Source of the DNA: Phycisphaerae bacterium
GTDB lineage: Bacteria; Planctomycetota; Phycisphaerae; Phycisphaerales; UBA1924
Direction of reading: 5' to 3'
DNA: 64,000 nucleotides
NCBI GenBank assembly: GCA_030426395.1
Contig: JAUHYE010000004.1
Coordinates: forward strand, 1-64,000
In this document: one piece after another, positions 1 through 64,000 of the stretch
Layout: the number at the start of each line of letters is the position of its first letter
How positions within the stretch are numbered: position 1 is the stretch's first letter
Program-made: the position numbers and the translations under genes
Notes under the pieces: model-generated
Seen by the model: the letters and a program-made list of their open reading frames with translations, nothing else
The model's database searches: none
Told to the model about the DNA's origin: nothing

Positions 1-154
1 CCTGCCCCGGGCCTTCGACCATTGGGCCAACTTCTCGGCTCGACTTGCCACAGAACGAGCACGTGGTGACGCGCCGGCCCTGGAAGCCATCGCCGCCACC
101 GGCTGGCTTCGTCTTGGATTGGTCGTTACCGCCGTCTCGGGTGTTCTTTGCCAT
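1..154 (-). CDS. clpX: ATP-dependent Clp protease ATP-binding subunit ClpX, N-terminal fragment (runs off window edge)
   Basis: Manual reverse-strand translation from CAT at 152-154: MAKNTRDGGNDQSKTKPAGGGDGFQGRRVTTCSFCGKSSREVGPMVEGPGQ..., matching the ClpX zinc-finger start (CSFCGKSxREV...GP). Missed by the ORF track because it is truncated. Confidence 0.82.
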   Translation of the reverse strand, partial: MAKNTRDGGNDQSKTKPAGGGDGFQGRRVTTCSFCGKSSREVGPMVEGPGQ

Positions 155-284
155 GCTCTTCCCACTGCTTCACAGCCGGGCCCCTCGCCCGTGCGTCAGC
201 ACTGTATCGACGCGATTCCAGCGTGTCTGGATGCAAAACGGCTGCTTCCAGCGTGTTTTTACTACCGGGCAGAGTCAAACGGGT

Positions 285-608
285 TCAGCCGCGAGGGCGA
301 TCCCCGCCGGAAACCCCTTTGCCGCCCTCTGGGGCGTCCTGGGACTGGCGGATCTTGGCGATCATCGCTTTTCGGACCTGCTCGTACTCTTCCTTGGACA
401 TCTCACCGCGGTCCACCATTGCCCGCATGTCTTCCATCGTCGTAAAGCCGCCCGGGTCTTCGGCGGATTGTGCGCTGAGCTTACGCCGGATGACTAGGAG
501 GACGATGGTCCCGATAACGACGGCGACGATGAGCGCGCCGACCCAGATCAGGAATTGGCCCATGTCGCCTTGGTTTTGGCCGCTTTGCGCCAGCACCGTC
601 ACCCCCAT
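285..608 (-). CDS. small membrane protein with SHOCT-like C-terminal helix
   Basis: 107 aa; one TM segment (FLIWVGALIVAVVIGTIVLLV), then MVDRGEMSKEEYEQVRKAMIAKI resembling a SHOCT motif; overlaps the upstream gene. Confidence 0.6.
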   Translation of the reverse strand: MGVTVLAQSGQNQGDMGQFLIWVGALIVAVVIGTIVLLVIRRKLSAQSAEDPGGFTTMEDMRAMVDRGEMSKEEYEQVRKAMIAKIRQSQDAPEGGKGVSGGDRPRG

Positions 609-1390
609 GTGCTGGTTCCTCCCGATGCGATGAACGCTCGGATGGGCTGGATGAGCCGGGGGATGACCGAATGCTCGATGAGGCGCTCGCCGCAGTTGCC
701 AAGGTCCGCGAACTCGAGCTTGGGCGTGGTGACGTCGTCCATCGGCCCGTGTCGGCGGACGGTGAGGTACACGCTGATGGGCTCGCCCTCGGTGGGCCGC
801 TCGCTCACGGTGGTGGGGCGGGTCTTAATCTCGAAGTAGGCCTCGCTGCGGCGGGGGACGCCCGGTCCGCGGAGCGACACCCCCAGAATGGGTTGGGCGT
901 CGATGGGCGCGGCGCCCATGTCGTCGACCAGGCCGGCCAGCGGCGAGCCGCGAAGGAGCGACTCGAACACGATGCGGTCGTGGTCGCCGCTGGCCTCGAT
1001 GTCGAAGCCGAAGAGGGTCTCGTAGTAGTCGATATCGAGCGGGGAGATGCCCAGGTAGTAGGGCGCCAGCTCGAGGACGGCCGCGTGGAGCTGGTAGGCC
1101 TGCTCGAACGACTCGGGGTTGACCGCGCCGGCGCGCACGCAGTTGCCGCGGACGGCCACCCAGTGCTGGGGGTTGATGCCCGGTGCTGATTCGACGGCGA
1201 GCTCGCCCTGCACCTGGCGGAAGGTCTGCAGGCCCGGGAATTCCTTGCGGAGGCGGTCGAAGAACTCGAGGGTAACCTGGCGCGAGGTGTCCAGCTCGTT
1301 GTGGAAGGCGAGCTTGAGGTTGACGTACATGTCCGAGCAGAGGGCCTTGTAGCTCTCGATGGATTGGCTGTCGATGGGCATGCTGGTCAT
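599..1390 (-). CDS. conserved hypothetical protein
   Basis: 263-aa ORF, coherent globular composition, overlaps 285..608 as in an operon. Confidence 0.6.
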   Translation of the reverse strand: MTSMPIDSQSIESYKALCSDMYVNLKLAFHNELDTSRQVTLEFFDRLRKEFPGLQTFRQVQGELAVESAPGINPQHWVAVRGNCVRAGAVNPESFEQAYQLHAAVLELAPYYLGISPLDIDYYETLFGFDIEASGDHDRIVFESLLRGSPLAGLVDDMGAAPIDAQPILGVSLRGPGVPRRSEAYFEIKTRPTTVSERPTEGEPISVYLTVRRHGPMDDVTTPKLEFADLGNCGERLIEHSVIPRLIQPIRAFIASGGTSTWG

Positions 1391-1459
1391 TCCTTTGGCC
1401 GACGTGCGGACCGGGATGTCGACGCCGCGATGGGCGCCATGCTCGGGCAGGAGCGAGTT

Positions 1460-1732
1460 TCAGTGGGCGATCTGGAACGACTCCTCGTGCTCGCGCACGG
1501 GGAGGTCCTGTCGGTTGGCTCGGTCGATGCGGCCCTGCATCGCCTTGCCGATAGAGTCCAGGAGCTTCTCGATGTCGTCCGGCTGGCCCTGGGCCTCGAG
1601 CCAGACGGTGCCGTCGGGCTCGTTGCGGACCAGGCCGGTGACGGGCAGGGGCTGGGCGAGCGCCCGGGCGGTGGCCCGGAAGCCCACGCCCTGAACCCTG
1701 CCGAGATAGCGCACCGCGGTTCGGATCGCCAT
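1460..1732 (-). CDS. acyP: acylphosphatase
   Basis: 90 aa from ATG at 1732: MAIRTAVRYLGRVQGVGFRATARALAQ...VTGLVRNEPDGTVWLEAQG, with the canonical GRVQGVGFR and GxVxNxxDGxV motifs. Confidence 0.93.
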   Translation of the reverse strand: MAIRTAVRYLGRVQGVGFRATARALAQPLPVTGLVRNEPDGTVWLEAQGQPDDIEKLLDSIGKAMQGRIDRANRQDLPVREHEESFQIAH

Positions 1733-1826
1733 GACGCACAGCGTATCCATGTTCGAGCGGTCGGGTACGGATTCGATCGCGGTGAATGGCGTACCGTCAA
1801 ACTCACGCGTCGCGCAACGGAGTGCC

Positions 1827-3644
1827 ATGAGCGATCGAGGGGACATCGAGCGGGTTCTGGCGGCCACCGACATCGTGCGGGTGGTGCGCGAGCGCGTGGA
1901 TTTGCGGGAAAAGGGTCGGGAATGGGTGGGTTTGTGCCCGTTCCACGACGATCGCTCGCCGTCGATGTTCGTGTCGCCGGCCAAGCAGATCTTCAAGTGC
2001 TTCGCGTGTGGGGCGGGCGGCGACGCGCTGTCGTTTGTGCAGAAGTACGACGGCGTGGAGTTTCCGCAGGCCCTGGAGCACCTGGCCGAGGTTGCAGGCG
2101 TCGAACTGACGCCGCGAGGTCGCCAGGCACCGAGCGGGCCTGGCCGCAGCGAGCGAGCGTCGGCGCTGGAGGCCAACGCGTTCGCGCAGGAGCACTTCCG
2201 AAAGTCGCTGGTCGATCCGAATGGCGGCAAGGCCGCTCGGGCGATGATCGAGCGGCGGGGGATCTCGCCCGAGATGGTCGAGGCTTTCGGCATCGGGGCC
2301 GCCCCGGAGGGCTGGGATGGGCTGGTGCAGGCCGTGCTGCGGGCGAAGCGGCCGGTGGAGCCCTTCGCGGCGGCGCAGCTTGTGAAGGCCCGGGACCAGG
2401 GCGGCGGGCATTATGACGTATTTCGCAACCGGCTGATGTTCCCCATCCACGACCAGGGCGGGCGGGTGATCGCCTTCGGCGGGCGGCGGCTGAGCGAGGA
2501 CGACCCGGCGAAGTATCTCAACAGCCCCGAGAGCCCGGTGTTCAAGAAGTCGGGCGTTCTGTACGGGCTCTGGAAGGCTACTGCTGGTATCCGGCAGGCC
2601 GGCTATTGCATCGTCACCGAGGGGTATACCGACACCATCGCGTGCCATCAGGCGGGGTTCACCAATACGGTGGCCACGCTGGGCACGGCGTTCACGGCCG
2701 AGCACGCGGCCCTGCTGCGGCGGCTATGCACCAGGGTGGTCCTGCTGTTCGATGGCGACGAGGCCGGGCTGACGGCGGCTGATCGGGCGGTGGGGGTTCT
2801 GTTCGCCGAGCCCCTTGACGTGCAGATCGCGATCCTGGGTCGAGAGGGTGGCGCCAAGGACCCCGACGAGTTGCTCAAGCAGGATGGCGGCAAGGAGCGG
2901 TTCCAGGCGATGCTGCGGTCGGCGGATGATTTGCTGGCGTTCCGGTTCGATCGGCTGCGGGCCAGGCTCGAGGGCGGCGGGCGATCGGCACTGATCAGCG
3001 GCGTCGAGGAGGAGGTCCGCTGGCTGGGCGAGCACGGGCTGCGCAGCATCGAGCCCGCGCGACGTGACAGGATTCTGGCCCAGCTTGGCAACCTGAGCGG
3101 GCTCGACCAGTATCGCTTGCGAGAACTTGCCCTCAGCGCGCCCAGGCGGGCGCGTGGGGGGGATGTGTCGCCTTCCGACGCGGGTGTCGCGAGGCCGCCG
3201 GCGGAGATGTCTGCGGGCGACAAGTTAGTGGGCGTTGTGCTTCTGGAGCCGGCGGCGTGGGGATTGCTGAGCGAAGACGACGCGACGATGCTGCGAGATG
3301 CTTTGGCTGGTGGTCCGAGCGAGCCGGTGGCGGCGGCGGTGGATCGGCTGGCGGCCGAGGGCGAGCCCTTGACGATGGCGGTGCTGCGCGGCGAGTTGGA
3401 CGAGGGCTCGCTCCAGTGGGCCAGCACGCTGGTGGCCTGGGCCGAGCGGCAGGGTGGTTCGGCTGGAACTCTCGAGGGAACAGGCGTGGACGACTCGGTG
3501 CGAGCGGCTGTGGCGGGGCTGTTGCGTCAGGTGCTCGGCGAGCGATCGCGTCAGGACGTGGACCCCTTCGAGCGCATCCGAGCCCGGCGGGAGCAATTGG
3601 CGCGGTTCCAGAATGACCCTGGGAGGATTGCGCGGCCGTCGTAA
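1827..3644 (+). CDS. dnaG: DNA primase
   Basis: Zinc-finger domain [36 protein letters not shown] region [28 protein letters not shown]...[11 protein letters not shown]. Start set at ATG 1827 ([20 protein letters not shown]). Confidence 0.96.
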
Positions 3645-3798
3645 GGGGTTTTCGGGCCTTGGTTTGGGGGGGGCGGATGGGTCCGGTGATCAATGTTGGT
3701 GTAGAGTTTCTGTCGGATGCGTTTCGCGTCAGGCCGGATGGGAGTCCGAGAGTTCGGGGTTGTGGGAGGGCGATGGGCTCGAACGGCCCGCGTGTGCG

Positions 3799-5502
3799 AT
3801 GACCGAGTTTCCTCCTTCGATAGCCCGGATGCTGGAGTCGGCCGCGGGCCGGCGATGGTTGAGCTACGAGGAGATCAACGCCGCGGCTCCCGATGACTGG
3901 GTGGGGCCGCGATCGCTGCACACATTCCTGGCGTGCGTGGACGAGCTCGGCATCGAGCTTGTTGACGAGCCCACGTTTCGTGCGAGGAAGTTTCGGGAAT
4001 CGGGTGGCGATACGCCGGCGGCCGAAGCGGACGCGACGGCGGTTGATGACACATCGCAAGACGTTGTCGCCGAGGATCGTACGGTCGAGGACCCGGTGCG
4101 GAGCTATCTGGCGCAGATGGGGTCGATCCCGCTCTTGACGCGCGAGGACGAGACGCGGCTGGCCAAGAAGATCGAGACCACGCGCATCGTGTTCCGGCGG
4201 CGGTGCCTGCAGTGCGACTATGTGGCGATGCAGGCAGTCGACCTGCTGCGGCAGGTGCAGGCGCGCAAGCTGCCGTTCGATCGCACGCTGCGGGTGTCGA
4301 CGATCACGCCCGAGGCAAAGGACATGCTGGCGCGTCGTCTTCCGACGAGCCTGCCGACGATCGAGACGATGCTGGAGCGCAACCGGGCCGAGTGGGCGCA
4401 CGCCGAGCGTGTGCGCGCGACGGGGCGTGCGGAGGACGGGCGGCTGACGGCACGTGCGGTGCAGGAGCTGGCGGCGATCGAACGATCGCTGTGCGCGCGT
4501 CGGCGGCGTGTTTCGGCGCTCATCGAAGAGCTGGAACTGCGCACGAGCAAGATGGTGCCGATCCTGCGGAAGCTGCGGGCGATCTCCGGCAAGATGCGCG
4601 AGATCGAGGCGATGCTGGCCCGGGAGCACACGCCCGAATCGAACGGTACGTCGGCGGACGACGACGACCGGCTGGTGATGCGCGACGAGCTCGATGGGTT
4701 GCGGTCGCTGGTGCATGATGCGCCCGACGCGTTGGCGCGGCGCGTGGCCGAGCTGAACTGCGTGTTCTGGGAGTACGAGCAGGCCAAGCGTGATCTGTCG
4801 GGCGCGAATTTGCGTCTGGTGGTGTCGATCGCCAAGAAGTACCGCAATCGTGGGTTGAGCTTCCTGGACGTGATCCAAGAGGGCAACACCGGGTTGTTGC
4901 GCGCCGTGGACAAGTACGAATACAAGCGTGGGTACAAGTTCAGCACGTACGCGACGTGGTGGATCCGCCAGGCCATCACGCGGGCGTTGGCCGATCATGC
5001 CCGGACGATTCGTCTGCCGGTGCACATGATCGACACCATGAGCAAGATCCGCGCGATCCAGCGGCAGTACATCCAGGAGCACGGGCAGGAACCCACCGAC
5101 GAGCAGATCGCCGAGGTTGCCGGATGCACGGCTTCCGAGGTGCGCAAGGTGGTGAACCTGGCTCGGAGCCCGGCGTCGCTCGACAAGGGGGCGGGCAGCG
5201 ATGAGGGCTCGATGGTGGAAGTGCTCGAGGACAGCCGTAACGGCGAGCCGGCCGACGGTATGGCGCAGGAGATGCTGCGCGAGAAGCTCGAACAGGTCTT
5301 GCGAACGCTGAGCTACCGCGAGCGCGAGATCATCAAGCTGCGGTACGGTATCGGCGACGGGTATACCTACACGCTCGAAGAGGTCGGGCGGATCTTCAAG
5401 GTCACGCGCGAGCGGGTGCGTCAGGTGGAGAGCAAGGCGCTGCGTAAGCTGCAGCACCCGCTGCGGTCACGCCGGCTCGAGGGTTTTGTCGACCGGGCGT
5501 GA
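3799..5502 (+). CDS. rpoD: RNA polymerase sigma-70 family (primary-type) sigma factor
   Basis: Region 2 ([76 protein letters not shown]) and region 4 ([29 protein letters not shown]). Confidence 0.93.
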
Positions 5503-7152
5503 GGCCTTCGCTTCGATGACTTCTTCGTAGGTCGACTGCACCTGAGCCAGATGGGCGGGGTAGCTGGTCAGGTGCGGCGTGATGTCGTGGATGGTCTTGG
5601 CGCTTGGGAGGCCGACGTCGCCGCGCACGAGGCTGGTGATGCGTTGGGCCAGGGCGTCGGCATCTCCCGAGGGGAAGAGCAGGCCGTTGGTGGCGCCGTC
5701 GCGTTCGACGATCCACTCGGGTGGTCCGCCAAGGCGGCTGGTGATGACGAGCTTGCCGGCGTGCAGATGCTCGAGCAGGACGAGCGGGGAGTTCTCCATC
5801 CAGATGTGGGGAAGCAAGCCGACGTCGTACTCGGGCACGGAGGCGGCGCGCTGCATGAGGTCGTAGGCGCCGGCGAACTGGACCTGCGGGTAGCCGCTGA
5901 GGAGTTTGCGGAAGGCCCAGTCTCCGCCGGCGGCGCGGACGTGGAAGAGGCAGCGATGGCGGATGTTGGCGGGCAGGATCGCGATGGCGTCGGCGAGCAC
6001 GCGTAGGCCCTTGTTTGGGCGGACGGTGCCGAAGAAGGCCAGGCGTAGGGGGCGTGGGTCGGCTGGCGACCAGGGCGATTGGTCGTAGCCGGGCAACGCG
6101 AGGGCGGCGCGGTGCATGCGGTCGAAGTGGGGCTGGCCGAGGCGCACGGTGCGGCGTTTGGCGGGTTCGAGGCCCATCGACTCGTGCACGCGCCCCAGGA
6201 AATCGCTGGGCGGCGTGACGAGGCTGGCGGCGTTGAGGGCGGCAACTCCTTCGTGACGGCGTCGGCCGTAGTCGTTGAGGACTTTCAGGTGCACGTCGGT
6301 GTTGGCGAGCATGCGCTCGTTGGTGTCATCGGGCAGGACGGGCGCGGGCTTGGGCAGTTCGCGCGGCTCGGCTCGCACGCCGTAGGTGCTGGCGGGGCCC
6401 TCGGCGTTGGCGGCGGACTCGATGGCGCCGTTGTCGTAGCCCAGGTAGCGGAGCTCGTCGGTGGGTGTGGTTTCCGGGCCTCGTCCGCTGGCGATGTGCT
6501 TGGCCGACGCGCGCGCGTGGCCGGTGATGGCGTGGCCGACCAAGCGTTGGGCGGTCTGGCCCAGGCGTCGCTTGAGGCGGCGCTGCAACGGGTTCGGTGC
6601 CTCGAGGCAGTGGGCGCAGCGGTTGCCGCCGTCGTAGTCGAGGCAGACCTCGTGCTCGCGGTAGAGCAGGTCGACCTGGGGGCAGAGATACGAATAGTTG
6701 TGCGTGGTGACGACGACGGGGATGCCGGCGGCCTCGATGGCGGGGATGAGGTCGAGGCTCAATCCCTCGGTCGAGTGGGCGTGGACGACGTCGGCGTCAA
6801 TGTCGCGCAGCCAGCGGAGAACGATCCTGGTGGTGCTTGGGCAGGATCGCTCGGTGTTGGCGTTGCGGAAGTTGATAGCCGATGGCGCGAGGTTTGGGCT
6901 GTTGAGCAGCTCGAAGTTTCGGATGCCGCGCCAGGGTTTGATCTCGCGGACGAACGGCCCAGGGCGCAGGGTGTAGCGCGTGCCCGAGCCGAGGTAGTGC
7001 ACGCGGTGGCCGGCCTGGGCGAGGCCGATGGCGAGCTCGGAGGCGTTGAGGTTGTAGCCCGAGCCTTCCTCGGCTTGCTTGCTGAGGGCGGCCCAGCCGA
7101 GCATGACGATGGTGCGAGGGCGGTCGGTTTGGGGCGGCGTGGTGAGGCTCAT
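5467..7152 (-). CDS. glycosyltransferase (GT-B / GT4-like)
   Basis: From [70 protein letters not shown]-terminal [14 protein letters not shown]...[32 protein letters not shown] overlap with the upstream gene. Confidence 0.88.
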
Positions 7153-8822
7153 CCGAAGGGGGGCTCGGGCCGCTGGGGTGTGTTGCGCAGGGTGTACCAG
7201 ACCGCGCGCGCGGCGGTGACGCTCCAGCGTGCGAAGAAGGCGATGCGGCGGAGCGCCGTATCGTGCTCGACCTGGCATTGGTCGGGGTTTCGGTGGTCGA
7301 CGTGCAGCGAGACGGGGCAGCGCAGCAGCGGGAAGTCGTTGGTGTTGTCGAGCACGAAGCACGCGTCGGGGGGGGTGGTGAGCAGGGGGATCTGGCGGTA
7401 GATCCGCGACTTGGTGCTGGGCGCATAGGTGATGTCGCCGGTGCCGGCGTCATTGCGAGCGATGTTGATGGCGATGGGGCAGCGGATGTTGAGGTGCTCG
7501 CGCAGCGTGGCCTTGATGGTGCGGGCGAGTTCGATCTGGTTGGGCGTCATGCACAGGAAGGCGAGGCGGGCGTCGGGGCGGTCGAGGTTGAGGCGCCAGA
7601 GTGCATCGATGATCGGCTCGTGCGGCGGCTCGGCGATGTCGAGCTTGCCGGCGTGGTTGGTGATGGCGTCGAGCGCGGTGCGGCGGAGGATCTCGGCGTG
7701 GAACAGGCGGCGGCGCAGACCGGCGGCCAGGCTGGCCCGCAGAACTGAGCGCATCCATCGCATGGTGCTCGTGCGCAGAGCGCGGCCGGTGAGGCCCTTG
7801 CGCATGGTCCAGATGGCGTTACGCTCGGCATAGTAGAGGCGCGTGGGTGTGAGCTTCTGGAACCAGGGCGTGTGGTAGACGACGGCGTCGAGGTCGCACA
7901 GGACTTTCGCGCCCGATCGGCCGACGCGCAGGCACCAGTCGGCGTCGTCGCAGTAGATGAAGTAGCGGCTGTCCCAGTAGCCGACCTGCTGCACGATGCT
8001 CCAGCGGGCGAGCATGCTGCACGCCGAGGCGATGTCGACCTCGCGCACGCCGGTGAAGTCGTGCGTCCCTCGGCTGTCGCCGACACCGGCGATCCAATCG
8101 CCATGGTCGCCTTCGAGGCGGTGGCCTGCGTGGGGCGTTTCGGCCATGCGTCCCTGGGTGGGGTCGTAGTAGATGGTGGTCTCGTAGGTGGTCGTGCGGT
8201 CGGCGATGTCGACGGCGCGCGAGCCGATGAGGCCGGCGCCGGGTTCGTCCTCGGCGGTGCGCAGGAGGGAAGCGAGTGCGTTGGTGTCGGCGACGGCGTC
8301 GTCGTCGAGAAGCCAGAGGTAGTCGATGTTGGTATTGGACGCCAGGAGGCGTTCGACGGTTTGGAATCCGGTGTTGAAGCCGCCCGTGCCGCCGAGGTTG
8401 GCGGTGTTGCGGACGAGGGTGACGCTGGCGAGGCCTGCCGAGTTGGTGCGTTCGGTGTTGGTCGTCGCGAAAGCTGGCTCGTGGGCTCGATCGGTATCGT
8501 TGCTGACGAGGCGTTCGGGAGTCAGCCAGTCTGTCAGGGTGTCGGTGGTGCCGTCGGTGCTGGCGTTGTCGACGACGACCAGGTGGACGCGTCCAAGATC
8601 GACGCCGCGCTGGGCGAGCACCGACTCGATGGCTCGGCGGGCTTCGCTCTCGCGGTTCCAGGTGACCATGACCACGGCGACGGTGGCCGTCATTGACGGT
8701 GTGGTGGGCGCGGTGGCAGCCGTTCGGCGCTGGTGGGCCTGCGTGGATGGATGGGCGTGCTGGGTCAAACTTTGCGGGTGGTCGGGGGTGGGGGATGGTT
8801 CGGTAGCCGCTGTTGGGGTCAC
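7149..8822 (-). CDS. glycosyltransferase family 2
   Basis: TVAVVMVTWNRESEARRAIESVLAQ...VVDNASTDGT...NIDYLWLLDDDAVAD; GTG start overlapping the upstream stop (GTGA). MTATVAVVMVT is a possible internal start. Confidence 0.9.
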   Translation of the reverse strand: MTPTAATEPSPTPDHPQSLTQHAHPSTQAHQRRTAATAPTTPSMTATVAVVMVTWNRESEARRAIESVLAQRGVDLGRVHLVVVDNASTDGTTDTLTDWLTPERLVSNDTDRAHEPAFATTNTERTNSAGLASVTLVRNTANLGGTGGFNTGFQTVERLLASNTNIDYLWLLDDDAVADTNALASLLRTAEDEPGAGLIGSRAVDIADRTTTYETTIYYDPTQGRMAETPHAGHRLEGDHGDWIAGVGDSRGTHDFTGVREVDIASACSMLARWSIVQQVGYWDSRYFIYCDDADWCLRVGRSGAKVLCDLDAVVYHTPWFQKLTPTRLYYAERNAIWTMRKGLTGRALRTSTMRWMRSVLRASLAAGLRRRLFHAEILRRTALDAITNHAGKLDIAEPPHEPIIDALWRLNLDRPDARLAFLCMTPNQIELARTIKATLREHLNIRCPIAINIARNDAGTGDITYAPSTKSRIYRQIPLLTTPPDACFVLDNTNDFPLLRCPVSLHVDHRNPDQCQVEHDTALRRIAFFARWSVTAARAVWYTLRNTPQRPEPPFG

Positions 8823-10402
8823 GATACGCCCCCTAAGTACAACGGCTCCATTTCAAGGGCGTGCTGGGTCATGGTTTTGGGTGGGCGGACGTTGGATCTG
8901 AGGCGGCCCACCATGGCCGGGTCGTTGACGCAGCGGGCTATCGCCGCCGCCAGGGCGAAGCGGTCGTTGCCGGTGAAGAGCAGACCGTTCGCTTCGTGCT
9001 GGACAAAATCGGGAATGCCCCCGGCCTGGGCGCCGATGACCGGCAGCCCGTTGGCTTGCATCTCCAGGACGGTCTGGGGCCCGTTGTCCCACCACACGCT
9101 TGGCACGACGCCCACGTCCATGCCGCCGCACATCCAGGGCAGGTCTTGCGGGCCGTACTCGTAGCCGAATCGGAGCGAGGCGAGGCGGGGCTCGAGGCGG
9201 CGGAAGCGGTATTCGATGGTCTTGCCGCCGGCGGCAAAGACCGAGAGGGCGACGCGCGACAAGGTATCCGGCGTCATCATCTCCAGGCTGTCGGCGAGCA
9301 TCGACAGCCCTTTGTACCAGTGGTTGACGCCGACGAAGACAAGGCGCAGCGGGCGGGCGTCGATGGTGTCGCGGGGCGGCGGGGCGAAGGCCAACTCGGC
9401 GTTGTGCGCGCGAAGTTCGTTGGCGATGGTGCCGATGGTGATGGTCTTCACGCGGGAGGCGTCGACGCCGTGGGCGATGAACTTGCCGGCCACGAAGCCG
9501 GAGACGGCGTGAACCGCGCTGCACTGGTTCAGGTGCTCGATAAACGCGGCGCGGCGCGTGCTGTAATCGGTGGGTTTGCCGTTGTGCAGCGGCTCGGCAC
9601 GGGGGACGTTGTCGAAGGGCTGCCAGGTTGGGTCTTGCGGGATGCACCAGCGGCGAGGCTCGTGCCAGGAACGCAGTAGCACGCTCATGCCGCGAGGGTC
9701 GTCGGCGGGGTCGATCATAGTGGGCGTCTCGCCCAACTCGCCGGGAAGGATGGGCAGATGCACGCGCTTTGGCTCGGGGGCGGATGGCTCGAAGGGGGGC
9801 GGCTCGTTGGGATGCGCCTCGGCCCGGCGTGCGCGTTCGTGCTCGGGGTCGGGGGCGGGCACGCAGCCCTGGCAGGCGCGGCCGCCGTCGTAGTCGGTGC
9901 ACAGGGCGCGGTGGCCTCGCATCAGATAGACCTGCGGGCACAGGGGGTGGTAGTTGTGCAGGCTGTAGATGACGCGGCAGCCCAGGCGGCGGGCGGCGTC
10001 GAGGCAGCCCAGGCTGAAGCCCTCGAGCGATTGGACGTGGAGGACCTCGGGCTTGATGTGCCTGAGGACTTGCTCGAACACGGATTCGAGCTCCGGGCTG
10101 CTGATCTCGGCGAGAGGGCCGTTGAGTTGCAGGAGGCTGGGGGCCAGCACCGGGCTGTTGACGATCTCGTAGACGCCCACGCCGAACCAATCCGGGTGGC
10201 GGCGCGGGGTGCAAGGGCCCGGTTTGTTCTTGCGGTTGGGCTTGTTTCGCTTCGCGGGGATGTAGGTGGTGCCGCTGGCGATGGCGGAGACGCGGTGGCC
10301 TCGGGCTGTGAGTTCGAGGGCCAGGGCCTGCATGTAGCCGGCGATGCCGCCCTTGCGGGCGCCCTCGAAGACCATCGGCCAGTTGAGCATGCAGATGCGC
10401 AC
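8819..10402 (-). CDS. glycosyltransferase (GT4-like)
   Basis: MRICMLNWPMVFEGARKGGIAGYMQALALELTARGHRVSAIASG...VLHVQSLEGFSLGCL...NGPQTVLEMQANGLPVIGAQAGGIPDFV. Confidence 0.9.
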   Translation of the reverse strand: MRICMLNWPMVFEGARKGGIAGYMQALALELTARGHRVSAIASGTTYIPAKRNKPNRKNKPGPCTPRRHPDWFGVGVYEIVNSPVLAPSLLQLNGPLAEISSPELESVFEQVLRHIKPEVLHVQSLEGFSLGCLDAARRLGCRVIYSLHNYHPLCPQVYLMRGHRALCTDYDGGRACQGCVPAPDPEHERARRAEAHPNEPPPFEPSAPEPKRVHLPILPGELGETPTMIDPADDPRGMSVLLRSWHEPRRWCIPQDPTWQPFDNVPRAEPLHNGKPTDYSTRRAAFIEHLNQCSAVHAVSGFVAGKFIAHGVDASRVKTITIGTIANELRAHNAELAFAPPPRDTIDARPLRLVFVGVNHWYKGLSMLADSLEMMTPDTLSRVALSVFAAGGKTIEYRFRRLEPRLASLRFGYEYGPQDLPWMCGGMDVGVVPSVWWDNGPQTVLEMQANGLPVIGAQAGGIPDFVQHEANGLLFTGNDRFALAAAIARCVNDPAMVGRLRSNVRPPKTMTQHALEMEPLYLGGVS

Positions 10403-10703
10403 GGGCGAGGGTAGGTTTGTCTGGACGCTTCGCCAGCGGGGCCTCGCCCTTCGGGCTTGCGCTGGCGTGGCGAGCGATTCCTTTACGCATCAATGTGCAA
10501 CGGGCCACCGTTGGCTGCATCCCCATGCGTGCCCGGCGACTTCCGTTGCGTCGATTGGTTGTCGAGCCGCAGGCGGCGGGCCGGTTCGTGCCGGTCGTGC
10601 CGCCTGTACCACATGTATCGAGTGGATCCGGGGGTGACTTCAGGTGATGAGCCAGAAAATCTGAAAATTGTCAGAATGCCGCGTTTGGGGCCGCTGGAGG
10701 GGG

Positions 10704-11180
10704 TCAGGGGGCCTCGGCTGGGTCTACACCGGCGTAGCGGAGGGCCTCATCGACGTCGCCGAAGGTGCGGAACTCGGTGGCCTTGCCGTCCTTGAAGGTG
10801 AAGACGTCGGCCAAGCGGCCGGTGCGAAACTCGGATTCGTCGACGAGGCGGACGTTGACGTCGATGATGACGACCACGCGGTCGCCGGCGGCCAGGAAGC
10901 GGCGGGGGATGCAGCCGGTGGGGTTGCCGTGTGCGTCGGTCGTGCCGTTCTGCCCCATCCCCTCGGCCCAGGTGCTTCGGGCGGTGGTGAGGTGGGTGGT
11001 GACGGCGTCCAGCCCCTCGTATGTGCCCGACATGGGGAAGCCGGCCGGCTCGGTGCGCACGATGTCGGGATGGAGGCAGGCAGTGAAGCCGGCGATGTCG
11101 CCCCGGTTGAGGGCGGCGTACGCGTCGCGGAGGGATTGGGCTTCTGGGGTGAGGGTGTCGGGTTGATGGGGGGTGGGCAT
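10704..11180 (-). CDS. nuclear transport factor 2 / SnoaL-like protein
   Basis: 158 aa; SLRDAYAALNRGDIAGFTACLHPDIVRTEPAGFPMSGTYEGLDAV...DRVVVIIDVNVR...FTFKDGKATEFRTF, the NTF2-like pattern. Confidence 0.8.
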   Translation of the reverse strand: MPTPHQPDTLTPEAQSLRDAYAALNRGDIAGFTACLHPDIVRTEPAGFPMSGTYEGLDAVTTHLTTARSTWAEGMGQNGTTDAHGNPTGCIPRRFLAAGDRVVVIIDVNVRLVDESEFRTGRLADVFTFKDGKATEFRTFGDVDEALRYAGVDPAEAP

Positions 11181-11204
11181 GGCGTGGTCCCTTTGGCGGG
11201 AACG

Positions 11205-12458
11205 CTACGCGGGGATGGGGGGAGCGTGGAGCGCGCGGCGCTTGCGGCGGCGAACGGCCCAGTAGGTCAGGGCCAGGCCAAGGGCGACAAGGCTCGCGAG
11301 TGCGACGACGGGGATCATCGCCAGTTGCAGCATGGTCATGCTCGTGCCTTGCAGGCCAAAGAAACCGTTCGGCATGGTGGGCATGCTGCTGGGCTCGACC
11401 CATGCGGCGAAGAAGTCCGGGTGGGTGTCGGGGTGTTGGCCCTGTTCGAGGCGGGTGGTGATGTAGGCGGTGCGAGATTCGTGCCAGGCGTCGGCTTCGG
11501 CGCGGGCTTTCGTATAGAAGGCTTCGACAGGGGCGTGGCTGTTCAGGTGGTATGGGTGCTCGGTGGGGTCGAAGTCCGAGAGATCCATCTCGGGGTGCAG
11601 CGTGCCGCCACCGTCGCGCACGATCTCCTCGGCTCGCAGCCAAGCAAGGTAGGCCAGCGACGAATCGCGGCGATCCTGAAGGGCGAGGGCTAACGCGTGG
11701 AACACGTCGAAGCTGTTCCAGCCGTTGCCCAGGGCGACCAGGCCGGCAAATCCCTCGGGTGCATCGGGGTAGCCGGCGTCGGTCAGGGCGTTGTTGTATG
11801 ACACGCCCGGCCAGCCATCGTCATAGGCGATGCGATCGAGGATGGAGGTGTAGGAGCCGAAGGGGTAGCGGCCGTCGTCGGTGCCGGTGGGTTCAAGGAT
11901 CCACTCAAGCGCCAAGAGCTGGTAGCGTTCGCGGCCGAAGTGGGCGTTGGGGTTGAGCTTGATGGCTTGGTCGATGAGGTCGCGGGCACGCTGGACGTCG
12001 TCCATGTTGGAGCGATCGGCGCCATTGTGGATCCAGCGGTGGACGTGGAAGGTGCCGAGGTTGGCGAGGTAGCGGTATTCGTGCTCGGCCTTGTTTTCGG
12101 ACTCGGGGAGCGCATCGAGCGCGGCGCGTTTCCTGGCCATCCAGTCGATGGCCTCGTTGCTCCGGTCCAGCCGGTCGCAGGCGACGCCGGCGTCGTCGTA
12201 GGCGGCGAGGTTCGTTGGGTCCGTTTCGAGTTCCTTGGTGACCCGGTCGAGGCGCATCTGGTAGTAGAGCGGCGGGTAGCGGTCGAAGCGGCCGACGATC
12301 GTCTCGACCATGCCCGGCGCACCGGCGGCCTCGGCCCGCAGGGTGTCGCTGTCCCAGAGGCAGCCGCTCCGAACCGAGTCGCCTCTGGAGCCGCCGGGTA
12401 GGAAGAGGGCGGCGGTGGTGGCCAGGGCGAGGAGGGTGACAAGGATCGTGCGTGCCAT
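11205..12458 (-). CDS. exported, membrane-anchored hypothetical protein (helical/TPR-like)
   Basis: N-terminal signal-like segment MARTILVTLLALATTAALFLPGG; C-terminal TM TMLQLAMIPVVALASLVALGLALTYWAVRRRKRR. Confidence 0.65.
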   Translation of the reverse strand: MARTILVTLLALATTAALFLPGGSRGDSVRSGCLWDSDTLRAEAAGAPGMVETIVGRFDRYPPLYYQMRLDRVTKELETDPTNLAAYDDAGVACDRLDRSNEAIDWMARKRAALDALPESENKAEHEYRYLANLGTFHVHRWIHNGADRSNMDDVQRARDLIDQAIKLNPNAHFGRERYQLLALEWILEPTGTDDGRYPFGSYTSILDRIAYDDGWPGVSYNNALTDAGYPDAPEGFAGLVALGNGWNSFDVFHALALALQDRRDSSLAYLAWLRAEEIVRDGGGTLHPEMDLSDFDPTEHPYHLNSHAPVEAFYTKARAEADAWHESRTAYITTRLEQGQHPDTHPDFFAAWVEPSSMPTMPNGFFGLQGTSMTMLQLAMIPVVALASLVALGLALTYWAVRRRKRRALHAPPIPA

Positions 12459-12761
12459 GCTCGACGATACGGGTTTCCGTGGGGGCGGTTCGAGGCGGGG
12501 CGTGTACTGAGGCTCGCAAGCCGGGTGGACCGCGATATCTGGAGAACCCGCAGTCTTACCTTGTCGCTTGGATTACGGATGTGTTCGGGTTGGCGTGCGG
12601 GCCAATAAATGCCCTGGCCTTCGGTTCGTAGGGCGTGGACGCGTTGCACCGGTCGGGGAAGGTCGATAGGGTCTCCTAGCCGGGGACGACGCCGAGTCTC
12701 TCGGGCGATTGAAATCAATGTTGGTACTGCGACCCCTGTCTTGGGGGCGCTGGAGGACACG

Positions 12762-15032
12762 ATGTCTGATCGCCGCCGTACTGCCATGGCCCTCTTGATG
12801 GCCGCTTCGGTATTCGCACTTCCTACCAGCCTGTTGGCGCAGAACCAGGGCGGCAATCAGTCCGCGCCGAAGACTCATAACAAGACCGAGCGCGAGGTGC
12901 AACTCGAGCGGCTGCTGGCCGCTCGTTCCGCCGAACGAAGTCTCTTGTTCTCGGGCTCGAATCGGCTCGCGTTGATTTCCAATCGCCAGCCATTCTTCGA
13001 GCCGGCCTCGGCCCGTGGGTTTACCGAGCAGCAGCTTCGCGATGCCCGTTCGGCCCAGTTCCAGGCCGCCCGAGGCACCGATGCGGGGAGTGGCGCGACC
13101 CCGGCCGGTGGCGCGGTCGTGAGCCATCCCACGCTGGGGCGTATCGTCATCCATCGCAAGGTCGTGGCACCCTCTGAGCCGAAGGCATCCAGCCCCCGGG
13201 TGAGTCTGCCCGACCAGTTCCTGGTGTACGGCCCGAGCCCCGTCGCGGAGTCGGGGGCGAAGTCCGGGGATTCCGGCACGGCCGGTGACCCCGGCGATGC
13301 GGGTAAGCCGGGTTCGGGCGGCCAGTCGGGTACCGAGCCCAAGCTGTACCTCGGCATCGTGGGCCATTGGGTGGATACGCAAGCGCACCCCGATGAGGCG
13401 TGGAGCGTGGCGCACGACTTCGGCCCCACGGCCTTGAACTACCGCTGGTTCACCCAGGGCGAGATCCGGATCCGGGCGGCTCGGCACTATGGCGACCCCG
13501 ATCGCGGCAGGCAGTACGCCTGGGCGAACGTCAATGCCCGAACGTCGACCTACGAGCTCATGTACGACCGCAAATCGGGTCGAGACGCGTTCAACGCGTG
13601 GGTGGCCGACACGAAGTCGGCATTCGAGACGGTGATGGACGACGACCCGCTCAAGGACACCGGCGGGCGGATGATCCAACTGGACAACGAGTCGATGCAC
13701 TTTCTGGGGTGGTATTGGGGCCGGTTCATGCAGTCGCAGGGGCCCGGCAGCATCGAGCCGTATACCGACATCGAGGCGATCAACGCCCACACCGCGGCGT
13801 TCGTCCCCTGGGGCGTGGCGTTCATGTCGGAGTTGCAGGCGGCGTATCCCAACGACAAGTTCGCGTGGTACAACCTGCCGGCGGCCCGAGATAGCCGCAA
13901 CCAGGTGCTGCACGAGGATCCGAGGGATCGCGAGCACAACAAGCACCACCCGTGGACCGGCGACGCGTACGACCGCTTCGAGTCTCCGGCGGCGCCGGTG
14001 GGCACGTTCCCGTGGTGGTCGGTCGACGAGGGCCTGCGTCCGTTGCTGGAGCAGGCCGACTATGTCGATGCTCGCTTGTACGCCGGTGGTCTCGACGCCG
14101 AGCAACGGCAGGCGTACTGGGACGGCCAGATGGAGCGTGGGCTGGCCATTGCCGCCGATCTCTCCGAGCCCAAGCCGTATATGACCAAGATCTGGTTGGA
14201 GAATGTGCATTCCCCAACCACGCTCCAGGATGCGGGTTTCATCCGGGACTTCTTCGAGCAGGCGGCGGCCAATTCGGTGAAGCACGTTTCGGCCGACGCC
14301 GGTCGCACGGCGTTCGAGTGTGCGTGCGCGTTGGCCGGCCAGACGCCGGGCGTGCTGTGGAACGACCTTGTCGTGCGGTCCGCGCACGAGGCGGGCTATG
14401 CGGGGGCGCCGGTCACCGATCAGCTCACGCTCGTGAGCGCGACGCCCGACTCGGGCAAGCCCTACGACACCGTCGAGGTGAGGTTGCATGGCTCTGGGTT
14501 TGATCGTGGCATGGATGTGAGCGTGTCGGGCGCGGGCGTCTCGGTCAGCGGTGTGACCGCGTTGAGTGACACCGACATCAAGGTCACGCTGGGCATCTCC
14601 CCGTCGGCGTCGGTGGGGCCTCGCGATATCATCGTTGCCAGGGGCGGGGAGTCCTGGACGCTACCGGGCGCGTTCGAGGTGTATAGCTCTTCGAAGCTCG
14701 CCCCGGCCCCACAGGGCTTTATGAATACGGGAACCGAGCGACGCGCGGCGCGCGTGAGCAGTTGCGTCGGGCCAAGCCAGCTTGCGCAAGGCTCGCGGAA
14801 CATCACCGTGCGGCTGGCGGGGCGGCACTTCCAGAACGGCTGCACGGTTACGGCCATCCCCCCTCGGGGTGGGGGCAGCGGTGTCACGCTGGGTGAGACG
14901 ACGCTCATGGACAGCACCCGTATCGAGTTCCCGGTGTCCGTGACAGGGTCGGCCATGAAGGGCGATTGGACGATCCGCGTGACCAATCCCGATTCGCAGA
15001 GCGCCCAGGATTGGAAGCTGAAGGTCTATTGA
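12762..15032 (+). CDS. secreted protein with TIM-barrel-like region and C-terminal IPT/Ig-like domains
   Basis: Start at ATG 12762 (MSDRRRTAMALLMAASVFALPTSLLAQ signal peptide); LYLGIVGHWVD...FPWWSVDEGLRPLLEQADYVDARLY; C-terminal LTLVSATPDSGKPYDTVEVRLHGSGFD...VSVSGVTALSDTDIKVTLGIS, typical IPT/TIG. Confidence 0.7.
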   Translation: MSDRRRTAMALLMAASVFALPTSLLAQNQGGNQSAPKTHNKTEREVQLERLLAARSAERSLLFSGSNRLALISNRQPFFEPASARGFTEQQLRDARSAQFQAARGTDAGSGATPAGGAVVSHPTLGRIVIHRKVVAPSEPKASSPRVSLPDQFLVYGPSPVAESGAKSGDSGTAGDPGDAGKPGSGGQSGTEPKLYLGIVGHWVDTQAHPDEAWSVAHDFGPTALNYRWFTQGEIRIRAARHYGDPDRGRQYAWANVNARTSTYELMYDRKSGRDAFNAWVADTKSAFETVMDDDPLKDTGGRMIQLDNESMHFLGWYWGRFMQSQGPGSIEPYTDIEAINAHTAAFVPWGVAFMSELQAAYPNDKFAWYNLPAARDSRNQVLHEDPRDREHNKHHPWTGDAYDRFESPAAPVGTFPWWSVDEGLRPLLEQADYVDARLYAGGLDAEQRQAYWDGQMERGLAIAADLSEPKPYMTKIWLENVHSPTTLQDAGFIRDFFEQAAANSVKHVSADAGRTAFECACALAGQTPGVLWNDLVVRSAHEAGYAGAPVTDQLTLVSATPDSGKPYDTVEVRLHGSGFDRGMDVSVSGAGVSVSGVTALSDTDIKVTLGISPSASVGPRDIIVARGGESWTLPGAFEVYSSSKLAPAPQGFMNTGTERRAARVSSCVGPSQLAQGSRNITVRLAGRHFQNGCTVTAIPPRGGGSGVTLGETTLMDSTRIEFPVSVTGSAMKGDWTIRVTNPDSQSAQDWKLKVY

Positions 15033-15119
15033 GGCGAGCATCGCGGGAGCGGAGCGGATACCGTATCGGATCGGCCGATTGTCGGCCGAACGCCTTCCCG
15101 CAATGCTCCGCCCGCCCCC

Positions 15120-16940
15120 ATGCCGACCCTCCTGACCGCCCGCAACCTGACCAAGGTGTACCCGTCCAAGACGCTCTTCGAGGGCGTGTCGGTGCATGTC
15201 GAGGACGGCGAGAGGATCGGGCTGATCGGCCCGAACGGCAGCGGCAAGTCGACGCTCATGAAGATCCTCGCGGGAAGGCAGTCGCCCGACGCGGGCGAGG
15301 TCACGCGCCGGCGTGGGCTGCGCGCCGCGTACATCGATCAGGAGGATCGGTTTGGCGAGGCGGCGACGCCGTTGTCGGTCGTGCGCGATGGTCTGGCCAG
15401 CGATGATGACCACGCGACCGACGCCACGACGCGCGCGTCGATCGCGCTGACGAAGCTGGGGTTTGAGGACCTCGAGCAGCCCGTGGCGACGCTGTCGGGC
15501 GGGTGGCGCAAGCGGCTGTCGATTGCCAAGGCGCTGGCGGGCGAGCCCGAGTTGCTGCTGCTCGACGAGCCAACGAACCATCTTGATCTCGAAGGCGTGG
15601 TGTGGCTTGAGGGCTTCGTGCGTCAGTCGCCCATCGCCATGGTGTTCGTCACGCACGACCGGCGATTCCTCGAGAACACGGCCACACGCATCGTCGAGCT
15701 TTCGGCGGCCTATCCGGGCGGGGCGTTCGAGTCTGCGGGGAACTACTCGAAGTTCATCGAACGCAAGGAGGCGTTCCTAGAAGCGCAGCAGGCGGCCCAG
15801 TCCGCGATTGCGGGGAGAGTCCGGCGCGACACGGCGTGGCTGCTGCAGGGCGTCAAGGGCCGCGGCACGCGCAACAAGAGCCAGGTGACGGCGGCGGCCG
15901 AGCGGCGGAAGGAGCTCAAGGACACGGCTGAGCGGAACCTCGCGCCGACGAGGACAACCACCATCGCCTTCAACGCCACCGAGCGGCAGACCAACAAGCT
16001 GCTGACGCTGCACGGCGTGACCAAGGTGCTCGGGAGCAAGAAGCTGTTCGCCGGGCTGGACCTGACGCTGACCCCTGGCCAGCGCGTCGGGCTCATGGGC
16101 GTCAACGGCTCGGGCAAGACGACGCTCATGCGTCTCATGTCCGGCGACATGCAGCCCGACTCGGGCACGATCAAGCGGGCGGAGAATCTGAAGGTCGTGA
16201 CGTTCAGCCAGCACCGCGAATCGCTGAGCCAGGACCAATCGCTGCGCGAGGCCTTCAGGCCCGTGGGCGATTTCGTGCACTACCAGGGCTCGCGCGTGCA
16301 CATCAGCGGCTGGGCCAAGCGGTTCCTCTTCGAGCCAGAGCAGCTGCCCATGAAGATCAGCGACCTGTCGGGCGGCGAGCAGGCCCGCGTGCTGATCGCG
16401 AACCTGATGCTGTCGCCGGCGGACGTGTTGTTGCTTGATGAGCCGACGAATGACCTGGACATCCCCTCGCTGGAAGTGCTCGAGCAGGCGTTGATGGAGT
16501 TTTCCGGGGCGATCGTGTTGGTGAGCCACGACCGGTTCCTGCTCGAACGCATCGCAACGGAGTATCTGGCGCTCGACGGGAAGGGCAACGCGAAGTGGTT
16601 CGCGTCGATGGAGCAGTGGAAGGCGGCGGTGCTCAAGGCCGAGAAGGCGGAAGCCGAGCGGGCCAAGCCCGAGCAAGCCGCGACCGTCGCGTCAAAGCCG
16701 AGTACGCCCAAGCCGGGGAAGCTCTCGTACAACCTGCAACGCGAGTACGACGGCATGGAAGAGGCGATCCTGGAAGCCGAAGCGGAACTGGAGCGGTTGG
16801 AGGCCCAGGTGGCCGATCCGAAGCTGACCAGCGACCACGCGAAGGCGGCAAGAGCGTATGAGGATCTCGGCACCGGCCAGCAGCGCGTGAAGGACTTGTA
16901 TGCGCGGTGGGCGGAGTTGGACTCGATGCGAGGTGGGTGA
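15120..16940 (+). CDS. ABC-F family ATP-binding cassette protein (Uup-like)
   Basis: Two Walker A motifs (GPNGSGKST, GVNGSGKTT), two LSGG-type signatures, two LLLDEPTN Walker B motifs, C-terminal coiled coil LQREYDGMEEAILEAEAELERLEAQV. Confidence 0.93.
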   Translation: MPTLLTARNLTKVYPSKTLFEGVSVHVEDGERIGLIGPNGSGKSTLMKILAGRQSPDAGEVTRRRGLRAAYIDQEDRFGEAATPLSVVRDGLASDDDHATDATTRASIALTKLGFEDLEQPVATLSGGWRKRLSIAKALAGEPELLLLDEPTNHLDLEGVVWLEGFVRQSPIAMVFVTHDRRFLENTATRIVELSAAYPGGAFESAGNYSKFIERKEAFLEAQQAAQSAIAGRVRRDTAWLLQGVKGRGTRNKSQVTAAAERRKELKDTAERNLAPTRTTTIAFNATERQTNKLLTLHGVTKVLGSKKLFAGLDLTLTPGQRVGLMGVNGSGKTTLMRLMSGDMQPDSGTIKRAENLKVVTFSQHRESLSQDQSLREAFRPVGDFVHYQGSRVHISGWAKRFLFEPEQLPMKISDLSGGEQARVLIANLMLSPADVLLLDEPTNDLDIPSLEVLEQALMEFSGAIVLVSHDRFLLERIATEYLALDGKGNAKWFASMEQWKAAVLKAEKAEAERAKPEQAATVASKPSTPKPGKLSYNLQREYDGMEEAILEAEAELERLEAQVADPKLTSDHAKAARAYEDLGTGQQRVKDLYARWAELDSMRGG

Positions 16941-16941
16941 C

Positions 16942-18135
16942 TTACTGCTCGATGCCTGCGACCCAGACACGGGCGATGGGGTTGGCGCCGAAAGAGTGGG
17001 CGAGCTCGCGTTCGTTCGTGTGTTGGAGGAGGATGGCGTCGGCCCGGGCGCCGGGCGTGAGCGTGCCGCGGTCTTCGAGGCCCAGCATGCGGGAGGGCGT
17101 GCGTGTCGTGGCGAGGATCGCTTCTTCGGGCGTCACGGGAGGCGAGCCGTTGAAGCGGCAGGCGAGTGCGATGGCCATCGGGATGGATGGGCAGGGGGCG
17201 CTGCCGGGGTTGAGGTTAGTCGCGATGCAGAGTTGTGCGCCGCGGTCGAGGAGCGTTCGCGCGTCGGCGTAGCGGCGGTCGACGTGGAAGCCGCTGCATG
17301 GCAGGACGACGGCGTGCGTGTCGCTCTTTGCGACGCGCTGGAGCAGTTCGGGTGAGCTTGCTTCGAGGTGGTCGACACTCAGGAAGCCTTGTTCGAGGGC
17401 GGCCTCGACCATACCGAAGCTGGTGAACTGGTCGGAGTGGACGCGGCAGGGGTGGCCTGCACGCCGGGCTTTGTCGAACAACTCCAGGCATTCAGACACA
17501 TGCCACGCGGCGGGCTCGGCGTAGGCGTCGATGGCGATGCCGGGGAACTCGGCGGTGACGGCGGGGAGTGTCTCGTCGATGGTGGTGCGGATGAAGCGCT
17601 CGCGGGGCACGTCGGGGTCGAGGGCGTGGCCGATGCAGGCGGTGGGGATGACGGTGCCCGGGAAGCGGTCGTTCGCGTCGGCGATGGCGCGGAGCATCTT
17701 GAGCTCGTCGGCGGTGGTCAGGCCGTAGCCGGACTTGACCTCGACGGCGGTTGTGCCGCACGTGAGCATGGTGTGCAGGCGTTCGAGGAGGAGGTCGGTG
17801 AGCTCGCTTTGCGAGGCGGCGCGCACAGCGCGGACGGTGGACATGATGCCGCCGCCGGCTTTAAGCAGGTCGAGATACGAAGCCCCGGCGAGCCGTGCCG
17901 CCCACTCGTCGACGCGATCGCCGGCCCAGCAGGCGTGGGTGTGGCAGTCGGTGAAGGCGGGCATGAGGACGCGGCCGTTGGCGTCCAAATCGCCGGGATG
18001 CGGGCAATCGCCGGTGTGGACTGCTTCGACGAGGCCGTTGTCGAAGCGGATCCAGCCGTTGGCGATGAGGCCGAGGGGGCCTTCGCCGAGGGAATCGTCG
18101 AGGGTGAGGATGCGGGCGTTGGTGATGGTGGTCAT
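16942..18135 (-). CDS. hutI: imidazolonepropionase (HutI-type amidohydrolase)
   Basis: 397 aa from MTTITNARILTLDDSLG; ...MPAFTDCHTHACWAGDRVDEWAARLAGASYLDLLKAGGGIMSTVRAVRAAS...VEVKSGYGL, the hallmark HutI segment. Confidence 0.9.
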   Translation of the reverse strand: MTTITNARILTLDDSLGEGPLGLIANGWIRFDNGLVEAVHTGDCPHPGDLDANGRVLMPAFTDCHTHACWAGDRVDEWAARLAGASYLDLLKAGGGIMSTVRAVRAASQSELTDLLLERLHTMLTCGTTAVEVKSGYGLTTADELKMLRAIADANDRFPGTVIPTACIGHALDPDVPRERFIRTTIDETLPAVTAEFPGIAIDAYAEPAAWHVSECLELFDKARRAGHPCRVHSDQFTSFGMVEAALEQGFLSVDHLEASSPELLQRVAKSDTHAVVLPCSGFHVDRRYADARTLLDRGAQLCIATNLNPGSAPCPSIPMAIALACRFNGSPPVTPEEAILATTRTPSRMLGLEDRGTLTPGARADAILLQHTNERELAHSFGANPIARVWVAGIEQ

Positions 18136-19046
18136 GGGCGTGATGTTGCGATGGCCTCGAGGGCGGTCAAGAGCAGGCGGGCGGCCAGACGGGCGGTGCG
18201 GCCGTCGGCGTCGTGAGCGGGATTGAGCTCCATGATGTCCAGACACCGCAGCGTGTCGTGGCCGGCCGTTGCCCGCATCCAGCTCTCGGCCTCGGTGCTC
18301 GACCAGCCGCAGGGGTTTGCCGCACTCACGCCCGGTGCGAAGGCAACATCGATGAGGTCCATGTCGAAACTCACGAAGTAGGGCGGGGGCGCTTCGAACA
18401 TCTTGTCGGCCTTCTGATCTGTGTCGAGGATGCCGCCGTAGCGATTGAAGAAGCGGTAGTGTTCCCTGGTGTTGACCATGCGGTCGAAGCCGCTGAGCAC
18501 CAGCTTCTTCACGCCGCACTCGGTGAAGAGCTTTCGGAACCCCATGCCCGAGCCGGGCGTGTCGCGCACGTCGAGGTGAGGGTCGGCATAGAAGCCGGTC
18601 AGCGGTTCTTCGCCCTTGGGCATCGCGTCGATGACGCCGCGAACGAACGCATAGGTCAGATCGTGCCCGCCGCCCAGGCCGATGGGGATGAGCCCCGCCT
18701 CGGCGAGCGAGGCCGATGCCTTGCTGACGCGGTCGTGCGTGGCGTCGAGGTCATCTCCAGCAGGCAGGACATCGCCCGCGTCGTACACGATCGGCCAGTC
18801 GAAGTCGGCGGGCTTATCGACGCCCATGCGGGCCAGTGCCGTGCGGATAACGCTCGGGCCGTCCTTTGCGCCGGGGCGGCCGTTGTTGAGCTTGACGCCC
18901 GTGTCGTCGGGCATGCCGAGGAGAGCGATGGCCCTCTTGCCCTTCGGCGGAGGCTTGAAGGCGCTAATGGGCTTGACCGTGCTCGAGAACCGGCCGGCGT
19001 GCGGCTCGATGGGCGTCTGGGGCGGCGTGGCGTATGGAACTTCCAT
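18132..19046 (-). CDS. arginase/agmatinase/formiminoglutamase (ureohydrolase) family protein, HutG-like
   Basis: GVKLNNGRPGAKDGPSVIRTALARMG; GLGGGHDLTYAF; YADPHLDVRDTPGSGMGFR; SFDMDLIDVAFAPGVSAANPCGWSS. Overlaps hutI (ATGA). Confidence 0.87.
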   Translation of the reverse strand: MEVPYATPPQTPIEPHAGRFSSTVKPISAFKPPPKGKRAIALLGMPDDTGVKLNNGRPGAKDGPSVIRTALARMGVDKPADFDWPIVYDAGDVLPAGDDLDATHDRVSKASASLAEAGLIPIGLGGGHDLTYAFVRGVIDAMPKGEEPLTGFYADPHLDVRDTPGSGMGFRKLFTECGVKKLVLSGFDRMVNTREHYRFFNRYGGILDTDQKADKMFEAPPPYFVSFDMDLIDVAFAPGVSAANPCGWSSTEAESWMRATAGHDTLRCLDIMELNPAHDADGRTARLAARLLLTALEAIATSRP

Positions 19047-19053
19047 GGGTGTC

Positions 19054-20829
19054 TCAGGGCGTGAAGTGCGTGGGCGAGCCGGGGCCGACGGGCCAGCCGA
19101 AGCCGAAGACCCAGACGTAGAACAGGATCATCCAGCCGATGAGGAACGCGATCGAGTAGGGCAGCATGGTGGCGATCATCGTGCCGATGCCCAGCTTCTT
19201 GTCGTAGCGGGCGGCGACGGCGAGGATGAGGCCGAAGTAGCTCATCATGGGCGTGATGATGTTGGTCGTGCTGTCGCCGATGCGGTAGGCCGCCTGGATG
19301 ACCTCGGGCGAGTAGCCCACGCCCATGAGCATGGGCACGAAGATGGGCGCGGTCGCGGCCCACTGCGCGCTCGCGCTGCCGAGCATCAGGTTGATCAGGC
19401 AGCACATGAGGATGAAGGGGATGAAGACGATAGGCGAGTCGATGCCCATCGCGCGGATGCCGTCGGCGCCGACGACGGCGAGCATCTTGCCTAAGCCCGA
19501 ATAGTTGAACATCGCCACGAACTGGGCGGCGAAGAAGACCAGCACGATGTAGAGCCCAAGCGTGCTCATGCCGTGGGCCATCGCGTCGATGATGTCGCGG
19601 TCGTTCTTCATGGTGCCCACGGCCCGGCCATAGACAAAGCCCGGGATGATGAAGAAGACGAAGATCATGGCGACGACGCCCTTGAGGAAGGGGCTTGGCA
19701 TCAGGCCGCCGGTTTCCTGGTTGCGGAGGACGCCGTAGCCGGGGAGGGCGTCGAAGTTATTGAGTGGCGAGGCGGTAGGCACGCGGAGAGCCCGCTTCTC
19801 GACGGGACCCTCGGCCTGCTGCACGAACTCGGCCTGTTGCTCGGGGGTGGCCTCCATGTACTGCGTGATGGTGACGGTGGGGGGGACTTCGACTTTTTCG
19901 GTGACGAGTGGGCCGGCGAGGTAGGCAAACGCCAGGATGGTGACCAGGGCCGCGACACCCGCGTGGGCGAGGCCGCGCCATTCGGCACGGGTAAGGTTGT
20001 CGAGCGAAGGATCCTTCTCGACAGATTCGTCGGCGTTGGCCGGGTCGTATTTCCCAAGACGGGGCTCGACGATGAAGGTCGTGACCAGCCAGCCCAGCAG
20101 CGTGATCAAGAACACGCTGACGAACATGAAGTAGTAGTTGACCGCGGCGTGGACCTCGTAGCCCGGCGAAACGATCTGGGCGGCCTCCTGGGTGATGCCG
20201 GCGAGCAGCGGGTCGATGGTGCCCAGCAGCAGGTTGGCGCTGTAGCCTCCGGAAACACCCGCGAAGGCCGCGGCGAGCCCGGCGTAAGGGTGCCGGCCCA
20301 GCGAGTGGAAGACAACCATTGCCAGGGGAATGAGCACGACGTAGCCCATCTCGCTGGCGATGTTGCTCTGCACGCCCGCGAAGACGACGACGAGCGTGAC
20401 CAGCTTTGGCGGGGCCCAGAGCACCATCGCCCGGATGACGGCGGACAGCAGGCCGCTGCGTTCGGCCACGGCCACGCCCAGGAGCGCCACGAGCACGGTA
20501 CCCAGGGGCGCAAAGCCGGTGAAGTTGGTCACCAGGTTCTGAACCAGCCAGCGGAAGCCGTCGCCGCTCATGATGTTGGTAGCGGCGATGACCTCGGCCT
20601 CGACGCCGCCGCCCGGCAGCGGCCGCTCGAAGGTCACCTGCCAGCCGGCCCACGATGCAATGCCGCTGACCAGGGCGACCAGGAGGGCGAGCAACGCGAA
20701 GAGCGTCACCGGGTGGGGTAGGCAGTTGCCCAGCCACTCGACGATGCGGAGGAACGCCGCGAACGCCCGGCCCGGGGCGGCCAGCAGTGTCTTGGGGCGT
20801 CCGTTCCGGCTGGCGGGTGGTTCGGGCAT
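19054..20829 (-). CDS. AbgT-family transporter
   Basis: Polytopic; RIVEWLGNCLPHPVTLFALLALLVALVSGIASWAGWQV...GLGKMLAVVGADGIRAMG...LMLGSASAQWAATAPIFVPMLMGVGYSPEVIQAAYRIGDSTTNIITPMMSYFG. Start at 20829 (MPEPPASRNG). Confidence 0.9.
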   Translation of the reverse strand: MPEPPASRNGRPKTLLAAPGRAFAAFLRIVEWLGNCLPHPVTLFALLALLVALVSGIASWAGWQVTFERPLPGGGVEAEVIAATNIMSGDGFRWLVQNLVTNFTGFAPLGTVLVALLGVAVAERSGLLSAVIRAMVLWAPPKLVTLVVVFAGVQSNIASEMGYVVLIPLAMVVFHSLGRHPYAGLAAAFAGVSGGYSANLLLGTIDPLLAGITQEAAQIVSPGYEVHAAVNYYFMFVSVFLITLLGWLVTTFIVEPRLGKYDPANADESVEKDPSLDNLTRAEWRGLAHAGVAALVTILAFAYLAGPLVTEKVEVPPTVTITQYMEATPEQQAEFVQQAEGPVEKRALRVPTASPLNNFDALPGYGVLRNQETGGLMPSPFLKGVVAMIFVFFIIPGFVYGRAVGTMKNDRDIIDAMAHGMSTLGLYIVLVFFAAQFVAMFNYSGLGKMLAVVGADGIRAMGIDSPIVFIPFILMCCLINLMLGSASAQWAATAPIFVPMLMGVGYSPEVIQAAYRIGDSTTNIITPMMSYFGLILAVAARYDKKLGIGTMIATMLPYSIAFLIGWMILFYVWVFGFGWPVGPGSPTHFTP

Positions 20830-20915
20830 GCCCGCAGGGTACGCCGGGAGGCTCGGCGGGCGAATAAACTCCTTCCAGTCAAGAATCTTGAATCGTGAGT
20901 ACCCCGGAGTTGTGA

Positions 20916-22439
20916 ATGTTGTCCAAGCGGCCAAGCGAGCGTCGGTCTGCCTCCCCAAATAGCGATCGGGTGGCCGAGATCCTTCAAGCGGCCGCCGACC
21001 TGGCCGCCGAGTATCTCAGCCGCAGCGACGATCCCGAATCGCCGGTGACGCTGAACCCCCCGCCGAGCGCGATCCATCAGAGGGTGCCCTTGAAGCTCGA
21101 TGGGCCGGCCGTGCCTGTCGATGAATTAATGGAGCAGGCTCGCGATTTGATGGAACTGTCGGTCCGCACGGGCAGCGCGAACTTCTCGAATCAGCTCTTC
21201 AGTGGCTTCGACCCCGTGGCGATCGTGGGTGAGTGGCTGACGGCGGTGCTCAACGCCTCGATGTACACCTACGAGGTCGCTCCGGCGATGACCCTCGTAG
21301 AGCGCGAGGTGATCGCGCGGATGGGCAAGGCTGCGGGGTGGACCGGCTGCGAGGGGCTGTTCACGCCCGGCGGCAGCCTATCGAACCTGATGGCGATGCT
21401 GATGGCACGGCAGCGGGCGCTGCCGAAGGTCAAGAGCCTGGGATTGCAGGGCTCAAAGCTCGTGGTGTTTACGTCTGCCGAAGCCCACTACTCGGTCGAG
21501 CGGGCGGCGGTCATCCTTGGATTGGGCAGCGACAGCGTCGTGCCGATCGGCCAGGACAGGTACGGCCGGATGCGTTCCGACGCATTTGAGTACGAGGTCA
21601 AGAAGGCGCGGACCGAAGGTCGCCAGCCGATGATGGTGGTGGCGACGGCGGGGTCGACCGTGCTGGGCGCGTTCGACCCGATCGCCGAGATTGCGGACGT
21701 CGCCGAGCGAGAAGGCCTCTGGCTGCACGTCGATGGGGCGTATGGCGGCAGTGCCCTCTTGAGCGCGAAGCGCAAGAGTCTGCTCAATGGCGTGGAGCGT
21801 GCCGACTCGCTGACGTGGTGTGCGCACAAGATGCTCAACGTGCCGTTGAGCGCTTCGGTGATTATCGTCCGCGAGCCGGGGCTGCTGCACCAGTGCAACG
21901 CGGTACACGCCGAGTATCTGTACCACGCCGACAACGACGCGCCGGACCTGGACACTGGTGAGATGAGCATCCAGTGCGGGCGGCGTGTCGACGCCCTCAA
22001 GGTGTGGTTGGCATGGAAGGCGCGAGGCGATGCGGGCATGGCGGCGCTGGTTGATCGCAAGTTCGAGTTGGCGACCAAGATGCGCGAGTTGGTGCGTGGG
22101 CGTGAGCGGTTTGAGCTGCTCAGCGATCCCGATGAGGTTGGTGGCGGCTGCAACACCTGCTTCGTGTACCATGCGCCGTCGCTCGATGGGCTCCCGCCCG
22201 AGAAGAAGCTGCGGGCCATTGACGCCGGCACGCACGTGCTGCGCGAGCGCGTGCGGCTGCGCGGGCGCGTGCTGACGAACTACGCGCCGGTCTTCGGCGT
22301 GCGGGCCTTCAGGCATGTTTCTGCCAACGATCGCGCGACCGAGGCCGAGTTGGCGCTGATCCTCGATGAGATCGAGGCGGTGGGGGCCGATCTCGATCTG
22401 AGGCCGCTTGCCGAGCAGGGCACCCGGCCAACCCCCTGA
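20916..22439 (+). CDS. pyridoxal-dependent group II decarboxylase (glutamate/diaminobutyrate/CSA decarboxylase-like)
   Basis: SANFSNQLFSGFDPVAIVGEWLTAVLNASMYTYEVAPAMTLVEREV; GLFTPGGSLSNLMAMLMAR; WLHVDGAYGGSALL; SLTWCAHKMLNVPLSASVIIV (PLP lysine). Confidence 0.9.
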   Translation: MLSKRPSERRSASPNSDRVAEILQAAADLAAEYLSRSDDPESPVTLNPPPSAIHQRVPLKLDGPAVPVDELMEQARDLMELSVRTGSANFSNQLFSGFDPVAIVGEWLTAVLNASMYTYEVAPAMTLVEREVIARMGKAAGWTGCEGLFTPGGSLSNLMAMLMARQRALPKVKSLGLQGSKLVVFTSAEAHYSVERAAVILGLGSDSVVPIGQDRYGRMRSDAFEYEVKKARTEGRQPMMVVATAGSTVLGAFDPIAEIADVAEREGLWLHVDGAYGGSALLSAKRKSLLNGVERADSLTWCAHKMLNVPLSASVIIVREPGLLHQCNAVHAEYLYHADNDAPDLDTGEMSIQCGRRVDALKVWLAWKARGDAGMAALVDRKFELATKMRELVRGRERFELLSDPDEVGGGCNTCFVYHAPSLDGLPPEKKLRAIDAGTHVLRERVRLRGRVLTNYAPVFGVRAFRHVSANDRATEAELALILDEIEAVGADLDLRPLAEQGTRPTP

Positions 22440-22614
22440 TATCCGGCGGAATTCGTCCCTAACTTCACGCGAGCGTGTGATAACGGCGCGAAAGCGTCTT
22501 GTTTGGTGTTGCGCTAGCCACGATTGGGCTGTATGCTGGGTTGCGGCGGCGTGGGGATAGCTCCGTCGCGCCGAAACCTTCCCGAAATCTGACGAGAGCA
22601 GAGGAGATGAGCTG

Positions 22615-25600
22615 ATGGCGAGCACGACGACCGCGCGATTCGCGCGCCCGTGGAAGTTGTTCCTTTCCGCCGGCCTGGCGGTTGGCCTGGCGGCCGGCAC
22701 GGCCCACGCAACGCCGGAGTGCCCGGCGGACATCGACGGCGACGGCGCCCTGACGCTGTTCGACTTCCTGGAATTCCAGAACCTGTTCGACGCGGGCGAT
22801 CTGGCGGCCGACTTCGACGGTGATGGCGATCTGACGCTGTTCGACTTCCTGGAGTTCCAGAACCAGTTCGACGCCGGCTGCGACGAGGCGGGCGCAATCG
22901 AGACCGAACTGGCCGCCATCACGGTGAGCGGCTACCCGTTCTCGAGCCATGTCGACGCGTTCAACAACGGCAGCCAGGTCCGCATCGCGATCGATCCGGG
23001 CCAGTTCCCCAGCGTTGCTGGCGTGACGGCCGATGTGTACGTCGTGGCGAACAAGTCGCAGGCCGAGTGGGATGCCGACCCGGCGCTCATGGACGTGCGC
23101 GGCGGCGGCGCTCAGTCGATTGCCTTCACGGCCGGCACGATCCAGGACAACACCTTCCTACTGGACGGCTCAACCACGCTGGCCGGGCCCGCGGGCGACG
23201 ACATCGCCGGGGTGTACGACCTGGTGGTGGACCTCGACGGCGATGGCGAACTGTCCGACGGCGACTTGATCGACGGCCGGGGTGATCTGGGTGGTTTCGC
23301 GATCTTCAAGAATCTCACCGCGCTCGGCCCGTACGCGACCGCCCCGGCGCTCGACTACGCGGTGTCATGGCCCGGCATCATCTCATCACGCGATCGCCAG
23401 ATCACGGTGTATCCGGAGAACATCGCCGACCTGCCTCCGCTGCCGCTGATCGTCATCAGCCACGGCAACGGCCACCAGTACGTCTGGTACGACTTCCTGC
23501 AGCAGCACCTTGCCTCGCACGGCTTCGTGGTGATGTGCAACGAGAACGACACGCAGCCGGGCATCGAAACGGCCTCCACCAGCACGTACCTGCACACCGA
23601 CGCGTTCCTGGGCTCGCTGGACACCATCGGCGGCGGCGTGCTGCAGGGGCAGATCGATACCAGCCGCATCATGTGGATCGGCCACAGCCGCGGCGGCGAG
23701 GGCGTGGCCCGTGCCTACACCCGCGTGCGTGACGGCCTGGTGACCACCGAGAACTACGACGCCGACGACATCACGCTGGTGTCGAGCATCGCCCCCAACA
23801 ACTCGCTTGGCTCGGGTAATACCGAGCCGGGATTGGTGAACTACCACCTGCTGTGGGGTTCGGCCGACGGTGATATTTCCGGCGCGCCTTCGGCGGGCGT
23901 GAGCTCGTTCGCGATCCACGATCGCGCCGTCGGCAACCGCTACAGCACCTACCTGCACGGAGCCGACCACAACGACTTCAACTGCTGCGGCTTCAACGAC
24001 TTCAGCGGCCCTCCGGGCACCGAGATTGGCCGGGCCGAGGCCCAGCGCGTGCAGGAGGCCGTGTACCTGGTGCTGGCCAAGCTGCACAACGAGGAGAGCA
24101 TCGGCGGGCGTATGGCGGCCGAGTATTTGTGGCGTCAGGCCGAGAGCCTGGAGTCGCAGAGCGTGAGCCAGACGACCGTGGTGGTGCGTGAGTATCGCGA
24201 GACCACCGACGGCGACGATTTCTACATCGACGACTTCCAGACCAACCCGGCGATCGACCAGAGCAGCTCTGGCGGCTCGGTGATGTTCAGCGTGAGCAAC
24301 GCGGCCGAGGTGCTCCAGAGCGACTCGGACGGCTCGTATAGCTGGACGGGCAGCCAGCCCAGCAACGGCATGACCCGGGCGACGAGCGGCGACGATTCGC
24401 GCGGCCTGGTCTTCGACTGGACCAGTGATAGCTTCATCGAGTTCTCGGTCATTCCCGGCGAGCGTGACTGGACCGACGACTTCTTCCTGAGCTTCCGTGC
24501 CGCGCAAGGCACTCGACACCCGCAGACGGCCGCCGCGCTGGGCGACCTGAACTTCACCGTCTCGCTTCGCGACGGCGCGGGCACGACCAGTTCGATCAAC
24601 ACCGGCGTCTACGGCGGCGGCGTCGAGGAGCCCTACCAGCGCACCGGCGCGGGCTCGGGCGCGGGCTGGCAGAACGAGTACGAGACCATCCGAATCCGTC
24701 TGAGCGACTTCCTGGTCAACGGCAGCGGGCTTGACCTGGGCGACATCGAGGCCGTCCGCTTCGATTTCGGCCCCAGCTTCGGGTCGGCCGTCGGGCGTCT
24801 GGGTCTGGACGACCTGTACGTCAACAACAACCGCGCCCCGTTGGGCATCGACTTCGACATCGAGAGCGTGCTGCCGGACATCGCCGCGCCGGGCGAGGAG
24901 GTTTCGTTCCTGGTCGAGGTGAAGGCCAAGGACGGCGAGGCGCTCGTGGGCGGCTCGGAAGTGCTGCGGTACCGCTTCGATGGCGGCACGTTCATCGACG
25001 TGCCGCTTGTGAGCATGGGTGAGGATCTCTACGAGGCCACCATCCCCGCGGCGGCTTGCGGAGACAACCCCGAGTTCTACCTGGCGGCCGAGGGCACGGC
25101 GAGCGGTGAGGTCGTGTTCCCGCCGACGGCGCCCGATGACGTCTTCGGCTACACCGTGGCGAACCAGACCTTCATTGCCGACCTCGACTTCGAGACGGCG
25201 GTGGGCTGGACGTTCGAGAACATCGAGATCACCGACGGCGCCTGGGACCGCGGCGTGCCCGCGGCCTGGGGTCGCGGCGACCCCAACGCCGACTTCGACG
25301 GCTCGGGCCAGTGCTTCCTGACCGACAACGACACGACCCAGTCGAACTCGGACGTGGACGGCGGGCCGACGATCCTGATCTCGCCGGTGTACGACCTGAG
25401 TTCTGCACCTGGGGCGCAGCTCAGCTACGCCCGGTGGTTCACCAACGACGACCTGGATGTTGATTCCATGGATGTCGAGGTCTCGAACAACGGCGGCTTG
25501 TCGTGGACGCTCATCGAGACCACGGGTGACGCCGCGGGGTGGAACAAGATGACCTGGAACATCAGCGACTTCGTGCCGCTGACGAGCCAGATGCAGTTCC

Positions 25601-25686
25601 GCTTCCTGGTGACCGACAACCCCAACGACTCGGTGACCGAGGCGGGTCTGGACGCGTTCCAGATCTTCACGACCAGCTGCCCGTAA
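22615..25686 (+). CDS. large secreted protein with N-terminal dockerin-like tag and alpha/beta-hydrolase-like region
   Basis: Signal peptide, then CPADIDGDGALTLFDFLEFQNLFDAGDLAADFDGDGDLTLFDFLEFQNQFDAGC at the N-terminus (22720-22881); hydrolase-like VISHGNGHQYVWYDFLQQHLASHGFVV...IMWIGHSRGGEGVARAY; SD-like GGAG upstream of ATG. Confidence 0.88.
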   Translation: MASTTTARFARPWKLFLSAGLAVGLAAGTAHATPECPADIDGDGALTLFDFLEFQNLFDAGDLAADFDGDGDLTLFDFLEFQNQFDAGCDEAGAIETELAAITVSGYPFSSHVDAFNNGSQVRIAIDPGQFPSVAGVTADVYVVANKSQAEWDADPALMDVRGGGAQSIAFTAGTIQDNTFLLDGSTTLAGPAGDDIAGVYDLVVDLDGDGELSDGDLIDGRGDLGGFAIFKNLTALGPYATAPALDYAVSWPGIISSRDRQITVYPENIADLPPLPLIVISHGNGHQYVWYDFLQQHLASHGFVVMCNENDTQPGIETASTSTYLHTDAFLGSLDTIGGGVLQGQIDTSRIMWIGHSRGGEGVARAYTRVRDGLVTTENYDADDITLVSSIAPNNSLGSGNTEPGLVNYHLLWGSADGDISGAPSAGVSSFAIHDRAVGNRYSTYLHGADHNDFNCCGFNDFSGPPGTEIGRAEAQRVQEAVYLVLAKLHNEESIGGRMAAEYLWRQAESLESQSVSQTTVVVREYRETTDGDDFYIDDFQTNPAIDQSSSGGSVMFSVSNAAEVLQSDSDGSYSWTGSQPSNGMTRATSGDDSRGLVFDWTSDSFIEFSVIPGERDWTDDFFLSFRAAQGTRHPQTAAALGDLNFTVSLRDGAGTTSSINTGVYGGGVEEPYQRTGAGSGAGWQNEYETIRIRLSDFLVNGSGLDLGDIEAVRFDFGPSFGSAVGRLGLDDLYVNNNRAPLGIDFDIESVLPDIAAPGEEVSFLVEVKAKDGEALVGGSEVLRYRFDGGTFIDVPLVSMGEDLYEATIPAAACGDNPEFYLAAEGTASGEVVFPPTAPDDVFGYTVANQTFIADLDFETAVGWTFENIEITDGAWDRGVPAAWGRGDPNADFDGSGQCFLTDNDTTQSNSDVDGGPTILISPVYDLSSAPGAQLSYARWFTNDDLDVDSMDVEVSNNGGLSWTLIETTGDAAGWNKMTWNISDFVPLTSQMQFRFLVTDNPNDSVTEAGLDAFQIFTTSCP

Positions 25687-25709
25687 CGCTGGCGGATTGA
25701 GGTTCACTC

Positions 25710-25750
25710 GAGCGGGGCTCGCGGACATCGCGGGCCCCGCTCTTATGTTT
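25710..25750. terminator. bidirectional hairpin terminator between convergent genes
   Basis: GAGCGGGGCtCGCGgacatCGCGgGCCCCGCTC followed by TTATGTTT, between stops at 25686 (+) and 25749 (-). Confidence 0.7.
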
Positions 25751-26522
25751 AGATTGCCTCGGCCACGATCGATGACACCCCGAGGGTTCGGCGTGCACGC
25801 TCGGCGTCGGCCTGCGTGCGGAATCGGCCGGCGTGGATGAGGTAGAGCACACGGCCTTCGCGGGTGGCGATCTCGACGCTCGGTTCGCCCAGTCCGGCGC
25901 TGCGGGTGGCCGAACTGACCTCGGTGACGCGTTGTGTAGCGCCGCTGCGGGTGCTGTAGGCGCCCAGTTGCAGCGTGTACCCGCCGGCGACGAAGCTTGG
26001 GTTGCCGCGGTTGGTGGTCTCGTACATGCCCGCGGCCCGGCGGCGGAGGCGTTCGGCGTCGTTGGGGCGGCCCGCTCGGTCGTAGGCGTCGGCCGCCACG
26101 CGCGCGGCGTCGCGGCCATCCTGGCCGGTGAGCTGGGCGCTCACGGATTCGAGCTCGCGAGCGGCGGTCAGCGGGTCGCCAGTGCGCAGCTCGATGAGTG
26201 CCAGCCCCGCGCGCGCTCGGGCGGCGGTGTCTCCCGAGCCGCGGGCGATGGGTTGGAGCCATTGCCGGGCGGTAAGGTCGTCGCGCATGGCCTCGGCGGC
26301 GAGCCCGGCCACGAGCGAGGCGTCGCTGCTGCCCCCGGGCCGTCCGGCCGTGGCGCGGGCGGTCATGAGGGCCATGGAGTAGCGGCCGGCCTCGTAGTGG
26401 TCCCGGTAGGTTGGTTGGCCGCCCCCGCCAGCGCACGCCGACAGCGTGAGCAGGGTGAGCACGAGCGCGAGGCACGGGCCGAGCCGGGTGGGGGACGACG
26501 GAGTTAGTGGTTGGTCTACCAT
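25749..26522 (-). CDS. lipoprotein with C-terminal SPOR domain
   Basis: From MVDQPLTPSSPTRLGPCLALVLTLLTLSACAGGGG (lipobox LSAC); C-terminal YTLQLGAYSTRSGATQRVTEV...IHAGRFRTQADAERARRTLG, typical SPOR. Confidence 0.85.
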   Translation of the reverse strand: MVDQPLTPSSPTRLGPCLALVLTLLTLSACAGGGGQPTYRDHYEAGRYSMALMTARATAGRPGGSSDASLVAGLAAEAMRDDLTARQWLQPIARGSGDTAARARAGLALIELRTGDPLTAARELESVSAQLTGQDGRDAARVAADAYDRAGRPNDAERLRRRAAGMYETTNRGNPSFVAGGYTLQLGAYSTRSGATQRVTEVSSATRSAGLGEPSVEIATREGRVLYLIHAGRFRTQADAERARRTLGVSSIVAEAI

Positions 26523-26598
26523 CTTGCGGAGATCCTTCGCGCTTCGGGCTCGCCGATCCGGGTGTCGGCGAAAATGTGGCGAAAGTGGGGGCGCTGGC

Positions 26599-28036
26599 TT
26601 GAGCATCCAATGGTCGCTACTGCGGAGCCTGATCCGTCACGGGCGCAAGACGCTTGTGATCGACGATCGGACCAGCTATACAGGGTTCAAGATCCTGGCG
26701 GCAAGCTTCTTCCTGGCGTCGGAGATCGAACGCCGATGCACCACCGACACCGTGGGCGTGCTGCTGCCCACCAGTGGGGGGTTCCCCATCGCCGCCCTGG
26801 CGGGCTGGATGCTGGGCAAGACCGTTGTACCCCTGAACTACCTGCTCAAGCCCGAGGAACTCCAGTACATCGTCGAGCACTGCGGCACCGACACCATCGT
26901 GACCGCCGGCCCGCTGCTCGAACACCTGGGCTGCGAGCCCAAGTGCAAGAACATCATCAAGCTCGAAGAGGTGAACTTCAAGGGCGTGCCCGAGCCGCGC
27001 TGGCCGGCCCGATCGGCGATGGACGACCTGGCGGTGCTGCTGTACACCTCGGGCACCAGCGGGCGGCCCAAGGGTGTCATGCTGACGCACCGCAACCTGC
27101 TCAGCAATGTCTCGCAGATCGACCAGTTCGTGCAGTTCACGCGCGACAACCACACGTTCCTGAGCGTTCTGCCGCAGTTCCACAGCTTTGGGCTCACGGT
27201 GATGACGCTGCTCCCGCTGCTGCTTGGGCAGAAGGTCGTGTACACGGCCAGGTTCGTGCCGCAGTTGGTGGTGCGGCTGTTCCGAGAGCACCAGCCGACG
27301 GTGTTCGTGGCGATCCCTTCGATGTACGGCGCGCTGCTGTCGGTGAAGTCGGCCAAAGCCGAGGATTTCGCGAAGATCCGCTACGCCGTCTCGGGCGGCG
27401 AGCCCTTGCCGGCGGACATCTTCCGGCGTTTCCAGGAGCGCTTCGGCGTGGCGATCCACGAGGGGTACGGGCTCACCGAGACCAGCCCAGTGTCGCACTG
27501 GTGCCGACCCATGCACGACCGACGGCCACGAGCTGCCCGACGGCCACGACGGTGAGATCCGCGTGCGTGGGCCCAATGTCATGAAGGGTTACTTCAACCA
27601 GGAGCAGGAGACACGGCGGGTGTTCGACGCCGAAGGGTTCTTCCGCACCGGCGACATCGGGCACGTGGACGAGGTCGGGAGGTTGCTCATCACCGGGCGG
27701 CTGAAGGAGATGATGATCGTCGGCGGCGAGAACGTCTTCCCACGCGAGATCGAAGAGGTGCTCAACTTCCACCCGGACGTCGCGGCCTCGGGTGTCACCA
27801 GCCGCATGTGTCCGATGCGCGGCGAGGAGATCGTGGCCTTTGTCGAGCCCGAGGAGGGCGCCACGCCCGACCCGGCGGCGCTCAAGTCGTGGTGCCGGGA
27901 GAAGCTGGCCGGGTACAAGGTGCCGCGCGAGATCCGGGTGCTCGAGGCCCTGCCGCGAAACCCGACGGGCAAGATCATGCGACGGGAATTGAAGGTCATG
28001 CTGGAGTGCGAGGACGAGGCTACGGTTTCGCCCTGA
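26599..28036 (+). pseudogene. AMP-dependent acyl-CoA synthetase/ligase, interrupted by frameshift/deletion near 27490-27525
   Basis: First frame has LLYTSGTSGRPKGVMLTHRNLLSN and EGYGLTETSPV, then diverges and stops at 27555; second frame resumes GHELPDGHDGEIRVRGPNVMKGYFNQ...FFRTGDIGHVDEVGRLLITGRLKEMMIVGGENVFPREIE...PRNPTGKIMRREL. Start uncertain (TTG 26599 plausible). Confidence 0.8.
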
Positions 28037-28043
28037 ATCGGCT

Positions 28044-28077
28044 GAGACCCCGGGCTCGCGCTCGGGGCTCGTTTTTT
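28044..28077 (+). terminator. rho-independent terminator after the ligase gene
   Basis: GAGaCCCCGgGCtcgcGCtCGGGGCTC hairpin followed by GTTTTTT. Confidence 0.75.
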
Positions 28078-28115
28078 CACCCATTTCGATCCGATTGAAC
28101 AAAGGAATCGCCCGC

Positions 28116-28760
28116 GTGGAACTCTACATCGACACGGCCAATCTCGACCAGATCCGCCAGGCCCACGGCATGGGCGTGCTCGACGGCGTGACCACCAACC
28201 CCACGCTCATCGCCAAGGAGGGCGTCGATTACGGCAAGCGCCTGGCCGAGATCTGCGAGGTCGTCAGCGGGCCGGTGTCGGCCGAGGTCATCGCGACGAC
28301 GTTCGACGAGATGCTGGCCGAGGGCAAGGACCGGGCGACCATCGCCGACAACATCGTGGTGAAGCTGCCCAGCACGGTCGACGGCCTGCGCGCGTGCAAG
28401 TCGCTGAGCGACGAGGGCATCCGCACGAACATGACCTTGTGCTTCCAGTCGCTCCAGGCGCTCATGGTCGCCAAGGCTGGGGCCTACCTGGTGAGCCCCT
28501 TCATCGGCCGCATCGACGACATCGGCGAGGACGGCATGGAGCTGATCGTCAAGATCCGCCAGATCTACGACAACTACGGGCTGCCCACGAAGATCCTGGC
28601 CGCGTCCATCCGCCACCCCAACCACCTGCTCCAGTGCGCGATGGTGGGGGCCGACGTGGCGACCGTGCCCTTCGACGTCATCGGCAAGGTCATGAACCAC
28701 CCGCTGACCGACTCGGGGCTCGAGCGATTCCTGGCCGACTACAAGAAGGCGTTCGGCTAA
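28116..28760 (+). CDS. transaldolase / fructose-6-phosphate aldolase-like
   Basis: MELYIDTANLDQIRQAHGMGVLDGVTTNPTLIAKEG...VKLPSTVDGLRACKSLSDEGIRTNMTLCFQSLQALMVAKAGAYLVSPFIGRIDDIG...TKILAASIRHPNHL; GTG start chosen at 28116. Confidence 0.93.
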   Translation: MELYIDTANLDQIRQAHGMGVLDGVTTNPTLIAKEGVDYGKRLAEICEVVSGPVSAEVIATTFDEMLAEGKDRATIADNIVVKLPSTVDGLRACKSLSDEGIRTNMTLCFQSLQALMVAKAGAYLVSPFIGRIDDIGEDGMELIVKIRQIYDNYGLPTKILAASIRHPNHLLQCAMVGADVATVPFDVIGKVMNHPLTDSGLERFLADYKKAFG

Positions 28761-29227
28761 AGCGCGTTCCGCAACCGCGCGATCACCTCAACCTCCACCG
28801 GTGCCGACAGCGGGAGCGACGAGCAACCCACCGCCGCCCGCGCGTGGCGGCCCGAGTCGCCGAAGACCTGCTGGAAGAGTTCGCTCGCGCCGTTGGCCAC
28901 CTTGGGGTGATCGGCGAAGTTCGGGCCGCAGGCGACGAACACGCCGACCTTGACGATGCCCTCGATGTTGTCGAGCCCGCCGGCGTACTCGTGCAGCGCC
29001 GCCAGGGCGTTGATGGCGCAGGTGCGGGCAAGGCCCTGGGCCTGCTCGAGCCCGACGTCGTTGCCGACCAGCCCGGTGTGGGGCAGTTTGCCGTCGACGA
29101 AGGGCAACTGGCCGCTGACGAAGGCCAGTGTGCCATCGAGGCGGACCGGGATGTAGGAGGCGACGGCGGCTGGCGGCTTGGGTAGTTCGATATTGAGGGA
29201 GGCTAAAGTTTGGATTGTGTCCGGCAT
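28757..29227 (-). CDS. RidA family protein (YjgF-like)
   Basis: FVSGQLPFVDGKLPHTGLVGNDVGLEQAQGLARTCAINALAALHEYAGGLDNIEGIVKVGVFVAC...RAAVGCSSLPLSAPVEVEVIA. Confidence 0.88.
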   Translation of the reverse strand: MPDTIQTLASLNIELPKPPAAVASYIPVRLDGTLAFVSGQLPFVDGKLPHTGLVGNDVGLEQAQGLARTCAINALAALHEYAGGLDNIEGIVKVGVFVACGPNFADHPKVANGASELFQQVFGDSGRHARAAVGCSSLPLSAPVEVEVIARLRNAL

Positions 29228-29694
29228 GGCATGTCGGTCCTTGCTTAATGTTTGGGTGATGATCGGGTTTTAACTATCGCGATTTCACGGTTTCGGACCC
29301 AGATCGCAACCGAAGGGCTTGATCGGACGAATCGATTCCAGTAATCTGTACGCGCTACGCGTAGCGGGAAGGGATCGCAAGCGGGTATACGCAACACCGT
29401 TCTGATGGGACGACTTCGCTCGCCCAACGTCATCAGCACCCACTTGAGACCTCTTCCGACATCTTGACGATCGCCCCGGAGTGGCACCACGGGTGCCCAC
29501 ATCAGCCGCTGGCGATCAGCCCCGCCCGGGTATCGCGATTCGCGATGCCTCTGGTCTGGCCGAGAACAGGTCGGCGGGTGCATTGAGTTTGCCTCGGCTC
29601 CGCTTGGTCCGCACGGTTTTGCGGATCGCTGATGATGACCGATCGCCCCGGTGCATTGCCCCGGCCGCGATCGGGAAGTTTGGAGACACGTTCC

Positions 29695-30726
<1,032 letters not shown>

Positions 30727-30791
30727 GCCTCCTTGTCAGCCTCGGCTGACGCTTGGGCCGGTTTCCCGGCCTGACAGCTTGGTTTATCGCG

Positions 30792-30823
30792 CCGCGGGCC
30801 TGTATGGGTCCGCGGTGTTTTTG
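30792..30823 (+). terminator. rho-independent terminator after first pilin-like gene
   Basis: CCGCGGgCCtgtatGGgtCCGCGG followed by TGTTTTTG. Confidence 0.65.
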
Positions 30824-30907
30824 TTTGCGGACGTTGTCGGGGGGAACCAGATGAGCACGAGCCCGTACAATGGTGTCGGGGGGCTACTCCTTTGAGGAGC
30901 TGAACTT

Positions 30908-31849
30908 ATGCCACGGCGTGCATTTACGCTCATCGAGTTGCTCGTGGTCATCGCGGTGATCGCGCTGCTCATCGGTATTCTGTTGCCAGCGCTCGGGCAG
31001 GCTCGGCTGGTGGCCCGCCAGGTGAAGGACGCCACGCAGATCCGCGGCGTTGCCCAGGGCATGTCCATCTGGGCGCAGTCCAACAAGGAGGTCTATCCCA
31101 GGCCCAGCCTGGCCGACCGCAACGACGCAACGGTGACGGCCAGCGAACCCGAGGTGAAGGACAACACGGGCAACATCCTGTCGCTGATGATCTTCAACGG
31201 GTACGTGCCCACCGACCTGCTGGTGAGCCCGGCCGAGACGAGCCAACTCATCGAGGTCGACCGGGGATACGAAGACAAGCTGCCAACGGCGGCGCTGGAT
31301 CCTTCGGCGGCGGTGTTCGATCCCGGGTTCGCGGGCGTGCCCGTCGAGCGAGGGGGGAGCGCTGGCGGCACGGTGAGGCGGCTGGACGGGGGCATCGGTT
31401 TCACGTCGTACGCCCACAGCGCGCCGTTTGGCGATCGTGAGAAAACGTGGACCGCCACCAACGAGCCGGGTGAAGCGATCATTGGAAATCGCGGGCCGGT
31501 GTATGGCGGCGATCCCGGCGACTGGTACCTCGCGCCGGGGCTCTTCGGCCGGGAGAGCAAGACACTGAAGATCCACGGCCGGTCGACCGAGTGGTCGGGG
31601 AACGTCGCGTACAACGACCTGCGCGTGGTGTTCGAGTCTCGGCCCGACCCTGTGACGCTGACGTACGTCTTCCGCGATTACGACCAGCCCACGCAGGCCG
31701 ACAACCTGTTCGTGAACGAGGACGACCGGCGCGGCATCCCCGCCCAGCCCGACCAGCGGCCTGGCATCGGCGCGAACGCGTTGCTGCGAAGCTACAAGAA
31801 TGTTCGGCGTGAGGGCTCGGCGTTCGTCGTCGATCCGTTCTGGGACTGA
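30908..31849 (+). CDS. second prepilin-like protein, paralogue of 29695..30726
   Basis: MPRRAFTLIELLVVIAVIALLIGILLPALGQARLVARQVKDATQIRGVAQGMSIWAQSNKEVYPRPSLADRND; collinear with the preceding gene. Confidence 0.92.
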   Translation: MPRRAFTLIELLVVIAVIALLIGILLPALGQARLVARQVKDATQIRGVAQGMSIWAQSNKEVYPRPSLADRNDATVTASEPEVKDNTGNILSLMIFNGYVPTDLLVSPAETSQLIEVDRGYEDKLPTAALDPSAAVFDPGFAGVPVERGGSAGGTVRRLDGGIGFTSYAHSAPFGDREKTWTATNEPGEAIIGNRGPVYGGDPGDWYLAPGLFGRESKTLKIHGRSTEWSGNVAYNDLRVVFESRPDPVTLTYVFRDYDQPTQADNLFVNEDDRRGIPAQPDQRPGIGANALLRSYKNVRREGSAFVVDPFWD

Positions 31850-31852
31850 CAC

Positions 31853-33283
31853 TCAGCTCTCGACCTTGAACGCCTCGAGGGCCCGCTCGCGGGCCTCGGC
31901 GTGGTCGATGATGGGCTTTGGATACCTGGTATCCTGGAAGAGCGACTCGTGCTTCCAAGGCTCGTGGATGCTGTCGCCTTCCACGCTTTCGAGTTCCTCA
32001 ACGAAGCGACGGATGTAGGCGCCGTCGGGGTCGAACTTCCTGCTCTGGCTGATTGGGTTGAAGATGCGGAAGTAGGGGGCAGCATCGGTGCCGGTGGCGG
32101 CCGACCACTGCCATCCACCGTTGTTGTTGGCTAGGTCGGCGTCGACGAGTTGCTCCATGAAGTACCGCTCGCCCCAGCGCCAGTCGATGAGCAGGTCCTT
32201 GGTGAGGAACATCGCCACGGCCATGCGTACGCGGTTGTGCATCCAGCCGGTCTGGTTGAGCTGGCGCATGGCGGCATCGACGATGGGGTAGCCGGTCTTG
32301 CCTTCACACCAGGCGGCGAATTCGTCCTTCGCCTTCTTGTCGGTGCGCCACTTGATGTCGTACTTGGGGTTGAACGCCTGGTGGCGGCATACACGTGGGA
32401 AGGCGAGCAGGATCTGTCGGTAGAACTCGCGCCAGATGACCTCGCTCATCCAGTGCACCGGGCCCTTGCCGCCCGTGTCGAGCTTGCCGTGATTGGCGTC
32501 CAGCGCGGCCTCGATGCACTGGCGGGGCGAGATGGCGCCGATCGCCAGGTACGGGCTCAGCGTGCTGGTGCCGTTGATGGCGGGGAAGTCGCGGTCTTCC
32601 TTGTATTGGGCGAGGCGATCCTCGATGAAGCTGCCAAGGCGTGCGCGGGCGTGGTCCTCGCCGGCCTTCCAGAGGTCGGGTCGGCCGGCCTGGGGGTCGT
32701 AGTTGCCGAATTGATCGGGGATGCCATCGGGCGTGGAGACCATCTCGGGTTGCTTCTTCGCGAGGCTCTGGGCTTTGGGGGCGTTGCCGTCGTTGTAGTA
32801 CGCGTACCACTTGCGCTTGAAGGGCGAGTAGACGGTGTAGGGCTTGTCTTCCTGCGTGCGCAGCTCGCCTGGGGGAACGACGCACTGGTCGTGGAAGCTG
32901 CGGACGGAAAGGCCGGCCCTTGCGAATGCGGCGGCGACCCTCGCGTCGCGGGCGCGTTCGTTGACCTCGTACTCCTCGTTGAAGAAGAGGGCGGTGCAGT
33001 GGTGCTCCTTGGCCAGGTCGAGCAGGTCGGTCTCGACGCCGTCGAAGGTGTCGCGCTCGATGATCTTCAGGGCGATGTTGCGGCCTTCGAGAGCCTTCGA
33101 GAGTTCGAGAAGGTTCCGCCGCAGGAAGCCCACGCGCGGATCGCCCCAGTCGTGCTCGCGCCATTGCTCGGGGCAGATGGTGAACACGGCCACCACGCCC
33201 TTGGAGGCCGCGGCGCAGGCGGCGACGAGCGCGGTGTTGTCGCGGGTTCGCAGGTCGGCTCGGAACCACATCAAGGGTCGCAT
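31853..33283 (-). CDS. phrB: deoxyribodipyrimidine photolyase
   Basis: MRPLMWFRADLRTRDNTAL...; FAD-domain ATGTDAAPYFRIFNPISQSRKFDPDGAYIRRFVEEL; YPIVDAAMRQLNQTGWMHNRVRMAVAMFLTKDLLIDWRWGERYFMEQLVDADLANNNGGWQWSA. Confidence 0.95.
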   Translation of the reverse strand: MRPLMWFRADLRTRDNTALVAACAAASKGVVAVFTICPEQWREHDWGDPRVGFLRRNLLELSKALEGRNIALKIIERDTFDGVETDLLDLAKEHHCTALFFNEEYEVNERARDARVAAAFARAGLSVRSFHDQCVVPPGELRTQEDKPYTVYSPFKRKWYAYYNDGNAPKAQSLAKKQPEMVSTPDGIPDQFGNYDPQAGRPDLWKAGEDHARARLGSFIEDRLAQYKEDRDFPAINGTSTLSPYLAIGAISPRQCIEAALDANHGKLDTGGKGPVHWMSEVIWREFYRQILLAFPRVCRHQAFNPKYDIKWRTDKKAKDEFAAWCEGKTGYPIVDAAMRQLNQTGWMHNRVRMAVAMFLTKDLLIDWRWGERYFMEQLVDADLANNNGGWQWSAATGTDAAPYFRIFNPISQSRKFDPDGAYIRRFVEELESVEGDSIHEPWKHESLFQDTRYPKPIIDHAEARERALEAFKVES

Positions 33284-34926
33284 TAGGCGGGCCTCACTTG
33301 TTTATGACCGTCGATGTCGCCAATGCCCAGCTTCTTGCGCAGGGCTGTGGCGGTGACTCGTATGGAGATCTTGTCTTCCTTGGGCATGCTGGTCACATTC
33401 TTCATGATGAGCGACATGCGGTGGTTGCGTTTGAATCGGTCCTCGTTGCGGATCAGAAAGTCCCAATAGAAGGTATTGAAAGGGCAGGCTTTGCCCTTGT
33501 CGGTTTCGCCATTGCGGGCCTTGTGGTCGTAGGGGCAACACTTGCAGAAGTTGGACATCTTGTTGATGTAGTTCGCGGCCCCGGCGTAGGGCTTGGTGGC
33601 CACGATGGGGCCGGCTTCGTCCGTGCCGTCGGCGTACATCGACATACCGATGGTGTTGGGCGTCGTCACCCAGTCGACGCTGTCGGCGTACATGCCAAAG
33701 TACCAGTCGCCGATGGCGCGAGGATGCACACCGGCGATGAGCGCGAAGTTGCCGGTGACCATGAGGCGGGGGATGTGGTGCATCCACGCGTAGTCCAGCA
33801 CGGGATCGATGCACTCCTTCATGCAACGCATATCAGTGTCGCCGGTCCAGTAGAAGTCGGGCAGGTCTCCGTGCTGGCCGAGCCAGTTGCGGTCGCGGTA
33901 GCCCGGGCCCTCGCGCCAATAGACGCCGCGGATGTACTCGCGCCAGCCGATGATCTGGCGGATGAAGCCCTCGACGGAGTTGAGCGGGGCGTTGTTGGTC
34001 CTGTACGCATCGAGCGCGGCATCGACGCACGTCTTGGGGTCGAGCAGCTTGAGATTCATCGGCACGCTGAGCTGGCTGTGGAAGAGCCATGGCTGGCCAG
34101 TCCACATCGCGTCTTCGAATTGGCCGAAGTCGCGCAGGCGGCGGGTGACGAAGTCGTCCAGGGCCTTCTTCGCATCCCTGGCGGTGACCGGCCAGCGGAA
34201 GTTGTCCAGCTTGCCGGGGGCGTCGGGGTATCGCGTGCTGACGAGATCGATGACCTCTCGCGTCACGGCGTCGGGCTCGAAGGTGAGCGGGGGTGGGGCG
34301 TTGGGCCCGTCCTTGCCGAATCTCTCGCGGTTGTCGTGGTCATAGTTCCACTGGCCACCCTCGGGCGTGCCATCGCAGTCGATGAGGACGCCCAGGGCCC
34401 TGCGACGCTCGCGATAGAAGTACTCCATCGTGAGTTCCTTGCGGCCGTCGGCCCACTCGTTGAACTCGTCGAGCGAGCAGGTGAAGTGCGTGTCCTCGAG
34501 GATCTCGGTCTCCACGCCCGTGGCGTCTTCCCACTTCTCGGCTTCCAGGTACACACGCCAGTCGCCGGGGTGGACGACGACGATGCGGTCGGGTTTCAGG
34601 GCCCTGGCGGCTCGCTCGACTTCGCCGGTCAGGCTGTGGGTGTTGCCGCGTTGGTTGACTGGTGTGTAGCGAACGCGGTAGCCCTTGGCTCGCAGTTCGA
34701 GCGCGAAGTGACGCATGGCCGAGAAGAACAGGGCCGTGCGTTGCCGGTGGCTGGGGCCGAGGGTGGCCTCCTCGTCGACCTCCATCATGAGGACGGCGTC
34801 GGCGTCCTTGTCAAGTGCGCGCAGGGCCGGGCTGCGACTGTGAAGCTGGTCGCCGAGCACCACCGCCAGGGTGCCCACCGGGCCGCGTACGTCGCCTGGC
34901 TGGAGATCGAATGCCGGCTTGCCCAT
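33283..34926 (-). CDS. cryptochrome/photolyase-related protein (FeS-BCP / PhrB-like)
   Basis: From MGKPAFDLQPGDVRGPVGTLAVVLGDQLH...; LMVTGNFALIAGVHPRAIGDWYFGMYADSVDWVTTPNTIGMSMYADG; candidate Fe-S cysteines FCKCCPYDHKAR...GKACPFN. Stop overlaps the phrB start (TAATG). Confidence 0.9.
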   Translation of the reverse strand: MGKPAFDLQPGDVRGPVGTLAVVLGDQLHSRSPALRALDKDADAVLMMEVDEEATLGPSHRQRTALFFSAMRHFALELRAKGYRVRYTPVNQRGNTHSLTGEVERAARALKPDRIVVVHPGDWRVYLEAEKWEDATGVETEILEDTHFTCSLDEFNEWADGRKELTMEYFYRERRRALGVLIDCDGTPEGGQWNYDHDNRERFGKDGPNAPPPLTFEPDAVTREVIDLVSTRYPDAPGKLDNFRWPVTARDAKKALDDFVTRRLRDFGQFEDAMWTGQPWLFHSQLSVPMNLKLLDPKTCVDAALDAYRTNNAPLNSVEGFIRQIIGWREYIRGVYWREGPGYRDRNWLGQHGDLPDFYWTGDTDMRCMKECIDPVLDYAWMHHIPRLMVTGNFALIAGVHPRAIGDWYFGMYADSVDWVTTPNTIGMSMYADGTDEAGPIVATKPYAGAANYINKMSNFCKCCPYDHKARNGETDKGKACPFNTFYWDFLIRNEDRFKRNHRMSLIMKNVTSMPKEDKISIRVTATALRKKLGIGDIDGHKQVRPA

Positions 34927-35058
34927 TGGCCAGCGTATGTGGCTTCGCCGTGACGTTTTCTGGCGCTGTGCGCTCGGCTCGGGCAACCGATCGCCGTCGC
35001 CGGGGCACCCCCAACCCACCAACCCCCACATGCGACCGCCGCGCCATATGCTGGACGC

Positions 35059-36156
35059 ATGGACACCGGCACCCAGGCAAAGCAGCCCGAACTGGCGATC
35101 ACCGCGTCGCGTCACCTCATCGAGTGGATGGCCGGCCTGGGCATCAGCCTCGGCCTGAGCACGTACCAGGCGGGCAAGCTCTTCCTCGTCGGCGTGCAAC
35201 CGAGCGGCCGCCTCAGTGTCTACGAGCGGACGTTCAACCGCTGCATGGGGCTGCACGCGTCGGCCGATGGCCAGACGCTGTGGATGGCCTCGCTCTACCA
35301 GCTCTGGCGGCTCGAGAATTACGTGCCCCAGGGGCAGGCCACGCCCGACGGCTACGACGCCTTGTACGTTCCCACCGTTGGCTACACCACGGGCGACGTG
35401 GACGTGCACGACATCGTGGTGCCAAGTGGCAGGCCGCCGGTGTTCTGCGTGACGGCGTTCAATTGTTTGGGGACAATCAGCGAGACGCACAGCTTCAAGC
35501 CCGTGTGGACACCGCCGTTTATCAGCGCGCCATTGGAGGCGCCGGTGGGCGAGGACCGCTGCCACCTCAACGGATTGGCGGCCGATCCTGCGACGGGCGA
35601 GCCGCTGTACGTCACGGCGGTCAGCAAGAGCGACGTGGCCGACGGCTGGCGCGATCGGCGTGATGGCGGGGGCGTGCTGATCGACGTGCGCACGAGCGAG
35701 GTCGTGGCCGAGGGGCTGAGCATGCCGCACTCGCCGCGCGTGCATCCCGATCACCCCGGCAAGGTGTGGCTGGTGAACGCCGGCACTGGGTTCCTGGGGT
35801 TCGTCGATCTCGCCAGTGGGCGATTCGAGGAGGTCGCCTTCTGCCCCGGCTTTGCGCGCGGCATGACGTTCGTCGGCAACCACGCCATCGTCGGCCTCTC
35901 GGCGGCGCGCGAGAACCGGACGTTCGAGGGCCTGCCGCTCCAGCAAAACCTGAAGGCCAAGGACGCCGAGGCCCGGTGCGCCCTGCACATGATCAACCTG
36001 GACACCGGCACCACCGACCACTGGCTGCGGCTCGAGGGCGTGGTGCGCGAGCTGTACGACGCCATCGTGCTGCCCGGCGTGCGGCGGCCGATGCTGCTGG
36101 GCTTCAAGACCGACGAGATCCGGCGGATGCTGCGGATCGAGGCGCCTAGCGCGTAG
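35059..36156 (+). CDS. TIGR03032-like conserved protein
   Basis: ITASRHLIEWMAGLGISLGLSTYQAGKLFLVGVQPSGRLSVYERTFNRCMGLHASADGQTLWMASLYQLWRLEN; HLNGLAADPATGEPLYVTAVSKSDVADGWR; MPHSPRVHPDHPGKVWLVNAGTGFLG. Confidence 0.8.
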   Translation: MDTGTQAKQPELAITASRHLIEWMAGLGISLGLSTYQAGKLFLVGVQPSGRLSVYERTFNRCMGLHASADGQTLWMASLYQLWRLENYVPQGQATPDGYDALYVPTVGYTTGDVDVHDIVVPSGRPPVFCVTAFNCLGTISETHSFKPVWTPPFISAPLEAPVGEDRCHLNGLAADPATGEPLYVTAVSKSDVADGWRDRRDGGGVLIDVRTSEVVAEGLSMPHSPRVHPDHPGKVWLVNAGTGFLGFVDLASGRFEEVAFCPGFARGMTFVGNHAIVGLSAARENRTFEGLPLQQNLKAKDAEARCALHMINLDTGTTDHWLRLEGVVRELYDAIVLPGVRRPMLLGFKTDEIRRMLRIEAPSA

Positions 36157-36221
36157 GTGTGCGGGGTGCAACCCCGGCACCTCTGTCTTGTACAATCGGA
36201 GAGATCAAAGGGAGAAGAGGT

Positions 36222-36866
36222 ATGAGAAGTCACTTGTGGATTGGAATATGTATGTTTTCGGTTGTCGGACTAGCCGCAGCGGGCGTCAGGGCGTCAACCG
36301 ATGTGCTGAGATACACAGGCATCGAGGTACATGAGGGAGCGATCGACGGAATCGATCTAGCCGGGCAGATCGCGACGGTTGAGATCGAGTTCGCGTCTGG
36401 CCTGGTGGCCTCCGACGAAACGTATAAACTGGGGAGTCTCATCTCAGCGCGTTATGAATTCTCGGACGCGGGCTTGTATGTTGTCGACAATCCACAGGAC
36501 ACACTGGAATTTGGCAACGTTAACGATTTCGACCTGTCATTCTTCGATTCCACCCTCGACCTACGTATGCTGAGCGGCGCTACGGCTGGTGATCAGCCGG
36601 GTTTTGATCCGCTCGATGGCGAGACGCTCGGGGAGTTCTTCCGCAGGTGGGGCGACGGCCACACGATCGATTTTACGTCATCGACCAACTTCCAGATGCT
36701 CAACATTTCGATCGGGGGGCTCAACGGTGGAGCGTCCTTCGTGACGATGGACATCGTGGGGCTGGGGCAAAGCGACGTGACGTTGACCTATGTGCCCGCA
36801 CCCTCGACAGGTGTGCTGCTTTGTGCTGGCTTGTACGTGCTGGGGCGCCGCCGTCGAGATCGTTAA
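36222..36866 (+). CDS. secreted protein with PEP-CTERM-like C-terminal sorting signal
   Basis: SD GGGAGAAGAGG before ATG 36222; signal peptide MRSHLWIGICMFSVVGLAAAGVRA; C-terminus VPAPSTGVLLCAGLYVLGRRRRDR (VPxP + TM + Arg cluster). Confidence 0.8.
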   Translation: MRSHLWIGICMFSVVGLAAAGVRASTDVLRYTGIEVHEGAIDGIDLAGQIATVEIEFASGLVASDETYKLGSLISARYEFSDAGLYVVDNPQDTLEFGNVNDFDLSFFDSTLDLRMLSGATAGDQPGFDPLDGETLGEFFRRWGDGHTIDFTSSTNFQMLNISIGGLNGGASFVTMDIVGLGQSDVTLTYVPAPSTGVLLCAGLYVLGRRRRDR

Positions 36867-36910
36867 GCACGTTACCACCTCAGAGCGTACTCACGCGGCG
36901 AAGACCTTGA

Positions 36911-37369
36911 CTATTCACACCCCGCGTCGAACTCGTTCTGGAACATTAGGAAATCGAAGATGGTGAGCGCGCCGTCGCCGTCCAGTTCGGCCCTGCAACT
37001 CACCATGTCGCGCCCGAAGACGACGCAACTCGAGCCGGCGTTCGTGCGGCCGCCCGGATCGGCCAACACGGCCCCGATGATCAGGTCGTCGATGCCGTCG
37101 CCATTGACGTCACCCGCCGAGGCCACCGAGCGGCCGCTGTGGTCGTCCGCGTCGGTGCCCTCGAGTCGAAAGCCGATGGCCCCGTCCAGGTCGGCCAGTT
37201 CGAGCACGGCGGGGAAGGGATCGCTGAGCGGGCCCTGGGCCAGGGCCGACGGTGCGAGCGTCGCCACGAGACCAACGTGCACGAGACCAACGGGCGCCGC
37301 CATCGGCAGGCCCGCAACAACAAGGAGCGCGGCCCGCCGGCCGTGCCCGGTGCTCTGTGCCAAACGCAT
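36911..37369 (-). CDS. small secreted protein with one FG-GAP-like repeat and a single-copy dockerin-like tag
   Basis: GGGAGGTCGAG-ATG; signal peptide to APSALAQ; DVNGDGIDDLIIGAVLADPGGRTNAGSSCVVFG; C-terminus CRAELDGDGALTIFDFLMFQNEFDAGCE. Confidence 0.82.
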   Translation of the reverse strand: MRLAQSTGHGRRAALLVVAGLPMAAPVGLVHVGLVATLAPSALAQGPLSDPFPAVLELADLDGAIGFRLEGTDADDHSGRSVASAGDVNGDGIDDLIIGAVLADPGGRTNAGSSCVVFGRDMVSCRAELDGDGALTIFDFLMFQNEFDAGCE

Positions 37370-37580
37370 CTCGACCTCCCCTGCCCCGGCGGCACGCCGG
37401 GCCGGGCCCAAGATACCGGAAACGAGCGGGCGTGTCAAGAACGATGGGCCGGGGATGGGTGGATTCGGCGGTCATCGGCCGGCGGGCCGCGGGAGGCGGG
37501 GTTCTGGGACCACCGGCGTCGGACCAGCCCCCATCGCAGCCGCGAAGGCCACGCCCGGGACCGCCCGGCCCGCTCCCATC

Positions 37581-37832
37581 GTTCCCCGAGTCTCTCGGGG
37601 CGTTTCATGAGCGATTCCCGTCGTTCCCCGAGCCTCTCGGGGCGTTCGGGGGGCGATGTCGGGCGTTCCGGAGGGCTCTTGAGCCGTTCCCAGAGCCATC
37701 CCGGGCATTCCGAAAGCCTCTCCGGGCGTTCCCAGATCTGTTTCGGGCGTTCCCGAATCCTCCCGGAGCGCTCCCGGAACCATCTTGGGAACGCCCGAAA
37801 CCATTCCGGGCGTTCCCGAAACCATTTTGGGA
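37581..37832. repeat. Array 1: 12 degenerate tandem units, exact 21-bp period
   Basis: Consecutive 21-mers include gttccccgagtctctcggggc, gttccccgagcctctcggggc, gttcggggggcgatgtcgggc, gttccggagggctcttgagcc, gttcccagagccatcccgggc, attccgaaagcctctccgggc, gttcccagatctgtttcgggc, gttcccgaatcctcccggagc, gctcccggaaccatcttggga, acgcccgaaaccattccgggc, gttcccgaaaccattttggga; internal dyads (CCCCGAG-tct-CTCGGGG). Confidence 0.93.
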
Positions 37833-37977
37833 GGAATAGCCGCGACGGACGAACCGCCCTCACGCCGTGCCAGGGCGGATTTTCAGGGTTATCACGGTCG
37901 GGGTTTGATAGAAAAGGCCCCGGACCGATATCCGGGTTTTGGATGGATTCTCCTGGGCGGCCCGTGCGGCGGGTTTC

Positions 37978-39375
37978 TCAGGAGCAACCCGCGTCGAACT
38001 CGGTCTGGAACGCCAGGAAGTCGAAGATTGTGAGGCTGCCGTCCCCGTCGAAATCGGCGATCGGGTCGCCCGCGTCGAAGGCGTTCTGGAAGGCCAGGAA
38101 GTCGAAGAGGGTCAGCTCGCCGTCGCCGTCCAGGTCGGCCCGGCAGTCGCCAACGGGGCCTCGGTACGCCCGGATGTCCGAGCCGACGCCGGCGATGATC
38201 AGCGTGCCGCCCTGGCCGATCGCGGGCCCGCCGATGTTGATGTTGCGCACGGGGACGCTCCAGCGTTCTTCCAGGCTCGAGTCGAAGCTGAAGAACCGGC
38301 CGGTGGCGAACTCGCCGTTGCTGACGTAGAGGTTGCCGTCGCGATCGCTGGCCATGCGCGGGCTGCCGGCGCCGCCATCGAGCGGCGGGCTCGAGCCGAT
38401 GACGTCGCCGGTGGCCGGGTCGATCTTCATGATGGCATAATCGCGGTCGATGGCGTAGACCGATCCATCGGGGCCGACCGTGAACTCGCTGGTGGTGGTC
38501 CACCCGGCCTCGACGCGCCAGCGGACGGTGATGTCCGGGCCGTTGTCGTCCAGCGCGTAGAAGTGGTCGACCGCTGGGTTGTTCTGGGTGCGCTGGACGT
38601 AGATGGTGCCGTCGGGCCCGATCATGGGCGTGGTCTGCACGGTGAAGCCTTCCATGAGCTCGCTCTCGACCTCGAACGCGCCGGTGGCCAGGTCGAAGCG
38701 CTTGACGCGGTGCCCGCCCACGGCCGCGTCGATGACGTAGACCTTGCCGTCATAGATGGCGCCGCCGCACGTGCCGCTGACCGAGCAGGAGCGATCGGCG
38801 GCCCACACGAGGCTTCCCGTTTCGGCGTCGAAGCGCTTGATGGTGCGAAAGTCGGCGGCGATGATGTCGCCGTCGTCGGCGAAGACCGCGCCGTCGTAGG
38901 CGCCCATCGTGGTCTCTTCGGTGCTGAACCACAGCGTGTCGCCCGTTGCGGCGTCGAGCGCATAAATCGGCGCCGACACGCTCGAACCGTTGCCCGCGCG
39001 AGAGGCGTACACGCGACCGTCCCTGACGCCCAGCACGGTGGTGGTCCAGTGGTCGGGGTCGGCTGGGATGTTGCGGAACCACAGCTCGTCGCCCGTGTCC
39101 AGGTCCATCGCGACGACGGGGCTGCGGTCGCTCTCGGGCGGGAAGGCCGACTGGCGCACCATGAACACGCGCCGGCCCTCGATCACCGGCTGCCAGGCGA
39201 TGATGCTGGTGCGGCCACCGTCCCAGAGGATGTCTGGGGAAGCCGGGCCAACTTCGCTCGTCTGGCCGTTGCGTTGGGCGTTGCCGCCCGAGTTGCTCCA
39301 GTCTTGTGCCAGGGCCGGCATCGCCAGGCCGCAGGCGAGCAAGGCCGAAACGGGCGCATGGATAGCGTGGTGCAT
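37978..39375 (-). CDS. secreted PQQ-like beta-propeller protein with C-terminal dockerin-like tag
   Basis: GGAGGAGGAACACG-ATG; signal peptide ...LACGLAMPALAQ; propeller repeats (VVAMDLDTGDELWFRNI, IYALDAATGDTLWFS); C-terminus CRADLDGDGELTLFDFLAFQNAFDAGDPIADFDGDGSLTIFDFLAFQTEFDAGCS. Confidence 0.9.
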   Translation of the reverse strand: MHHAIHAPVSALLACGLAMPALAQDWSNSGGNAQRNGQTSEVGPASPDILWDGGRTSIIAWQPVIEGRRVFMVRQSAFPPESDRSPVVAMDLDTGDELWFRNIPADPDHWTTTVLGVRDGRVYASRAGNGSSVSAPIYALDAATGDTLWFSTEETTMGAYDGAVFADDGDIIAADFRTIKRFDAETGSLVWAADRSCSVSGTCGGAIYDGKVYVIDAAVGGHRVKRFDLATGAFEVESELMEGFTVQTTPMIGPDGTIYVQRTQNNPAVDHFYALDDNGPDITVRWRVEAGWTTTSEFTVGPDGSVYAIDRDYAIMKIDPATGDVIGSSPPLDGGAGSPRMASDRDGNLYVSNGEFATGRFFSFDSSLEERWSVPVRNINIGGPAIGQGGTLIIAGVGSDIRAYRGPVGDCRADLDGDGELTLFDFLAFQNAFDAGDPIADFDGDGSLTIFDFLAFQTEFDAGCS

Positions 39376-39446
39376 CGTGTTCCTCCTCCGGCCAGTCATA
39401 CGCACCGCCCGGGCCGTGGGTTGCCCGGCGCGTGGATACCCCGGCC

Positions 39447-40220
39447 TTACTCGCAGCCCGCGTCGAATTCGTTCTGGAACGCGAGGAAGTCGAAGATCGT
39501 GAGCGAGCCGTCGCCGTCGAAGTCGGCGAGCGGATCGCCCGCGTCGAACGCGTTCTGGAATGCGAGGAAGTCGAAGAGGGTCAGCTCGCCGTCGCCGTCG
39601 AGGTCGACGCGGCAGGCCACGCCGATGACCAGTTCCAGTTGCGGGTGCAGGGTCTCGTCGGAGAACTCCAGGCTGCGGAAGTAGCCGTAGCGCGAGGCGC
39701 CGGCGCCGAACTCGGTGAGCTGGGCGACGGCGAAGCCGTTGTTGGGCGCCCCCGCGGCGATGGCGCGGACGAGTTCGGTCACGTCGTAGTCGAGCCAGCC
39801 GACCGAGCCGCTGGCGCCGACGCGGCGGCTCTCGTTGCCGGCGCGGTCGCCGTTCTCGGGCCTGGTGTCCCACGTCACCGTGCCGGCGTCCCAATCGCTC
39901 AGGAGCGCGAACACGTCGTCGCCCAAGCCGCCGGCGGCGGGCTCGGTGCGGTGCTGGTACACACGCAGCGTGGCGCTCTCGATGGCGTCGGGCTCGATCA
40001 CGTCGCTCAGGTCGAACTTCAGGTAGATCCGGCCGAAGCCAAGCCCCCAGAAGCTGCCCTTGCCCGCGGCCAATTCCTCGGCCGAGCCGAAGTTCGTCGC
40101 GGGCTGGCTGCTCTCGACGTAGGTGTCTTCGGTGGCCAGGCGGATCTCCTGGGCGGCGGCGGGGCTCGCGCTCAGGCCGGCGGCCAGCAGCGTGGCGGTG
40201 ATCGCGGGAACGGGCTTCAT
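39447..40220 (-). CDS. secreted DNRLRE-type (carbohydrate-binding-like) protein with C-terminal dockerin-like tag
   Basis: MKPVPAITATLLAAGLSASPAAAQEIRLATEDTYVESSQPATNFGSAEELAAGKG...RIYLKFDLSDVI..ATLRVYQ; C-terminus CRVDLDGDGELTLFDFLAFQNAFDAGDPLADFDGDGSLTIFDFLAFQNEFDAGCE. Confidence 0.9.
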   Translation of the reverse strand: MKPVPAITATLLAAGLSASPAAAQEIRLATEDTYVESSQPATNFGSAEELAAGKGSFWGLGFGRIYLKFDLSDVIEPDAIESATLRVYQHRTEPAAGGLGDDVFALLSDWDAGTVTWDTRPENGDRAGNESRRVGASGSVGWLDYDVTELVRAIAAGAPNNGFAVAQLTEFGAGASRYGYFRSLEFSDETLHPQLELVIGVACRVDLDGDGELTLFDFLAFQNAFDAGDPLADFDGDGSLTIFDFLAFQNEFDAGCE

Positions 40221-40323
40221 GTGCATCCTCTCCGGGCTTGTGGCCTCTGGGTTCTGGCCCAATGATCTCTCAGAGCCGGATACGCCGGGGGCGGAGCCCG
40301 CGTGACAGCGAGCGGGCGGAGGG

Positions 40324-42108
40324 TTGACCATGACGGGCACGATCATTCGAGCGATGGCTGTTTGGATTGCGACAGGGTTGGTCGCGATCGCCAATGCCCA
40401 GACGCCGCTCTCGGAGCAGATCTCCGAGCGGCTGGTGGAGATCGAAAGCAACGCCGCCCGCTCGCTGGCCGACGACGAGCTCCGCGAGAAGATGCTGGCA
40501 GACCTCGATGCCCTGCTGGCCGCCGCGGCGGTTGGGGGATCCAAGCGTGACGAATCCACGCTGGTCGGCGTCGCGGCGGCCCGGCGCATCGCCGAACTCG
40601 CCGGTGCGGCTCCCATAAGCGAGCGTGCGGGCTGGTGGGAATATCTCTCGGCCGACGCGGGCCCGGGCCGGACGCTGGCGTTCGTGGTGAGCGACGCCGA
40701 CCACGCGGCGGGCGTGCTGCGCGTGCTCGAAGACCTGCGCGAGCGATTCGGCGACCAGAAGGTCGCCAGGTATGCCGAGCTGGTCGCGGCGCTGTGCGTG
40801 GTGCATGATGGCGAGAAGCCGTTCGCCCGCCGCGTCAACGAGAACACCGCGCGTTCGGCCGGGCCGGTTGCCCTGTTCGAGTACTACACCAGCAACGAGC
40901 GGCAGATGCTCTTCGGCCTGCGCAGCGTGCCGCCGGAGTTGCTGGTGTACGTGGTCGACGCGGCCGCGAGCATCGACGAGCTCGAGTGGGCCCTGGACAA
41001 GCACCGCGGCGATCGCGCGGTCGGGCAGCGGTTCTTCGACATCAAGTACGACTACGCGCACGCCAACACGGGCCGGCCCAAGGCGGTCAGCGAGCAGGGC
41101 TTCACGCTGCCCAACATCGCCAGGCTCGGCGGCGTGTGCGCCGACCAGTGCCACTACGCCGTCACGGTCGGCAAAGCGATCGGCGTGCCGACCGCCTACG
41201 TCACCGGCCGCGGCGGCGAGGTCGGCCACGCCTGGGTTGGGTACCTCGAGGCCAGGGGCCGCGGCGCCGTGTGGAACTTCAACGTCGGCCGCTACGAGGA
41301 GTACCAGGGCGTCCGCGGCGACCTGCTCGACCCGCAGACTCTTGCGACCATCGGCGACGACGAGCTCGGGCTGCTCGCGAAGCTGACCACGGTGAACGAG
41401 CGGCAGCGCTCCGCCGCCGCGGCGTGGCTCGACGCGGCCGAAGCGCTCAAGGACGGCGTGCGCCCCGTCGCGATCGACACGCCCCGCCGTGGCGCCGAGC
41501 GAGCGGGACGAGAGGGCGTGCTGGAATTGGCTGAGCTCGCATTGCGGCAGAACCCCGCCGATCGACGCGGCTGGGCCTTGGTGCGCGATGCCGTGACCGA
41601 TCCGGCCATGACCATGGGCGAGCGCGTGCGCTGGTCGCAGGTCATCATCCGGTTGTGCGAAGACGCGAACGCCGAGCACTTCATGGTGGGCATGCTCGAG
41701 CCGATGATCGCGTCGATGGACAGCTCGCTGGACCGCATCGGCGCGTGGGAGCGCGTGCTCGACCACGTCAAGACCAAGAAGGACCTGCGGGCCCGCATCC
41801 GCATGCTGCAGGCGGGCGACGCCATCGAGCGCGGCGACAAGCACGGGGCGTACCTGGCCTACCAGGACGTCATCGATACTTCATTGAACGACACCCGCAT
41901 GTCGCGCTACGCCGTCGCCGGGGCGGTGAAGATGCTCGAGGACGCAGGCAAGCACCGCGAGGCCGCGCAACTGCTGGGCGACGTGCTCAAGCGGGTCGAT
42001 CGCCCGACCGAGGCGGCGGCCTTCTCGGCCAGCAGCAACTACAACGCCGTGCGGGCTTTGGCCGAGGCGTATTCGGCCAGGCACGGGGTGGCGGTGGCGG
42101 GGCTCTAG
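40324..42108 (+). CDS. exported protein with transglutaminase-like catalytic region
   Basis: Signal peptide; GGVCADQCHYAVTVGKAIGVPTAYVTGRGGEVGHAWVGYLEARGRGAVWNFN gives a Cys/His/Asn(Asp) order; helical C-terminal half. Confidence 0.72.
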   Translation: MTMTGTIIRAMAVWIATGLVAIANAQTPLSEQISERLVEIESNAARSLADDELREKMLADLDALLAAAAVGGSKRDESTLVGVAAARRIAELAGAAPISERAGWWEYLSADAGPGRTLAFVVSDADHAAGVLRVLEDLRERFGDQKVARYAELVAALCVVHDGEKPFARRVNENTARSAGPVALFEYYTSNERQMLFGLRSVPPELLVYVVDAAASIDELEWALDKHRGDRAVGQRFFDIKYDYAHANTGRPKAVSEQGFTLPNIARLGGVCADQCHYAVTVGKAIGVPTAYVTGRGGEVGHAWVGYLEARGRGAVWNFNVGRYEEYQGVRGDLLDPQTLATIGDDELGLLAKLTTVNERQRSAAAAWLDAAEALKDGVRPVAIDTPRRGAERAGREGVLELAELALRQNPADRRGWALVRDAVTDPAMTMGERVRWSQVIIRLCEDANAEHFMVGMLEPMIASMDSSLDRIGAWERVLDHVKTKKDLRARIRMLQAGDAIERGDKHGAYLAYQDVIDTSLNDTRMSRYAVAGAVKMLEDAGKHREAAQLLGDVLKRVDRPTEAAAFSASSNYNAVRALAEAYSARHGVAVAGL

Positions 42109-42165
42109 GCGGTCGGTTGGGCTCTGGCGTCCTATCCTGCGGCTGCCCAGCAGGAGACCCAGACA

Positions 42166-43416
42166 ATGACCTCAGCCACCAGCACTTACCCCTTCAACGC
42201 CCGCACCGACGACATCCTCGCCGGCCTGGAGAAGGGCGGCCAGTACAAGCACCTCCAGATGCTCACCGGGCCGATGGGGCCGACGGTGATGCTGCGCGAT
42301 GCCTCCGGGGAATCGCGCGAAGTCATCTGCATGTGCTCGAACAATTATCTTGGGCTGGCCAACCACCCCGAGGTGGTCGAGGCCGGCATCGAGGGGCTCA
42401 AGAAGTACGGCGCCGGCACGGCGTCGGTCCGCTTCATCTGCGGCACGTTCGACTGCCACGAGACGCTCGAGACCACGATCGCGAGGTACATGGGGACGCA
42501 GAGCAGCTACACCTTCGTGAGCTGCTGGAACGCGAATGAAGCGATCTTCGCGACCCTCGGCGAGTCGGGCGACCTCATCATCTCCGACGAGCTCAACCAC
42601 GCCAGCATCATCGACGGCATCCGCCTGGCCGCCGTCATCAAGAAGGGCCTGCACAAGGGCGTCTACAAGCACAACGACCTCGACGACCTGCGAAAGAAGC
42701 TGGAAGCCGCGCGCGCGAACCCCGACGTCACCGGCCAGATCTGGGTCGTCACCGACGGCGTCTTCAGCATGGAGGGCGACATCGCCGACCTGCCCGCCCT
42801 CCGCAAGCTCTGCGACGAGTTCGACGCGATGATCATCGTCGATGACTCGCACGGCCACGGCGTCATGGGGGCCACCGGCCGCGGCACGCACGAGCACTTT
42901 AACATGTGCCCCGGCGCTCCGAACTTCGACGCGAGCCTGGGCGAGGTCGACCTCTTCACCGGCACGCTTGGCAAGGGCCTGGGCGGCGGCGCGGGCGGCT
43001 TCATCGCCGGCCGCAAGCGCGCGACGGAGCTCATCGTCCAGCGCGGCCGGCCCACGCTGTTCAGCAACGCGTTGCCCTGCACGGTCGCGTGCAGCGCCAA
43101 CAAAGCCATCGAGATCGTGCTGCGCGAGCCGGAAAGAGTGAAGGCCCTGCGCGACATCACCACCTACGCGCGCACCGAGATCAAGAACGCCGGCTTCGAG
43201 GTCATCGACTCGCCCACCGCCATCTGCCCCATCATCGTCGGCGAAACGAGCACCGCCATCGCGATGAGCAAGAAGCTCCTGGAACTGGGGGTCTTCGTCA
43301 TCGGCTTCGGCTACCCGGTGGTGCCCGAGGGCGAGGCCCGCCTGCGACTCCAGCTCTCGGCGGCGCACACGACCGAGCACGTCGATCAGGTCGTCGACGC
43401 GCTCAAGAAGCTGTGA
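42166..43416 (+). CDS. kbl: glycine C-acetyltransferase / 2-amino-3-ketobutyrate CoA ligase-type aminotransferase
   Basis: MCSNNYLGLANHPEVVEAGIEGLKKYGAGTASVRFICGTFDCHETLE; DELNHASIIDGIRL; IIVDDSHGHGVMGATGRG; TGTLGKGLGGGAGGFIAG. Confidence 0.9.
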   Translation: MTSATSTYPFNARTDDILAGLEKGGQYKHLQMLTGPMGPTVMLRDASGESREVICMCSNNYLGLANHPEVVEAGIEGLKKYGAGTASVRFICGTFDCHETLETTIARYMGTQSSYTFVSCWNANEAIFATLGESGDLIISDELNHASIIDGIRLAAVIKKGLHKGVYKHNDLDDLRKKLEAARANPDVTGQIWVVTDGVFSMEGDIADLPALRKLCDEFDAMIIVDDSHGHGVMGATGRGTHEHFNMCPGAPNFDASLGEVDLFTGTLGKGLGGGAGGFIAGRKRATELIVQRGRPTLFSNALPCTVACSANKAIEIVLREPERVKALRDITTYARTEIKNAGFEVIDSPTAICPIIVGETSTAIAMSKKLLELGVFVIGFGYPVVPEGEARLRLQLSAAHTTEHVDQVVDALKKL

Positions 43417-44303
43417 GCCAGACTTCGCCCGAGGCCACGCCGCGGTTCTTCCAGTACGGCTTCGCGTGCCCGGGCTGCCAGTACGACCTCTCCCACGCGA
43501 GTTCCACGCAATGCCCCGAGTGTGGGACGGTGCTCACCGAGCAGATGGCCATCGGCCGCGTGCGCGCGATGTCCGAAGACGAGACGAGCTTCGCTCGGGG
43601 AGCGATCGGTCGCATCGGTCGAGCCGACCTGCTCGCGGCCGTGCACGCCGAGGTCTGGCGGCGGTACTCGGTGCTCGTGCTCGTGGCGCTCGCGCCGGCC
43701 CTCGTGTACGGGCTCATCCGCTGGGGCCAGGTGGAACGGGACGGCTTCGTTGATGGCTTCGTGGTGGGTGGCGCCGTCTCGTATGGCACGCTCGCGCTCG
43801 TCTACGCGCTGCTGATGGTCTGGACGGTCGTCGGATTCAATCGCACCGCCGACAATCTGCGCGACCGCCGCGACCATGATCTTGCGCGGGGCGTCGTCGA
43901 GGAGTGGTGGCTCGAGGCCAGCCATCGCCTGACGCTCGCGACCGATGGCCCGATGCGCACCTACCTGCGGATGACGCACGGCGGGGTGTGCGGCGTGCGC
44001 CGCGACGCGGAGGCCTGGCTCGCCGAGAACGATGGCGTGCACATGCGGCTGGCGATCCTACCGTCCAGCCGCGTCGTGGTCGGGCTGCGAAGCGAGGGGA
44101 CCGCGGTGCGGAACATCGAGCGGTCGGCGACCGAGGGCATCGCCCCGCGCCGCAACTCGACGGTGTGGTGCACGCCCATCGTGTTCTTCAAGAACGAGGC
44201 CGAGGCCCTGCGCGGCGCCAATCCGTTCGTTGGTTCTGCGTCAGAACCAACAAACCGGGCATCGCAGCAACGGGCTTCGGGACGGAACGGGAAGGACGCA
44301 TGA
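43413..44303 (+). CDS. zinc-ribbon membrane protein
   Basis: GTG start overlapping the kbl stop; CPGCQYDLSHASSTQCPECG zinc ribbon; two TM helices. Confidence 0.7.
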   Translation: MSQTSPEATPRFFQYGFACPGCQYDLSHASSTQCPECGTVLTEQMAIGRVRAMSEDETSFARGAIGRIGRADLLAAVHAEVWRRYSVLVLVALAPALVYGLIRWGQVERDGFVDGFVVGGAVSYGTLALVYALLMVWTVVGFNRTADNLRDRRDHDLARGVVEEWWLEASHRLTLATDGPMRTYLRMTHGGVCGVRRDAEAWLAENDGVHMRLAILPSSRVVVGLRSEGTAVRNIERSATEGIAPRRNSTVWCTPIVFFKNEAEALRGANPFVGSASEPTNRASQQRASGRNGKDA

Positions 44304-44701
44304 AGCGCACCAGCATCTCAACGGGCGGCCCCTGGGAAGCCACCAACGGCTACAGCCGCTGCGTCAAGATCGAGCGTGCGGAGAGCACCGACTTCTTCTT
44401 GGCCGGCACCACGGCCATCAACGCCGACGGCGCCATCGAGCACGAGGGCGACGCCGGCGGGCAGGCCCGCGTGATCCTCGAGCGCATCGGCGCGGTGCTG
44501 CACGAACACGGCGCCTCGCTCGCCGACGTCGTGGCGACGCGGATGTATGTGACCGATGTCGCGCACGCCCAGGCGGTGGGGCGGGCCCACGGCGAAGTGT
44601 TCACCGACATCCGGCCGGCAGCGACGCTTTTGGTGGTCGCGGGGCTGGTCGATCCGCGGATGCTGGTCGAAATCGAAGCGCACGCGATCGCGCCCCATTG
44701 A
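44300..44701 (+). CDS. RidA family protein (second copy)
   Basis: MKRTSISTGGPWEATNGYSRCVKIERAESTDFFLAGTTAIN...ARVILERIGAVLHEHGASLADVVATRMYVTDVAHAQAVGRAHGEVFTDIRPAATLLVVAGLVDPRMLVEIEAHAI; ATGA overlap. Confidence 0.9.
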   Translation: MKRTSISTGGPWEATNGYSRCVKIERAESTDFFLAGTTAINADGAIEHEGDAGGQARVILERIGAVLHEHGASLADVVATRMYVTDVAHAQAVGRAHGEVFTDIRPAATLLVVAGLVDPRMLVEIEAHAIAPH

Positions 44702-44724
44702 GGGCGCCCTGTTGCGTGCGCCCC

Positions 44725-45444
44725 TCACGCCGTCGCCTTCTTCTCTGCCCCCTTCACCGGCACCACGCTGCCCGCATCTTTGCCAACGAAGCCGGACTTC
44801 TGGCTGCCGAATGGCACCTCGCAGGTGATGCTCCAGTCGCTCATGAGCCCCGTGCTCAGGCGCACCGCCACGCGGTAGCCCACGCTCTTGAGCCCCTCGG
44901 GCACGGCCCGGTCGGTGAAGGCCTTGTCGTCGCCGGCGAAGCCGATGAACTCGTAGGGGTCGCGCCGCCCGCCGAGCGCGGTCGTCACGCGCTGCACCAG
45001 GTACAGCGCCCCGCCTCCCGAGGCGACCTTGAAGGACAGGCGCACCGAGCCGTCGCTGGCGATGGCGGCGCGCAGGTCGGTCGGGCGCGGCGGCGCTGTG
45101 CGCACGCTGGCGTCCTTGGGCGCGGGCACCTGGGCCTTCACCCACACGCCGGGGTCTCGGGTGGACAGTGCGAACGCGTCGATGGTCGCCACGTCGGCCC
45201 CCATGACGCTGCGCAATCTGGCCACGGCGTTGTTCTTCGCTTCGGTCGCCGCCTTGGCCGCGCTGCGGGCCGCGAGCATCGCCTGGTACGCCGCGTGGGC
45301 CTGGGCGCTGGCCTCCAGCGCCTCGAGCCGCTGCTGCTCGTCCAGGCCGATCACGGGCGGTTGCCCCTCCCCACCAGACCAGAGGTCGGCGCGGTGGCGC
45401 GACCAGGCGATGAAGGCGGCTTCGGGCTTGGGGGCTCGTGGCAT
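44725..45444 (-). CDS. hypothetical protein, helical N-terminus plus Fn3-like C-terminus; paralogue of 61152..61868
   Basis: MPRAPKPEAAFIAWSRHRADLW...MGADVATIDAFALSTRDPGVWVKA...YLVQRV...DPYEFIGFAGDDKAFTDRAVPEGLKSVGYRVAV; lies downstream (transcriptionally) of array 2. Confidence 0.75.
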   Translation of the reverse strand: MPRAPKPEAAFIAWSRHRADLWSGGEGQPPVIGLDEQQRLEALEASAQAHAAYQAMLAARSAAKAATEAKNNAVARLRSVMGADVATIDAFALSTRDPGVWVKAQVPAPKDASVRTAPPRPTDLRAAIASDGSVRLSFKVASGGGALYLVQRVTTALGGRRDPYEFIGFAGDDKAFTDRAVPEGLKSVGYRVAVRLSTGLMSDWSITCEVPFGSQKSGFVGKDAGSVVPVKGAEKKATA

Positions 45445-45553
45445 ACGTCTGCTCCGCAGCGGTCTGCTTCGCAGGGGGATGGCCCGGCACCGTGCCGGGA
45501 GCACCCTCCGCACGGGATGTATCGAACCGGCCGAGGGCCGACTTGAGCGCGGG

Positions 45554-45784
45554 TTGCCGGGAACTTCGGAACGCCCGCCGGGGGGCTTGGGAGCCGTTCC
45601 GGGGAGCTGGGAAGCCGTTCCGAAGAGCTGGGAAGGCCTTCCGAGATGCTGGGAAGGGGTTCCGAAGGGCTCGGAACGGCTGCCGAGGGGCTGGGAATGG
45701 CTTCGGCGGAGCTTGGAACGGCCCGCGAGGGGCGTGGCGGGCGTGTCAGGGCGTTCGCGGGCCGTTCGAGAGGTTTCCAGAGGC
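45554..45784. repeat. Array 2: 11 degenerate tandem units, exact 21-bp period
   Basis: ccgccggggggcttgggagcc, gttccggggagctgggaagcc, gttccgaagagctgggaaggc, cttccgagatgctgggaaggg, gttccgaagggctcggaacgg, ctgccgaggggctgggaatgg, cttcggcggagcttggaacgg, etc.; perfect dyad GTTCCGA-agggc-TCGGAAC at 45659-45677. Confidence 0.92.
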
Positions 45785-45801
45785 CCTCCGCGGGCCGGCC
45801 C

Positions 45802-48294
45802 TCAGCCGCAGCCCGCGTCGAAGCGGTTCTGGAACACCAGGAAGTCGAAGATGGTGAGCCGGCCGTCCTCGTCCAGGTCCGCCCGCAGGTCGCCAGCGTC
45901 GAAGAGGTTCTGGAAGGCCAGGAAATCGAAGATGGTCAGCTCCCCATCGGCATCGCGATCGGCGGCGCAGATCACGACGATGACCGAGTCGCCGGTGTAG
46001 ACGATGTGGGCCGGGCCGATAGCGCCCACCGGCTCGATGTCGATGTCGGCAAAGAAGCCGTCGACCGCCGAGCCGGTGATGACCTCGAACTGGTCGAGTG
46101 GCTCGGGGATGTAGCCATCAACGAAGTCGACGTCCAGGGCACCATCAATCGTGATCGGCGAGCGCGTGGCGAATCGATCGAACTGGTCGAGGCCCGTGCC
46201 GGCCGCGTCGATCTCGGTCCGGGCGGTGGGGCCGAAGGTCAACGCAGCGCGGCCGAACGACTCAATGACGTTCACCCCGTCCCCGACGCCGGGCGCGAGT
46301 GTGCCCTCGATGCGGTACTCGCCTTCGATGCGTCCACGCCCGCTGATCGTGCACTCGGGCCCGAACGTCGGCGTGTCGCCGGCACCCGGACGCACGATCT
46401 GAGCCGTTGCGGTGTCGCCCGGCCGGCTGTTGAGCGTGACGTCGATGCTGATGGTTGCGCCATCGAGCACGCGGAACTCGGACACCGCGTCGCCGGCTTC
46501 GGTGTTGACGAGCATGGAAGCATCTCCGTCGATGACACCGCCGAAGTTGACCTGCCCGCCGTTGGGCAGGCCCCATGGGCCGTTCATGGCCGCGTCCAGG
46601 ATCGTGCCACGCCGGTCGGATGTCACGAGCCCGCCGGTGCCAACGCCATGCCACGTGCCGCCGGTGATCTGCGTTTCTTGGAAGATGCCGAAGGTGCCGC
46701 CGTCAATGCCGCGCATGACGCCACCGTCCTGCGTGATGTTGGAACCGAAGGTCTGGATGAGGTCGTCAGTCTCGATGGCGCCCTGCGCGACGAACGCGCC
46801 CGCCAGGCGGCCGCGTCCGCTGATGGTGGTGCCGGGCCCGAACGTCGGGGTGTCGCCGGCGCCTGGACGCACGATCTGCGCCGTCGCGGTGTCGCCCGGC
46901 CGGCTATTGAGCACAACGTCGATGCCGATGGTCGCGCCATCGAGCACGCGAAACTCGCTGGTTATGTCGCCGGCGATCGTGTTCACCGTCACGACGCCAT
47001 CGCCGGTGACCGTGCCGCCGAAGTTGACCTGCCCGCCCGCGGGCAGCCCCCACGGACCGTTCATGATCGCGTCGACGATCGTGCCGCGCCGATCGGAGTT
47101 CACGAGCCCGCCGGTCCCGAGCGCCTCCCAGGTGCCGCCTGTCACGAGCGACTCTTGGAACAGTCCGAACTCGCCCCCGTCGACGCCGCGCATGATGCCA
47201 CCGTCCTGCGTGATGTTGGTATTGAAGGTCTGGATGAGGTCGTCGGTCTCGATGGTGCCCTGCGCGATGAAAGCGCCCGCCAGGCGGCCGCGCCCGCGGA
47301 TGGTGCTGTTGGGGCCGAACGTCGGCGTGTCGCCGGCGCCCGGACGCACGATCTGCGCCGTCGCGGTGTCGCCCGCCCGGCTGTTGAGCACGACGTCGAT
47401 GTCGATCATGGCGCCATCGAGCGTGCGGAATTCACTGGTGATGTCGCCGGCGGTCGTGTTCACCGTCACGACGCCATCGCCGGTGATCGCGCCGCCGAAG
47501 TTGACTTGCCCGCCGTTGGGCAGGCCCCAGTCGCCGGCCATCGTCGCGTCGATGATCGAGCCGCGACGGTCGGAGGTGACCAGCCCGCCGGTCCCAAGGG
47601 CCTCCCAGGTGCCGCCCGTCACGATCGACTCTTGGAACAATCCGAACTCGCCCCCGTCGACGCCGCGCACGATGCCGCCGTCCTGCGTGATGGTCGTGTT
47701 GAACGTCCGGATGAGTGCGTCGGTCTCGATCACGCCCTGGTTGGTGTACGCACCGATGATCCGACCGCGTCCGCTGATGGTGCTGTTGGGCCCGAACGTC
47801 GGCGCGTCGCCAGCGCCGATCCGGTTGATCTGCGCCGTGGCCGCGTCGCCCGGTCGGCTGTTCAACCGCACGTCGGCATCGATCACCGCGGCATCGGGCA
47901 CGCGCAGGAGCGCGGTGGAATCGCTCGCCGTCCGGTTGATGAGCAGGGTGCCCGCCCCCTCGTAGCGATCGAGTGCCAGGCTGGCCCCGCCGGCGACCGC
48001 GGCGATGATCTCCAGCTGCGTGATGTCCAGGGCCGCGATCGTGCGCGGGGCGTTGATGTCCACCACGTACGTGCCAATGCCGCTCAGCCTGGCCGTGTCG
48101 AGCGCGCCGGGCACGACCGCGGGGAACCAGTTCGGGGCCACGCCGAAGTCGCCATCGACCGGGCTGGCCCACTCGATCGTGGCCTGGGCGTGGGCCAATG
48201 GCGTGAGCATCGCGAGCCCTGCCGCGGCGGCAATGGCCAGGGGCGTGCGCGAACGGATAGCGGGGGTGATGGGGGTGGTGGGGGTCTGGGGCAT
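45802..48294 (-). CDS. secreted autotransporter-like/beta-helical repeat protein with C-terminal dockerin-like tag
   Basis: Signal peptide (AIAAAAGLAMLTPLAHAQATIEW); ~159-aa near-identical repeats; C-terminus CAADRDADGELTIFDFLAFQNLFDAGDLRADLDEDGRLTIFDFLVFQNRFDAGCG. Confidence 0.9.
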   Translation of the reverse strand: MPQTPTTPITPAIRSRTPLAIAAAAGLAMLTPLAHAQATIEWASPVDGDFGVAPNWFPAVVPGALDTARLSGIGTYVVDINAPRTIAALDITQLEIIAAVAGGASLALDRYEGAGTLLINRTASDSTALLRVPDAAVIDADVRLNSRPGDAATAQINRIGAGDAPTFGPNSTISGRGRIIGAYTNQGVIETDALIRTFNTTITQDGGIVRGVDGGEFGLFQESIVTGGTWEALGTGGLVTSDRRGSIIDATMAGDWGLPNGGQVNFGGAITGDGVVTVNTTAGDITSEFRTLDGAMIDIDVVLNSRAGDTATAQIVRPGAGDTPTFGPNSTIRGRGRLAGAFIAQGTIETDDLIQTFNTNITQDGGIMRGVDGGEFGLFQESLVTGGTWEALGTGGLVNSDRRGTIVDAIMNGPWGLPAGGQVNFGGTVTGDGVVTVNTIAGDITSEFRVLDGATIGIDVVLNSRPGDTATAQIVRPGAGDTPTFGPGTTISGRGRLAGAFVAQGAIETDDLIQTFGSNITQDGGVMRGIDGGTFGIFQETQITGGTWHGVGTGGLVTSDRRGTILDAAMNGPWGLPNGGQVNFGGVIDGDASMLVNTEAGDAVSEFRVLDGATISIDVTLNSRPGDTATAQIVRPGAGDTPTFGPECTISGRGRIEGEYRIEGTLAPGVGDGVNVIESFGRAALTFGPTARTEIDAAGTGLDQFDRFATRSPITIDGALDVDFVDGYIPEPLDQFEVITGSAVDGFFADIDIEPVGAIGPAHIVYTGDSVIVVICAADRDADGELTIFDFLAFQNLFDAGDLRADLDEDGRLTIFDFLVFQNRFDAGCG
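46400..47880 (-). repeat. intragenic tandem repeat, 477-bp (159-aa) period, ~3 copies plus partial
   Basis: ggtgtcgcccgg(c)ccggct recurs at 46411, 46888 and 47365 (477-bp spacing), with a diverged copy near 47842; translated copies SRxGDTATAQIVRPGAGDTPTFGP...DVVLN. Confidence 0.93.
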
Positions 48295-48466
48295 GTCTCT
48301 CTCCTGTGCCTGGGATGGGCCAGCGCGGGCCCGTGCGGGCCCGTGCGGCCAGTGTACCGCAAACGTCGGCCGGACGCAAGGCTATTTGCCCGATGGCCTT
48401 GGCGCGATGGGGAACCCTGGGGCCTCGCGGGTGCGTGCACGGGTCCCCGCGATGGCACGGCCGCGA

Positions 48467-48862
48467 TCATCGCAGGTGCGGCGGCACCCGCCGCTCGAGC
48501 AACCCGATCAGCTCCGGGTCCATCTCGCGGTAGCGGTCGGGGATGCTGAGGCACACCACGCGCGTGCTCGCGAGGTAGTCACGGAAGCGCGCGGCGAGTT
48601 TGGCCTTGTGCACGGGCTCCATCACGAAGATCACGTCGGCCCACCGAACCAGATCGACCGAGACGGGCGTGGGCGCGTCGTGGCTCAGGCCGGCCGAGAG
48701 GCACTCGAGGCCGGGGTGGTCGGGATGGTCGGCGAAGACCCGCTCGGCGGTGGGGCTGCGCCACCGGTTCTTGCCGCATACGAACAGCACGCGGGTCTTG
48801 GGCTCGGGTGGATCGGATGGCTCGCGTGCTTCAGGCTCGCGTAGTTCAGAAGGGCGTTCCAT
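48467..48862 (-). CDS. low-molecular-weight protein tyrosine phosphatase-like protein
   Basis: VLFVCGKNRWRSPTAERVF (C-x5-R-S P-loop variant) and ADVIFVMEPVHKAKL. Confidence 0.82.
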   Translation of the reverse strand: MERPSELREPEAREPSDPPEPKTRVLFVCGKNRWRSPTAERVFADHPDHPGLECLSAGLSHDAPTPVSVDLVRWADVIFVMEPVHKAKLAARFRDYLASTRVVCLSIPDRYREMDPELIGLLERRVPPHLR

Positions 48863-48879
48863 GGTGTCACGTCGCGCGC

Positions 48880-50007
48880 TCAGCCCTGGGGCACGAGCAA
48901 CTGGTCGGTGCCCGGTTCGGGCGTGGGCATGAGCCCGTCGCGCACGCCCCAGTCGTTGATGCCGTCGGGGCCCACGCTGTAGAGCCGGTAGCCGAAGGGG
49001 TTGCGATCGTCTCGGCGGTACTCGTACTCCCCGTTCCAGGCCCAGGGATCGCGCGGCACCTCGGCCAGCACGTCGGGGGCCAAACCGTCGAGCGACATGG
49101 GCGGGGTACCCCGGCGGCCGCGGTAGACCTCGATGGCCAGGGCCAGGCGCCGGCCGTCGCGCGTGGCGTGCGACAGGTTGGCCATCGCCTCGCGGCTCTC
49201 GGTTGGAAGCTCGGCGGGGAGCTTGTCGCGGTATCGCGCCCGCAGTTCGTCGGTCGCGACCGTGGCGCTACCCAGCAGCGCGAGGGCGCGTTCTTGGGAG
49301 ACATGCCCCGCGGCGATGGCGTCGATGACGAGGCGATCGGTGAAGCGCAGCAGCATCATGTTGGACACCGCCGCATCCTCGCCGGCGGCATGGAGCTGGA
49401 TCCGGGCCATGGCGTCCAGGCCGGCGATGATCGTGATGTAGTCGTCATCGCCAGCGCGAGCATGGTCGCCGCTCCCGGCGAGTTCGGTGTCGACGGCCAG
49501 GCACATCAGCATCCGGCTGGCGTCGCGGGCTCGGCGGTCGTGCGTGCCGGGGAGTTCGAAAGCCATGTCGTCTTCGAGCGCTCCGACCGCCCGGGTGAGT
49601 TCGGCCAGCTTCGCGATCATGCCCGCCTCGCGCAGGGCGGCGGCGGCGGCGCGGCTGACGGCCACCTCGGATTCGAAGTCTTTCCGCTCGATGTCGCGCT
49701 CGTGCACAAACGGCTGGGCTGCGGGCGAGTCGAAGTCCGGGTGGCGGAGCACCCCGACCAAGCCCCACGGCGCCCGGGCGTGCCGGGCCACGACCTTGTC
49801 CTGAGCTTGGGCGGCCGCGTCGAGCACGGCGTGGTAGGCGGCCCGGATATCGCCGGCGGGATCGGGCTGGCTCGCGGCTTCGGCCGCGTCGGCGGGTTGC
49901 TGGGCCGGGGCCGCTGTCTGGCCGCCCCGATCGCACCCGCCGGCCACGACCATCACACCCACCAACGGTGCCCACGCCGCGTACAGAGTTGGCTTCTTCG
50001 TCCTCAT
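48880..50007 (-). CDS. lipoprotein with C-terminal type II secretion G-like segment
   Basis: MRTKKPTLYAAWAPLVGVMVVAGGCDRGG lipobox; VYRGRRGTPPMSLDGLAPDVLAEVPRDPWAWNGEYEYRRDDRNPFGYRLYSVGPDGINDWG. Confidence 0.72.
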   Translation of the reverse strand: MRTKKPTLYAAWAPLVGVMVVAGGCDRGGQTAAPAQQPADAAEAASQPDPAGDIRAAYHAVLDAAAQAQDKVVARHARAPWGLVGVLRHPDFDSPAAQPFVHERDIERKDFESEVAVSRAAAAALREAGMIAKLAELTRAVGALEDDMAFELPGTHDRRARDASRMLMCLAVDTELAGSGDHARAGDDDYITIIAGLDAMARIQLHAAGEDAAVSNMMLLRFTDRLVIDAIAAGHVSQERALALLGSATVATDELRARYRDKLPAELPTESREAMANLSHATRDGRRLALAIEVYRGRRGTPPMSLDGLAPDVLAEVPRDPWAWNGEYEYRRDDRNPFGYRLYSVGPDGINDWGVRDGLMPTPEPGTDQLLVPQG

Positions 50008-50144
50008 GCGGTCAATGTAGGGGCGGGCGGGGTCGGCCCCGATTTTTTCTGTAGGGCGGTGGCGCGATGGGGATATGGTTCCCGCGTTGTCGATGGAGCG
50101 GATCCGGGTTGTGAGTCCGGGGCCGCGAGGCCAGGGGGGCTCCG

Positions 50145-50753
50145 ATGACGGCATTGACCCAAGACGGACCCATCGACGGGAGCGGGGAAGCTCCCGCGGG
50201 CGACTTCACGCGCCTGCTCAAGAGGGCCTCGGGCGGGGATCGGCGCGACGTCGACGCCCTGCTCGGGGCGATCTATGACGACGTGCGGCGGCTGGCGGTT
50301 GGCCAGCTCAAGGGCGAGCGGCGCGACCACACGCTGCAGCCCACGGCCCTGGTGCACGAGGCGTACCTCAAGCTCATCGAGCAGCGCTCCACCGACTGGA
50401 AGGACCGGGCGCACTTCTTCGCGGTGGCCTCGCGGATCATCCGGCGGATCCTGGTCGACCACGCACGCGAGAAGAACGCGCTCAAGCGTGGTGGTGGGGG
50501 ACAACGCGTGAGTCTGGAAGGCGTGGACGCCGCGGCGCCGCATGCCGATGTCGATCTTGTTGCCCTGGATGATGCGCTCCAGGAACTGGCCGAGCTCAGC
50601 GAACGGCAGGCGCGGATCGTCGAGCTGCGCTACTTCGGCGGATTGACCGTGCCCGAGGTCGCCGCGGCGCTGGGGCTGGGCGCTCGCACGGTCGACCGCG
50701 AGTGGCAGGCGGCGCGGGCGTGGCTGTTCTGTCGCCTGAGTGAAGACGAATAG
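50145..50753 (+). CDS. ECF-type RNA polymerase sigma factor
   Basis: ALVHEAYLKLIEQRSTDWKDRAHFFAVASRIIRRILVDHAREKNALKRGGGGQRVSL...LSERQARIVELRYFGGLTVPEVAAALGLGARTVDREWQAARAWLF. Confidence 0.92.
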   Translation: MTALTQDGPIDGSGEAPAGDFTRLLKRASGGDRRDVDALLGAIYDDVRRLAVGQLKGERRDHTLQPTALVHEAYLKLIEQRSTDWKDRAHFFAVASRIIRRILVDHAREKNALKRGGGGQRVSLEGVDAAAPHADVDLVALDDALQELAELSERQARIVELRYFGGLTVPEVAAALGLGARTVDREWQAARAWLFCRLSEDE

Positions 50754-50759
50754 GCGAGC

Positions 50760-53429
50760 ATGGGAACCACGAGTCTGGCGTTGCGATCGCACCAGATGCT
50801 CATGCGCGCGATGGAGCGCGAGCCGGCGGAGCGCCGCGCGTTCGTGCGCGAGGCGTGCGCCGATGACGCCGAGCTGCTCGAGCGTGTGCTGAAGCTGCTG
50901 GACGCGGCCGACCGGGCGACGTCGTTCCTCGATACGCCGGCGTTGGGCTCGGGCGGGGGCACGAATCCGGCCCAGCCGCGCGTCGACCTGCCCACGCCCG
51001 ACGCGGTGGGCAGCTACCTCGTCACCGGCGTCCTGGGCTCGGGCGGCATGGCGACCGTGTACGAGGCCATCCAGGAGGATCCAGAGCGCCGCGTGGCCCT
51101 GAAGGTGCTGCATCGCACGGTCGAGGACAACGCGGCCTACCAGCGTTTCCGATTCGAGGCCGAGGCGCTGGCCAGGCTCAAGCACCCGCACATCGCGCAG
51201 ATCTACGAGGCCGGCGCGGCGCCGCTGGGCGGGGACTCGCCCTCGCCCTTCTTCGCGATGGAATTGGTGGAAGACGCCCTGCCCATCACGCGGTTCGTGG
51301 CCGAGCGCGGGCTGCCGATGCGCGAGCGGCTGGAGCTGTTCATCGCCGTGTGCGAGGCCGTGCACCACGGGCACCAGCACGGGGTCATCCACCGCGACAT
51401 CAAGCCGGCCAACGTGCTGGTCGGCGGGGATGGCCAGCCCAAGGTGATCGACTTCGGCATCGCGATGGCCTCTGGCGGCGATGGGCAGGCGCTCACGACG
51501 GGCATCGATCGCGGCCAGCTCATGGGCACGCTGAACGCGATGAGCCCGGAGCAGTGTGAAGGTTTCAGCGATATTGATACTCGTGCCGACGTGTACGCGC
51601 TCGGTGTGCTGCTCTATGAGATGGTTGCCGGCCGGCCGCCCCATGACCTGAGCGCCATGAGCGTGCCGCAGGCGATCCGCACGATCGTGGAGGCCGATGC
51701 GCCCAGGCCCAGCACGCACAACCCCGCGGCCCGCGGCGACCTGGACGCCATCATCGGCAAGGCGATCAGCCGTGATCGGCGCGAGCGCTACCCCAGCGCC
51801 GCGGCGCTGGCGGCCGACCTGCGTCGGCACCTGGACCACAAGCCCATCGAGGCGCGGTCGATCACGCTGCCCGGCGCCATGCAGCGATTCGCGCGGCGCA
51901 GCCCCGCGTTGGCCGGCGCGATCGCCGCGGCGGTGCTGCTGCTGGTGGCGGGCGTCATCGCGACGAGCCTGTTTGCCATCGACGCCAACGACGCGAGGAA
52001 GGCCGCCGAGGCCCGCGAGAAGTCGCTCGAGCGCGTCGTGGGCTACCAGGAATCGCTGCTGTCGACCATCGACGTCGCGAAGATCGGCGACGACATGCGC
52101 ACGGGCTTGATCGAGGCCGTGGGTTCCAAGGGCGACAACGCCAAGGCCGATCTCGAGCGGGCGATCGCGGGCGTCAACTTCACCTCGCTTGCCCTGGACG
52201 CCATCGACCACGCGGTGCTCCAGCCCTCGCACGACGCGATCAACGCACAGTTCGCCGACGATGCCGAGCTGCGGGCCCGCATGCTGCTTCGCCTGGGCGT
52301 CACGATGTACGCCCTTGGCCTGCCGGCCAGCACCGAGCCGGTGCTGCGCGAGTCGCTGGCGATCCGTCGCGAGCTGCTGGGCGACGACCACGACGACACG
52401 CTGCGCAGCCTCAACGCCCTGGGGCTCTCGCTGAACGCGATGGGCCGCTATGCAGAAGCTCGTGACGTGATGCTCGAAGGGTACGAAAGAAGCACGCGCG
52501 TGCTGGGGATGGATGATCCATCCACGCTGCGGCTTGGCGTCAGCCTGGGCATCGCCCACCGTGCGCTGGGCGAGTTGGATGAGGCAGAAGCGGTCTGGCG
52601 GACAACCTGCGACGCCCAGAAGCGCACGCTTGGCGCCGAGCACGACGAGACGCTCCAGACGCTCAACAACCTCGCCGTGCTGCAGGCGATGCGCGGCCAG
52701 CTCGCCACGGCCGCCGATTTGTTCGCGGAACTGCTGGAGCAGCGGCAACACCAGTACGGCGAGGACGCCCCAGAGACCATCGCTCTCGCTTTCAACCTCG
52801 GCCTGATCCTGCGCAACCAGGCGCGATTCGACGAGGGGCGGGAGTTGATTACACAGGCGCATGAGATTGCTCGGCGACATCTCGGTGATCCGCACCCAAC
52901 GACGCTGCGCATCGGGCTGTCGCTGGCCGAATTGGAGCGCATGTCGGGCGACCCGGAGCGATCGCGCACGCTCGCTCAACAGGTTTATGACGCCCGGCTG
53001 GGCGTGCTCGGAGAGAACCATCCGGATACCTTGTTGGCGCGCCGACAGCTCGCGCAGCTCGACTCGGACATGAGCGAAATCAACGCAGTGTTTACGGGTT
53101 TGGCGGGTTCCGTCGGCCCGACCCACACGCTGACGCTCGAGTCTCGCCTGATCCTGGCCGAGGTGCTGCTCGAGGCCGGTCGAGCCGAGGATGCACTGGC
53201 CGAGTGCGACGGCACGATCGCCGCGTTGGGAGCCGGGCCGAGGCCAAACCAGGGGCTGCTCGGCCGGTTGTTGTGTGAGAAGGGCAAGGCCCTGCTTGCC
53301 CTTGATCGTTCGAGTGAGGCCCGAGAACTGCTCGCCCAGGCCCATGCCATGCTCGTGGAGGCCCAGGGGGCAGAGCACGTGTTCACTCGGGAGGCTGCTG
53401 CCGCGTTACAGGATGCGACCAACCCCTGA
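50760..53429 (+). CDS. serine/threonine protein kinase with TM segment and TPR repeats
   Basis: GVLGSGGMATVYEAIQEDPERRVALKVL; HGVIHRDIKPANVLVGGDGQPKVIDFG; TM AIAAAVLLLVAGVIATSLFAI; C-terminal TPR series. Starts 7 bp after the sigma stop. Confidence 0.95.
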   Translation: MGTTSLALRSHQMLMRAMEREPAERRAFVREACADDAELLERVLKLLDAADRATSFLDTPALGSGGGTNPAQPRVDLPTPDAVGSYLVTGVLGSGGMATVYEAIQEDPERRVALKVLHRTVEDNAAYQRFRFEAEALARLKHPHIAQIYEAGAAPLGGDSPSPFFAMELVEDALPITRFVAERGLPMRERLELFIAVCEAVHHGHQHGVIHRDIKPANVLVGGDGQPKVIDFGIAMASGGDGQALTTGIDRGQLMGTLNAMSPEQCEGFSDIDTRADVYALGVLLYEMVAGRPPHDLSAMSVPQAIRTIVEADAPRPSTHNPAARGDLDAIIGKAISRDRRERYPSAAALAADLRRHLDHKPIEARSITLPGAMQRFARRSPALAGAIAAAVLLLVAGVIATSLFAIDANDARKAAEAREKSLERVVGYQESLLSTIDVAKIGDDMRTGLIEAVGSKGDNAKADLERAIAGVNFTSLALDAIDHAVLQPSHDAINAQFADDAELRARMLLRLGVTMYALGLPASTEPVLRESLAIRRELLGDDHDDTLRSLNALGLSLNAMGRYAEARDVMLEGYERSTRVLGMDDPSTLRLGVSLGIAHRALGELDEAEAVWRTTCDAQKRTLGAEHDETLQTLNNLAVLQAMRGQLATAADLFAELLEQRQHQYGEDAPETIALAFNLGLILRNQARFDEGRELITQAHEIARRHLGDPHPTTLRIGLSLAELERMSGDPERSRTLAQQVYDARLGVLGENHPDTLLARRQLAQLDSDMSEINAVFTGLAGSVGPTHTLTLESRLILAEVLLEAGRAEDALAECDGTIAALGAGPRPNQGLLGRLLCEKGKALLALDRSSEARELLAQAHAMLVEAQGAEHVFTREAAAALQDATNP

Positions 53430-53494
53430 AAGCTGGCGCGAAACGTGATCGGAACCCGCGTTGAGATGAAGAGCACCGCCCGAGGGAGAAGACC

Positions 53495-53962
53495 ATGCCC
53501 GTGCACCGACACCCCGCCACCGCGTCCAAGGTTGGCGAGCCCATCACGCGGATCCCCGTCGACGCGGGCGTCATCGAGCGGCTGCGCACCAGCTACCGGC
53601 TCGTGCGCGCCCGCGAGCTCGACTTCGCCCGCACGTTCTACGCGAAGCTGTTCGAGGCCGCCCCGGCGGTGCGCTCGATGTTTCCCCACGACCTCGAGAT
53701 CCAGGCCGGCAAGCTGACGATGGCGCTGGACACCATCGTGGCCAACCTGGAGAACCCAGAGACGAACTCGCACCTTCTCGCCGAAATGGGAAAGCGGCAC
53801 GCGGGCTATGGCGCTCAGCCCGAGCACTACCACCTGGTCATCGAGACCATGATCACCTCGATGCGCGAGGTGCTGGGCGAATCTGGCGACGAGAAGGTGC
53901 TCGAAGAGTGGCGCATGGCGCTCCGCCTGATCAGCAAGCAGATGATCGACGCGTCGCGTTAG
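53495..53962 (+). CDS. single-domain globin
   Basis: TYAKLFEAAPAVRSMFPHDLEIQAGKLTMALDTIVANLENPE...LAEMGKRHAGYGAQPEHYHLVIETMITSMREVLG, with distal/proximal His context. Confidence 0.88.
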   Translation: MPVHRHPATASKVGEPITRIPVDAGVIERLRTSYRLVRARELDFARTFYAKLFEAAPAVRSMFPHDLEIQAGKLTMALDTIVANLENPETNSHLLAEMGKRHAGYGAQPEHYHLVIETMITSMREVLGESGDEKVLEEWRMALRLISKQMIDASR

Positions 53963-53992
53963 TGGTGGAGACCCAATGAACCATGCACGCAG

Positions 53993-54015
53993 CCCCGGCA
54001 ATCGCCGGGGTTTTT
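53993..54015 (+). terminator. rho-independent terminator after globin gene
   Basis: CCCCGGC-aatc-GCCGGGG-TTTTT. Confidence 0.85.
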
Positions 54016-54078
54016 GCTTGCTGTGGCGCGGTTGCCACATGGCTCCCGCGTCATGTGTGCCGGCGGTCGTCACCGCCA

Positions 54079-55467
54079 ATGGCACACGCAATCGAAGGGA
54101 GACTACCCGTGTTTCACAGCAAGCAAACGATTCGCAATGGGGCGCTTGGCGCCATGGTACTTCTCGCAACGGCCGGCAGCGCAATGGCGCAGGATCCCGG
54201 ACTGAGCATGAGCCTCGACCGCTCCAGCATCAACTCGGGCGAGTCGGTGCAGGTCGAGCTCTTCGGCCGCTTCCCCAGCACCGGCTTCGCGATGGCCGAG
54301 GCCGACTTCGACGTGTTCGCGTCCGTCGACGCGTGGACGATGGCCAGCAGCGGCTTCATGGCGGGCCACGCCGTGTGGAACGCCAGCTTCGATCAGACGC
54401 ACATGCCCAGCGCGGGCATTTTCGCCGACCCAACCAACCCGTTGCCAATCTGGAGCGGCACCTTCCAGCCCAACGTCGCGGGTCCGGCCCTTCTGCGCCT
54501 GCGGGCCGTGGCCGACAATTTCGCCTACTACCCCAGCGACCTGACCAGCTCGGCGGCCGTTGTCAACAACCCGTTGCCCGGCCGCCAGTACCTGTGGGTC
54601 GATCCGTTCGCGATCCCCGGCGTCGGTGAAGTCGCCCCAGGCGAGGGCACCGGCATGGATGTGCTGCCCGATGGCTCGGTCATCGCGACGCCGAGCGACG
54701 ATCAGGCGATCCTCATCGGCTTACTGCTGCCGGCCATCCAGAAGGTGCGCGAATCGTCGGTGCGCATGGACATGCGCGCCCAGCCCGAGCGTGCGAGTGT
54801 GAAGCTGCAACTCGCGTGCGCCCAGGGCACGTACTACCCCATTGAACAACTCGCGCTAAACTTCTCGAAGGTCGAGGATCCCGATACAGGCGAGATCATG
54901 TACGAGCTGACCAGCGAGGGAGGCATGAGCCACTACACCCTCATCTGCCTGATCGGTCCGCACGGCGAGCTGATCTGCGGACCCTCGGCACTCACCGCAG
55001 GCGGCGCCACGAGCGCCCCGATCGCCCGCTTCGACCGCATCCCAGGATGCCTGACGTTCACCATCGAGCAGGACGACGTGACTGGCGAGGACGTGCTGGG
55101 CATCAGCCCCTGCGACGACGAGCCGTTGTTTGTCGAGATCCCCGGCGTGCACAAGGGCCTGACCACCGGACCGGTCCAGATCCGCGCCTATCCCGAGTAC
55201 TTCAAGCTCGACGGGCTTGATGGCGAGTCCGTTGCCCTTGAGGGCCTGCCTGACGGTCGCGAGGGCCAAGTGACCTTCGAGTTCTCGCACACCGTCGAGT
55301 GCGAGGCCGACTTCGACGGCGACGGCGCCCTGACCATCTTCGATTTCCTGGCCTTCCAGAACGCCTTCGATCGCGGCCTGCGGAGCGCCGACTTCAACGG
55401 CGACGGCCAGCTCAACCTCTTTGATTTCCTGGCGTTCCAGAACGCGTTCGACCGCGGGTGCCGCTAA
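54079..55467 (+). CDS. secreted protein with C-terminal dockerin-like tag and embedded pilin-like motif
   Basis: Signal peptide ending ATAGSAMAQ; internal [24 protein letters not shown]; C-terminus [55 protein letters not shown]. Confidence 0.87.
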   Translation: [462 protein letters not shown]

Positions 55468-55499
55468 GGCGCGACGACTCGCGGGGAGGAGAGACCCCC

Positions 55500-56495
55500 T
55501 CAGCCCCCGCGCGGCTCCGGCCGTGCGGGGGCTTTGTCGTCGTTCGACGGCGAGGCGAGCCGTGCCGTCACGGGGAAGTGGTCCGACGGCGCTCGCCCGT
55601 CTTCTCCCGGCACGGCGTCACGGACGATCGCCGCATCGATCACGCTCGCACCCGGCTGCACGAACACATAATCGATCTTGTCGCCGCCGGTGTTCTTGGG
55701 GTCGAAGCCGCAGAAGGTGCCCACGTCGGTGGCGTCGGGGTGGGCGACGCGGAAGCTGTCCACGAGCGGCGCCGGCGTTCGGGCGCCATCGACGTCGGCT
55801 TCGCCACGCAAGTACGCGATCGCCGTGCTCGCCTCGCCCGCGTTGAAGTCGCCCGTCAGCACGACGGGCTCATCGGGGTACGCGCGATCGGCGATGCGCC
55901 GGGCGATCAGGGCCGCGCTGCGCTCGCGCGAGGGCTGGCTGCGGTGGTCGAGATGGGCGTTGAAGACCCAGATGGCCTTGGGTTCACCGTCGTCTTGTTT
56001 CTGGCCGATCCGCTCGAAGCGGGCGTACGTGCAGATGCGGGTGATGCCGTTGCCCCAGCTCGTGGAGGCGACGACCGCGGGCGTGTCGCTTAGCCAGAAT
56101 GTGCCGCTGTGCTGCGGGTCGGGCTTCCAGGCGTTCGTGTCGTACAGGATCGCGCTGAACTCACCGGCGTCCTTGCCGTCGTCGCGCCCCACGCCCACGA
56201 ACGCGTACCGAGGCACGCCCGAAACAATCTCGTCGATCTGGAACCGCAGCGCCTCCTGCAAGCCAATGAAGTCCTCGCCCCGCCGATCGATCAGACCGAC
56301 CACGGCCTCGCGCCGGTGCCGCCAATGGTTGGGCCCGTCGTCGGCCGTGCCGTAGCGGATGTTGAAGCTCATCACGCCGACTTCGCCGGCGGCGGTGGGA
56401 TCGCGTGCATCATTCGGTGTGCGAGCGGTGGGGGATCCGTTGATCACGACCGTGAGGGCGAGCGCGAGCCACGCGAAGCAGAGCAGGATCGGCAT
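55500..56495 (-). CDS. endonuclease/exonuclease/phosphatase family protein (secreted)
   Basis: VGVMSFNIRYGTADDGPNHWRHRREAVVGLIDRRGEDFIGLQEAL...VVLTGDFNAGEAST...DKIDYVFV...APSDHFPVTARL. Confidence 0.92.
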   Translation of the reverse strand: MPILLCFAWLALALTVVINGSPTARTPNDARDPTAAGEVGVMSFNIRYGTADDGPNHWRHRREAVVGLIDRRGEDFIGLQEALRFQIDEIVSGVPRYAFVGVGRDDGKDAGEFSAILYDTNAWKPDPQHSGTFWLSDTPAVVASTSWGNGITRICTYARFERIGQKQDDGEPKAIWVFNAHLDHRSQPSRERSAALIARRIADRAYPDEPVVLTGDFNAGEASTAIAYLRGEADVDGARTPAPLVDSFRVAHPDATDVGTFCGFDPKNTGGDKIDYVFVQPGASVIDAAIVRDAVPGEDGRAPSDHFPVTARLASPSNDDKAPARPEPRGG

Positions 56496-56604
56496 CGCCC
56501 AGCCTACGCGCGGCGGGAGGTGCCGATGGGTGTTCTTTCCCGAACAAAATTGATTTGGAAGTTGTGGCCGTTTCGGGTATCGTGGAAGGGCAAGGGAGGT
56601 TCCG

Positions 56605-59070
56605 ATGCTCAATATACGCAACTGGCAGCGTCGTTCGTGGCATTCATATTCGATGATCCTGGCCGCGGTCATGGCGGTGTTCGGGTGGGTATTGCCCGCC
56701 AGCGGGCAGGGATGCGACCCGACGTGGGCCGAAGACGTCTTCGGGCTGCCGGGCGTCAATCGCGACGTCCACGCCATGACGACCTGGGACGACGGCCGGG
56801 GCGAAGCCCTCTACATCTGCGGCAACTTTGACACGGTCGGCTCGGTCGAAGCCAGCAACATCGCCCGGTGGGACGGCGAGAAGTGGGAGCCCCTTGGCGG
56901 CGGTACGAGCCTGTTCACCTACGCCATGTGCGCATTCGACGACGGCACGGGCGAGAAGCTGTACGCAGGCGGCAACTTCTATGGCGCGGGCGGGGCTTCG
57001 GTGAACAACATCGCCCGCTGGACCGGGGACGCATGGGAGCGTGTGGGCGCGGGCTTCTTCGGCGGGGTCGATTCGTTGGTGGTGTACGACGACGGCTCGG
57101 GCCCGGCGCTCTACGCCGGGGGCAATCTCAACCGCTCCACCGGCGGGGCCTACTCGCTCAAGGGCGTAGCCCGCTGGGACGGCGCCAACTGGAACCCGGT
57201 GGGCGTCGGGCTGGGGCTGTACTCCGTCGACGTGAGATCCATGGTCGTCTTCGATGACGGCACCGGCCCGGCGTTGTACGCGGCGGGCGACTTTGGCATC
57301 CTCGGCGACCGCCGCATCGCCAACCACATCGCCAAGTGGGACGGCGTCTCGTGGGAGCCGCTCGAAGGCCCCGGCGGCATCGGGCTCGACGACACCGCGT
57401 TTACGCTGGAGGTCTACGACGACGGCAGGGGCGAGGCGCTCTATGTCGGCGGGCGCTTCCAGCATGCCGGCGGCGTTCCGGCGCGCGGGGTGGCCCGGTG
57501 GGATGGCTCCACGTGGTCGGGCCTGGACGATGGCTTCGAGGGCGTGGCGCTCGACATGCGGGTGCACGACGATGGCTCGGGCCCGGCCCTGTTCGTCGGC
57601 GGGCGGCTGGCTTCCAGCGGCGAGCCCGTGGAGTCGGTGGCCAAGTGGGACGGCGAGCGATGGATCGCCCTGGACGCGCGCATGGACGAGCGTGTGGACG
57701 CGATGGCGGTCTACGACGACGGCTCGGGCGAGAAGCTCTTCGTGGGTGGTCGATTCGAGACTGCCGGCGACGCCTTCGTGGGTGCGCTGGCGGCCTGGGA
57801 CGGCGCCGACTGGTCTCCCGTGGCGGCGCCCGGCCAGGGCGCGGGCATGGACAACGACGTGCGCGTGCTGGCCACCCACGACGACGGAACGGGCAGGGCG
57901 CTGTACGCGGGCGGCTTCTTCGAGTACGCCGGCGGCGTGCTGGCCAACCACGTCGCGCGATGGGACGGTCTGCGGTGGTCGGCGTTGGGGCAGGGCCTCG
58001 ACGCGGGCGCTGTCGCCCTGGCGAGCTTCGACGACGGCTCGGGCCCGGCCCTGTTCGCCGGGGGCTACTTCACCACTGCCGGCGGCCAGCCCGCCCGCGG
58101 CGTGGCACGGTGGGACGGAACGGACTGGTCGGCGGTGGGCACGGGCGAGGGCTTCGATGGGCTGGTCAGCGCTCTGGCGGTCTTCGACGACGGCACGGGC
58201 CCGGCGCTCTACGCCGGCGGCGACTTCCTGCGCGTCGATGGCCGCACCGCCAAGCACGTGGCGCGCTGGGATGGATCCGCGTGGACTCCCGTGGGCAGCG
58301 GCGTTCCGGCGGAAGTCTTCTGCCTGCACGTCTTCGACGACGGCAAGGGCCCGGCCCTGTACGCGGGCGGGGACGACTTCACGCGGCCGGGCGTGCCCAA
58401 CAACTGCGTGTTGAAGTGGGACGGGCGGGGATGGTCGCGACTGTCGACGCCGCTGAACGGCGAGGCGTATGCCATGGCGACCTACGACGACGGACGCGGG
58501 CCGGCGTTGTACATCGTGGGCAACCTTGGCGTCTTCGGCGTTCCCGCGACACGCAGCGTGGTGCGGTGGGACGGTGCCCGCTTCGAGGCCCTGGGCGCCG
58601 GCCTGGCCAACATCGCCTACGCCGTGGAGGTCTTCGATGCCGCCGACGGCCGGGGCCCGGGCCTGGTCGTTGGCGGGCGATTCTCGGGCATGTACGGCGG
58701 GCCGGGCGACTACGTGGCCCGCTGGGATGGGCGGGCATGGCGGCCGATGGATACCGGCATGGACGGCTCGACGCCCACGGTCTACGCGCTGCGCGCCCAC
58801 GACGACGGCTCGGGCCGGGCGCTCTTTGCCGGCGGGCGATTCGCCAGCGCGGGCGGGCACGCCGCCAGCCGCATCGCGCGCTACGGCTGCCCCGCGCCCG
58901 CGTGCCCGCCCGACCTGGACGGCGACGGCGAGCTGACGGTCATCGACTACCTCGTGTTCCAGCTGTACTTCGACGCCGGCGACGCGCGGGCCGACTTTGA
59001 CCGCGATGGCGACCTGACGCTGTTCGACTTCCTGGTGTTCCAGAACGCGTTCGATGCCGGTTGCCCGTGA
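56605..59070 (+). CDS. secreted ~50-aa-repeat (beta-propeller-like) protein with C-terminal dockerin-like tag
   Basis: Signal peptide; ~15 repeats of the type VYDDGSGPALYAGGxFxxAGGxxAxxVARWDGxxWxxLG; C-terminus CPPDLDGDGELTVIDYLVFQLYFDAGDARADFDRDGDLTLFDFLVFQNAFDAGCP. Confidence 0.92.
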   Translation: MLNIRNWQRRSWHSYSMILAAVMAVFGWVLPASGQGCDPTWAEDVFGLPGVNRDVHAMTTWDDGRGEALYICGNFDTVGSVEASNIARWDGEKWEPLGGGTSLFTYAMCAFDDGTGEKLYAGGNFYGAGGASVNNIARWTGDAWERVGAGFFGGVDSLVVYDDGSGPALYAGGNLNRSTGGAYSLKGVARWDGANWNPVGVGLGLYSVDVRSMVVFDDGTGPALYAAGDFGILGDRRIANHIAKWDGVSWEPLEGPGGIGLDDTAFTLEVYDDGRGEALYVGGRFQHAGGVPARGVARWDGSTWSGLDDGFEGVALDMRVHDDGSGPALFVGGRLASSGEPVESVAKWDGERWIALDARMDERVDAMAVYDDGSGEKLFVGGRFETAGDAFVGALAAWDGADWSPVAAPGQGAGMDNDVRVLATHDDGTGRALYAGGFFEYAGGVLANHVARWDGLRWSALGQGLDAGAVALASFDDGSGPALFAGGYFTTAGGQPARGVARWDGTDWSAVGTGEGFDGLVSALAVFDDGTGPALYAGGDFLRVDGRTAKHVARWDGSAWTPVGSGVPAEVFCLHVFDDGKGPALYAGGDDFTRPGVPNNCVLKWDGRGWSRLSTPLNGEAYAMATYDDGRGPALYIVGNLGVFGVPATRSVVRWDGARFEALGAGLANIAYAVEVFDAADGRGPGLVVGGRFSGMYGGPGDYVARWDGRAWRPMDTGMDGSTPTVYALRAHDDGSGRALFAGGRFASAGGHAASRIARYGCPAPACPPDLDGDGELTVIDYLVFQLYFDAGDARADFDRDGDLTLFDFLVFQNAFDAGCP

Positions 59071-59091
59071 TGTCGATCCCCTCGCCCTCGC

Positions 59092-60501
59092 TCAGCACCC
59101 CGCGTCGAACGCGTTCTGGAAGCACAGGAAGTCGAACAGGGTGAGCGCGCCGTCCCCGTCGCAGTCGGCCTGCATGCTCCCCGTATCGAACGCGTTCTGG
59201 AAGGCCAGGAAGTCGAAGATGGTGAGCGCCCCGTCGCCGTCGAAGTCGGCGTAGCACGGCACGCTCGCGTCCGGGTCGGTGGCCATCGTCACCAGCACGG
59301 TGGCGGGCACCTCGGCGCGGCGCTCGAAGCCGCCGGTCGCGTCCACGAGGTTGATGTCGGTCAGGATGGTCAGCACCGGCGTCACGCGCTGGGCCAACTG
59401 CTCGGGAGAGAGCCCCTCGCCGAACCAGCCGCCCTCCACGAACCGATCGGCCCAGGGCGAGCTGCGCTCGTCCGGATGCAGCGTGTCGGCCACCCACAGG
59501 CTGGTGAACGCCGCGGCATTGTCCAGTAAAGCGCCCGCCAGCGTCGTGCGCATCGTCAGCGTGCCGAGCTGCCCGCCGACGGCGACCTCGGCGTTGTCCA
59601 CGCCGGCCACGAAGAGCGTGCCGCCACGGAACACGTGCGCGCCGGTCGTGGGATCGACGCCGCCGTACTCGAGCTCGATCGCGTCGGGCAAAGCCCCCAC
59701 CAGCGGATCATCGGCGAACTCGGGGGCGACGGCGCCCGTGCGCCCGCCGTCCTGGTCGAGCACGTCGATGGCGCCAAGGCGCAGCGTCAGCGTGCGCGCG
59801 GCGGGGTCGTAGGCGGCCATCGTGCCCGTGCGCGGCGTGGCCCCCAGCGTCGCGTGGTCGCGGCCCAGGCCCTCGCTCGAGACGTGCGCATCCAGGTGGC
59901 CGGCCTCGACCGTGAAGGGCCCGGACACCATCGCCGTCACGTCGGGCTCGGGGTTGAGCACGGCGTGGGCGTGCATGGTCGCGCGATACCAATCCATATG
60001 GTCGCCGTGGTTCTGCACGCCCGAGGCGGAGATCTTCCGCGTGGGCAGCGTGAAGCTGGTCAGGAAGGGGATGTCGACGCCGCGGGCGTTGGCGACCTCG
60101 GGCAGGGCGTTCCAGCCCTCGCCGTGCGGCGGGTCCCAGTGGTCGCCGCTCAGGTACAGCCGGGCGCGGTCGGCGCCGCGGCGGTCCCGCCCTTCCAGGT
60201 CCACGTAGTCCCAGTCGGTGACGTCCATGCTCAGCGAGAATCCCCAGTGGACGGCGCCGGGAATCCGGAATCGCGTGAAGACGCTGACGATGCCAGGGGA
60301 GCGGTCGTCGTCCTTGAACTCGGCCCAGCCGCTGGCCTCGAAGCTCGACTGCGAGTCGACGTTGATCTGGAAGAGCGAGCCCACGCCCTCGTCGGCCGGC
60401 GCGTGGCCGGCGGCCAGGAGCAGGGCGGCGGCGCCGCCCAGCGTCAGCGAGCGGGCGGAAGAGCGGGTCGAAAGGAAAACGGTGCGCGGCGTGCGTGCCA
60501 T
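59092..60501 (-). CDS. secreted protein with C-terminal dockerin-like tag
   Basis: MARTPRTVFLSTRSSARSLTLGGAAALLLAAGHAPADEG signal; C-terminus CYADFDGDGALTIFDFLAFQNAFDTGSMQADCDGDGALTLFDFLCFQNAFDAGC. Confidence 0.87.
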   Translation of the reverse strand: MARTPRTVFLSTRSSARSLTLGGAAALLLAAGHAPADEGVGSLFQINVDSQSSFEASGWAEFKDDDRSPGIVSVFTRFRIPGAVHWGFSLSMDVTDWDYVDLEGRDRRGADRARLYLSGDHWDPPHGEGWNALPEVANARGVDIPFLTSFTLPTRKISASGVQNHGDHMDWYRATMHAHAVLNPEPDVTAMVSGPFTVEAGHLDAHVSSEGLGRDHATLGATPRTGTMAAYDPAARTLTLRLGAIDVLDQDGGRTGAVAPEFADDPLVGALPDAIELEYGGVDPTTGAHVFRGGTLFVAGVDNAEVAVGGQLGTLTMRTTLAGALLDNAAAFTSLWVADTLHPDERSSPWADRFVEGGWFGEGLSPEQLAQRVTPVLTILTDINLVDATGGFERRAEVPATVLVTMATDPDASVPCYADFDGDGALTIFDFLAFQNAFDTGSMQADCDGDGALTLFDFLCFQNAFDAGC

Positions 60502-60649
60502 GGCGGTGCTCCTTGGGAGCGGGCCGAGCGGGCGCTGCCAATACCACGAGCGGGGGCGAGCGTGGGGGCCCGGCCGGGCTCCAGATCCAAGAGCGGCAAC
60601 CGCCGCCCGCACTCACGCGCCGCGCCGGGGTATCGCTCTACGATCGCCC

Positions 60650-61180
60650 ATGTCCCGCCTCTCCGCCCACGCCGGCACGCGCCGCAAGGTCCAGATCGAG
60701 CGCAACCGCCCGAGCAACCGCCTGATCAACGGCTACGTGCTCCACTGCGAGGGCGGCTTGGCCCTCGTCCATCAATTCGATGACTTCGAGCCCGACGGCT
60801 ACGCCATCATCCGCGAACGCGACATCGTGTCGGTGAGGCAGGGCGAATACGAAGCCTTCTGGGATCGCATGCTCGAGAGCGAAGGCCTGCTGGGCGGGTT
60901 GGACGAAGCGCCGAAGATCGACCTGGGCAGCATGGCCGCGGGCATCCAATCGGCGGCGGCCTTGCACCCCTTCCTGGCGATCGAGTGCGAGGACGAGGAC
61001 GAGCCCATCCAGGACTTTTACTTTGCCAAGGCGATGTCCATCACCGAAACGCACGTGCACCTGCGTTGCGTCGATGGGCTTGGCCGATGGGAAGAGCCCG
61101 ACCCCGTCCCCCTCGAAGACATCACGATGGTCCAGATGGACACGCCCTACCTCACGCGCTTCGCGCGCTATGTGCGGTGA
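60650..61180 (+). CDS. hypothetical protein
   Basis: 176 aa; RLINGYVLHCEGGLALVHQFDDFEPDGYAIIRERDIVSVRQGEYEAFWDRML... coherent cytosolic composition. Confidence 0.65.
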   Translation: MSRLSAHAGTRRKVQIERNRPSNRLINGYVLHCEGGLALVHQFDDFEPDGYAIIRERDIVSVRQGEYEAFWDRMLESEGLLGGLDEAPKIDLGSMAAGIQSAAALHPFLAIECEDEDEPIQDFYFAKAMSITETHVHLRCVDGLGRWEEPDPVPLEDITMVQMDTPYLTRFARYVR

Positions 61181-61868
61181 TGGCCGTTCCGGCCCCCGCG
61201 TCCACCTTCCACTTCTCTCCATGCAGCGACGCCCCGGTGGAAAAGCCGTGGGCCGTGCGGCCGTTCTTGGTGGCGTTGACAATGTACTCCACGCTGGTGG
61301 TCCCCGGCGGGATTGTCGTGTCCACGAAGCGCCGCTCGCCAACGGCGGCGAGGAAGTGGTAGAACGGTTCCTGGACGCCCTCGCGGGTCAGGCGGCGCTC
61401 GACGCGGTAGATCGTCCCCGGGCGCGTGCGGCCCTTCCAGGTCAGCACCATCGCGCCCTCGCTCACGACGAATCGCAGCCGCGGGGCGTAGGGGGCCACC
61501 GGGTGCTGCGGCGAGCCCTTCTTGCGCGACGTCAATCGGGCCCGCGCGAAGACGCCCGGGTCGCGCGTGGCCTTGGCGTACGCGTCGATCGTCGAGATGT
61601 CGGCCCCGATCTCGGCCCTGAACCGCTTGAACGCCTCGCGCTTGCGCAGCGTGGCCGCCCGGGCCAGCGATTGGATCGCCAGCTGGTGCGTGTGCGCCGC
61701 GTAGGCCGCCTCGAACAGCTCGACCGCCCTCTGGGCCTGCTGCTCGCTGAGGCCGATGTCGGGCACGCCCGTGCTGCCGCCCCCGGGCTGCCAGCCGCTC
61801 CACACGCGGGTGATGGTGCGGGCCCAGGCCAGGAAGCGGCCGTCTTGTCGTGGATAGCGGACGGGCAT
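61152..61868 (-). CDS. hypothetical protein, helical N-terminus plus Fn3-like C-terminus; paralogue of 44725..45444
   Basis: MPVRYPRQDGRFLAWARTITRVWSG...IGADISTIDAYAKATRDPGVFARA...YRVERRLTREGVQEPFYHFLAAVGERRFVDTTIPPGTTSVEYIVNA; array 3 lies just upstream. Confidence 0.75.
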   Translation of the reverse strand: MPVRYPRQDGRFLAWARTITRVWSGWQPGGGSTGVPDIGLSEQQAQRAVELFEAAYAAHTHQLAIQSLARAATLRKREAFKRFRAEIGADISTIDAYAKATRDPGVFARARLTSRKKGSPQHPVAPYAPRLRFVVSEGAMVLTWKGRTRPGTIYRVERRLTREGVQEPFYHFLAAVGERRFVDTTIPPGTTSVEYIVNATKNGRTAHGFSTGASLHGEKWKVDAGAGTAITAHSARSA

Positions 61869-62006
61869 GGGTGCGGTGCTCCTCGTGACCGTTAGCGGCC
61901 GGGCGTGCCGGCCGGGGCCCCAACCGGGCGGCCACGCGACCGCCCCGAGCCCGAGCCCCCCTCCCAGCATCGACCCGATGCCCCGCCCACTTGATCGCAC
62001 GCCCCA

Positions 62007-62216
62007 TCCCTCGCGGGCAAGGGGCCGATGCCCGCGGGCCACGCCGCTCTGCCCACGGGCAACGCGGCCTTGCCCGTGGGCAGAACCATTTTGTCCGCGG
62101 GCAAAACCGTTTTGCCCGTGGACACAGCCATGATGCCCACGGACAAGACCGTTCTGCCCACGGGCGGAAGGGCATCGCCCATGGGCGGGGCGGGGTTGGC
62201 CGTGGGGGGTGGGATG
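62007..62216. repeat. Array 3: 10 degenerate tandem units, exact 21-bp period
   Basis: atgcccgcgggccacgccgct, ctgcccacgggcaacgcggcc, ttgcccgtgggcagaaccatt, ttgtccgcgggcaaaaccgtt, ttgcccgtggacacagccatg, atgcccacggacaagaccgtt, ctgcccacgggcggaagggca, tcgcccatgggcggggcgggg; core dyad TGCCCRYGGGCA. Confidence 0.94.
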
Positions 62217-62267
62217 GTCGGGGAGCGGGGAGCCGGGAGTGGGGCGGAGGCAATCGACGACGCCCGA

Positions 62268-62831
62268 TCAGCCGCTTTGGCTGCGACTCCAGGCCACGGT
62301 GGCGATCGACTTGAACTGGGACACGGCCATCTGGCCGCGGTCGTTGCGGGCCTTGGAGCCGGGGGCCCCGAGCGCCTTCTCGATGGCCGGTCGCTTGGCC
62401 TCGTAGATGGCCAGCGGCTCGAAGGATTCGTCCATGAGCACCAGGACCGTGGTGTCCCACTCGTGGTCGAGCCGGATGGCGCCGACGCGCTGGCTCCGAT
62501 TCGTGCCCGCGAAGACCACCCGCCCCTTGACCTGCACCTTCTGCGTGCGGCGTCCCTTGACGCGCACCGCGTCGTAGCCGGCCTGCCGGGCGACGGCGGG
62601 TCGCAGGTCGAGCAGCCGGCAGGCCTCGAACTCGGCGATCTCGCCGGTGACGCCCAGCGGGCGGCCGGTCAGGGCTCGGTACTGGCGTGCGGCCTTCTTG
62701 ACGCTCTTGAGCAGGCGTTCGACGCGGGCCATGTCGATCGGCTCGCCCAACTCGGACGCGATCGCGCTCGTTGCCGACGATCGCCCGGCCGCGCGCGACC
62801 GCGTTTTCGTGCTGGCATTCGCCGGGGGCAT
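62268..62831 (-). CDS. hypothetical protein with possible PD-(D/E)XK-like nuclease fold
   Basis: LTGRPLGVTGEIAEFEACRLLDLRPAVARQAGYDAVRVKGRRTQKVQVKGRVV, an E...D...QVK pattern. Confidence 0.6.
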   Translation of the reverse strand: MPPANASTKTRSRAAGRSSATSAIASELGEPIDMARVERLLKSVKKAARQYRALTGRPLGVTGEIAEFEACRLLDLRPAVARQAGYDAVRVKGRRTQKVQVKGRVVFAGTNRSQRVGAIRLDHEWDTTVLVLMDESFEPLAIYEAKRPAIEKALGAPGSKARNDRGQMAVSQFKSIATVAWSRSQSG

Positions 62832-62863
62832 GGATGGCCGTACGTCGATGGCACGCGCTTACG

Positions 62864-63250
62864 TTACAGTTCCCCCGACGCGACCCGCTCCAACCGGATG
62901 TACCGCCCCCGCAGCACCGTGACATAGAGCAGCGTGAGCGCCTGCCGCCACCAACTCGCCATGGCGGGCGTGCACCGCAGGCTGATCGGCGTGGCGTGAT
63001 CGCCATCGCCCGGCGGTGGAACATCGAGCGCGATGATCGGGCTGCGGCACCATCCCTTGGCCAGCACGTCCGCGGTGAGCTGGATCTCGTGGCGGCCCGG
63101 CGCGACCGCGATCTCCAATTGCCCGCCGTTCTCAATGTCGCCAATGCGCTGGTCATCGAGGTTGACCTCGTAGACGATGGCGCGATCCACGAAGCGTGAC
63201 GGACGCTCGATGCGGACGATGCGCTGGCCATGTTCTTCAGCCCGTGTCAT
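62864..63250 (-). CDS. hypothetical protein (PEGA-like beta-rich)
   Basis: MTRAEEHGQRIVRIERPSRFVDRAIVYEVNLDDQRIGDIENGGQLEIAVAPGRHEIQLTAD; ATGA overlap with 63247. Confidence 0.65.
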   Translation of the reverse strand: MTRAEEHGQRIVRIERPSRFVDRAIVYEVNLDDQRIGDIENGGQLEIAVAPGRHEIQLTADVLAKGWCRSPIIALDVPPPGDGDHATPISLRCTPAMASWWRQALTLLYVTVLRGRYIRLERVASGEL

Positions 63251-63996
63251 GAAGCCCGCACCCGCCTTCCAAGCCCGCACTCCGGGCAGCCCGGCTGCGG
63301 CTGGCCCCTGAGCGAATAGCCGCACGCCGTGCAGCGCCCGAGGGCCCGGCGCATCGCGCGACGGGCGGCGCCGGGGGCGTACAGGATCGCGCCCCAGAGC
63401 ATCGCGAAGGCGATGGTGTTGAGCGCCAGGCCCGGCAGCGGCTTGGTTGGCAGATTCAGCGGGTCGGGCGGCGCGTTGCCGGCGGGCTGGCTCTGTTGAG
63501 ACTGGCCACCGTTCGGCCAGGGGATCGCCAACGCGTGGCGCACGTCATATCGATAATCCATCGCGTTCGGGCTGCCGCCGGCATCAAATTCCGACGCGAA
63601 CGAGTCGTACCGCGCGGTGGAGCGCAGCGCCGGCATCGGCCAGCCGGCGTCATACAGCGTGAACGACGTGCGCACGTCGGCGATGTCGGGCACCGGCTCG
63701 GGCGGGCCGGTCGCCGCGAGGTCGTCGAGGCGGCCGATGATCGTCGGCATGGGTGTCGGCGGAGACTGGGCGGCCGCCTCTCTCCATACCTCCTCGTCGT
63801 ACGCGGCGCCCCCGGACGCCTCGATCTCGCGCGCCACCTGCGTCCAGATCTCAACGCCGAATGTAAGAATTGCCGTGTCCACGAGCGCCCAACGCTCGAT
63901 GGCCTGCCCGAATCGCCCGTACCGGTCAACGCGCCGGATGACGCCATCGACGACCGCCACGCCCGTTTGCATCTCCGCTCCACCCTTGGGCCGCAT
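63247..63996 (-). CDS. membrane protein with C-terminal zinc ribbon (start near window edge)
   Basis: TM NTIAFAMLWGAILYAPG; CTACGYSLRGQPQPGCPECGLG. Confidence 0.7.
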   Translation of the reverse strand: MRPKGGAEMQTGVAVVDGVIRRVDRYGRFGQAIERWALVDTAILTFGVEIWTQVAREIEASGGAAYDEEVWREAAAQSPPTPMPTIIGRLDDLAATGPPEPVPDIADVRTSFTLYDAGWPMPALRSTARYDSFASEFDAGGSPNAMDYRYDVRHALAIPWPNGGQSQQSQPAGNAPPDPLNLPTKPLPGLALNTIAFAMLWGAILYAPGAARRAMRRALGRCTACGYSLRGQPQPGCPECGLGRRVRAS

Positions 63997-64000
63997 CTTC

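Follow-up and report, generated by a model that had tools for sequence, protein, structure and literature searches.

Tandem arrays of 21-bp dyad units, alike in period but mostly not in sequence, upstream of a fibronectin type III gene family in planctomycetes

Among known systems, one of the closest is the pairing of REP/BIME elements with RAYT transposases. The arrays described here share with it intergenic palindromes that occur both as dispersed copies and beside a dedicated gene family, and in our sample the palindromes are tied to the presence of the partner family, a functional likeness rather than membership. However, the arrays are contiguous runs of exact-length units whose sequence differs from array to array, and the partner family, which we call FAM, contains no Y1 tyrosine transposase (no transposase matched in Pfam or NCBIfam) and ends in a fibronectin type III (fn3) domain. 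Iterons occur few per replicon, have one sequence and accompany an initiator gene. Like them and like tandem operator arrays, the arrays here lie upstream of a gene and consist of direct repeats some two helical turns long, with operator-sized dyads and a period that would fit helix-phased protein binding; unlike iterons, they probably exceed a hundred, mostly have their own sequences and come with no initiator, judging FAM by Pfam. CRISPR and TIGR loci also combine a tandem repeat array with a neighbouring protein gene, but our arrays have no spacers and no Cas- or Tas-like gene, their dyad repeats drift gradually, and no Tas guide-RNA-binding domain was found in FAM. Prokaryote satellites are likewise intergenic tandem repeats, and those main-text passages of a survey of them (PMC6749651) that were found describe neither 21-bp dyad arrays nor a link to a gene family. 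The literature searched gave no description of the array, of the FAM family or of their pairing.

The window is the whole stretch of 64,000 nucleotides analysed, from a Phycisphaerae bacterium (contig JAUHYE010000004.1) whose assembly comprises 3.49 Mb in 186 contigs; its features are listed in Table 1. A first-pass annotation had reported array A1 as 12 abutting 21-bp units in a 608-bp intergenic gap, and both the coordinates and the units agree with ours, each unit being exactly 21 bp long; the two palindromes that it quoted are present at 37584-37600 and 37626-37642. Autocorrelation at 21 nt, a check named beforehand, was clear: identity at lag 21 is 0.584, compared with 0.272 ± 0.031 in 1000 dinucleotide shuffles (maximum 0.377), and at lag 42 it is 0.690. 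The dyad symmetry of the 12 units is 0.619 versus 0.461 for column-permuted units (p=0.001; with looser array bounds, p=0.115), which, together with the lack of spacers, upholds the description of A1 as an array of phased dyads, unlike CRISPR or single REPs. Neighbouring units had been thought to be the most alike; in fact second neighbours (0.69) are more similar than first neighbours (0.58), with an A-B-A-B tendency, so the drift is not simply between nearest neighbours.

Table 1. Arrays, neighbouring genes and promoter motifs in the window
Feature	Position	Strand	Description
FG-GAP/dockerin gene	36911..37369	-	Faces A1 with its 5' end; encodes a shortened FG-GAP repeat protein of 152 aa that ends in a GC-type dockerin
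Sigma-70-like promoter	37410..37438	-	TTGACA-N17-TATCTT, between A1 and the FG-GAP gene, 10/12 matches
Array A1	37581..37832	.	Units of 21 bp with internal dyads, 12 in a row without spacers; no FAM gene close by
PQQ-like, GC-dockerin gene	37978..39375	-	Stop on the other side of A1
FAM gene beside A2	44725..45444	-	Helical N-terminus (predicted) and fibronectin type III, 239 aa
Sigma-28/FliA-type motif	45515..45550	-	Between A2 and its FAM gene, score 15.7
Array A2	45570..45740	.	Period-21 dyad array upstream of FAM gene
FAM gene beside A3	61152..61868	-	238 aa
Sigma-28/FliA-type motif	61963..61998	-	Adjoins A3, score 16.0
Array A3	62027..62200	.	Period-21 dyad array upstream of FAM gene

The genes called at 36911-37369 and 37978-39375 flank the gap; there is no FAM gene within 2.5 kb of A1 and no sigma-28 motif at it. 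The paralogs of the FG-GAP gene that faces A1 are mostly about 560-620 aa long, versus its 152 aa. Among the 14 FG-GAP paralogs with their 5' end in view, an array lies directly upstream in nine, A1's included, a count that is biased because many of the loci were taken for a nearby FAM gene; in five of the nine the array is common to a divergent FAM gene. Such divergent pairs sharing one array were seen at loci L301, L302, L303, L309 and L028. A1 is an FG-GAP-linked member of the array class, without a FAM neighbour. The block that holds it (36157-37978) is absent from the relative G003, and a larger block is absent from G005. A gene for a PEP-CTERM-like protein (36159-36866) lies in the same lineage-specific block.

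The local array that had been reported is real, but it belongs to a class that is genome-wide and phylum-wide and is tied to FAM. In 657 kb of the genome we found lag 21 at 28 loci, about 26 of them intergenic, and lag 42 at 27 loci; the only other common lag was 81, that of a dockerin-like protein tag. The array density is somewhat inflated, because the first batch included contigs picked for matching A1; the second batch was not so picked. Extrapolated from this sample, the genome probably has more than a hundred tandem arrays with a strict period of 21 bp. A typical array has 7-14 units, and arrays, A1, A2 and A3 among them, share the period but mostly not the sequence. Of 528 windows of 42 nt, 527 peak at lag 21, a purity that is partly selection by detection, since indel-rich arrays would fall below the detection threshold. 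Dyads exceed column-permuted nulls in 35 of 76 arrays (combined p=2e-25), that is, individually in fewer than half, and the W/S composition pattern around the dyad axis is weak. The arrays lie between genes in all orientations, divergent and convergent included.

That 21 is divisible by 3 and that several frames are open would suit translated heptad repeats, and the open frames noted in the first-pass annotation are indeed there, four of six in extended A1. They are nothing special, however: the other GC-rich arrays here have one to six open frames, different frames are open in different arrays, and none of 26 arrays varies mainly at one codon position. With no codon signature in these 26 arrays, we regard translated heptads as a highly improbable account of the arrays, and translation of A1 in one frame, which had been named as a refuting observation, is disfavoured by the same lack of codon-position bias.

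FAM is a paralogous family of about 220 aa with 68 matches in the genome and no significant match in Pfam or NCBIfam. Its C-terminal part is identified as an fn3 domain by comparison of profiles and folds; the N-terminal part is predicted to be helical by a model of modest confidence (pLDDT 69). The proteins are near neutral (median N-terminal charge 0), and none of 80 members showed a hydrophobic stretch like that of a signal peptide. No nuclease, transposase or known DNA-binding domain was found by Pfam, NCBIfam or profile and fold comparison. An array is located within 1 kb upstream of 37 of the 56 FAM copies with enough flank, compared with 21 of 469 other genes of the same genome (p=7e-28); none was found downstream of 55 copies, and control-lag arrays were upstream of none of the 56. 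These counts depend on calling arrays at a lag identity of 0.65 or more across 63 bases. The other 19 copies have no array, and several of these keep the promoter motif described below. At two FAM loci of G006, periodic DNA was seen downstream of the gene, with lag 14 and 21 at L211 and a lag-21/42 signal at L141. About half of the arrays lie just upstream of FAM members and about half are solitary. The solitary arrays resemble particular FAM-linked ones, by E-values that are inflated for self-similar repeats, and no degenerate FAM genes were found beside them; some sit between convergent genes, with no promoter there to regulate.

A de novo EM search of the intervals between arrays and FAM genes found a bipartite motif close to the sigma-28/FliA consensus. 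In this genome it is present at 32 of the 37 FAM-linked arrays, downstream of the array in 31 of the 32, at a median distance of 92 bp. The weight matrix (PWM) was trained on FAM upstream regions, and its hits before FAM genes are therefore circular. Its scores before two flagellin genes of the same genome (15.7 and 14.8) and near a fliA match (15.0), against a background with a median of 1.1 and a 95th percentile of 5.1, are independent support for the candidate motif, and the motif is common to FAM genes and flagellin promoters of one genome. The flagellin and fliA-region sites are at G000:C6, C159 and C183 (L239, L240, L242). The motif also precedes pseudopilin-like genes, with high PWM hits at L037:737-772 and L040:7996-8031. 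That FAM, flagellin, fliA-region and pseudopilin-like genes share it suggests a single putative regulon.

These positions also bear on the possibility that the array is transcribed, either as a tandem stem-loop non-coding RNA or as a many-hairpin terminator or insulator. On either strand the fold of A1 is better than that of shuffles (z -3.8 and -4.0), dyads are common, and many arrays are just 3' of a gene, all as hairpins would have it. Yet the array nearly always precedes the promoter motif, nothing comparable to that motif was found distal to arrays or as a common feature beside solitary ones, arrays are present between divergent genes, and an exact 21-nt period is not required by RNA hairpins. 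What is more, the dyads show no excess of G-U over A-C in the gene-sense strand, and no Rfam match was obtained in the window at the gathering threshold. We consider a hairpin array distinctly unlikely. A structured RNA known to Rfam is rejected for the window, where no curated covariance model matched at that threshold. Compensation within units is weak (0.543 versus about 0.525 for partners one unit away). Taken together, these results favour a DNA-level constraint on spacing and symmetry over coding or gene-sense RNA; the lack of G-U excess and of a codon signature is as expected for an element acting at the DNA level.

To follow the association across the phylum, FAM homologs were sought by two HMM searches in 392 planctomycete genomes. 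Full-length or N-terminal homologs occur in several planctomycete families, and 14 of the 21 distant FAM loci tested had 21 or 42 as their best upstream lag. The upstream arrays at these distant loci are mutually unrelated in sequence, an example being the GTCAGTATAAAAGATACTGGT units in G100, and loci matching the fn3 part alone have no arrays. Genomes without detected FAM yielded no lag-21 or lag-42 arrays in 583 kb, versus the 28 lag-21 loci in 657 kb here. A phage origin was rejected: viral contigs contained no relative, nor did plasmids for a distant homolog.

That FAM proteins act on the arrays in trans, as RAYTs do on REPs, by binding, building or moving them, with each paralog having its own array, would be in keeping with three observations: arrays occur only in those sampled genomes that have FAM, they are found beside FAM genes, and solitary arrays resemble particular FAM-linked ones. 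On the other hand, the near-neutral charge and the lack of nuclease, transposase and DNA-binding domains do not suit such a role. A Mantel test of array-protein co-evolution gave no overall correlation, array similarity tracking protein similarity only above about 60% identity, where shared descent would explain it equally. Action of FAM in trans is in our judgement improbable.

The divergence of the arrays raises the question of whether they are neutral or selfish satellites, formed where short palindromes cause slippage and template switching, merely tolerated between genes, spreading with FAM modules and sometimes left alone. Arrays of orthologs and close paralogs are 60-82% identical with few or no gaps, near the 63-73% of fourfold sites; the A2 ortholog in the genus-mate G006, for instance, is 77% identical over 199 bp with no gaps. 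In G003 the ortholog of the A3 module keeps gene, array and place, yet the array there has an entirely different sequence. A satellite would also fit the alternation in higher-order units of 42 bp, the recent expansions into nearly identical copies (with lag-42 values as high as 1.0), the resemblance of solitary to FAM-linked arrays and the occurrence of every gene orientation. None of the following would be expected of neutral repeats, however: a period of exactly 21 bp nearly everywhere, its recurrence in distant genera whose arrays are unrelated in sequence, a position at FAM genes that is strictly upstream, and absence from the sampled FAM-less genomes. A satellite origin is unlikely on this balance, with an appreciable chance of being right.

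Starting from the observed period, dyads, placement, promoter motif and recurrence across the phylum, we tentatively prefer to see the array as a helically phased DNA element whose dyads are bound by a putative dimeric protein and which acts on adjacent promoters, a reading to which we give somewhat less than an even chance. The module would consist of the array, then usually a sigma-28-type promoter, then the FAM gene, and at some loci an FG-GAP/dockerin gene reading divergently from the array's opposite side; A1 would serve the FG-GAP side alone. The array would act as double-stranded DNA, with a dimer on each dyad along one helix face, 21.0 bp being about two B-DNA turns, and would probably form a cooperative nucleoprotein patch that sets or insulates the adjacent promoters. 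The putative phasing by two helical turns, put forward in the first-pass annotation, fits the exact, nearly indel-free period across arrays and species. Selection would keep spacing and symmetry, leaving the sequence of each array free to drift. Against the DNA-element reading, the FAM proteins are near neutral and have no known DNA-binding domain that we could find, dyads are significant individually in under half of the arrays, compensation within units is weak, 19 of 56 FAM copies are arrayless, and solitary arrays, some of them between convergent genes, make up about half of the total. It is possible, if doubtful, that period-locked arrays are a new chromosomal element in which only the 21-bp spacing and the dyads are conserved, each being the private address of its flagellar-regulon FAM module across Planctomycetota through a dimeric DNA-binding partner or FAM itself.

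Few DNA elements are conserved in geometry but not in sequence; here this pattern marks dozens of FAM copies per genome, with a flagella-type promoter, across a phylum. The arrays make it possible to test directly whether a selected signal can consist of spacing and symmetry alone, and they open a way into the function of a large, unannotated family of planctomycete proteins.

The window contains other repeats. A unit of 477 bp is repeated about 3.2 times at 46340-47862, within the gene called at 45802-48294. Duplicated 81-bp units encode a dockerin-like D-x-D-G tag at 22724-22878, 37988-38139 and 39456-39606, the GC-type dockerin having been matched in the gene at 37978-39375, and further duplications of this tag were seen at 55306-55457, 58910-59060 and 59098-59250.

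Follow-up and report, generated by a model that had tools for sequence, protein, structure and literature searches.

Non-coding arrays of near-palindromic 21-base units recur in front of members of a single gene family across the Planctomycetota, with a patchy distribution. The window analysed here is the 64,000-nucleotide start of a Phycisphaerae contig (JAUHYE010000004.1), and one of its arrays, array 2, had been singled out in a preliminary description made from the sequence alone. That description missed the main point, which is that such arrays mark a large gene family.

Array 2 lies just 5' of a gene for a long-helix plus Fn3 protein, with a dockerin-tagged gene on its other side (Table 1). 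TRF called period-21/42 arrays at its core, and lag-21 identity rose to 0.79 in an 84-bp segment, against a window-wide mean of 0.33 and a maximum of 0.57 outside the window's three arrays. These analyses confirmed the proposed 21-bp array between two minus-strand genes, and the units align at 21 nt under both TRF and the lag test, in a constant register. Of the roughly 11 contiguous units claimed, 9–11 could be counted as contiguous at 21 bp, but only about seven show good conservation (consensus CTTCCCAGCCCCTCGGAAGGC, read in the direction of the gene). The perfect 7-bp inverted repeat attributed to one unit is present exactly as described, and profile scoring supported dyad symmetry of the array (p = 0.008). 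Decayed coding sequence, named beforehand as a possible alternative origin, finds no support, as the arrays carry no coding signal. Searched as a pattern, the TTCC/GGAA unit had no match in the genome, and Rfam gave none for the array.

Table 1. Arrays, promoter-like motifs and neighbouring genes in the window.
Feature	Positions	Strand	Basis
Array 1, period 21, 5' of FG-GAP/dockerin-tagged gene	~37570-37851	no strand	TRF, lag analysis
FG-GAP/dockerin-tagged gene	36911-37438	minus	
Family gene, 239-aa protein, helix 36-95 plus Fn3 domain	44725-45444	minus	profile hit, AlphaFold, Foldseek
Promoter-like motif CTCAAG-TCGGCCCTCGGCCGGT-TCGATA, TCAAG-N16-CCGAT type, gene-proximal end of array 2	45520-45547	minus	
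Array 2, 9-11 contiguous near-palindromic 21-bp units, non-coding	~45554-45784, core 45578-45733	no strand	TRF, lag analysis
Perfect 7-bp inverted repeat GTTCCGA-agggc-TCGGAAC, one array 2 unit	45659-45677	no strand	sequence
Dockerin-tagged gene flanking array 2	45802-48294	minus	
Second family member, 39% identical to the 44725-45444 product	61152-61871	minus	
Promoter-like motif TCAAG-TGGGCGGGGCATCGGG-TCGATG, gene-proximal end of array 3	61968-61994	minus	
Array 3, same architecture, upstream of second family member	~61978-62233	no strand	TRF, lag analysis

TRF and lag analysis located three period-21 arrays in the window. Array 3 contains near-palindromes such as TTGCCCGCGGGCAA, has significant dyad symmetry (p below 0.002) and, like array 2, precedes a family member. 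Array 1, unlike arrays 2 and 3, has no family member as its neighbour. Both array 1 and a further array at L069:1543-1768 lie 5' of FG-GAP/dockerin-tagged secreted-protein genes containing FPAVLEL.DLDG, and these genes may constitute a second array-carrying family. The tagged gene beside array 2 matched the GC-type dockerin domain NF041540, whose FDFLAFQN-type repeats end many secreted proteins; the gene also includes about 3.2 copies of an in-frame 477-bp (159-codon) repeat at 46340-47862. Paired FDFLAFQN-type repeats of this domain are encoded by 81-bp duplications at 22724, 37988, 39456, 55306, 58910 and 59098.

A search with the product of the gene next to array 2 found about 65 copies of the family in the 3.49-Mb, 186-contig genome. 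Sister species have 2 to 41 members, although the query used restricts these counts. Within the taxonomic family the distribution of members is patchy, and distant full-length members occur elsewhere in the phylum. A profile of the protein matched an Fn3-like protein in the PDB (E = 1.5e-7), and in its AlphaFold model (pLDDT 90) a helix of 60 residues precedes an Fn3 domain, for which the Foldseek matches are Fn3. Pfam and NCBIfam assigned no family to this helix-Fn3 protein. No match to transposases was obtained, relatives were not found on plasmids or phages, and a single scan of viral contigs with a single-protein query gave no family match. At the C-terminus, most family proteins of this genome (L002-L081) carry a short [KRDE]-A-[AGS] tail; in some relatives (L188, L186) the last residues are LAA, reminiscent of degradation tags.

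A period-21 array was present within 900 bp upstream of 26 of the 44 own-genome members checked and also upstream of a sister-species orthologue (27/45 in total), so that about 40% of members have no detectable array. A scan of both flanks of 30 own-genome copies found 14 arrays, every one of them upstream. Distant members from across the phylum behaved similarly: 16 of 28 had an upstream array, GC-poor genomes included (L218, L216, L221), and one (L228) had a downstream array, which sits at a contig edge and may reflect a coordinate error. Unbiased stretches totalling 581 kb of two genomes, with genes called by codon usage, contained 11 arrays, three of them directly 5' of the seven family genes. 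The remaining eight were elsewhere, for example 5' of FG-GAP/dockerin genes and, in one case, between convergent genes. In genes for zinc-ribbon membrane proteins, two period-21 arrays (L078:416-576 and 1945-2099) overlap the linkers at the N terminus and encode heptads such as NPVAEISNPVEEL; here, coding sequence may have captured arrays.

To characterize the architecture, we assembled a set of 57 arrays from many genomes, gathered by their 21-bp period and averaging 8.6 units. Junctions between units measured exactly 21 bp in 442 of 502 cases, with about eight small indels (22–23 bp), a register statistic that is partly biased because the arrays were found by this period; neighbouring units differed at 7.5 of 21 positions (36%). 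In the unbiased 581 kb, 11 regions were detected at lag 21 and as many at its multiple 42, no lag indivisible by 3 gave any, and the only other signals came at a few lags divisible by 3, the pattern expected of coding repeats. No competing intergenic period appeared in these stretches. Dyads were scored by profile, fixed-frame unit consensuses being too noisy. Compared with column-permuted controls, dyad symmetry was elevated (mean z 2.01 ± 0.25) and individually significant in 31 of 57 arrays (p < 0.05), with no significant dyad in the other 26; symmetric columns were also more conserved than in such controls (+0.040 ± 0.009). The proposal that architecture rather than sequence is conserved, originally drawn from arrays 1 and 2, thus holds far beyond the window, although dyads are frequent, not universal.

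Folding z-scores were nearly identical for the sense (−1.71) and antisense (−1.69) strands, and array arms showed no covariation (z 0.09 ± 0.25). The arrays had no codon-position signal (z −0.26 ± 0.18), and their open frames matched the column-permuted expectation (15 observed and 15.1 expected in the 21 arrays below 62% GC). Equal dyads on both strands, arms without covariation and no coding signal together indicate an element at the DNA level, and the constraint on the arrays looks like one on the spacing and symmetry of double-stranded DNA. Bent-DNA phasing was considered and rejected, as no AT/GC or purine periodicity signal was seen at 10.5 bp.

Unit sequences are locus-specific and track protein relatedness only above about 50% identity: unit similarity above control was 3.8 at protein identities of at least 80% (a bin of only three pairs), 1.2 at 50–80%, and 0.03 below. 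A shared operator sequence was ruled out, since unrelated arrays have essentially nothing in common. Between the window and its orthologous locus in a sister species (L001/G006), the alignment runs through the array and differs by exactly one 21-bp unit, so the copy-number check suggested beforehand, between isolates, proved positive between sister species. The closest named relative found, a Phycisphaeraceae MAG, is probably the same species as G006 because the array regions are identical in alignment. In two other GTDB families (L230, L231), proteins that are 86% identical have closely similar arrays beside their genes. The L-PSP gene next to the module was found in five sister genomes, of which G006 has the module at this position and G001, G002, G004 and G005 do not; no clean empty site was seen, and sister species have rearranged flanks. 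The array is inherited with its gene, and genomes of the genus carry tens of such pairs. Unit sequence drifts or is replaced, yet the step of 21 bp, equal to two turns of the helix, is retained, as usually is the dyad symmetry, and copy number changes by whole units, as seen in one case. In G057, the region upstream of two members (L233 and L239, 59% identical) is nearly the same over several hundred bp, part of the array included, which points to recent duplication of this upstream half or to gene conversion.

Many family members carry TCAAG-N16-CCGATR between array and gene, often extended to CT[CG]AAGTCGCC. We counted 35 sites with a 16-nt spacer, compared with 2–10 at spacers of 11–15 and 17–22, and six on the reverse strand. 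The gap from array to motif ranges by locus from 0 (abutting) to about 170 bp, and a clear motif is missing in some members. In this genome the motif also stands before a flagellin and a PilZ-type gene, which suggests a sigma28 (FliA) promoter with TCAAG as the −35-like and CCGATR as the −10-like element; it was not clearly present at the genome's other flagellin-type genes. The motif differs from sigma28 promoters in its spacer of 16, and it belongs to the gene, not to the array. Upstream of L230, in genome G359, the stretch from array to gene contains a GTCATTGCGA-type palindromic element.

We tentatively favour, at somewhat less than an even chance, a reading of the array as a non-coding cis-acting element that forms the upstream half of an inherited array-promoter-gene module. 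Such a module would comprise an array of about 100–440 bp of near-palindromic 21-bp units, a promoter (sigma28-like in this lineage) and the long-helix plus Fn3 gene. The array would act as a platform next to the promoter for cooperative assembly of a symmetric (dimeric) DNA-binding protein, and the gain or loss of whole units would tune expression with the helix face unchanged. We infer a platform because a 21-bp step keeps the dyads on one helix face and the symmetric columns are conserved without strand bias. Counting against it are the missing common operator, unlike in ordinary arrays for one regulator, the variable array-motif gap, the members in which a clear motif is missing, the arrayless members, the arrays without a significant dyad, the absence of 10.5-bp composition phasing, and the occurrence of arrays away from the family. 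With no shared operator, whatever reads the array would need to be specific to its locus, tolerant of sequence or guided by structure, and our confidence in the platform is therefore guarded.

The strongest rival is a neutral process with a two-turn step, which we regard as unlikely. Here, the arrays would be neutral or selfish minisatellites without function, replication or repair would favour two-turn steps and near-palindromes, and the family would merely supply long promoter regions. The whole-unit change between sister species, 42-bp higher-order copies that look recent, the lack of a common operator and the arrays found elsewhere are all in keeping with this. Neutral intergenic DNA, however, is expected to gather indels far more often than the roughly eight per 450 junctions seen at 36% divergence, and neutrality also sits poorly with the tie of the arrays, in different classes and at different base compositions, to a single gene family and to one side of it, and with the preferential conservation of symmetric columns. 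An improbable alternative is that the array aids the spread or retention of the module as a centromere- or end-like site on which the Fn3 protein or a host factor acts. The architecture resembles plasmid iteron centromeres 5' of par operons, and high copy number, patchy distribution, the similar array-gene pairs of L230 and L231, and the presence of the module at the window locus in only two of six same-genus genomes having the neighbouring gene (the window's own included) would suit such a role. Yet no transposase, integrase, ParA/ParM or ribbon-helix-helix gene was seen in the module, the searches of plasmids, phages and viral contigs described above were negative, and no clean empty site turned up.

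Even less probable is an RNA element, in which the array is transcribed as a chain of hairpins serving as a 5' leader, attenuator, insulator or source of small RNAs. The position 5' of a gene would fit, as would the folding energy, which in about half of the arrays folded is lower than in column-permuted controls. Hairpins with covariation are nevertheless ruled out by the strand-equal folding and the arms without compensatory changes; G-U mismatches are not in excess over A-C (282 versus 401), Rfam is silent, and the promoter-like motif between array and gene in several loci would place the array outside that transcript. We consider it very improbable that the arrays encode 7-residue peptide repeats or an N-terminal extension: 21 bases correspond to seven codons and GC-rich arrays contain long open frames, but coding heptads are contradicted by the codon-position and open-frame tests, and no encoded peptide was noticed as common between loci.

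Beyond the cis-acting element itself, it is possible, if somewhat doubtful, that a phylum-wide class of modules exists, each joining a locus-specific array of helically phased near-palindromes to a helix-Fn3 gene as one functional, partly mobile unit whose information lies in spacing and symmetry, not in sequence. Such units could serve, for example, self-specific recognition or expression tuning with tens of independent addresses per genome.

Formally, the arrays are minisatellites (VNTRs), in a variant with fixed period, dyad symmetry and locus-specific sequence that is tied to one gene family. They share with bacterial intergenic VNTRs the head-to-tail tandem units and the whole-unit copy-number change between related genomes; ordinary VNTRs, however, have a locus-specific period, whereas period 21 is found here at every arrayed family locus, units are often dyad-symmetric, and the link to one gene family extends across a phylum. 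The arrays lack features by which the iteron/par, REP/RAYT, CRISPR and structured-RNA families are defined. Helically phased short repeats beside a promoter are also found in iteron arrays and par centromeres (parC of R1, 11-bp iterons 5' of the par promoter), but iterons present one sequence to one binding protein, while the arrays here are chromosomal, occupy tens of loci with unrelated sequences, and neighbour a helix plus Fn3 protein instead of a Rep, ParR or ParA partner. REP/BIME elements with RAYT are likewise extragenic palindromic repeats linked to one protein family; REPs, in contrast, are interspersed and share sequence genome-wide, and the arrays combine a fixed 21-bp tandem register with no shared sequence and no RAYT. 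CRISPR and TIGR guide arrays also lie beside an effector-like gene, but here the units are contiguous, without any alternation of a conserved repeat and variable spacers, and there is no Cas or Nop-domain protein and no strand-specific RNA signal. The literature, subscription papers aside, yielded no description of the arrays, the gene family or their pairing.

Intergenic repeats normally share sequence or nothing, whereas these arrays combine unrelated sequences with one exact period and, usually, dyad symmetry. They mark an uncharacterised family that accounts for tens of genes in each small genome. Should the arrays prove functional, they would represent a principle, regulatory or mobile, in which spacing and symmetry are read instead of sequence. 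The array, the possible sigma28 promoter and the helix-Fn3 protein together offer a handle on a large unexplained gene expansion in the Planctomycetota.
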